The notes under the pieces are model-generated. The model was not told where the DNA came from, did no database searches, and saw only the letters and a list, made by a program, of their open reading frames with translations. 26,763 nt of DNA from a virus. The stretch is taken from the IMG/VR virus record IMGVR_UViG_3300014501_000059, positions 1 through 26,763 of that record; one strand, 5' to 3'. Shown one piece after another: positions 1 through 26,763 of this stretch. Each line of letters opens with the position of its first letter. Positions within the stretch are counted from its first letter, which is position 1. Both the position numbers and the translations under genes were made by a program.

Positions 1-1363
1 GCTGAGCGATAGCATTGAGTTTCTTTTCTTTGAACCATCCTTGTATCTGGTCTTGCACACCGCCTGTACCTGTAAACTCTTGAAGATATGTAGGTAAGAA
101 TTGCATACCGCCCACAGACTTAACTAAGTCTAGAGCAGCGGCAGTCTTAGCTACGTCAGGCTGAGACATGAGCTTATTCTTACCATCATTCATGATGGCT
201 TCGTTCATAACTTTGTGGGCAAACATCATGCCTACATCTTTATCATCAATGGCTTTAATCTGACCATCAATGGAAGCAAGTTGATCGTTAATGAACTGTG
301 TTTCTTCGGAAGGCTTCATACCTAGACGATCAGATGGACTTCTGCCATCTTGACCATTAGGCGTATCTAAGTAAGTCTTAAGCTGAGTGAACATAGACGT
401 TTTAGCCACACGGGCGTTCTGTCCTAATGTAGTCCAATCTGCATCTTCAAATGGTTCGCCATGAGCTGCACGTTCTAACAAATCTTGTATAGTACCTGGA
501 GTATGTCCTGCCAAAGCAGTTTGCATACTCATGTAAGTACCGGTTACTTGGTTAGACACTTGCTTAAAGGATTGTGTCTCATGTTGCGAGTCATCCTTAA
601 GACTATGTTCTTGACTAGACCACTTAGCATCATCCGCAGCATGTTGATACTTGAAAGCCATGGCATTGTTGTAATAATGCTCTATGTAAGAACTAGTAAC
701 TTTACCTGCTTTATACGCATCCGACAGATCGGCCATATGAGGAATGCCTTCCTTAATACCGTCTGTTATTAAATTGGGTATCTTGTCTTTACCGGCATTC
801 TGTTCTGCATCTAGTCTATTAACATCTGAGATTAGAGATCTAACATATTGATTAGCGGGGTGAACTCCAGTAACTCTGGATATCTCTTGATCCACATAAT
901 CTCTGTATCCGGGATATTGTGCACGTAAAGATTTAGCTAGACTATTCAACTGTCCATCATAATAGGACTGAGATACTTTACCAGCTACTAGAGCACCGTG
1001 TAAAGCTTCTGCGGTTTGTCCTACTCTGCTTACAGCTGCGGGGGGAGTTGTCTGATCTCCTGTAGAGCCTACTAGAGAAGGTTGGTCCGTAGCCGAAGGA
1101 GGAGCAGACATAACAGACTTAACAGTATTAAGGGAGTCGACAAACTGATCCCGTACTGCACCTGCCTGTGCTTCTACCTGGGGTGCAATGATACCCTTCT
1201 TAACTGTATTATCGGCTACATCAGCAAACTCACCTATAGCGTTCCCTGTGCCTTTAAGGAGGGTCTCACCGGATACATTAGGACGAGGTTCATTAATAGG
1301 ACGAGCCCAGAATGCAAAGTTAGGGTCTTGTGTGGGCGGGGGACTTACGTTGAAGTCAACCAT
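1..1363 (-). CDS. Large virion protein, partial (C-terminus beyond left edge)
   Basis: An open frame begins at an ATG at 1363 and runs to the left edge without a stop, giving 454 visible residues. Its start overlaps the stop of the upstream 1656-residue gene by one base (TAATG), so translation is probably coupled. The N-terminus (MVDFNVSPPP) is Pro-rich. The rest is hydrophilic and probably largely helical, rich in Ala, Gln, Asp and Lys, with no obvious membrane segment or catalytic motif. It follows a gp14-like and a gp16-size gene after the tail tube genes. By analogy with T7-type phages it is probably a further internal core or DNA-ejection protein (gp15-like in position). That role is inferred from context and size, not from a recognised motif. 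Confidence 0.85.
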   Translation of the reverse strand, partial: MVDFNVSPPPTQDPNFAFWARPINEPRPNVSGETLLKGTGNAIGEFADVADNTVKKGIIAPQVEAQAGAVRDQFVDSLNTVKSVMSAPPSATDQPSLVGSTGDQTTPPAAVSRVGQTAEALHGALVAGKVSQSYYDGQLNSLAKSLRAQYPGYRDYVDQEISRVTGVHPANQYVRSLISDVNRLDAEQNAGKDKIPNLITDGIKEGIPHMADLSDAYKAGKVTSSYIEHYYNNAMAFKYQHAADDAKWSSQEHSLKDDSQHETQSFKQVSNQVTGTYMSMQTALAGHTPGTIQDLLERAAHGEPFEDADWTTLGQNARVAKTSMFTQLKTYLDTPNGQDGRSPSDRLGMKPSEETQFINDQLASIDGQIKAIDDKDVGMMFAHKVMNEAIMNDGKNKLMSQPDVAKTAAALDLVKSVGGMQFLPTYLQEFTGTGGVQDQIQGWFKEKKLNAIAQ

Positions 1364-4300
1364 TATTTCTGTCCTTGTATTTGTCTGAACGTATTACGGC
1401 GTTGTTCCCCTGTACCGGGTGGCGTATTCTTCATTAGATAATCGTAGTCTGAACTCTTAAGTAGAGATGTATTGAAACCTCTTATGGCAGCAGCCCATAC
1501 CTGATGACGCATGTTAATAGGATAGCCTGCTCCATCCATATAAGACTTAGCTTGCTGCATATACTTCTCAGCATTGTCATGATCGTTATCAATCATAGCT
1601 TGGAAATAACGATGTAGCTTTACAATAGCTTGGGACTCACCCCACTTCTCATTCTCTTTCTGAGCTTGTTCTAGTTCATAAGTATTATGGATATCTGCCG
1701 TACGCTGTTCTGTTAGACCCATGAAAGCTTGTATGGTAGCACCAGTCTTGGATACATCGGATAGATAAGTACCATTCTTAGATATAGAGTGACCAGTATT
1801 AATTGCCCATAAGAACTTACGAATATTACTGAACTCAGATATCTCATCGAATGGATGTAAGAGATCATCCGCTGTTATTGGGTATGTAGTATTGTCATCA
1901 GCAATGAAAGACATACCGGCTTTAACAAGACCTGAACTATTCTCGAATGTATTAGCAAAGGTAGAAGCAGCCGCACCGCCTGCAATCTTCCAGAAAGGTT
2001 CTGAACCGAAAACTATACCTTCTGCAGGATCAAGTCCGTGTGTACCATATCTTTCAGATATGTTGGTATGTACTCCCGTTATAGATGCTTGTACTGCATC
2101 AGGAAGACCTCCCATGAGAACATCTTCAACCCAGTTATTACCAACTACATAACCACTCTGCTGAGCTTGTTGTTTGATAAGATTACCCATAGGCAGACCA
2201 GACAAACCAATACCACCGAAGGGTAGACCATACATAATTGATGTAGTCATAAACAAACGGGTCTTCTCACCTGGAGTAAGACGTTTGCCAGTCATAAGCT
2301 CTGCAAGTCTAGCAGCATAAGTATTGAACTGCATTGGGAAAGACATCAGACCAGACTGTAGACGAGAGTTAGCGGCTCTAGACATGTTATGATCTAGATC
2401 GCCTGCACGTCCTTGTATTCTATCCCAGTCTCGTTTAGTTACAGCGCCAGTAGGGTTCTTGTCTCTAAACTCATGGTGTGCAGTATACCAAGCAGCTGTT
2501 CTAACAGATTCAGCACCTTCCTTGAAGAAGGTCATGCCTGCGTTTAAGAATTGCCCCCATTTAGTAGTAATAACTTTGTTAGTATAAGGAGCGTCTACTA
2601 GAGCGTAGTCATGACCTACATTACGGAAGCCACGGTTAGCTAATTCTTGATTAGCTTCTAGCCATTCACCTGGACGCCAACCAAAGTTAGACGCAATCTC
2701 ATCCATCTTCTGTAAGATAGCGGGATTACGGTTAATACGAGAATAAGTATGCAGTATAGTAGCTACAGTACCGGGCATAGCGTGCTTAGGTCCAGCTATA
2801 CCATAGATGTTAACGTGTGTAGAAGCTTGAACGAAGAATGCAGGTATATTAAACATACCCAACTTCATATGTACGACCATAGACCGTAGATACGCAGCGG
2901 GGTCTGTTACTCTAGACAACATCCAATCAGGTACAACCTTAGGCCCAGCATTCTTGTATATCATATCAGCCATGCCCTGTGTCATAGAATGTATAGATGT
3001 TTCTATTTCATTAGGTACACCGTTGAACTGTGAGATCATGTGGTGGGCAGCTTTGAGGATGTTAACTGCATTCTTATCTGAAGCGGACTTCCAATATTGT
3101 TCTGCATTATTAAAATAATGGTAAGGTGAATGCCACATTGCTGCAGTACCACCTTTGATATCTAGATACGGAGCAGCTTCTTTAAGCCAGTGACTAACTG
3201 AGAAAGCTTTAAGATCATCCATGAAGAAGCTCTTAGTAATACCATTCAGAGCGCGGTTCATGGTAGTAATAGGATCAACCATCTTAGCAGGTTCATAAGA
3301 ATACAGAGGGTTCTTACGAGTACCTGTAGGACGTAGCGTCATTACTTCATGCGCATCCCTAGGACCAGTGAACTCAACCATATGCTGTCTGGCAGCATTA
3401 CCTTCTAGAGTACCGTCCTTGAATGAGCCAGGATACCTATTCTCTAAAGATGTATCTATATCTTTAATAGAACGGTTCTGTGGAACTAGGTAGAAGGGTT
3501 CCTTAAGATTGAGTCTAGGCGGATGCCGCTTATCTCCATCTTTAGTCTCCTCATACCATCCCTTGTGTTCCTTCCAATCTATGGGAAGGTGTTTATCATT
3601 ATAATCTTTAGCTGATGCCTCGTCTCCATTAGCTAAGAACTCTCGTACAGTATTTAGATGTTTAACTACTTCCTTGCCTGCAGCTCTAATGGCCATGGGC
3701 ATCACCGTAGTATCACCTTCGTACCAATTACGTAGAGTTTTACCTACGACTTCTGATCTGACATTAGCCTGCTTGATATAATGATCGTAGTTATAGACAA
3801 AGTGACCACCACCTCTACGGGGCAATTGATTGCTGAAGTCAAGACCTTTAGTATCTAGTTTATCTGTTATTACATATCTAACCTTAGCATCACCGATTAC
3901 TTTACCATAATTTTCTAGACGACGTTCCTCTGGGTTCCAGATTTCCATCACCTTCATTTCACCAGACTTAATCTTCTGAGCATAAGTATTGAAAGCTTTA
4001 GCATAACCTAGATTGTCACGCCGCATTACTTGTCCGTAACTTTTACCGGTCTGTACATAGAAAGTATCTGTACCTCCCGGTAGTTCAGGATGTATCTTCC
4101 CTTCTATCCAGTCTGAGCTAATACGTTTGCCAGCTGAGTCATACATAAACAATTGATGTTGTTGTGCTCCCCATTGGGCTTTCTTACTATACAAAGATAT
4201 AGCTCTGAATACTCGATCTGTTTCTACATTACGTTTGAATGCGAAGTATGCTTCCTTCTCAACATCCGAAGGGAGACGATCATATCTAGTCAGATAATGA

Positions 4301-6333
4301 TTATCCATCTCCTGACCTGTAGAAAAGAAATAACCTTGTTCCTTAGTCTCCGGATCATAGGCGTGACGTGCATAGTCAATTGTATCCCACCAATCATGCC
4401 AAGCCTTCCTAGTGGAAGTAAAGGGTAGACCTTTGGGCATAGCTTGTATTTCTTTAGAATCTTCTTTAATCAAACCTAGAAGTACAGACGGAGCATGAGT
4501 TGCAATCTCACGCTGATCGTTCTCTTCCAAGGATAGAAGTTCTTTAGGTGTACGTAGCCAACCTATAGTACCGTTGATATTACCCACAGCCGGTTGTAGT
4601 TTAGATTGTGTAGTCTCCCCTAACAGGTCTCTAACTACTTTCATGCCTTCGTCTAGAGGCTTGGTAATTATAAGATGGTAACCCATACCATCCTTGACTA
4701 CCTGTGCTCCGACAAAACCATTTAGATTGGCATTAGATTTAGCCTGTATCCAGTTCTTCCACTGGGTACCATCAGGTTGAGTTATCTTAAGATCATAGCT
4801 ATAAGTATTGGAAATAGGATCTCTGCCCTTAAACACTACGTCAGAGACGCTGTTAGCAACACCTCTGAACTCAGTCTTCATGCCTTGACCGATAGCTTTG
4901 ACAGCTACCTCGTTAGCCATGACTTCGGGGAGTCTATCTACCCTAGCTACAGTTTTAATCGTATCTATGAGCTTGCTAGCCATAGCTGTAGCCCTTGTAG
5001 TAATACGATTAGCTATGTTCTGACCACCGGCACCGGGAGCTTCGGCAAACTTCTCTGCATCTAGTCTAAAGTTACTAGTCAGAGCTTCAACAGCTTCTCT
5101 AGGTGTAGCTTTACCTTGTAAGTCTTTTAAGACAGTGGCAGCTGCCTTTTTAGTACCAGCTTCTTCAAAGTCCCCTGCACCATTGGCAGCATTACCTTGA
5201 GCATCCAGGTACTGTAGATGAGGGTCTTGTTCGCTTTCATACCAATAGCCATCGGGAGTATTAACAGGACGTACAAACCCTCCTGCTTGTCCTTCGTACT
5301 GATAACCTTCTTGCTTAACTATATTCTTAGCAGTATCTGCTACGCTGTTACGTAGAGCTGCCTTACGAAGCAGAGCTTTACCCAGCATACTGGTTCCCGG
5401 AATAGACGATAAGTCTATGGCTGTAGTTAGGTTATTAAGAAACCGATCTGTATTAGATTGTCCCAATACTGCCTGCAAGAACTGGGCAGCCATCTGTGGA
5501 TTATCTACCTTTAGTTTATCTACGATACGATCTAAATTAGCTTTGTATTCAGGAAAGGGAAGTGCCAGAAGATTTGCAGTTTCTTCATCTAAGTTATTAC
5601 CCAGCCCTAAACCTGACATAGCAGATGTACCTTGCATCCACCCACGTAGTTTGAATTCATCATATCCAGGGACAAATGTCTTAGCAGTATCAGCTAAGTA
5701 ACCTGCCCATCCTTGATTAGCAAGATTATCTTGTACATCCTGCATTTTGGTTATTGCGTATTGACGTCTGCTAATACCTTCACCACCATCACGTTGTACA
5801 TCTGCAACTTGCTGTGGTATTTCATTTCTAGCATCTGAATATTCAGTACCGTTCATATTACCGGAGGCTGATGTAGATGCTGTATCTACATATGTATGTC
5901 CATAAGCTTGTTCAGATACAGTGGAAGGATCAGTAGGCTGACTAGGAACTAAAATATTATTAACTTGACTAGGATCTAACGGTTTACCAGTAAGATTAGA
6001 TAAAGACCTGACCATATTTTGTTTAAGCTGAGCTGTAGCTGCATCTAAAGTAGATGCTGCTTGACTACGTAGCTCAGGTTCGTGTCCAGTAGTTATGGCA
6101 TCATGAACATCAGATATACTCTTACCCAGAACATTACCTAGACCAAAGTGAGTCATGAAAGCTCTGGCTGTAGACGTATCCGGAGAAGGCAATGCGGGAC
6201 TAGAGGCAGCATCAATATTTACTGTGCTAGGCGCAGGTGTAGTATCAATAGATACAGGATCAGGTACACCCGGAGGACGTACTGTGATCTGTGGTAGTTG
6301 CTCAGGACCTGGATTAAGAGGATCTATTTGCAT
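1363..6333 (-). CDS. Giant internal virion / ejection protein (gp16-like)
   Basis: This is a 1656-residue protein and the longest gene here. ATG at 6333 overlaps the previous stop by one base (TAATG). The first 150 residues are Pro/Ser/Thr-rich and look disordered. The middle is long, mixed and hydrophilic. The last third has amphipathic and moderately hydrophobic stretches (for example the MKLGMFNIPAFFVQAS region), as in ejection proteins that cross the cell envelope. I see no clear lytic transglycosylase signature, unlike T7 gp16. T7 gp16 is about 1300 residues, so this one is longer. Its place directly after the tail nozzle and gp14-like genes supports a role in the capsid core that is ejected with the DNA. 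Assignment is by size and order; confidence in the exact function is moderate. Confidence 0.8.
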   Translation of the reverse strand: MQIDPLNPGPEQLPQITVRPPGVPDPVSIDTTPAPSTVNIDAASSPALPSPDTSTARAFMTHFGLGNVLGKSISDVHDAITTGHEPELRSQAASTLDAATAQLKQNMVRSLSNLTGKPLDPSQVNNILVPSQPTDPSTVSEQAYGHTYVDTASTSASGNMNGTEYSDARNEIPQQVADVQRDGGEGISRRQYAITKMQDVQDNLANQGWAGYLADTAKTFVPGYDEFKLRGWMQGTSAMSGLGLGNNLDEETANLLALPFPEYKANLDRIVDKLKVDNPQMAAQFLQAVLGQSNTDRFLNNLTTAIDLSSIPGTSMLGKALLRKAALRNSVADTAKNIVKQEGYQYEGQAGGFVRPVNTPDGYWYESEQDPHLQYLDAQGNAANGAGDFEEAGTKKAAATVLKDLQGKATPREAVEALTSNFRLDAEKFAEAPGAGGQNIANRITTRATAMASKLIDTIKTVARVDRLPEVMANEVAVKAIGQGMKTEFRGVANSVSDVVFKGRDPISNTYSYDLKITQPDGTQWKNWIQAKSNANLNGFVGAQVVKDGMGYHLIITKPLDEGMKVVRDLLGETTQSKLQPAVGNINGTIGWLRTPKELLSLEENDQREIATHAPSVLLGLIKEDSKEIQAMPKGLPFTSTRKAWHDWWDTIDYARHAYDPETKEQGYFFSTGQEMDNHYLTRYDRLPSDVEKEAYFAFKRNVETDRVFRAISLYSKKAQWGAQQHQLFMYDSAGKRISSDWIEGKIHPELPGGTDTFYVQTGKSYGQVMRRDNLGYAKAFNTYAQKIKSGEMKVMEIWNPEERRLENYGKVIGDAKVRYVITDKLDTKGLDFSNQLPRRGGGHFVYNYDHYIKQANVRSEVVGKTLRNWYEGDTTVMPMAIRAAGKEVVKHLNTVREFLANGDEASAKDYNDKHLPIDWKEHKGWYEETKDGDKRHPPRLNLKEPFYLVPQNRSIKDIDTSLENRYPGSFKDGTLEGNAARQHMVEFTGPRDAHEVMTLRPTGTRKNPLYSYEPAKMVDPITTMNRALNGITKSFFMDDLKAFSVSHWLKEAAPYLDIKGGTAAMWHSPYHYFNNAEQYWKSASDKNAVNILKAAHHMISQFNGVPNEIETSIHSMTQGMADMIYKNAGPKVVPDWMLSRVTDPAAYLRSMVVHMKLGMFNIPAFFVQASTHVNIYGIAGPKHAMPGTVATILHTYSRINRNPAILQKMDEIASNFGWRPGEWLEANQELANRGFRNVGHDYALVDAPYTNKVITTKWGQFLNAGMTFFKEGAESVRTAAWYTAHHEFRDKNPTGAVTKRDWDRIQGRAGDLDHNMSRAANSRLQSGLMSFPMQFNTYAARLAELMTGKRLTPGEKTRLFMTTSIMYGLPFGGIGLSGLPMGNLIKQQAQQSGYVVGNNWVEDVLMGGLPDAVQASITGVHTNISERYGTHGLDPAEGIVFGSEPFWKIAGGAAASTFANTFENSSGLVKAGMSFIADDNTTYPITADDLLHPFDEISEFSNIRKFLWAINTGHSISKNGTYLSDVSKTGATIQAFMGLTEQRTADIHNTYELEQAQKENEKWGESQAIVKLHRYFQAMIDNDHDNAEKYMQQAKSYMDGAGYPINMRHQVWAAAIRGFNTSLLKSSDYDYLMKNTPPGTGEQRRNTFRQIQGQK

Positions 6334-6908
6334 TAACCTTGACTTCCAAACAGACTGCCTAACTTACCAGAACTGCTAGAAAGAGAACCACCTAAACCTG
6401 ACAGTCCTTTCCAAGTGGCATCTTGACTTTGTAGAGAAGCCATTGAGATCTGATCTTGATCAATATTGCTGGTATCTTTAAAGATGCTCTGACCAATCTG
6501 CCAGTTCTGATTTAGACCTAGTTGATTAGTTGCACCTTGCGCGCTGGCTTGTCCTTGACCACCAAAGTAACCCGAACTAGACAATCCACCACCACCGCCT
6601 TGATTAACTGCGGCTGCTTTACCTGTAGCCTGTGCTTGTTGGGTAGCTCTGAAGTTCTGCATATTAGCTCTACGCCATTCAAGCTGTGCTTGCTGTTCAC
6701 GTTGGTTATTAATGTCTATTTCGTTCTGAGCTATATTAGATTGTACACCAGCTTCTTTCTTTTCAATACCCATAGAACCGATCATACCTGCAACAGATAG
6801 ACCTACCCCTACTAGACCTATAGCACCGCCTAATCCGCTGAGACCCCCTGCTGCACCGCTTGCACCTGCTGTAGCGGCATCACCGCCAAATGGACTAAAG
6901 AAAGGCAT
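6333..6908 (-). CDS. Small internal virion protein (gp14-like)
   Basis: This is a 191-residue protein starting MPFFSPFGG. The ATG at 6908 is chosen because it overlaps the upstream stop as TAATG. An upstream in-frame start at 6944 would only add out-of-frame codons of the tail nozzle gene. A Gly/Ala-rich hydrophobic stretch near residues 15-50 (GLSGLGGAIGLVGVGLSVAG) is followed by a Gln/Asn-rich helical region with RREQQAQLEWRR-like charge patterning. The tail is Gly/Ser-rich. This layout of a hydrophobic N-terminal helix followed by a Q-rich coil is typical of internal virion protein B (T7 gp14) in podoviruses, which forms the outer-membrane part of the ejection channel. The family assignment is inferred from composition and position. 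Confidence 0.75.
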   Translation of the reverse strand: MPFFSPFGGDAATAGASGAAGGLSGLGGAIGLVGVGLSVAGMIGSMGIEKKEAGVQSNIAQNEIDINNQREQQAQLEWRRANMQNFRATQQAQATGKAAAVNQGGGGGLSSSGYFGGQGQASAQGATNQLGLNQNWQIGQSIFKDTSNIDQDQISMASLQSQDATWKGLSGLGGSLSSSSGKLGSLFGSQG

Positions 6909-9361
6909 TATACACTTCCACTCACTGTTTCCATCATGGACCACCCCATGATATCAAAGGGCATTCCTGCAATAGAACTAACTTGTATTTGCAGAGACAG
7001 CCCATGCCCTCGTAATCTGTGTCTACGATAGACCATACCAAAGTTAGTTACTGCGTTATTTATTACTTGTTGGGAACTATACTTACCTGAGTTACCCGAT
7101 GTAGCGAAGTCCCATATACTGTTTATGTTGTAACCATTATTAACATCGTTACGAGAGAACATGTAGATGTACATAGGTTGAAACCTACGCATTGCCCCAC
7201 CGTGGAGTTTATACCCAGTTACAAAGTTTGAAGTATAATTAACACCTACCCCATCGTAACTAAACCAGTCAAACCAACTAACATCGTCGTTCTCTTCTGA
7301 GAAGGTCATGTTACTAGACCCTGCTTGTGTTAAGTATTTAAACTGAGGTATTAGACTGCCTTCGGGATAGTTCATATAAGTAATACCAGAAACATAACAG
7401 GCATTGTTATTAGCAAAGGTATATGGATAGAATGCTTTATTATAGACGTTTAAGTTAAGTGAAGAGTCAAACTGATACCTATTAGATATTCCAGCTTCTT
7501 CTGTACTACGATATACCCAGTTTATAATGTACGTGGTTGGATCATACGCCCCACGTGCATAACGTTTACTATCTAGAGGAATATCGTTATAGAACGATAG
7601 TATAGTTCCTACAGTTAAAGGATTGACGTTATAACCACCATGGCCGTAAGGAACATTGTTCTGCCCCATCTCTACAGCATAAATACCTTCCTCATTCCAG
7701 AATATGGGTAAACCCATAACATCTACATAAGATGTTGAGGATATATTCTGTATCGAAGATATCTTAGATATATTATAATCGTTAGCAGTAAAGCCTAAGG
7801 CAGAGTTGCCTGTAATAGACCATACTCCATTATCTGCGAATACGAGAATACCGTTCTGCAAGGGATACAGTTTATATATGGTACCAGAGCCTTGTATATT
7901 TATTACTCCACCATCAGTGGGTAGTAAATCAAAGAAGGTTTCATCTGTAGGATCATTTTCCTGATAACAATAACCAAACTCAGTTACATTAGAAATTACT
8001 TGAGAGAAATAGATATTCTCAGTCCATGTATAGAAGTTCTGATCGCCAGTAGCTTGCTGAGAAGCATCTACTCCTGCATACCACACTCTACCTTGAAACC
8101 AGCATCCTGTTTTAGGACGTGTGGTAGTTGATATATTAGTTACACCGTTTAAACCTGATACCGTAGACTGTTGCTGATTAAAAGCATTTAATATGAAATG
8201 ACCTTGTGGAGCAATGGCAGTAGGTTCGGTTACGTTACCATAGGTGTCAGTAGGATTAAAAACATCAGTATCATCTTTGTATAGATACCATATGTCAGCA
8301 TTAGAAGGATAATTATTTACAGCCGCGTACCATGTGTTAATAGTATTTTCGACTAGACCTGGATTTATAGTTGAAGTTGTTGAAATTACAACAGATATTT
8401 CAGTACCAGGGCCTGCGCTAAAAGACGTTGATGTAGTTACATCTATTCCTAAACTAGTACCAGAATATGAAGAAACTACTCCTGTAGCCGTCCCAGTGCC
8501 TGTTGTATAGTAGTAATTACCTGAGGCTATATCATAATATAGAAAATAAGCAGAGTAGGCAATACTGACTAATTGACTTACTGTAACTCCGGTTAAACCA
8601 GAAGCCACCACAAATGTTTGTTGGCCTAGAGGTAAACTACCAGCTGCTAAAATATTGGTAGCAACAGCAGTCCACAGAGGAGCGCCAGTCCATCCTTGAT
8701 TTAATAGGTTATAGTTATGCTCCATCGTTAATGTAGTAGGTCTGAAGCCTATAGCAGGATTTCCCGGTTCAGGATAGAACCCTGTGAAGTCTCGTATTTG
8801 AACTTGAATAGAGTTAGGGAGTATAACTCCATTATTAAAGACACAATAAACAGGATCTATACTAGGATGAAATACAAATAGATATCCATTGCCAGTTGTA
8901 AACTGACATTCAGTTGTGGCATCAAAGGTTAGATTACCTGTAGCTAAATACCCAGACAGAATAACAGTGGACATTAATACTGTAGTAGACAGAGGTGCAG
9001 CTGCAGTAGAGTTAGAAGACTCAAAGAAATAGAGTGTAGCTCCTACCTGTAAGACCAGAACCTCGGTATCACCGTCACCACCAGCATTCAACCATCTATA
9101 AGTATTAATAGCAGAGTTAGCAACAAAGATATCATTCAGAAAGTAATTGGCTTCAAAGTTAATACCCTCTCTACGTAGCACATCACCGATGATGGAGAAC
9201 ACGCAGTTGTCCACAGAGGTACAAGCGTTCTCTGGAAAATTTAAACCGGTGAACTCAGTCTTGAGGCCACCGGTAAAGTTCTGTTCTATCGAGGATGTTA
9301 CTTTTTGTTGTATAGTAGGATGGGTAACGCCCTGCGTAGTGCCTCTACGTTTAATAGCCAT
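6908..9361 (-). CDS. Tail nozzle / tail tubular protein B-like
   Basis: This is an 817-residue beta-rich protein. ATG at 9361 follows the previous stop by two bases. The opening (QNFTGGLKTEFTGLNFPENACTS region) with conserved Asn, Pro and Cys, followed by VLRREGINFE, is characteristic of the podovirus tail nozzle family, equivalent to T7 gp12. The long body has the aromatic and Gly/Asn-rich strands of a propeller-like nozzle. Around residues 234-336 there is an extra Ser/Thr/Gly-rich segment (GVVSSYSGTSLGIDV) resembling a small beta domain also present in the tail tube A-like gene. It sits two genes downstream of that partner, as expected for gatekeeper and nozzle proteins that assemble together below the portal. 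I am fairly sure of the role. Confidence 0.85.
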   Translation of the reverse strand: MAIKRRGTTQGVTHPTIQQKVTSSIEQNFTGGLKTEFTGLNFPENACTSVDNCVFSIIGDVLRREGINFEANYFLNDIFVANSAINTYRWLNAGGDGDTEVLVLQVGATLYFFESSNSTAAAPLSTTVLMSTVILSGYLATGNLTFDATTECQFTTGNGYLFVFHPSIDPVYCVFNNGVILPNSIQVQIRDFTGFYPEPGNPAIGFRPTTLTMEHNYNLLNQGWTGAPLWTAVATNILAAGSLPLGQQTFVVASGLTGVTVSQLVSIAYSAYFLYYDIASGNYYYTTGTGTATGVVSSYSGTSLGIDVTTSTSFSAGPGTEISVVISTTSTINPGLVENTINTWYAAVNNYPSNADIWYLYKDDTDVFNPTDTYGNVTEPTAIAPQGHFILNAFNQQQSTVSGLNGVTNISTTTRPKTGCWFQGRVWYAGVDASQQATGDQNFYTWTENIYFSQVISNVTEFGYCYQENDPTDETFFDLLPTDGGVINIQGSGTIYKLYPLQNGILVFADNGVWSITGNSALGFTANDYNISKISSIQNISSTSYVDVMGLPIFWNEEGIYAVEMGQNNVPYGHGGYNVNPLTVGTILSFYNDIPLDSKRYARGAYDPTTYIINWVYRSTEEAGISNRYQFDSSLNLNVYNKAFYPYTFANNNACYVSGITYMNYPEGSLIPQFKYLTQAGSSNMTFSEENDDVSWFDWFSYDGVGVNYTSNFVTGYKLHGGAMRRFQPMYIYMFSRNDVNNGYNINSIWDFATSGNSGKYSSQQVINNAVTNFGMVYRRHRLRGHGLSLQIQVSSIAGMPFDIMGWSMMETVSGSV

Positions 9362-9363
9362 GT

Positions 9364-9648
9364 TTATTCAAATATTTCTTTAACTTCTATATTTCTCTTA
9401 TTAAAATACTCTGTGACTAACTTGAACAGTATATTGAAACTAGTAAACTTCTGTTGTAGAGCAGCGGGAACTATTCCGGAGTCATACCGTAAGTGCCACA
9501 TACTGTCGTTAGGGCCTCTAATAGCATGAAGTTTATTATCACCTGTGAATAGACGTTTATCTATTAGACCGTTAGTAGCTACAGAAGATTTACCTTCAAT
9601 AGGTCTTAGTGAAAGAATTCTATCGTTACCCACCATCTTAGTAGGCAT
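9364..9648 (-). CDS. Hypothetical protein between the two tail tube genes
   Basis: This is a 94-residue protein. The ATG at 9648 lies one base after the stop of the tail tube A-like gene. An upstream TTG start at 9669 would overlap that gene and is less likely. The sequence is mixed and soluble-looking (MPTKMVGNDRILSLRPIEGK at the start), with a charged C-terminal helix ending in VKEIFE. There is no signal peptide or membrane segment. Small proteins between gatekeeper and nozzle genes occur in several marine podoviruses, where their function is generally unassigned. I infer a virion or tail-assembly role from the operon only. Confidence 0.8.
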   Translation of the reverse strand: MPTKMVGNDRILSLRPIEGKSSVATNGLIDKRLFTGDNKLHAIRGPNDSMWHLRYDSGIVPAALQQKFTSFNILFKLVTEYFNKRNIEVKEIFE

Positions 9649-9649
9649 A

Positions 9650-10828
9650 TTAACCGTAACCGCCACCAAAGCCTCCTCTGGTACTTCCTGTTGATCTGTT
9701 TATTCCACCATACCATCCACCACCACGTCTACCAAATCCAGGTAGTTCATTGTAGTAAGAAGGCTTGCCGGATATAGCTTTCCACTTCTGTAAGGAAGGA
9801 AGCTGTCGACTGACCTCTTGTTCAGCCTTCTCATGAGACTGTTGCTTAAGTTCATAGAAAGCTAGAGATTTGGACTCTGCTAGAAACAATGGGACTTGTT
9901 GTTCATCTAACTCAGGTATGAAGTTATCTTCCTGTAAGAATGTAGGAACAACCCATGCCAGAGCCATAGTCTTACTAGCCTGCAATGTAGTATCTTGGGT
10001 ATTATCGTAGCTGTCAAAGATTAAGTAATAATTCTGAAAGACTGTACAATACTCAGGCTGTTTATCGTTCTTATAATAGAATGTATAGTTATCCTTATTA
10101 CCTGTAGAATTATTCTGTATAGTTACCGTCATACTTTCTACATCAGACTCAGAAAGATTGAACTTAGTAACCATGTTCAAGAAGGCATCTATAGAAAGCA
10201 TCTCTACTTCCTTATACCCAGGACCATATAGAGAGCTGCTACTCTGGCTGATAAGCCAACTGGTAAATGTACCAGACCCTTCATAACTAGTAATGTTTAG
10301 AACTAATGTAGTACCTGTGTAACTTGTAACAGTACCAGACATGTTGTTCTGATTAGCAGATGTTGCAGTTACATATGCAGTACTACCAGCTACTATTGCA
10401 GTCTGATTGGCAGGGACTGTAAATGTAATAGAGCCGGTCCCAATTGTATTTGAAGTAGTGGAATTAACAACCCATCCACTAGAGTTGTTCTGCAAGTCTG
10501 TGTTAACATCATGCTGTGAATAGGCTCCATACTGATCTGTAAATGTATTACCGTCCGAAGGATTAGTATCGAAGTATTTAATCCATTCAATACGACTTGT
10601 ACCTGCAGGACGTGTCATTAGAACAGGCTGTGCAGCATTATTAGAAGGTGTTAGTTGTATTAGTTGGTTATGTTCAGGCAGATCATACCGACCGATCATA
10701 TTGTAATAAGTCTGCTCTATGATATTAGCAACCTGCTGACTTTCAGTAGTATCTCCAATAGAATTGATTTCATCAGAGCCCATAGAGCTAAGGATGTTTT
10801 GTACATATTGGAGTAGAGAATACTTCAT
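9650..10828 (-). CDS. Tail tubular protein A-like (gatekeeper / head-tail adaptor)
   Basis: This is a 392-residue protein. ATG at 10828 overlaps the upstream stop (TAATG). The N-terminus (VQNILSSMGSDEINSIGDTT, then ESQQVANIIEQTYYNMIGR and DLPEH) matches the pattern I know from podovirus tail tubular A / gp11-like proteins, which form the adaptor ring under the portal. About residues 120-196 form a Ser/Thr/Gly-rich insert (SGTVTSYTGTTLVLNI) that looks like a separate beta domain. The helical framework then resumes (LAFYELKQQSHEKAEQEVSR). The last 30 residues are Gly/Arg-rich and probably disordered. The insert makes the protein about twice the usual size of T7 gp11. Role confidence is high; the insert's role is unknown. 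Confidence 0.85.
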   Translation of the reverse strand: MKYSLLQYVQNILSSMGSDEINSIGDTTESQQVANIIEQTYYNMIGRYDLPEHNQLIQLTPSNNAAQPVLMTRPAGTSRIEWIKYFDTNPSDGNTFTDQYGAYSQHDVNTDLQNNSSGWVVNSTTSNTIGTGSITFTVPANQTAIVAGSTAYVTATSANQNNMSGTVTSYTGTTLVLNITSYEGSGTFTSWLISQSSSSLYGPGYKEVEMLSIDAFLNMVTKFNLSESDVESMTVTIQNNSTGNKDNYTFYYKNDKQPEYCTVFQNYYLIFDSYDNTQDTTLQASKTMALAWVVPTFLQEDNFIPELDEQQVPLFLAESKSLAFYELKQQSHEKAEQEVSRQLPSLQKWKAISGKPSYYNELPGFGRRGGGWYGGINRSTGSTRGGFGGGYG

Positions 10829-11253
10829 TAGATATCCTTAAACAATGAACCTATTAGATTGATACCTACTGCTAACCCAGTTTGAATTCCTAATAGAGAT
10901 GCAACTAAAGACCATTCATAAGTATCATAAGGTTTAGGTAGAGCTATAAACTTCCAAGAACCTACTTGGTGTGCCCAATAGGGTATACCGAAGAATGGAC
11001 AGGAGTCTAAGAAGACGCCGCCCATGTGGTATATAGGAGGTAGTAATGCAGCAGCAATCAAATACTGTGTGATCTTCATGCTGCTCAGCATTTTAGCTCT
11101 AGTCTGGTAGTTAGACGCAGCTGCTTGTATAGAAGCTACGTCTACAGTACCTTCTGCAGAATACTTAGCGTTGGAACTAGAGGCAATGTCAGAGACAATG
11201 CCTGAGAGATTACCTGATACAAGTTTCCACAATAGACCTAAGAAGAATAGCAT
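10828..11253 (-). CDS. Putative membrane protein of the lysis/tail junction
   Basis: This is a 141-residue protein starting MLFFLGLLWK, with the ATG overlapping the previous stop by one base. An N-terminal hydrophobic segment is followed by a polar stretch (about residues 20-55). A second hydrophobic segment comes near 60-80 (ITQYLIAAALLPPIYHMGGV) and a third near the C-terminus (SLVASLLGIQTGLAVGINLI). Two Cys/Trp-containing loops lie between them. The topology and the position after an endolysin and other small membrane proteins fit a holin or other envelope-acting lysis protein. No family signature is certain. It could also be a virion-associated membrane protein. Confidence 0.7.
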   Translation of the reverse strand: MLFFLGLLWKLVSGNLSGIVSDIASSSNAKYSAEGTVDVASIQAAASNYQTRAKMLSSMKITQYLIAAALLPPIYHMGGVFLDSCPFFGIPYWAHQVGSWKFIALPKPYDTYEWSLVASLLGIQTGLAVGINLIGSLFKDI

Positions 11254-11600
11254 TATTCGTCTACATCCGCTTTTCTACGTCTGGCAAGTTCAACACCTAT
11301 GCCTTGAGCAACCATTATACCACCTAACCACATAATCTGCTTCTGATTAAACCCGGTGCCTATATCTAGGCCGAGTAAAGGAGACCAGTCTAGCGCTCCT
11401 ATCACGGCGGTTATGAAACCAGTTAAGACAGTTATACGTGAGAGTAGAATGGTTTCAGAATGAAGGAATAGACCTTTAACCCAGAACCATTTAGTTTGTG
11501 GTTGTAGTTGCAGAAACTGTTGGTGTAACAGGGCTTGCTGTCGTAACAACTGTCGTTGTTTTGCTAGGGTCGATCCAGTTTTTGATTGCCGCGATGTCAT
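11253..11600 (-). CDS. Putative two-helix membrane protein, holin candidate
   Basis: This frame encodes 115 residues ending RRRKADVDE. Two hydrophobic segments (SRITVLTGFITAVIGALDWS and QIMWLGGIMVAQGIGV) flank a short Gly/Asn loop, and the C-terminus is basic then acidic. This is the shape of a class II (two-helix) holin. The ATG at 11600 gives a Gln/Arg-rich N-terminal tail that overlaps the upstream 74-residue gene by 110 bases in another frame. No ATG in frame lies after that upstream stop, so either the genes truly overlap or a non-ATG start is used further in. The hydrophobic part is well supported; the N-terminus is not. Confidence 0.65.
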   Translation of the reverse strand: MTSRQSKTGSTLAKQRQLLRQQALLHQQFLQLQPQTKWFWVKGLFLHSETILLSRITVLTGFITAVIGALDWSPLLGLDIGTGFNQKQIMWLGGIMVAQGIGVELARRRKADVDE

Positions 11601-11715
11601 TCTTAATATCCGTTATTGTGCCTGAGATGCCTGTCCGCCCGACTAGGTAACCAATGCCTAGAAGAATAATATCAACGACACCAACAATGATATCGTGGTT
11701 GAATGTAGAGTCCAT
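11491..11715 (-). CDS. Small single-pass membrane protein of the lysis cassette
   Basis: This is a 74-residue protein from ATG 11715, two bases after the endolysin stop (TAAACATG). A longer in-frame version from 11796 would overlap the endolysin and is rejected. Residues 7-30 are hydrophobic (IIVGVVDIILLGIGYLVG). A short amphipathic helix follows (TITDIKNDIAAIKNWID) and then a Thr/Val-rich tail. One N-terminal membrane helix with a soluble coil next to an endolysin fits a spanin-like or accessory lysis protein. The Thr-rich tail is encoded where the next gene overlaps, which may explain its low complexity. Confidence 0.7.
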   Translation of the reverse strand: MDSTFNHDIIVGVVDIILLGIGYLVGRTGISGTITDIKNDIAAIKNWIDPSKTTTVVTTASPVTPTVSATTTTN

Positions 11716-11717
11716 GT

Positions 11718-12311
11718 TTAAGGAGCCTTTCGTGTTAAAGCGTGTACCCCCAGCCAGATCAGTATAGCAGCTAGAACTGTGCCACCTGCAATCCAAGGCC
11801 AGAGATGATGAGGAGTAGTTGCGAGAGCTGCACCGCCAGCAACAACAACTGCACCAGCAGAACCGTGTGCAGCTATTGGAGCGTCAGGAGTTAGGAACTG
11901 TGTCTGCTCAGTCTTACGTCGCCCGATAATTTCTGGGGGCTTAGACCATTGCATAATAGCAGTTGCTGCTCCTTTGTAATCTTTTTGATTAAGCAGTTTC
12001 ATTGAATTAGATTTAAGGAATGCAGGACCTACGTTGTATACGATACTGACATAAGCATCAAACTGGTTCTGTGTAACAGGAACTTTAATAGCAGCATTAA
12101 GCTGTTTGATTATAGGTTGTAAGTCTGCAGTAAGAATAGCATCGTTCTGTGCCTTAGTAATAGTCATACCTTTCTTAACTTTAGGAGGACCTGCAGCAGA
12201 AGTGTGTCCTGTACCAATAGTCCATACACCTACACTATCTTGGTAGGCAGTAAGGATTACCCCTTCACGTTGTATAATCTTTTGTAAGCCTGCGTTACTT
12301 AGTTGCATCAT
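11718..12311 (-). CDS. Endolysin, T4-type lysozyme (GH24) with C-terminal membrane helix
   Basis: This is a 197-residue protein. The first ATG is at 12311; a TTG three bases upstream is an alternative. It cleaves the glycan strands of peptidoglycan. The catalytic triad of the GH24 family is visible with T4 lysozyme spacing: E16 in QREG, D25 in AYQD and T31 in VWTIGTGHT. The substrate-binding core continues to about residue 140 (FDAYVSIVYNVG). Residues 145-165 are Ala/Gly/Val-rich. Residues 170-192 form a clear hydrophobic helix (LWPWIAGGTVLAAILIWLGV), followed by a basic tail. The anchor is at the C-terminus, unlike signal-anchor-release endolysins, where it is N-terminal. The start overlaps the end of the 54-residue gene in another frame. 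Confidence 0.93.
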   Translation of the reverse strand: MMQLSNAGLQKIIQREGVILTAYQDSVGVWTIGTGHTSAAGPPKVKKGMTITKAQNDAILTADLQPIIKQLNAAIKVPVTQNQFDAYVSIVYNVGPAFLKSNSMKLLNQKDYKGAATAIMQWSKPPEIIGRRKTEQTQFLTPDAPIAAHGSAGAVVVAGGAALATTPHHLWPWIAGGTVLAAILIWLGVHALTRKAP

Positions 12312-12459
12312 CAACCACTTCTACAGGCGTAGCTGCCTGGAGTTTCTTATTCAGAACTACAGCAGCTTCTGCAACCAGAAGTCCACCTTGCTTGGTAGCT
12401 AGATCAAGTAGTTGAGACAGCGCGTTTAGTTCTTCTTTAGTAAATTGTACCGTAAACAT
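12295..12459 (-). CDS. Small 54-residue protein upstream of endolysin
   Basis: ATG at 12459 is preceded by a strong ribosome site (TAAGGAG, five bases upstream of the start), which also carries the stop codon of the preceding gene. The product starts MFTVQFTKEELNALSQLLDL and is a small acidic, Leu/Ala-rich, probably helical soluble protein ending VEVVDDATK. Its last codons overlap the endolysin start in another frame, so the two are probably translationally coupled. Similar short helical proteins (FTxEELxxLxxLLD pattern) are common in phage late operons, with no known function. The good ribosome site and tight fit make it very likely a real gene. Confidence 0.8.
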   Translation of the reverse strand: MFTVQFTKEELNALSQLLDLATKQGGLLVAEAAVVLNKKLQAATPVEVVDDATK

Positions 12460-12467
12460 GTATCTCC

Positions 12468-12737
12468 TTATGAGATTGGTGTAGTTGAAATTAAGTCAGG
12501 CATTATGACTGCATTCTTTGATTGATTATACTGCCACTGTTGAACTTGTGAAAGTAGATTAGTCAACACTGCTCCTGCAATCCATTGTAAAGACTGTGTA
12601 GGAGTCGCGTCGGGAATTTGACTCAACGATGTAGCATAAGAAATTACAGTAGCTAAATCAGCGTCTGCGATATTGACTCCGACTGACTCTGTTAAAGAGG
12701 GAGAGTCAGAGGTTGCCGTGAATGTAATTGTACCCAT
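12468..12737 (-). CDS. Small fibre-adjacent hypothetical protein
   Basis: This is an 89-residue protein starting MGTITFTATS. The ATG at 12737 is chosen because an AAAGGAT ribosome site lies seven bases upstream. The in-frame start at 12764 would overlap the fibre gene. The N-terminus is beta-like and polar, and the middle is helical (LATVISYATSLSQIP). A hydrophobic patch follows (SLQWIAGAVLTNLLSQVQQW). It directly follows the larger tail fibre gene, so a role in fibre assembly or as a small virion part is possible. I do not recognise the family. Confidence 0.75.
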   Translation of the reverse strand: MGTITFTATSDSPSLTESVGVNIADADLATVISYATSLSQIPDATPTQSLQWIAGAVLTNLLSQVQQWQYNQSKNAVIMPDLISTTPIS

Positions 12738-12748
12738 TTGAAAATCCT

Positions 12749-14929
12749 TTATACTGCTACCCAAGAAGAGCCGTTATACGTAACAAGGGCGTATGCCGAA
12801 CCACCACCTGCCCCGATCAAAACATTACTCGTGGCGTCTGAAACTAGTGCGATAGCACCGGTAGCTTGTCCAGTAGGAAGTGTGGTCACTGTATAGACAT
12901 GCATATTTGCAACAGTACCTAAAGTAATAGAAGACATAGACATTGTACCAGAGGCATTAGGCGTACTCTGAGAAGTGCTTACTTCTAAAGCTCCGGCAGC
13001 AGTAGGAAATAGCCAAGTGTCAGGAAGGTATTGGCCGGAACGTATAAAGCCAAACATATCAGCTCCGATACAACTGGACCCATCACTAGCCGTCCAATCT
13101 ACGTTGAAATATGGAGAAAACTGCTTGCCAATTCGTATGAAATAGCTGGCTGCTGTTCCATACGTTCCCGAGATACCTATGCCCCCCACAAAATTGGATG
13201 GCGAATTAAAGATCAAAGTTGGACGAAAGTGCGTTCCGATTGAGTAGTCGGCGTAATATAATTGCGTTGTGCTGCTTCCGCCGCCGCCACCAATTTGCAC
13301 CGCTAAGCCACCGACACCGGTGATCCCGTTTGGCAAGACACTGAAAATAGAAGTGCCACCTGCTTGGACGTCTAACAAAGTAGTAGCTGAACCACTAGCC
13401 GTATTGGTAATATTGATTTTTAGACCAGCCCCAATAACGCTACTGCTAGTATTTAACGTACCAGATACCGTAATGCCCGGAGAAACAGAACTAGAACCTG
13501 TGATTGATCCTGACGAAATAGCTATCGCGTTGGTATTGACTGCCGGCGTAACTGATTGAGTAGCAGTAAAAGTTTGAGTCAGTCCTAGTCCGGCTATTAT
13601 TTGAGACGTCGCCGGAAATGTCATACCCGTACCGTCTGTGCCCCCAAATGTCAATGTATTTTGTATGGTTAAGATTTTTCCAGGAACCGTTATAAAATTA
13701 CTGGCAGTAATAGGTCCGGCAACTATAGCACTTTGATCTTGCCCTAAAGTCAAGGCTGCGGTCATAATTGTTGAATTATTAGGTATTGTTGAAAACACTA
13801 AGGATGAGCCGTTGTTAGAACCAGTCCAAATTTGAGTAGTGTATGCTTCAATTAGAGTCGCCGGAGCATAAGACGTTCCATAAGCATATGTATAAATCTG
13901 AGAAAGAAGGTCTCCATTTTGATTTGCAGTAGGAGAAGCTATAGTACCACGCGCTGTTTGCAACAGAAAGTATGGAATTTTATTTGTACCGGCAGTGTTT
14001 ATTTGCAACGCTATGTTTGAACCAGAAGCAGCTACGATTTGCATAGAACCCGTAGAAAATAATGGCGGTGCTGTGGAACCACTTTGATTATTAATAACGG
14101 CTCCGGTAGCAGATAGAGTTGTAAAATGACCGGCAGCAGGAGTGGTACCTCCAATTATAGAAGCATTAATTCCGCCCGATCCCCAAGTACCGCTATCTGA
14201 ACCCGTGAACGTTCCACTTAATGTTTCTGCAGCAACAGTATTAGTTCCAGTAAAGGTAGGGGAGGCTGACATAACAACATTACCGGTGCCGGTGATTGCA
14301 TATTCACCTAACGTACCACCATTGTTATATTCTATACGTCCTGAAGTACCACTAGCAATAGAAGTAGTACCGACTGTAATTGTAGTGGCGCTTGCAGGCG
14401 GAGTCGCCCACGTGCCATCTCCACGCCAAAACGTAGTAGAGGTAGCAGATGTGCCTGAATTAAGATGAGTGACACCCAAGTTTCCGGTGACACCTCCATT
14501 ACCAGAACCTGCTAAATTTATAGCGGATAAATAACTTCCAGAAATAGTTCCTGAAGTAATCTGGCTCCCTGCAAAAGAAAGTGAACTTACCGCTTCAGCA
14601 CCTACAACACCAGCGTTATCATACAAGAGGTAATTTGGAGTACCTCCGGTAATAGTTGTAGTACCTACAGCTAGGATCAGAGCAGGAATAGAACCATCTA
14701 AATCTTCTAATCTAACTGGATCAGCAGGACCGGCAGGAGCAGGTAGATTAAGGATACGATTAGAATTCATATCCAAATTAGCCTGCATTGCATTAGGCAG
14801 AGTCCCATCCAATGCAACTGCATCCAAGAATGCAGCTATGATTGCTGCATTATTAGCATTAATGGCATTAATTGCCGTAGTCTCATTTTGGAGACTAGCT
14901 AAATTAGTAAGTGAAACGTCAATAGCCAT
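12749..14929 (-). CDS. Tail fibre protein 2 (long)
   Basis: This is a 726-residue protein starting MAIDVSLTNLASLQN, with an AAAGGT ribosome site nine bases upstream. Residues 1-75 form a fibre attachment domain, including QANLDMNSNRILNLPAPAGP, a motif widespread in phage tail fibres. The body is Gly/Ser/Thr-rich with repeated fibre phrases (TSATSTTFWRGDGTWATPP and NVVMSASPTFTG). About residues 230-640 look like a shaft with interspersed beta modules. The C-terminus (ALVSDATSNVLIGAGGGSAY, then VTYNGSSWVAV) is a small cap often seen in fibre proteins. It should form the distal host-binding fibre. It lies just after a shorter paralogue with the same N-terminal domain. Base composition of its centre is somewhat more G+C-rich than that of its neighbours. 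Confidence 0.9.
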   Translation of the reverse strand: MAIDVSLTNLASLQNETTAINAINANNAAIIAAFLDAVALDGTLPNAMQANLDMNSNRILNLPAPAGPADPVRLEDLDGSIPALILAVGTTTITGGTPNYLLYDNAGVVGAEAVSSLSFAGSQITSGTISGSYLSAINLAGSGNGGVTGNLGVTHLNSGTSATSTTFWRGDGTWATPPASATTITVGTTSIASGTSGRIEYNNGGTLGEYAITGTGNVVMSASPTFTGTNTVAAETLSGTFTGSDSGTWGSGGINASIIGGTTPAAGHFTTLSATGAVINNQSGSTAPPLFSTGSMQIVAASGSNIALQINTAGTNKIPYFLLQTARGTIASPTANQNGDLLSQIYTYAYGTSYAPATLIEAYTTQIWTGSNNGSSLVFSTIPNNSTIMTAALTLGQDQSAIVAGPITASNFITVPGKILTIQNTLTFGGTDGTGMTFPATSQIIAGLGLTQTFTATQSVTPAVNTNAIAISSGSITGSSSVSPGITVSGTLNTSSSVIGAGLKINITNTASGSATTLLDVQAGGTSIFSVLPNGITGVGGLAVQIGGGGGSSTTQLYYADYSIGTHFRPTLIFNSPSNFVGGIGISGTYGTAASYFIRIGKQFSPYFNVDWTASDGSSCIGADMFGFIRSGQYLPDTWLFPTAAGALEVSTSQSTPNASGTMSMSSITLGTVANMHVYTVTTLPTGQATGAIALVSDATSNVLIGAGGGSAYALVTYNGSSWVAV

Positions 14930-14939
14930 TTATGTACCT

Positions 14940-16061
14940 TTAGAATATTGGTTGAATAACTAGAGTGACAGTGCCGGTGCAACCTGCACCCTCGGCAGTA
15001 GCTACTCTAAAATATAACGTAGAAAGATTGTAACAAGTAGTAGTAGCTGCGATAGTCATAGCCTGCATATTAAGAGCAGTGTTTGCCGTATTACTAGTAT
15101 TGGTCATAGCAGCAACAGTAACAATAGCTGTGCCGCTAGCGCCTGCTGCAGGATATAAACCTGCAGTAGCTGTAGTCATAGTATGAGAAGCATTAGATAT
15201 AATTAAGTCTACAACTCGATAGTAAGTAAACCCTGTGGGTAAAGCTGGGATTGTTATTGAAGTATCTGTATTAGTAGCATTAAAGTTAACACCTGTCGTT
15301 ACTATGGTAATTCTACCAGAGCCAATCATAGCCTGTACTTGAGGTACGGTGAGATCAGCTGCGTTAGCAGTAGAGCCTGTGTTATTACCCTTGAGGGTAT
15401 TAGTAGCCATCTGAGCTAGAGAGGCATTAGTAACTAGATTAGTAGCTGTAAGTGATCCTGTAATTGTGGGACTAACAGCTAGAACAACAGCACCTGTTCC
15501 TGTAGTTCCGTTAGTTAGATTAGCAGCAGAAGGTTGTGCTTGTGTAATAACACCAGCACCACTGATTGCAGTTACGAATTCATTTGTGGTAGCTGCCTTA
15601 GGCACTACCATATTAGATGAAGTACCAGATGAATTTATACCAGTAAGTATATGATTGGTACTGTCTGCATATAAAACATCATAGGTAGATGCTGGCGTAG
15701 CAGGAGCAGCATCTTCTAAGATTGTAAACGGAGTAGCTCCGGACCAAGTATTACTACCATTAAGAAATGGAACCTTAGCCCCGGATGTACCTGTAGGCGG
15801 AATAGTAAGAACTAGAGTAGGATTAGATATAACATCTACAAGCCTAGCTGGAGAGTTAGCTGATCCTGGGGCAGGTAGATTTAATATTTGATTACTATTC
15901 ATATCCAGATTAGATTGCATCTGGTTAGGAGTAACTCCACTTAAAGATAGAACATCTTCAAATGCAGCAGTGATTATAGAATTGTTACTATTAATAGCAG
16001 TGGCAGCAGAAGTTATCTGCTGCGCATTGCTTATATTAGCTAAGGTGATTGTCTCAGCCAT
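14940..16061 (-). CDS. Tail fibre protein 1 (short)
   Basis: This is a 373-residue protein. The start MAETITLANISN (ATG 16061) is chosen because it aligns with the start of the neighbouring long fibre and follows the upstream stop by five bases. A start at 16130 would add 23 unrelated residues that overlap the upstream gene. Residues 1-75 share the attachment domain with the long fibre (MQSNLDMNSNQILNLPAP). The middle has the fibre phrase MATNTLKGNNTGSTANAADL. The C-terminal 130 residues are beta-rich and differ from the other fibre. It may be the proximal or a second fibre that uses the same docking site on the tail. Confidence 0.85.
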   Translation of the reverse strand: MAETITLANISNAQQITSAATAINSNNSIITAAFEDVLSLSGVTPNQMQSNLDMNSNQILNLPAPGSANSPARLVDVISNPTLVLTIPPTGTSGAKVPFLNGSNTWSGATPFTILEDAAPATPASTYDVLYADSTNHILTGINSSGTSSNMVVPKAATTNEFVTAISGAGVITQAQPSAANLTNGTTGTGAVVLAVSPTITGSLTATNLVTNASLAQMATNTLKGNNTGSTANAADLTVPQVQAMIGSGRITIVTTGVNFNATNTDTSITIPALPTGFTYYRVVDLIISNASHTMTTATAGLYPAAGASGTAIVTVAAMTNTSNTANTALNMQAMTIAATTTCYNLSTLYFRVATAEGAGCTGTVTLVIQPIF

Positions 16062-16066
16062 ATCAA

Positions 16067-16594
16067 TTATGAAGTAGTGAACGGTGTAGCCAGAGTACCC
16101 GAAGCTTGGGTAGTACCGGTACAAGACCATTCAGTAGCAGAGAGGCAAGTAAGAGTGAATGTATCCCCAATTCCCGCTCCACCTGTAGTTGTACCATTAA
16201 AGCTGACCGCCACGTCCGTAGACCCGTCGGCAACATAAGCAGTAACAGTACCAGCTTTATTAACAATCATACTGCCTGTGATAAAGATAGTACCTGCGCT
16301 GGTAATAACTTTATTAACTAGAGAGGTATTAACTGTACCAACCACAAAGGTAAACGTAGTACCTATAACCGGGGCTGGCAGAGTAACCGTAGTTCCTGCT
16401 AGGCGATTGAAAGTAAAGATCGTACCAGTTTGTGAAGACGTAGGAGCAGAAGTAGCTGTAGTCAAACTGACCACATCACTTGCACCCAGTCGAGTAGACA
16501 GCGAGGTGCCACTAAGCGTACCTGGAGTAGTGGAACCAAAGAAAATGTCATTGACATATAGAGTGTCACCACTCAGATCGACATTAGTAGCCAT
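16067..16594 (-). CDS. Virion structural protein, probable decoration or head fibre
   Basis: This is a 175-residue protein starting MATNVDLSGD, with a strong ribosome site (AAGGAG) upstream. It is almost entirely beta-type, very rich in Thr, Gly, Ser and Val with few charges. The C-terminal motif is GGAGIGDTFTLTCLSATEWS. Such proteins near the capsid gene are usually capsid decoration or small head fibre proteins. A perfect 8-bp inverted repeat lies in its leader between this gene and the preceding head gene. The function is inferred from composition and position. Confidence 0.7.
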   Translation of the reverse strand: MATNVDLSGDTLYVNDIFFGSTTPGTLSGTSLSTRLGASDVVSLTTATSAPTSSQTGTIFTFNRLAGTTVTLPAPVIGTTFTFVVGTVNTSLVNKVITSAGTIFITGSMIVNKAGTVTAYVADGSTDVAVSFNGTTTGGAGIGDTFTLTCLSATEWSCTGTTQASGTLATPFTTS

Positions 16595-16613
16595 TTATTA
16601 TTCTCCTTATACC

Positions 16614-16637
16614 GGTGTGGGCTTTTACACCCACACC
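16614..16637 (-). other. Perfect stem-loop between two virion genes
   Basis: GGTGTGGG and CCCACACC form an 8-bp G+C-rich stem around an 8-base loop in the leader of the decoration-like gene. On the transcribed strand no T-run follows, so it is not a classical intrinsic terminator. It could be a processing site or a stabiliser that sets different mRNA levels for head genes upstream and fibre genes downstream. This is seen directly; the role is inferred. Confidence 0.6.
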
Positions 16638-16651
16638 AGAATATCAGTAGA

Positions 16652-17272
16652 TTACTGACTGATTACGTTGTACGCGCGGTATCTGATACGAACACGTATT
16701 GCCCCTGCTGTGAAAGCAGCAGTTGCGTATAGCGCAGTCACATAAGATTTATGTGCAGCGGCTGGCAATGTAATCGCATTACCAATGTAACCACCACCAT
16801 AGGTAGACAGAGAGCCGGCAGTCAAATTAAGAACGTTGACTGAGCCCAATGTCGCCAGAGCAGTAGTAGGCATAGCATTGATGAATGCAGTGTTAGATAG
16901 AGCAGTTACAGACGGCTGCGTGGAGACCCACGTAGTTCCGTTAATGCTCTGCGTGACGGTAGAGTACGTAGGCGATGCGCCGATGTATCCTAATCCAACA
17001 GACAGAACAGCAGAGGTGCCTGTAACGGCAACATCAGTGTATGTCTTCACCTCTTCAACCATAATGTACTGCGTCCCATTAACCTCTGGGAAGAAAGTAG
17101 TAAATGACTGAATAAGGGGAAGAGTAGTAAGTGCGGTCATATCGGGGATTGTAACTTCAATCTCCCGAGTTTCACCGTAAGACAGGTAATCGCCACCTTG
17201 TTCTGGCAACGCCTTCTGCGTACCATACTGAAGTGTCATATTATCCTGATTAACCCAAAGACCTCCAACCAT
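16652..17272 (-). CDS. Virion structural protein after the capsid gene
   Basis: This is a 206-residue protein starting MVGGLWVNQDNM, with a very strong ribosome site (AAGGAGGA) immediately after the capsid gene stop. Residues 10-70 include YGTQKALPEQGG, YLSYGETREIEVTIPDMTAL and a FFPEVNG stretch. The rest is Thr/Ala/Ser-rich and beta-like, ending with a basic strand (GAIRVRIRYRAYNVI). There is no membrane segment. Its place, thirteen bases after the major capsid gene, with an equally strong ribosome site, suggests an abundant head protein such as a decoration or cement protein. I do not recognise a named family. Confidence 0.75.
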   Translation of the reverse strand: MVGGLWVNQDNMTLQYGTQKALPEQGGDYLSYGETREIEVTIPDMTALTTLPLIQSFTTFFPEVNGTQYIMVEEVKTYTDVAVTGTSAVLSVGLGYIGASPTYSTVTQSINGTTWVSTQPSVTALSNTAFINAMPTTALATLGSVNVLNLTAGSLSTYGGGYIGNAITLPAAAHKSYVTALYATAAFTAGAIRVRIRYRAYNVISQ

Positions 17273-17285
17273 GATTTATTCCTCC

Positions 17286-18245
17286 TTAAGTCGGCACAAC
17301 GCCGGTTGCGGTTAGAATAGTGACCATGTTTTCAGGCCGATAGAGCTTGAAACCATACTCGGCGATTGTTAGATATTCTTCTTGCTGGAGGTCCTTATTG
17401 AACTCCGAGTACACTGTCGGCATCTGCCGGAATGCACCCACCCACGGCAACGTATCGCCGGGAGTTGCAGAGAAGAAGAAGTTAGCAACACCAGTAGTTA
17501 CAGTCGTGCTTGAAATAGTTTCCGACGCAATGGACGGAAGATAATTCGACACGTACACATCGAAGCCATAGATATTGAAACGGAACTTAAAGCCCGTAAC
17601 CATACCGTCAGAAACGATGCTCTGCCATTGCCGGTCAGGCGTTAGCAAATTAACTAGATTGGTCTGCGTTTGGATAGTGTAAGCAACGGAAGGATCAACG
17701 ATTGCTACGAGGTTCGTTAGAGGCACGTTAGCCTTTGTGAGGGCATAGTGTGCTCTAGCGAAGTCTGCTAAAGCAATGGCGTTGCTAGTTCCGGTGCCAA
17801 CCCAGCGGTGATCCGCCAAGTTGATTTGGTTAGTATTTGATGCCGTTTGTCCTGCATTCGCTTGAGAGAGAATGCGCGTCTCGACAGCTTCCATAAGAGC
17901 ACGATGTTGGCGAGGCACGAATGCCGCGATAACGTCTGCGCTATAGAACGAGTCACGCTTGAACTTCTCGGAGATTGCATTAGCAGAGTACTTGTACTGG
18001 TCGAAGGAGAAGATAAAATTACCTGTATCCATCGCGTTGTACTTTATTGCTTGACCTTCTGTAAAGTCAGCTGTTTCTGCTTCACCAATCGACGGGATGT
18101 TCAGAGTGTAACCGTCTGGGAAGTCTGATATGATGCGGACAAACTTCATGGCATTCAGTTCATCTAACAAGAGTTCTTTGATCTGACGAGACCAAAGATT
18201 AGTTCTAATTAGATACTGATTAGTGGCATCCATAAAGCCTGCCAT
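17286..18245 (-). CDS. Major capsid protein
   Basis: This is a 319-residue protein starting MAGFMDATNQYLIRTNLWS. Its ATG is preceded by a strong AAGGAG site. Characteristic parts are the N-terminal helix, then PDGYTLNIPSIGEAETADFT and a long helix region with KFKRDSFYSADVIAAFVPRQ. An ALADFARAHYALTKANVP segment with VDPSV follows, and a C-terminal YGFKLYRPENMVTI. This matches the capsid proteins I know from marine podoviruses, probably of HK97 fold. It lies directly after a scaffold-like gene and before another head protein, the usual order. There is no sign of a frameshifted minor form at its end. Confidence 0.9.
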   Translation of the reverse strand: MAGFMDATNQYLIRTNLWSRQIKELLLDELNAMKFVRIISDFPDGYTLNIPSIGEAETADFTEGQAIKYNAMDTGNFIFSFDQYKYSANAISEKFKRDSFYSADVIAAFVPRQHRALMEAVETRILSQANAGQTASNTNQINLADHRWVGTGTSNAIALADFARAHYALTKANVPLTNLVAIVDPSVAYTIQTQTNLVNLLTPDRQWQSIVSDGMVTGFKFRFNIYGFDVYVSNYLPSIASETISSTTVTTGVANFFFSATPGDTLPWVGAFRQMPTVYSEFNKDLQQEEYLTIAEYGFKLYRPENMVTILTATGVVPT

Positions 18246-18256
18246 ATGTCAGCTCC

Positions 18257-19036
18257 TTAGTTAGGGCCGAAACGGCTGTAGTCGCCGTCTTTAAACTCTT
18301 CACCTAATTCGATGGCAGAGTTGTGTATTTCGACCGCTGTTTTAGGATCATAATAGAGTTGAGGATTTTGTTTCTTAAGTTCTTGATAATACGACCACGT
18401 TTTCTTCTTAGGTCCAGTTTTGCCGAAGCTGTCGCTCCGCTGGCTAGAACGTTGTGGTGTCTGGAAGTTTTCTGTTTCTACTGGCTTGTCTAGACCTAAG
18501 CTCTTTAAGAGGAGCTTGGGGTTTCTACGAGCCAAAGTATCCACATCTTCCGATGTTATTCCTAACTCTGTGATCTGTTGTTCGAGAGCAGGTTTGAAAT
18601 TATTTCCATACCGCTCGGTGAGTTTTTCCTTTACTAAGTTAAAGTTTTCGGATTGTTTCTTAGTCAATTCGTATTCTTGTATCTTATTAGACACCAGACT
18701 TTCAACTTGCTTAGGATCGAACTGGGGCTGTCTTACATCGTCCGCTCTTTGGGTACTGTCGGGTTCGGTAGATTGCTGAGGACGCTTACTCATTTGGTCA
18801 ATAAGTTCCTCTAGCTTTGCCCTTGCTTCGTAGTCAGTCTTGAGTTTCATATAGTCATCACGAAGTTCATCTTGTCTACGTTTCATGATTTCAATATAAG
18901 CATCAGACTCATATTTACCTCTAGCTAGGTCTTCGGGAGATTTGAATTTCTTATTCTCTCCCACTAACTCTTCTAGATAGTTCTTGTTTTGGTCTATAGT
19001 AACTTCTGCTTGGTCAGCTAATAGCGTGTCAGCCAT
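18257..19036 (-). CDS. Capsid scaffold protein
   Basis: This is a 259-residue, highly charged, helix-rich protein rich in Glu, Lys and Gln. Coiled-coil-like stretches lie near residues 45-90 (MKRRQDELRDDYMKLKTDYE) and 115-150. The C-terminal 60 residues are basic then acidic (KTWSYYQELKKQNPQLYYDP). Scaffolds of podoviruses have this composition and usually a basic C-terminal capsid-binding tail. It lies between the portal and major capsid genes, as in T7 gp9. The start overlaps the previous stop as TAATG with GGAGA upstream. Confidence 0.85.
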   Translation of the reverse strand: MADTLLADQAEVTIDQNKNYLEELVGENKKFKSPEDLARGKYESDAYIEIMKRRQDELRDDYMKLKTDYEARAKLEELIDQMSKRPQQSTEPDSTQRADDVRQPQFDPKQVESLVSNKIQEYELTKKQSENFNLVKEKLTERYGNNFKPALEQQITELGITSEDVDTLARRNPKLLLKSLGLDKPVETENFQTPQRSSQRSDSFGKTGPKKKTWSYYQELKKQNPQLYYDPKTAVEIHNSAIELGEEFKDGDYSRFGPN

Positions 19037-19302
19037 TATTTATTCTCCATCTGTTGGTCCAGATCTATAAATTTTAGTATTGATTGTATTGTAGAACGAA
19101 CACCATTACGGTGTGCCTGTTTATAGGCCCAATTAGGATTATCATATGCTTTGATTGTATTCTCAGAAGCATCCTGATTATCTAATTGCTCGGTAAGAAC
19201 TTCCTTAATGCGATCTAATAGTCGCTTAGAACCTCTTACGAACTTCTCAAATTCTGCCTTTTCATCGGCATTAGTTAGATGACGTGTCCATACTGAGTAC
19301 AT
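19036..19302 (-). CDS. Small conserved-looking protein between portal and scaffold
   Basis: This is an 88-residue helical protein starting MYSVWTRHLTNADEKAEFEK. The start overlaps the portal stop and the end overlaps the scaffold start, both as TAATG. The central helix is basic (VRGSKRLLDRIKEVLTEQLD). The motif NPNWAYKQAHRNGVRSTIQS, with an aromatic followed by KQA, recurs in proteins at this place in other podovirus genomes. Its role is not known to me. Capsid assembly or a portal-associated function is plausible from position. Confidence 0.8.
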   Translation of the reverse strand: MYSVWTRHLTNADEKAEFEKFVRGSKRLLDRIKEVLTEQLDNQDASENTIKAYDNPNWAYKQAHRNGVRSTIQSILKFIDLDQQMENK

Positions 19303-21248
19303 TATTGAGTAGCTAAAAAGCCTCCTGGTTCTGCGTTACCGGGTGGTTGACGTTTAAGATCGAATGGAGATTGAGGCTTTGGTGAGCCACCGGGTTTACC
19401 GGCATCCATATCGTAGTCTTCACCCATTCCCGTAGCAGTCCCCATCTGCTGATGTAGTTGTTCTTGTATAGCCTGAGCCATCTGTTGTCCTTCCGCTTGT
19501 TCAGCGATAGCAACGAATGGTTGGACTACTTCGTAATCTGTTAGGTCAAACATATCTTCAAAGATCTTAGCTAATTTCTTACCTGAGAAGTGAGGGGCAA
19601 CTACTTGCCACATACCTGATCCAGTAAGATTAGTTAAGTTCTGAACTAGTTCTGCTTGTTCAGCAAAGTGTCTGGCAGCAATAGGTTTAATACGTCCTAT
19701 GCCAGTTATATCTTCGACAGTTAAGTCTTGGAAAGACGCAACATTAAATTGATCATCAAAGACTTTGATTGTAGTTGCACCGACCATATTACGTCGGGCT
19801 AGTTCTAACATTGCATTGAGCAGAGGCTCAATCATCTGTTCTTCAAATTGATTTATCTTATTCTGGAAGACACGTGCAGCGGCATTCTCTAGCCTCTGTA
19901 CTTCGTACTTCGTCTTTTCACCCGGAGATCTAAATCCCATTGCTTCTCTCGGGGCTCCGGCCATTTGCTCCATGAGGTTAGCAAGGTTTTGTATTTCCAT
20001 ATTAGCATTGAGAGCTTGGACTTCAGGTACGACCAGTTCAACATCGCCTTCATCTCCTATGAATATCTTTTCACCCGGTTGCCATACGAAGTCTTCTACG
20101 AAGCCTTTAACCTTCTGAACCGGATATGTACATAGATCAAAGATATCAGCCTTCATGTTCTCGATGTGATCCATTCGGTATTGCATACCGACTAGATTAT
20201 CGAGTGGACCCATACCCCATAGATTATCTTGCTTCTTCCTCCAGGGAACATGGTAGATTGGAGGGTAACCGAAGAAGCTAGGATTGGGTTTATTACCAAT
20301 TAGCTTATGTCTGTCAATTACAGTTATGACTCGGTTTTTCTCGAAGACATCATTGATGACATCATACCAATCGCCATAGAAAGTAAGAACTTCAACAAAA
20401 TCAGATAGCAAATAAGCCCTAAAACTCGTGAAGCCGTCCATCGCGTAAAGGCGGTCTCTTTGTATCCAGTCGCCTTGGAAGGTTCGGGCATGAAATCTAA
20501 TATCCTTTAAATACTTATATAACTCTTCTAGTTCTTCTCTATTCTCATCATTAGACATGTTACGCAGCATGTCTCTAACTTCACCTATACTGATGATGCT
20601 TCGTACCATCTTAGGAGATTGTATGAAGTTCTCAGCTGTAGGGTTCATGACCATATCGAGAGGGCTGATACGTCTAATAGTAGGACCCACATATCCTACT
20701 TGAGTCTGCATACCGCGTTTATGTTCATCTTGAGGTTGATACTTACCTACGGGGTAACCTCCCATATTAGCCATCTGAGGCTTAGAGGGTTGTTCAACTC
20801 TTTGGTCTTGCCATTCAACAGTAGCAAAACAATTACCAAAATCAATGTAATCTAATATGATCTTATCTATTTCATGCTTAAAGCCGGGTTGTTCTATAAC
20901 CCATTGCATGTAATTAGTAATAGCGTCACGCTTAGCTATTTGATTAGGGTCGCGTTCGTTAGCTTCCCACTCTAACCACTTCCTCTTTGGAAAGAGCGTG
21001 GCCGTATAGTTCGAGTAAAGGTTGTCGCGTATTTGGCATAGCTTGGGGACAACGGTTTTGTTCTTCCAGGGGTTCTGGGCGTTAGTCGTCCAGGTAGTAT
21101 CGGTAGCGTAGACGTATCGTCTAATCTCTTCCCAATTGTTTTTGGCATTCTGTCTTAGTGTTTCCCATTCTGTGTATCGTTCAGTAAGACGAGTAGCTAA
21201 TTGATCTGGAACCAACACATTGTGCAGTTCCATTGTTTTTCCCGTCAC
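19302..21248 (-). CDS. Portal (head-to-tail connector) protein
   Basis: This is a 648-residue protein, close to the usual size of podovirus portals. Typical segments are WETLRQNAKNNWEEIRRYV, the YSNYTATLFPKRKWLEWEA block, a YPPIYHVPWRKKQDNLWGMG block, and the helix with EAMGFRSPGEKTKYEVQRLE near residues 440-465. The last 60 residues are Gln/Gly/Pro-rich. It forms the dodecameric ring at the packaging vertex. The start given is a GTG overlapping the terminase stop (GTGA). An ATG at 21233 (MELHNVLVPD) is an equally reasonable start and would shorten it by five residues. Confidence 0.92.
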   Translation of the reverse strand: MTGKTMELHNVLVPDQLATRLTERYTEWETLRQNAKNNWEEIRRYVYATDTTWTTNAQNPWKNKTVVPKLCQIRDNLYSNYTATLFPKRKWLEWEANERDPNQIAKRDAITNYMQWVIEQPGFKHEIDKIILDYIDFGNCFATVEWQDQRVEQPSKPQMANMGGYPVGKYQPQDEHKRGMQTQVGYVGPTIRRISPLDMVMNPTAENFIQSPKMVRSIISIGEVRDMLRNMSNDENREELEELYKYLKDIRFHARTFQGDWIQRDRLYAMDGFTSFRAYLLSDFVEVLTFYGDWYDVINDVFEKNRVITVIDRHKLIGNKPNPSFFGYPPIYHVPWRKKQDNLWGMGPLDNLVGMQYRMDHIENMKADIFDLCTYPVQKVKGFVEDFVWQPGEKIFIGDEGDVELVVPEVQALNANMEIQNLANLMEQMAGAPREAMGFRSPGEKTKYEVQRLENAAARVFQNKINQFEEQMIEPLLNAMLELARRNMVGATTIKVFDDQFNVASFQDLTVEDITGIGRIKPIAARHFAEQAELVQNLTNLTGSGMWQVVAPHFSGKKLAKIFEDMFDLTDYEVVQPFVAIAEQAEGQQMAQAIQEQLHQQMGTATGMGEDYDMDAGKPGGSPKPQSPFDLKRQPPGNAEPGGFLATQ

Positions 21249-22828
21249 TGGACACCCCCAAACTTAGCGTTGAACGTAAATTGAGGAGTTTTAGTAGCTG
21301 TAGTGTTAAACATATTAGTAGGAGCTTTACCCTGTATAAAATCTACGGCAGAAGACAGAGCGTCTTTAATATCGTCATGTGCCGGATTAGCATAAATCAA
21401 TTCTTCTTCTAAAGCTTGGCAGTTACCAGATTGATAATGCCACATATTACCATTAGCATATTTAGGTTGTAGTGTAGCCATGATCCGTTCTTCTTTAGAA
21501 CCCTGCCATCTGGAAGGTCTGTATTCTTCCACTACTAGAGTTAGACCCTGAGGACGTATATAGTTCTCCTTCAAGTCTTTGACTATGACTGCCTGAGCTA
21601 GAGACACTTCAGCCCTGATCTGTCTGAAACCCCATTTCTGGTAGAGTTTGAATATTCTATCGAAGTATTCGGATATCTTATCAGTTTTAAATCTATCTAT
21701 TTCTAGGATGTAGTAGTTTTGTCTATTGTCGAGTCCGACGACGACGATGGACGTATAGTCGCTTTTCTTCCCCGTCGAGTACGCGAAGTCGACTGCGGCA
21801 ACGACGTTGATACGCTCTCCTTTGAAATACCACTTACCTTCTCTACGGGACAGGTAGTTTCCATCGTAGTATTGGAATAGGTTCCTCTGGATGGGGGACG
21901 AGTCGACATCGTGCGGATCGTTATAGTATTGCGCCCTGAAGTGTATCTTATTAAGGTATTGTGCTCTCTTTTTAGCCAAGATCTTATCGTCGAAGCCGAA
22001 CCATTTTCCTTGGACTCCTTGTTGGCGGGGCCAGAGATACTCCCCAGAGCCATCGCCAATTGACTCAACTTGGATCTTTCGGGGATCTTCTCCTCCAAAG
22101 ACTTCAAATAACGGAACGGATTTGTTAACATTTCCCAATTCATCAAGTTCTTCTAACTCCATTGCAATTAAATCTGAATATAAGTCTTTAGGATGATATC
22201 GTGTACCAACCACCCATTCTTTAGAATTTGAGGTCTCAACAGACGATAAATACGAATACTGAGTCTTTACTTTGTCCCGTCCGTCTTCGAGGTACGCATT
22301 CGCCTCAACCACCACATCATCAAGAATGGCGATGTCACAATGTAGCCCAACAATATTGCTAGTAAGACCAGCCGTAAATATTGAGGGGTCGCGGACAGAC
22401 CATTCTTTACGAATAGGATGGTCAACAGAGATTTCACGTTCAGTCCATTTCTCTCTTAACGCCTCTTCCTTGTTAACCATTTCAGGCCAGAATAGACGAT
22501 AAGTATCTGAGGTAAGAATATCTTTAATGTACTTAAGTTGCTTAGTAGCTAAGTTACTAGTACTAGAAATAAGAAGAATTCTTATTGCGGGGTTTAAAGT
22601 TAATTCTCTAACAGCTCTTAGAGCTATTAGAGTAGACTTCATATGATCTCTAGGGAGAAGTAAAAGCTGGTGAGACTTAGCTTCTTCTCTATCCCACCAT
22701 CGTATAATCTCACGGTGTATATTACCTAAAACTAGCTTAGGAACTAGAAGTTTAATAAACTCTTCTAGGTCAGACTCAGCCAATAACCTACGCTCTTCAC
22801 GATCCGGGCTGAGTTCTTTCTTTTTCAT
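21245..22828 (-). CDS. terL: Terminase large subunit
   Basis: This is a 527-residue packaging motor from ATG 22828 (MKKKELSPDR), with GAAGG upstream. A GTG at 22867 would add 13 residues inside the upstream gene and is less likely. ATPase: a variant Walker A at residues 58-66 (LPRDHMKST, with Lys64), and Walker B at 164-171 (CDIAILDD) followed by a conserved-type Asn at 177. Nuclease domain: Asp347 in AAVDFAYS within an RNase H-like strand, then YTSIVVVGLD, and a late acidic pair in HDDIKDAL. It cuts and translocates DNA into the prohead through the portal, encoded just downstream. No small subunit is identified by sequence here; it may be one of the small genes upstream. Confidence 0.95.
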   Translation of the reverse strand: MKKKELSPDREERRLLAESDLEEFIKLLVPKLVLGNIHREIIRWWDREEAKSHQLLLLPRDHMKSTLIALRAVRELTLNPAIRILLISSTSNLATKQLKYIKDILTSDTYRLFWPEMVNKEEALREKWTEREISVDHPIRKEWSVRDPSIFTAGLTSNIVGLHCDIAILDDVVVEANAYLEDGRDKVKTQYSYLSSVETSNSKEWVVGTRYHPKDLYSDLIAMELEELDELGNVNKSVPLFEVFGGEDPRKIQVESIGDGSGEYLWPRQQGVQGKWFGFDDKILAKKRAQYLNKIHFRAQYYNDPHDVDSSPIQRNLFQYYDGNYLSRREGKWYFKGERINVVAAVDFAYSTGKKSDYTSIVVVGLDNRQNYYILEIDRFKTDKISEYFDRIFKLYQKWGFRQIRAEVSLAQAVIVKDLKENYIRPQGLTLVVEEYRPSRWQGSKEERIMATLQPKYANGNMWHYQSGNCQALEEELIYANPAHDDIKDALSSAVDFIQGKAPTNMFNTTATKTPQFTFNAKFGGVQ

Positions 22829-23033
22829 CTTTAACGCCTTCAGCGTGAGAAGATTGTCTAACCTCACGAACTAATTCATCCTTCATGTGATTAGTTAGGT
22901 CGTGAACATCATCAATTTTAGTAGTAAGTCGTTCGTTATTTCTATGAAGCTCTAAATAGCCTACAACAGCCAGAGTCGGTGTTGCCACCGAGCTAATAGC
23001 TGTTATAAGTTGTGTTAATTCCGGAAGAGTCAT
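22797..23033 (-). CDS. Small membrane protein upstream of terminase
   Basis: This is a 78-residue protein starting MTLPELTQLITA. Residues 5-27 are hydrophobic (LTQLITAISSVATPTLAVVG), followed by a charged helix with a VHDLTNHMKDELVREVRQ pattern and a polar tail (EGVKDEKERTQPGS). This arrangement, with an H-x-L-T/V-N motif after one helix, is common in small phage membrane proteins that are often listed as holin-like. Its 3' end overlaps the terminase start by 32 bases. A lysis role is possible, but it lies far from the endolysin. Confidence 0.75.
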   Translation of the reverse strand: MTLPELTQLITAISSVATPTLAVVGYLELHRNNERLTTKIDDVHDLTNHMKDELVREVRQSSHAEGVKDEKERTQPGS

Positions 23034-23047
23034 AACACGTAAGTTAG

Positions 23048-23359
23048 TTACGCTGAAACAACCGGTCCAGCGGGCTGTGCAGGCGTATTGGCCTGAATAG
23101 CCGCTGCAAGAGCTGTAGCCGAAGTATTAAGTTGAGCCGTCAGAGCAGGGAGTGCATTCGTATCGTTAGATGCGGCTGCAGCTGCAATCTGTGCGGCAAT
23201 ACCTTGGATCATCTGAACTGCAGATGCTTCCAGGTTAGTATTAGCAGTCACCTGTGCGGTGAGTGCCGTAAGTTGTGCGTCCATTATATCGAGCCTTTCT
23301 ATAATCTGTTCGCTTGCAAGAGCAAGCTGATCTAGACGTTTCATATATTTATTAAACAT
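23048..23359 (-). CDS. Coiled-coil hypothetical protein
   Basis: This is a 103-residue protein starting MFNKYMKRLDQLALASEQII. It is Ala/Gln/Thr-rich with heptad-like Leu/Ile spacing over residues 8-60 (ERLDIMDAQLTALTAQV), and the tail is Ala/Pro-rich (NTPAQPAGPVVSA). No membrane segment is seen. The ATG directly follows the preceding TAG stop. Proteins with this helical, low-complexity character are frequent in podovirus structural operons, with no assigned function. Confidence 0.75.
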   Translation of the reverse strand: MFNKYMKRLDQLALASEQIIERLDIMDAQLTALTAQVTANTNLEASAVQMIQGIAAQIAAAAASNDTNALPALTAQLNTSATALAAAIQANTPAQPAGPVVSA

Positions 23360-23611
23360 CTATTTCTTCTTTGATTTCTTCTCAGAAGCTTTGTTAACTT
23401 TGTACTTAGAACCCAGCTTCTTTGCTACGTCCCCAGTGTGCCCGGCTTGCATGCCTTCGGCTAGTTCCTCAGCAGACAGATTGGTAGTACCACTCTGACC
23501 TAGAGGCATAGCATCCTTAGGAGCTAGGTTATTAGCAGGATGGCTAGAAGGGTCTATAGGAGACCCCATTAGACTAGACATACCTGGATCCATCATATCG
23601 TCACCGTTCAT
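23360..23611 (-). CDS. Hypothetical protein with Lys-rich tail
   Basis: This is an 83-residue protein. The first half is rich in Met, Asp, Pro and Ser and looks disordered (MNGDDMMDPGMSSLMGSPID). A short helix follows (SAEELAEGMQAGHTGDVAKK) and then a strongly basic C-terminus (KYKVNKASEKKSKKK). It is co-transcribed with its neighbours: the upstream stop is two bases away, and its TAG stop is followed by the next ATG. The basic tail suggests binding to nucleic acid or an acidic partner. The family is not recognised. Confidence 0.7.
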   Translation of the reverse strand: MNGDDMMDPGMSSLMGSPIDPSSHPANNLAPKDAMPLGQSGTTNLSAEELAEGMQAGHTGDVAKKLGSKYKVNKASEKKSKKK

Positions 23612-23613
23612 GA

Positions 23614-23847
23614 TTATTTATCCTGTACATCCCACGCACCCATTTTAGCGGGTGAGTTAGGATACTCTTGTCTATGTTCTTTCATAGTCTTGAGAGCTTT
23701 ACCTAGATCATTTCCTAATGACAGAGTATCGTGACCTGGAGCAGCAGCACCATACTTAACAGAAATACCATCATTAGAAGCAGTCTTCATTGTAGGAGAA
23801 GATCTCTCTGTATTGAAGTTATCTGCCCCGTGTTCCATAACATCCAT
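23614..23847 (-). CDS. Hypothetical 77-residue protein
   Basis: The product starts MDVMEHGADNFNTERSSPTM. ATG 23847 is chosen because it follows the stop of the small membrane gene by a single base (TAACATG). A TTG 30 bases upstream would overlap that gene. The protein is polar, with a DTLSLGNDLGKALKTMKEHR helix and an NSPAKMGAWDVQDK end. There is no membrane or signal segment. Function unknown; it belongs to the small-gene block ahead of the terminase. Confidence 0.65.
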   Translation of the reverse strand: MDVMEHGADNFNTERSSPTMKTASNDGISVKYGAAAPGHDTLSLGNDLGKALKTMKEHRQEYPNSPAKMGAWDVQDK

Positions 23848-23848
23848 G

Positions 23849-23977
23849 TTAAGAATGTCCGTGCATGAAGGAACCAATGAAGTTCAGAACGTTTGTTCCG
23901 ACAATCCAGCCCATTCCCATAAACACACCCCAGAAGAACCAATCTAGGATCTTAATTAGTGTACCGTATCCGTTCAT
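23849..23977 (-). CDS. 42-residue single-pass membrane protein
   Basis: This short gene fills the gap between the basic protein and the 77-residue gene. ATG 23977 lies one base after the preceding TAA and has GGAAAG upstream. The product starts MNGYGTLIKILDWFFWGVFM and continues with a Gly/Trp/Ile-rich hydrophobic helix to VGTNVLNFIG, ending MHGHS. The hydrophobic region covers roughly residues 8-36. The junctions on both sides are TAACATG, which supports coupled translation and the reality of the gene. Role unknown; a holin-like or membrane-targeting peptide is possible. Confidence 0.7.
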   Translation of the reverse strand: MNGYGTLIKILDWFFWGVFMGMGWIVGTNVLNFIGSFMHGHS

Positions 23978-23978
23978 G

Positions 23979-24143
23979 TTATTTCTTTCCGAAGGGGTTC
24001 TTACCACCCTTCTTTTTCTTAGCTTGAGAGTCCTTTAGTTTAGCGGACTTCTTACTCATTTTCTTCTCGTGGTGTCCACCATGAGGGCCTTTGCCCTTCT
24101 TGGTGTGTCCCTTACCTTTAGCAGCGCCTTTGCTTGCAGCCAT
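23979..24143 (-). CDS. Lys-rich basic 54-residue protein
   Basis: ATG at 24143 and TAA at 23979-23981, so the next gene begins one base later. The product begins MAASKGAAKGKGHTKKGKGP, has a His-rich centre (HGGHHEKK) and ends KGGKNPFGKK. About 20 of 54 residues are Lys, with only two acidic residues, and no hydrophobic core is visible. It should be disordered and polycationic. Such proteins bind DNA or RNA or accompany packaged DNA. The role here is inferred only from composition. Confidence 0.7.
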   Translation of the reverse strand: MAASKGAAKGKGHTKKGKGPHGGHHEKKMSKKSAKLKDSQAKKKKGGKNPFGKK

Positions 24144-24161
24144 TGTTTAGTTTCTTTCTTT

Positions 24162-24179
24162 GTTCAATTCTTATTGAAC
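24162..24179 (-). other. Perfect 7-bp stem-loop in mRNA leader of the basic gene
   Basis: GTTCAAT and ATTGAAC form a perfect stem around a four-base loop in the 40-base gap between the 92-residue gene and the Lys-rich gene. On the transcribed (minus) strand it is followed by an A-rich leader, not a T-run, so it is probably not a terminator. It may be an RNA processing site or adjust translation of the small basic gene. Confidence 0.55.
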
Positions 24180-24183
24180 TGTT

Positions 24184-24462
24184 TTAAGGGTTGTTTTGAT
24201 TAATAGGTGTTATATCTGCGTATAGAGCTGTTGAAGTAGCAATCACTAGCTTATAGGTTCCAGCAGGGAGCTGTACCACAGACATGCCGTTAGCACTGAG
24301 TGCTGTGGCAGCTGTTACATACGTAGCCCCATCGGCTGCAAGTCGTTCTAGGGTAGCAGAACCGCTACCCCAAGTAGCTATAGCAGTAATTGCATACCAA
24401 CCACCAGCTAGCGAGAACGCAGCTGGAGTAGCAGATATATTAGACCAAGAAATTACAGCCAT
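24184..24462 (-). CDS. Small beta-rich virion protein
   Basis: This is a 92-residue protein starting MAVISWSNISATPAAFSLAG. The pattern GGWYAITAIATWGSGSATLE, then a DGATYVTAATALSANGMSVV stretch and LPAGTYKLVIATSTALYADI, resembles a compact beta sandwich found in small structural proteins of many phages. Start and stop are tightly packed (TAAGTATG upstream). I infer a virion-surface or head-associated protein; no enzyme motif is present. Confidence 0.75.
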   Translation of the reverse strand: MAVISWSNISATPAAFSLAGGWYAITAIATWGSGSATLERLAADGATYVTAATALSANGMSVVQLPAGTYKLVIATSTALYADITPINQNNP

Positions 24463-24464
24463 AC

Positions 24465-24986
24465 TTAAGCCTTAGGAGCTAAGAATGCTTGACTTGAAGT
24501 AGGGGATACTGTCACAGGAACCGGTGTAACTACAACAGGAGGTGTTACTTGCACCTGCCAAGTCGTAGGGAGAGTCCCCGGAACGACGTTGGTGTTAGCA
24601 ACTAGAGCCTTATAGTTATTACCCGTATACCAGACTACAGTACCAACAGAGTACGGAGTCGTAGAATTCCAGGAAATCCCTGAACGAGCCGTAGTAGTTT
24701 TACCTAGGAGCATATCTTCCTTAGCCTTCTGGTCAACAACCTTCTGAGCTTGGTTCTTAGCTTCTAGATCCGTCTTAACCTTCTCGGTGGCCGGAGTACG
24801 TAGAGCAGCATTACCAATGCTAAGGTTCTTATCTCTGTTAGCCTTGAGAGTAGCAACTTCAGCATCAGTAAATATTACTTCCTGAATAGGTGCCATAGTA
24901 GTACCTGTTCCAGTAGAAACCGCAACCTTAGTTTCAGGAGTAGACTCCGTACCTACAGTTGCTGGACGTCCTTTATAAATAGCCAT
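24465..24986 (-). CDS. Protein with chitin-binding-like (CBM5/12-type) module
   Basis: This is a 173-residue protein starting MAIYKGRPATVGTESTPETK. Residues 35-90 are helical and charged (TDAEVATLKANRDKNLSIGN). Residues 104-146 read ISWNSTTPYSVGTVVWYTGN followed by NYKALVANTN and a Pro-x-x-x-x-x-W spacing to TTWQVQ. This has the aromatic layout of the small chitin/cellulose-binding module (W, Y-x-x-G, V-x-Y-x-G-x-x-Y, P, W). The tail is Val/Thr/Pro-rich. It could display a sugar-binding domain on the virion for host or surface adhesion. The module call rests on motif spacing only. Confidence 0.75.
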   Translation of the reverse strand: MAIYKGRPATVGTESTPETKVAVSTGTGTTMAPIQEVIFTDAEVATLKANRDKNLSIGNAALRTPATEKVKTDLEAKNQAQKVVDQKAKEDMLLGKTTTARSGISWNSTTPYSVGTVVWYTGNNYKALVANTNVVPGTLPTTWQVQVTPPVVVTPVPVTVSPTSSQAFLAPKA

Positions 24987-24988
24987 GG

Positions 24989-25171
24989 TTATTTCTTCCT
25001 TTTAGTTTTCTTTTGTTGCTTCCTCTTGGAAGCTGTATCGCTGTAGCGTCCTACAGGAGATTTCTTATGTTTAGAATTATATATCTTAGCAGCTTGAGTC
25101 TTAGCTTTCTTAAGACTAAGACCTTTCTTAACTAGACTATCTCTAATAGCTTCGTATTGTTTAGGCATCAT
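24989..25171 (-). CDS. Small basic hypothetical protein
   Basis: This is a 60-residue protein starting MMPKQYEAIRDSLVKKGLSL. The first 35 residues match a pattern I know from small phage proteins (YEAIRDxLxxxGxxxxxAKxxAAKIYN), here KKAKTQAAKIYNSKHKKSP. The C-terminus is strongly basic (SKRKQQKKTKRKK). Two ATG codons are adjacent at the start, and the first overlaps the stop region of the upstream gene. A nucleic-acid-associated role is possible; the function is not established. Confidence 0.8.
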   Translation of the reverse strand: MMPKQYEAIRDSLVKKGLSLKKAKTQAAKIYNSKHKKSPVGRYSDTASKRKQQKKTKRKK

Positions 25172-25337
25172 CTATAGACCAGAACCATAAAGGACTTAAC
25201 CACCCATAGATCCTATAGGCTTTACTACCTTTATGTTTCTTATCTTCCTTAGCCATAACTATATCCATTAGATCTGGGAAACTTAGTTCTTTCTTATTGT
25301 ATAAACTATAAGCTTCTGTAATAGTTAGTCTTGACAT
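25161..25337 (-). CDS. First gene of the leftward operon, 58 residues
   Basis: ATG 25337 to TAA 25161, beginning MSRLTITEAYSLYNKKELSF and ending LSPLWFWSIDDA. It is small, basic in the middle (MAKEDKKHKGSKAYRIYGW) and aromatic at the end, with no clear membrane helix. It overlaps the start of the next gene in another frame. Its first codons contain, on the other strand, the -35 box of the rightward promoter. It has no good ribosome site, and one of the possible leftward promoters would give it only a very short leader. Family not recognised. Confidence 0.7.
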   Translation of the reverse strand: MSRLTITEAYSLYNKKELSFPDLMDIVMAKEDKKHKGSKAYRIYGWLSPLWFWSIDDA

Positions 25338-25359
25338 ACGTCGTTAAGTATAATATACT
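25331..25359 (+). promoter_or_regulatory. Rightward sigma70-type promoter
   Basis: TTGACA at 25331-25336, exactly 17 bases, then TATACT at 25354-25359. The predicted start is near 25366, leaving a leader of about 25 bases that contains the AGGAGA ribosome site of the 72-residue gene. The -35 is perfect and the -10 has one mismatch. The -35 lies inside the first codons of the leftward operon's first gene. A TATAAT at 25349 is only 12 bases from the -35 and does not fit. Confidence 0.75.
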
Positions 25360-25360
25360 T
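25346..25360. promoter_or_regulatory. Palindrome over the rightward -10 box, candidate operator
   Basis: AAGTATA and TATACTT are perfect 7-base arms around a single central A. The palindrome covers the -10 of the rightward promoter and lies just downstream of the predicted leftward start. A dimeric repressor bound here would block the rightward promoter and impede leftward transcription. AT-rich palindromes also arise by chance, so this is a candidate only. Confidence 0.4.
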
Positions 25361-25373
25361 CTTTCATATGTCT

Positions 25374-25402
25374 ATTATACAGGAGATATTGTGAAAAGTC
25401 AA
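25374..25402 (-). promoter_or_regulatory. Leftward sigma70-type promoter for the late operon
   Basis: Read on the minus strand: TTGACT (25402-25397), exactly 17 bases, then TATAAT (25379-25374). The predicted start is near 25367, about 30 bases before the first leftward gene. The -10 is perfect and the -35 has one mismatch. The -35 lies in codons 3-4 of the rightward 72-residue gene and the spacer contains that gene's ribosome site. A second weaker leftward pair (TAGACA, 16 bases, TATACT at 25374-25347) overlaps it and would give an almost leaderless mRNA. Confidence 0.75.
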
Positions 25403-25609
25403 GAAAAGCCCATCGGGCTGGTTCCCGATGAACTTCCAAACATGTGGAGACTCATTTGGGCTAATGGTGATAAATCTAAAGATTATTACAATTTATCCCG
25501 AGCTAAAGACAATTTAAAGCATTATGACGACAAGATGTATAAAAAGCGGGGGTTCGCTCGCTTACAGAAGCCAAACGCTATGGGCTGGGAAGCCCGTACG
25601 TGCGTTTAA
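25391..25609 (+). CDS. First gene of the rightward operon, 72 residues
   Basis: The GTG at 25391 is chosen because AGGAGA lies five bases upstream. A TTG at 25331 in the same frame lies inside the promoter and is rejected. The product starts with VKSQEKPIGLVPDELPNMWR, has a basic middle (SRAKDNLKHYDDKMYKKRGF) and ends AMGWEARTCV. It is soluble-looking and Trp- and Lys-rich. Small basic early phage proteins often act on host machinery or on transcription. Given its place opposite the late operon promoter, a regulatory role is attractive but unproven. I do not recognise the family, and no helix-turn-helix is obvious. Confidence 0.75.
   Translation: MKSQEKPIGLVPDELPNMWRLIWANGDKSKDYYNLSRAKDNLKHYDDKMYKKRGFARLQKPNAMGWEARTCV
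25411..25430 (+). repeat. Perfect 7-bp inverted repeat inside the first rightward gene
   Basis: CATCGGG and CCCGATG flank the six bases CTGGTT, about 45-65 bases after the predicted rightward start. In RNA it would form a stable hairpin soon after the start codon. In DNA it is a dyad just behind the leftward promoter's -35. It could be an operator or an mRNA structure affecting translation, or simply coding sequence. Confidence 0.5.
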
Positions 25610-25619
25610 ATCACCTACA

Positions 25620-25635
25620 GGCTACTAGGGTAGCC
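25620..25635 (+). other. Stem-loop after the first rightward gene
   Basis: GGCTAC and GTAGCC pair perfectly around a TAGG loop, eleven bases after the stop of the 72-residue gene. No T-run follows, so it is not a full intrinsic terminator. It may be an RNA processing site or a pause site in the 114-base gap before the next gene. Confidence 0.5.
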
Positions 25636-25723
25636 AAATGACTAGAAAGTAGCATAAAATCGTATATCCATGGCATCTACGCTGGTGGAAAGAAATTATG
25701 GGTTTGATTATAGGAGAGTATTA

Positions 25724-25828
25724 ATGTTCTGGAGATTTATAGATAATCGTTGTGTTCTGTGGTTCTGGGAATATGAACCGTATGTACGCTGGACAGACGT
25801 TCTTAAAAATGAGAATATTCTACAATGA
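25724..25828 (+). CDS. 34-residue aromatic small protein
   Basis: ATG 25724 has a strong AGGAGA ribosome site seven bases upstream. The product starts MFWRFIDNRCVLWFWEYEPY and ends VLKNENILQ, with six Trp/Phe in the first 20 residues. An in-frame ATG at 25670 would add 18 residues but lacks a ribosome site. The stop overlaps the next ATG (ATGA), which supports translational coupling and a real two-gene unit. Aromatic, amphipathic composition suggests a membrane-surface or protein-binding peptide. Function unknown. Confidence 0.6.
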   Translation: MFWRFIDNRCVLWFWEYEPYVRWTDVLKNENILQ

Positions 25829-25983
25829 GCTGGTACACTACGAAAGAAGAAGCTGAGAAAGCTTGTGAAAAGAAAGAAAAGGAATTCGGACAGGAATTCG
25901 TTGTTTTGAAAGATTCTGAGAAAGAGGGCTGTTGGTGGGCGCAGAGAAAGAATTCATTAAAAAACCTGTGCGATATTTTTTAG
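25825..25983 (+). CDS. 52-residue charged small protein, possibly extended by frameshift
   Basis: ATG 25825 overlaps the previous stop as ATGA. The product starts MSWYTTKEEAEKACEKKEKE, continues FGQEFVVLKDSEKEGCWWAQ and ends at a TAG at 25981 after SLKNLCDIF. The first 43 residues look like a small folded alpha/beta protein. The last nine look out of character. Near the end, the codons TTA-AAA-AAC contain the heptamer A-AAA-AAC in the correct phase for a -1 shift. The -1 frame is then open for 31 codons. Either this is a frameshift gene of 78 residues or the A-run carries an indel. It may also be just two overlapping frames. Confidence 0.65.
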   Translation: MSWYTTKEEAEKACEKKEKEFGQEFVVLKDSEKEGCWWAQRKNSLKNLCDIF

Positions 25984-26060
25984 GTACTAAAAGTTGTCCG
26001 ATAAATGTTTGGATCAATTCATTGCTTGAACGACGGGGTGGTGCCCCCTACTATGGGTAG
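25959..26060 (+). other. Candidate -1 frameshift site and downstream extension
   Basis: The heptamer lies at 25959-25965. In the -1 frame the next codons read PVRYFLGTKSCPINVWINSL and then LERRGGAPYYG before TAG at 26058. This stretch is richer in structured-protein residues than the zero-frame end. It also has a possible separate start, GTG at 25935, with GAGG seven bases upstream. No convincing stem follows at the usual 5-9-base spacing; a GGGG/CCCC stem lies about 70 bases on. A purine stretch about ten bases upstream (AGAGAAAG) is only a weak Shine-Dalgarno-like stimulator. Addition of a single A to the six-A run would fuse the two frames. Confidence 0.45.
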
Positions 26061-26141
26061 ATGAATAATCGAACTGGAACAACAAAATAAAATATGAAAG
26101 CCTCTAAGTTTGCAATGATCGACATCTCTAAGACACTCCAA

Positions 26142-26168
26142 TAGTTGGATGCAATAGCTAACCAACTA
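26142..26168. repeat. Inverted repeat TAGTTGG/CCAACTA
   Basis: Perfect 7-base arms with a 13-base spacer, lying after the last rightward small gene. It could be a protein-binding dyad or a weak RNA hairpin; no T-run follows closely. The role is unknown. Confidence 0.5.
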
Positions 26169-26176
26169 ACGTTGTC

Positions 26177-26196
26177 TTACTAATGGTTACTAATGG
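26177..26196. repeat. Tandem direct repeat, two copies of TTACTAATGG
   Basis: Two perfect adjacent 10-base copies. This is close to one helical turn per copy, so a protein binding both would contact the same DNA face. Two copies may also be a simple slippage product. Confidence 0.55.
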
Positions 26197-26258
26197 ATAA
26201 CACTTAGTATCCTAAGGGTTCTAATAGACACTTAGACAGCGCGCGTAGCGCAATAGAC

Positions 26259-26296
26259 AAAAAGAAAGCCCCGGAAGCCTAATGGCTGCCGAGGCT
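26259..26296 (-). terminator. Intrinsic terminator (leftward; possibly bidirectional)
   Basis: The arms at 26267-26279 and 26284-26296 pair over 13 positions with two mismatches around a TAAT loop. On the minus strand the stem is followed by TTTCTTTTTG, a clear U-tract. It lies about 100 bases after the stop of the leftward gene at the right edge and should end that transcript. On the plus strand the stem is followed by GTTTGTTTG, so it may also stop rightward transcription from the small-gene operon. It is strong and G+C-rich, unlike the AT-rich phage sequence to its left. Confidence 0.85.
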
Positions 26297-26319
26297 GTTT
26301 GTTTGATGTGTTTGTTAGT

Positions 26320-26378
26320 GCTGGCGCATTGGCCTAGCAATGCTCTTGCGAGCGTGTGAGCTAAGCGAACGCGCCAGC
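26320..26378 (-). other. Long imperfect hairpin, possible structured RNA or site
   Basis: The outer arms GCTGGCGC (26320-26327) and GCGCCAGC (26371-26378) pair perfectly. Inside, further short paired blocks are separated by single mismatches (TT/AA, GC/GC, TAGC/GCTA). They are capped by GCTC-TTGC-GAGC at 26342-26353. The whole forms a 59-base rod in the 3' region of the leftward gene's transcript, before the terminator. It could protect the 3' end, be a small RNA, or be a DNA site such as a recombination or origin element. Confidence 0.6.
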
Positions 26379-26392
26379 TAGTTGACGTTGTG

Positions 26393-26763
26393 TTACTTGC
26401 TCGCTTGCGCCTGCCGCAACGCCTCAACCTTGGCGTTATCGGCGATGTTCAGATTGTCATACTGAACATGATACTTGTCATAGATTGGCTTGAGAAGAAT
26501 GAACAAGTCGCACTGTGACCGCAGGAATGCTTCATCCAGCGGCTTTGTGTTCAGTTTGCGATAGATCAAAGACAAGTTCTCATTCTTCTCCAGATAACCG
26601 GCCATTAATCCGGCCGATGCTTCGTAGCCCTCAAGGTTCAAAGGCTTGCCGTCCTTGCCGTCCTTCGGACCTTTCGTGGCAGTAGCCACGATAGCCTCGT
26701 ATGTGCCGCCGTTCTCTTTCGCGGCTTCCACGTCATAGGTAAGGAACTGTCCGATGCTAACGA
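26393..26763 (-). CDS. Unknown protein, partial (N-terminus beyond right edge)
   Basis: The frame is open from the right edge to TAA at 26393-26395, giving at least 122 residues. A GTG at 26731 is not a convincing start because the frame continues upstream of it (VSIGQFLTYDVEAA). Visible features are a Lys/Gly/Asp-rich loop (ATKGPKDGKDGKPLNLEG) and a mostly helical remainder (LRSQCDLFILLKPIYDKYHV), ending VEALRQAQASK. Codon use is unlike that of the phage genes to the left: CTG, GCC, GGC, CGC and AAG dominate, and CTA and AGA are absent. The terminator follows on the same strand. I do not recognise the family. It may be a phage early gene from another source or a host gene. Confidence 0.75.
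   Translation of the reverse strand, partial: VSIGQFLTYDVEAAKENGGTYEAIVATATKGPKDGKDGKPLNLEGYEASAGLMAGYLEKNENLSLIYRKLNTKPLDEAFLRSQCDLFILLKPIYDKYHVQYDNLNIADNAKVEALRQAQASK

Follow-up and report, generated by a model that had tools for sequence, protein, structure and literature searches.

In the window, by which we mean the whole 26.8-kb IMG/VR fragment analysed here, two complete near-consensus sigma70-type promoters are aimed toward each other and occupy the same 72 bases (25331-25402), and it appears reasonably probable that this shared site forces the two directions to compete for host polymerase, the overlap being what is kept among relatives and the register being what is not. The initial annotation had proposed the face-to-face pair, and its positions are correct to the base:

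25331-25359, plus strand: rightward sigma70-like promoter TTGACA-17-TATACT, with the -35 at 25331-25336, the -10 at 25354-25359 and the predicted start at A25366
25374-25402, minus strand: leftward (late) sigma70-like promoter TTGACT-17-TATAAT, with the -35 at 25402-25397, the -10 at 25379-25374 and the predicted start at 25367
25366-25367: predicted starts of both transcripts, each 7 nt past its -10, offset -1

Both promoters match 11 of the 12 consensus bases with a spacer of 17 bp, both predicted starts are an A on their own strand (25366 for the rightward and opposite 25367 for the leftward transcript), and the near-symmetry and adjoining starts described previously are indeed true of the window hexamers, whose symmetry axis lies at 25366.5. 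It was also rightly noted that each -35 lies inside the first codons of the opposing gene, since the rightward -35 (25331-25336) overlaps codons 1-3 of the leftward open reading frame (ATG at 25337-25335), while the late -35 (25397-25402) makes up codons 3-4 of the rightward gene (GTG at 25391), and that a long intergenic region is absent, the opposing start codons being 53 bp apart. The rightward predicted start is followed after 25 nt by the GTG start, with a good Shine-Dalgarno sequence in between. On the other side, the predicted leftward transcript begins exactly at the ATG of a 7-codon frame, MKEVYYT plus stop (25344-25367, minus strand), which precedes the 58-aa leftward open reading frame (25161-25337), itself without a clear Shine-Dalgarno sequence. 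The genes and elements surrounding the pair are as follows:

25391-25609, plus strand: gene that opens the rightward small operon; 72 aa from a GTG start, with the Shine-Dalgarno AGGAG at 25381-25385; no family match
25670-25828, plus strand: small open reading frame, 52 aa; called as an open reading frame only
25825-25983, plus strand: small open reading frame, 52 aa, with a 4-nt overlap with the preceding one; called as an open reading frame only
25161-25337, minus strand: first open reading frame of the leftward arm, 58 aa, start codon in the opposing -35; no homologue found
21245-22867, minus strand: terminase large subunit, leftward arm (PHROG 38, E 7e-86)
11718-12314, minus strand: endolysin, leftward arm (PHROG 7, E 4e-45)
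25404-25437, minus strand: terminator-like hairpin inside the rightward gene, just upstream of the late promoter; consensus match only
26267-26296, both strands: strong hairpin separating the rightward small operon from the convergent leftward gene (z -3.7 and -3.2)
26393-26761, minus strand: convergent leftward gene past the probable terminator, truncated where the contig ends; weak homologue in the related locus L002

The promoter pair thus sits at a fork, from which the minus-strand leftward arm carries the terminase, portal, capsid, tail, internal virion and endolysin genes, and from which a short run of small open reading frames (25391-26060) leads rightward to the two-strand hairpin and then to the convergent leftward gene. 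The hairpin at 26267-26296 is probably a bidirectional terminator, and the one at 25404-25437, which on the minus strand has 14 pairs and a T-rich tail extending into the late -35, may insulate the late promoter or stop leftward read-through. The notion that the two promoters control opposite operons holds insofar as the structural and lysis genes follow the leftward promoter, but it has to be qualified for the endolysin, which has a further promoter candidate some 210 bp upstream of its start (TTCACA-16-TATAAT, 12552-12525, minus strand), the third-best candidate in the window with a score of 11.7. This is possibly a separate lysis promoter, and the fork promoter need therefore not be the sole one for the structural and lysis genes. 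Sequence searches with the small proteins of the fork gave neither relatives nor families, and a search of known-phage DNA with the fork region of the window gave no match. It should also be mentioned that a 173-aa protein upstream of the terminase (24465-24986, minus strand) has a weak match, under the cut-off, to carbohydrate-binding module 5/12 as well as weak tail-fibre matches, and that G+C is by eye higher beyond the small operon than in the fork and structural arm (window 26240-26763; L002 1-1100).

The pair is unlikely to be a product of chance. In a position-weight scan the rightward (13.8) and leftward (13.4) promoters are the top two sigma70-like promoters of the window, the next scoring 11.7, and their sum of 27.2 was matched in none of 200 dinucleotide shuffles of the whole window (best 19.4) and in none of 5000 local shuffles of 651 bp (best 20.0). 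In a further test the late hexamers were left in place while all other bases of the region were shuffled; the opposing promoter then came out at p = 0.003, the smallest value obtainable by this procedure.

Opposed pairs are furthermore found well beyond the window. Terminase searches yielded about 95 related loci, from which 72 regions upstream of the terminase, window included, were scanned, an opposed pair being called at a summed score of at least 23 with starts at most 60 bp apart and the expectation being taken from first-order shuffles. A strong opposed overlapping pair is present in 25 of the 72 regions (window included) against 0.25 expected, and in a second set, fetched with the portal protein, in 4 of 16 against 0.0 expected. 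The counts are not fully independent owing to the near-duplicate loci L005/L006, L032/L090, L044/L046, L078/L079 and L126/L145, and more than half of the scanned regions are without a pair at this threshold, some of them owing to contigs that stop short of the fork. At 20 of 30 forks the opposing promoter attains p < 0.05, a proportion that leans slightly upward, three forks having entered since the pair scan had found them. In the 51.4-kb genome G001 both members of the pair are perfect consensus promoters and the two strongest of the genome, and they form the boundary between some 32 kb of leftward structural genes and a rightward arm in which a DNA polymerase and a Cas4-type exonuclease are encoded; in complete relatives, too, the structural arm and the arm bearing DNA polymerase lie on opposite sides of the fork. 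In G004 (offset 5) the main early arm is preceded by a rightward operon of two genes, by a hairpin that looks like a terminator on either strand and by convergent genes, a layout that resembles the short operon, two-strand terminator and convergent genes of the window.

The exact geometry is another matter. With the offset counted along the late direction, from the opposing start to the late start, the values include -46, -44, -30, -29, -15, -10, -1, 0, 0, 2, 5, 13, 18, 29, 31, 33 and 34, and a near-zero offset is found in the window, L045, L078/L079, L032/L090 and L129. On a quick terminase tree, in which many forks, including deeper ones, are weakly supported, the window, L045, L078/L079 and L032/L090 are scattered, L129 not being in the tree. 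A conserved coincident-start geometry was consequently rejected as a candidate, given a register that runs from -46 to +34 bp and near-zero offsets that are scattered on the terminase tree. Comparing the 72-bp region among relatives, as had been suggested, hence gives a divided answer, since the opposed overlap recurs far beyond chance, but coincident starts and symmetry are not fixed. The overlap is a recurrent property of some members of the group, with a register that can shift freely, and the symmetry seen in the window represents one version of the arrangement; selection seems to act on the overlap and not on the exact register.

A side observation from the same comparison concerns the opposing -35 (TTGACAT), which at the forks of L024, L036, L054, L057, L060, L142 and others is found again as ATGTCAAG immediately past the late -10, so that these bases can function as a -35, as a start codon or within a Shine-Dalgarno sequence. 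Such double use in several relatives, together with the widely varying register and the mere 53 bp between the start codons in the window, agrees with the alternative that the overlap reflects compaction only, i.e. that divergent operons each need a promoter and a short intergenic space leaves them overlapping as a by-product without a regulatory role. We regard this alternative as rather doubtful, since about 330 bp at 26060-26390, some 700 bp from the fork, are without an obvious gene, so that space in the window is not uniformly tight, and since most strong opposing promoters sit within the range at which polymerases would clash.

The closest relative, L002, with 82% terminase identity, bears on the promoters individually. 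At its fork the late promoter is kept, with hexamers and spacing identical to those of the window, and short collinear stretches of the small operon are recognizable, including 74% identity over 54 bp near the 3' end of the 72-aa gene, although the fork alignment with the window is too divergent for promoter homology to be read. The best opposing candidate in L002 is TTGTTG-17-TATACT, which has an offset of +23, shares the -10 region and is weak (p = 0.13). A relative lacking one promoter while keeping the gene order was named beforehand as an observation that would speak against the proposed arrangement, and L002 comes partway to this, having a weak opposing candidate only. In the isolates ICBM1, P12053L and MEP402, and likewise in the assembled genome T5S1, the structural arm is preceded by one strong promoter, for which the stretches scanned contain no strong overlapping partner. 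That only the late promoter matters, the opposing one being incidental or weak, would fit both L002 and these known relatives; this explanation is nonetheless improbable, for the rightward promoter has the highest score of the window and, 25 nt past its predicted start, a GTG with a good Shine-Dalgarno sequence, and strong opposing promoters recur in relatives. In passing, the first late gene of L002 (1960-2643, plus strand, 227 aa) has a weak match, under the cut-off, to an arginyl-tRNA-protein transferase C-terminal domain (E 0.001), and the counterpart position in the window holds the unrelated 58-aa open reading frame.

As to the polymerase that reads the fork, the window terminase shares about 55% identity with its counterparts in Siovirus-group phages and about 45% with that of Vibrio phage ICP2, and these identities place the fragment near Zobellviridae, the virus thus appearing by terminase similarity to be a related podovirus. 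SIO1, which belongs to this group, is without an RNA polymerase according to the cobavirus paper (PMC6775973). Searches of 12 relatives, each about 50 kb long, for a T7-type RNA polymerase (PF00940) and for a sigma70 region-2 domain gave no hit, T7 itself being recovered by the polymerase search when included as a control, and this implies that the host polymerase is the likely reader of the fork promoters.

Competition at the shared site, the reading we favor, would operate as follows. The fork is one RNA-polymerase-sized site at the divide of gene direction with two opposed near-consensus sigma70 promoters, which host sigma70 polymerase would occupy in one orientation at a time. Judged from usual footprint sizes, the two footprints in the window would share roughly 25347-25386, and an escaping polymerase should have passed both opposing hexamers after about 36 nt. 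Single-orientation binding and run-through of the opposing promoter would together mean that initiation one way costs initiation the other way, and late-gene transcription would in this manner be tied to the short small-gene operon in the window, or to the early side in relatives, with a balance presumably set by relative promoter strength or some further factor. The arrangement alone would be expected to yield a graded split and not two stable states. The earlier suggestion that polymerase bound at one promoter would cover the other is in good agreement with this, the overlap being sufficient by geometry for mutual exclusion to be plausible, and steric exclusion at the fork is well founded by analogy, since at opposed overlapping promoters two polymerases are never bound at once and the strong direction represses the other (PMC12825309, PMC4207663). 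Five bidirectional promoters tested in E. coli were too low in basal activity to compete, and competition emerged once one direction was activated (PMC12825309); the near-consensus promoters of the fork could compete without such activation.

The same geometry was initially taken to suit a bistable switch, and this part of the proposal finds no support, since exclusion alone is insufficient and the searches for regulators and operators came up empty. In a true bistable switch a regulator from one side would shift the balance and lock the direction, as is conceivable in view of the temperate phage 186, which has convergent pR and pL promoters with transcriptional interference (PMC6593788), and of plasmid pLS20, which has overlapping divergent promoters with a dual regulator (PMC4207663). 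However, overlapping-promoter switches need a regulator that acts differently on the two promoters (PMC4207663), and the phage 186 switch of similar geometry relies on a repressor (PMC6593788). Family and homologue searches recognized no regulator among the small genes of the window, and HTH_3 gave no match over the cut-off in the 12 relatives. The 15-bp palindrome AAGTATAATATACTT at 25346-25360 is the sole perfect copy in the window and was not seen in L002, and operator-like palindromes are not enriched at forks relative to shuffles (window p = 0.11). A toy model of pure competition, with exclusion and without feedback, furthermore gave unimodal output, and we consider a bistable switch highly improbable. 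More tentatively, and with a chance of being correct that we would place well short of even, soil podoviruses that lack an RNA polymerase of their own may, across a large group, balance structural against opposite-strand transcription with two near-consensus host promoters on a single polymerase site, regulator-free promoter competition being the timing or dosage device, and the overlap being kept in evolution while the register drifts.

Facing promoters over a shared control region are known from the divergent argECBH and bio operons of E. coli, in which a dedicated repressor acts at the shared operator; in the window neither a regulator nor an operator was recognized. The bidirectional promoters of Warman, Grainger and colleagues are likewise opposed sigma70 promoters on the same DNA, at which one bound polymerase shuts out the other, and such exclusion would be expected at the fork from its geometry. 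Bidirectional promoters are defined by divergent starts 7-25 bp apart and a shared -10 element, the usual forms having starts 18, 10 or 23 bp apart (PMC10268837, PMC12825309). The window falls outside this definition with its offset of -1 and separate -10 boxes (25354-25359 and 25374-25379), and its pair differs in consisting of two complete promoters with separate facing -10s that are near-consensus rather than weak, whereas L027 (offset 18) and L002 (weak, 23) fit the bacterial form, the offset classes being those of our own promoter scan. As in the window, the pR and pL promoters of phage 186 face each other with each polymerase running over the other promoter (title of Dodd et al. 1990 as cited in PMC5526970; PMC6593788). 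Phage 186 is however temperate, with a CI repressor and overlapping transcripts (PMC6593788), whereas in the window the predicted starts abut, the transcripts would hardly overlap and no repressor was recognized. The Pc and Pr promoters of pLS20 coincide or overlap and, in likeness to the window, serve a large operon on one side and a small unit on the opposite side, but there RcoLS20 acts on both promoters by way of operators and looping (PMC4207663), of which none were found in the window. The fork is thus a version of the known arrangement of overlapping opposed promoters, and its interest is raised by its recurrence with varying register in uncultured phages. Such promoters have usually been described singly, and here a group of phages supplies many natural versions, their offsets spanning -46 to +34 bp, at a corresponding fork of the genome, which makes possible a comparative test of whether output is set by overlap alone or by register, and raises the question of whether regulator-free polymerase competition can divide phage transcription between two arms.
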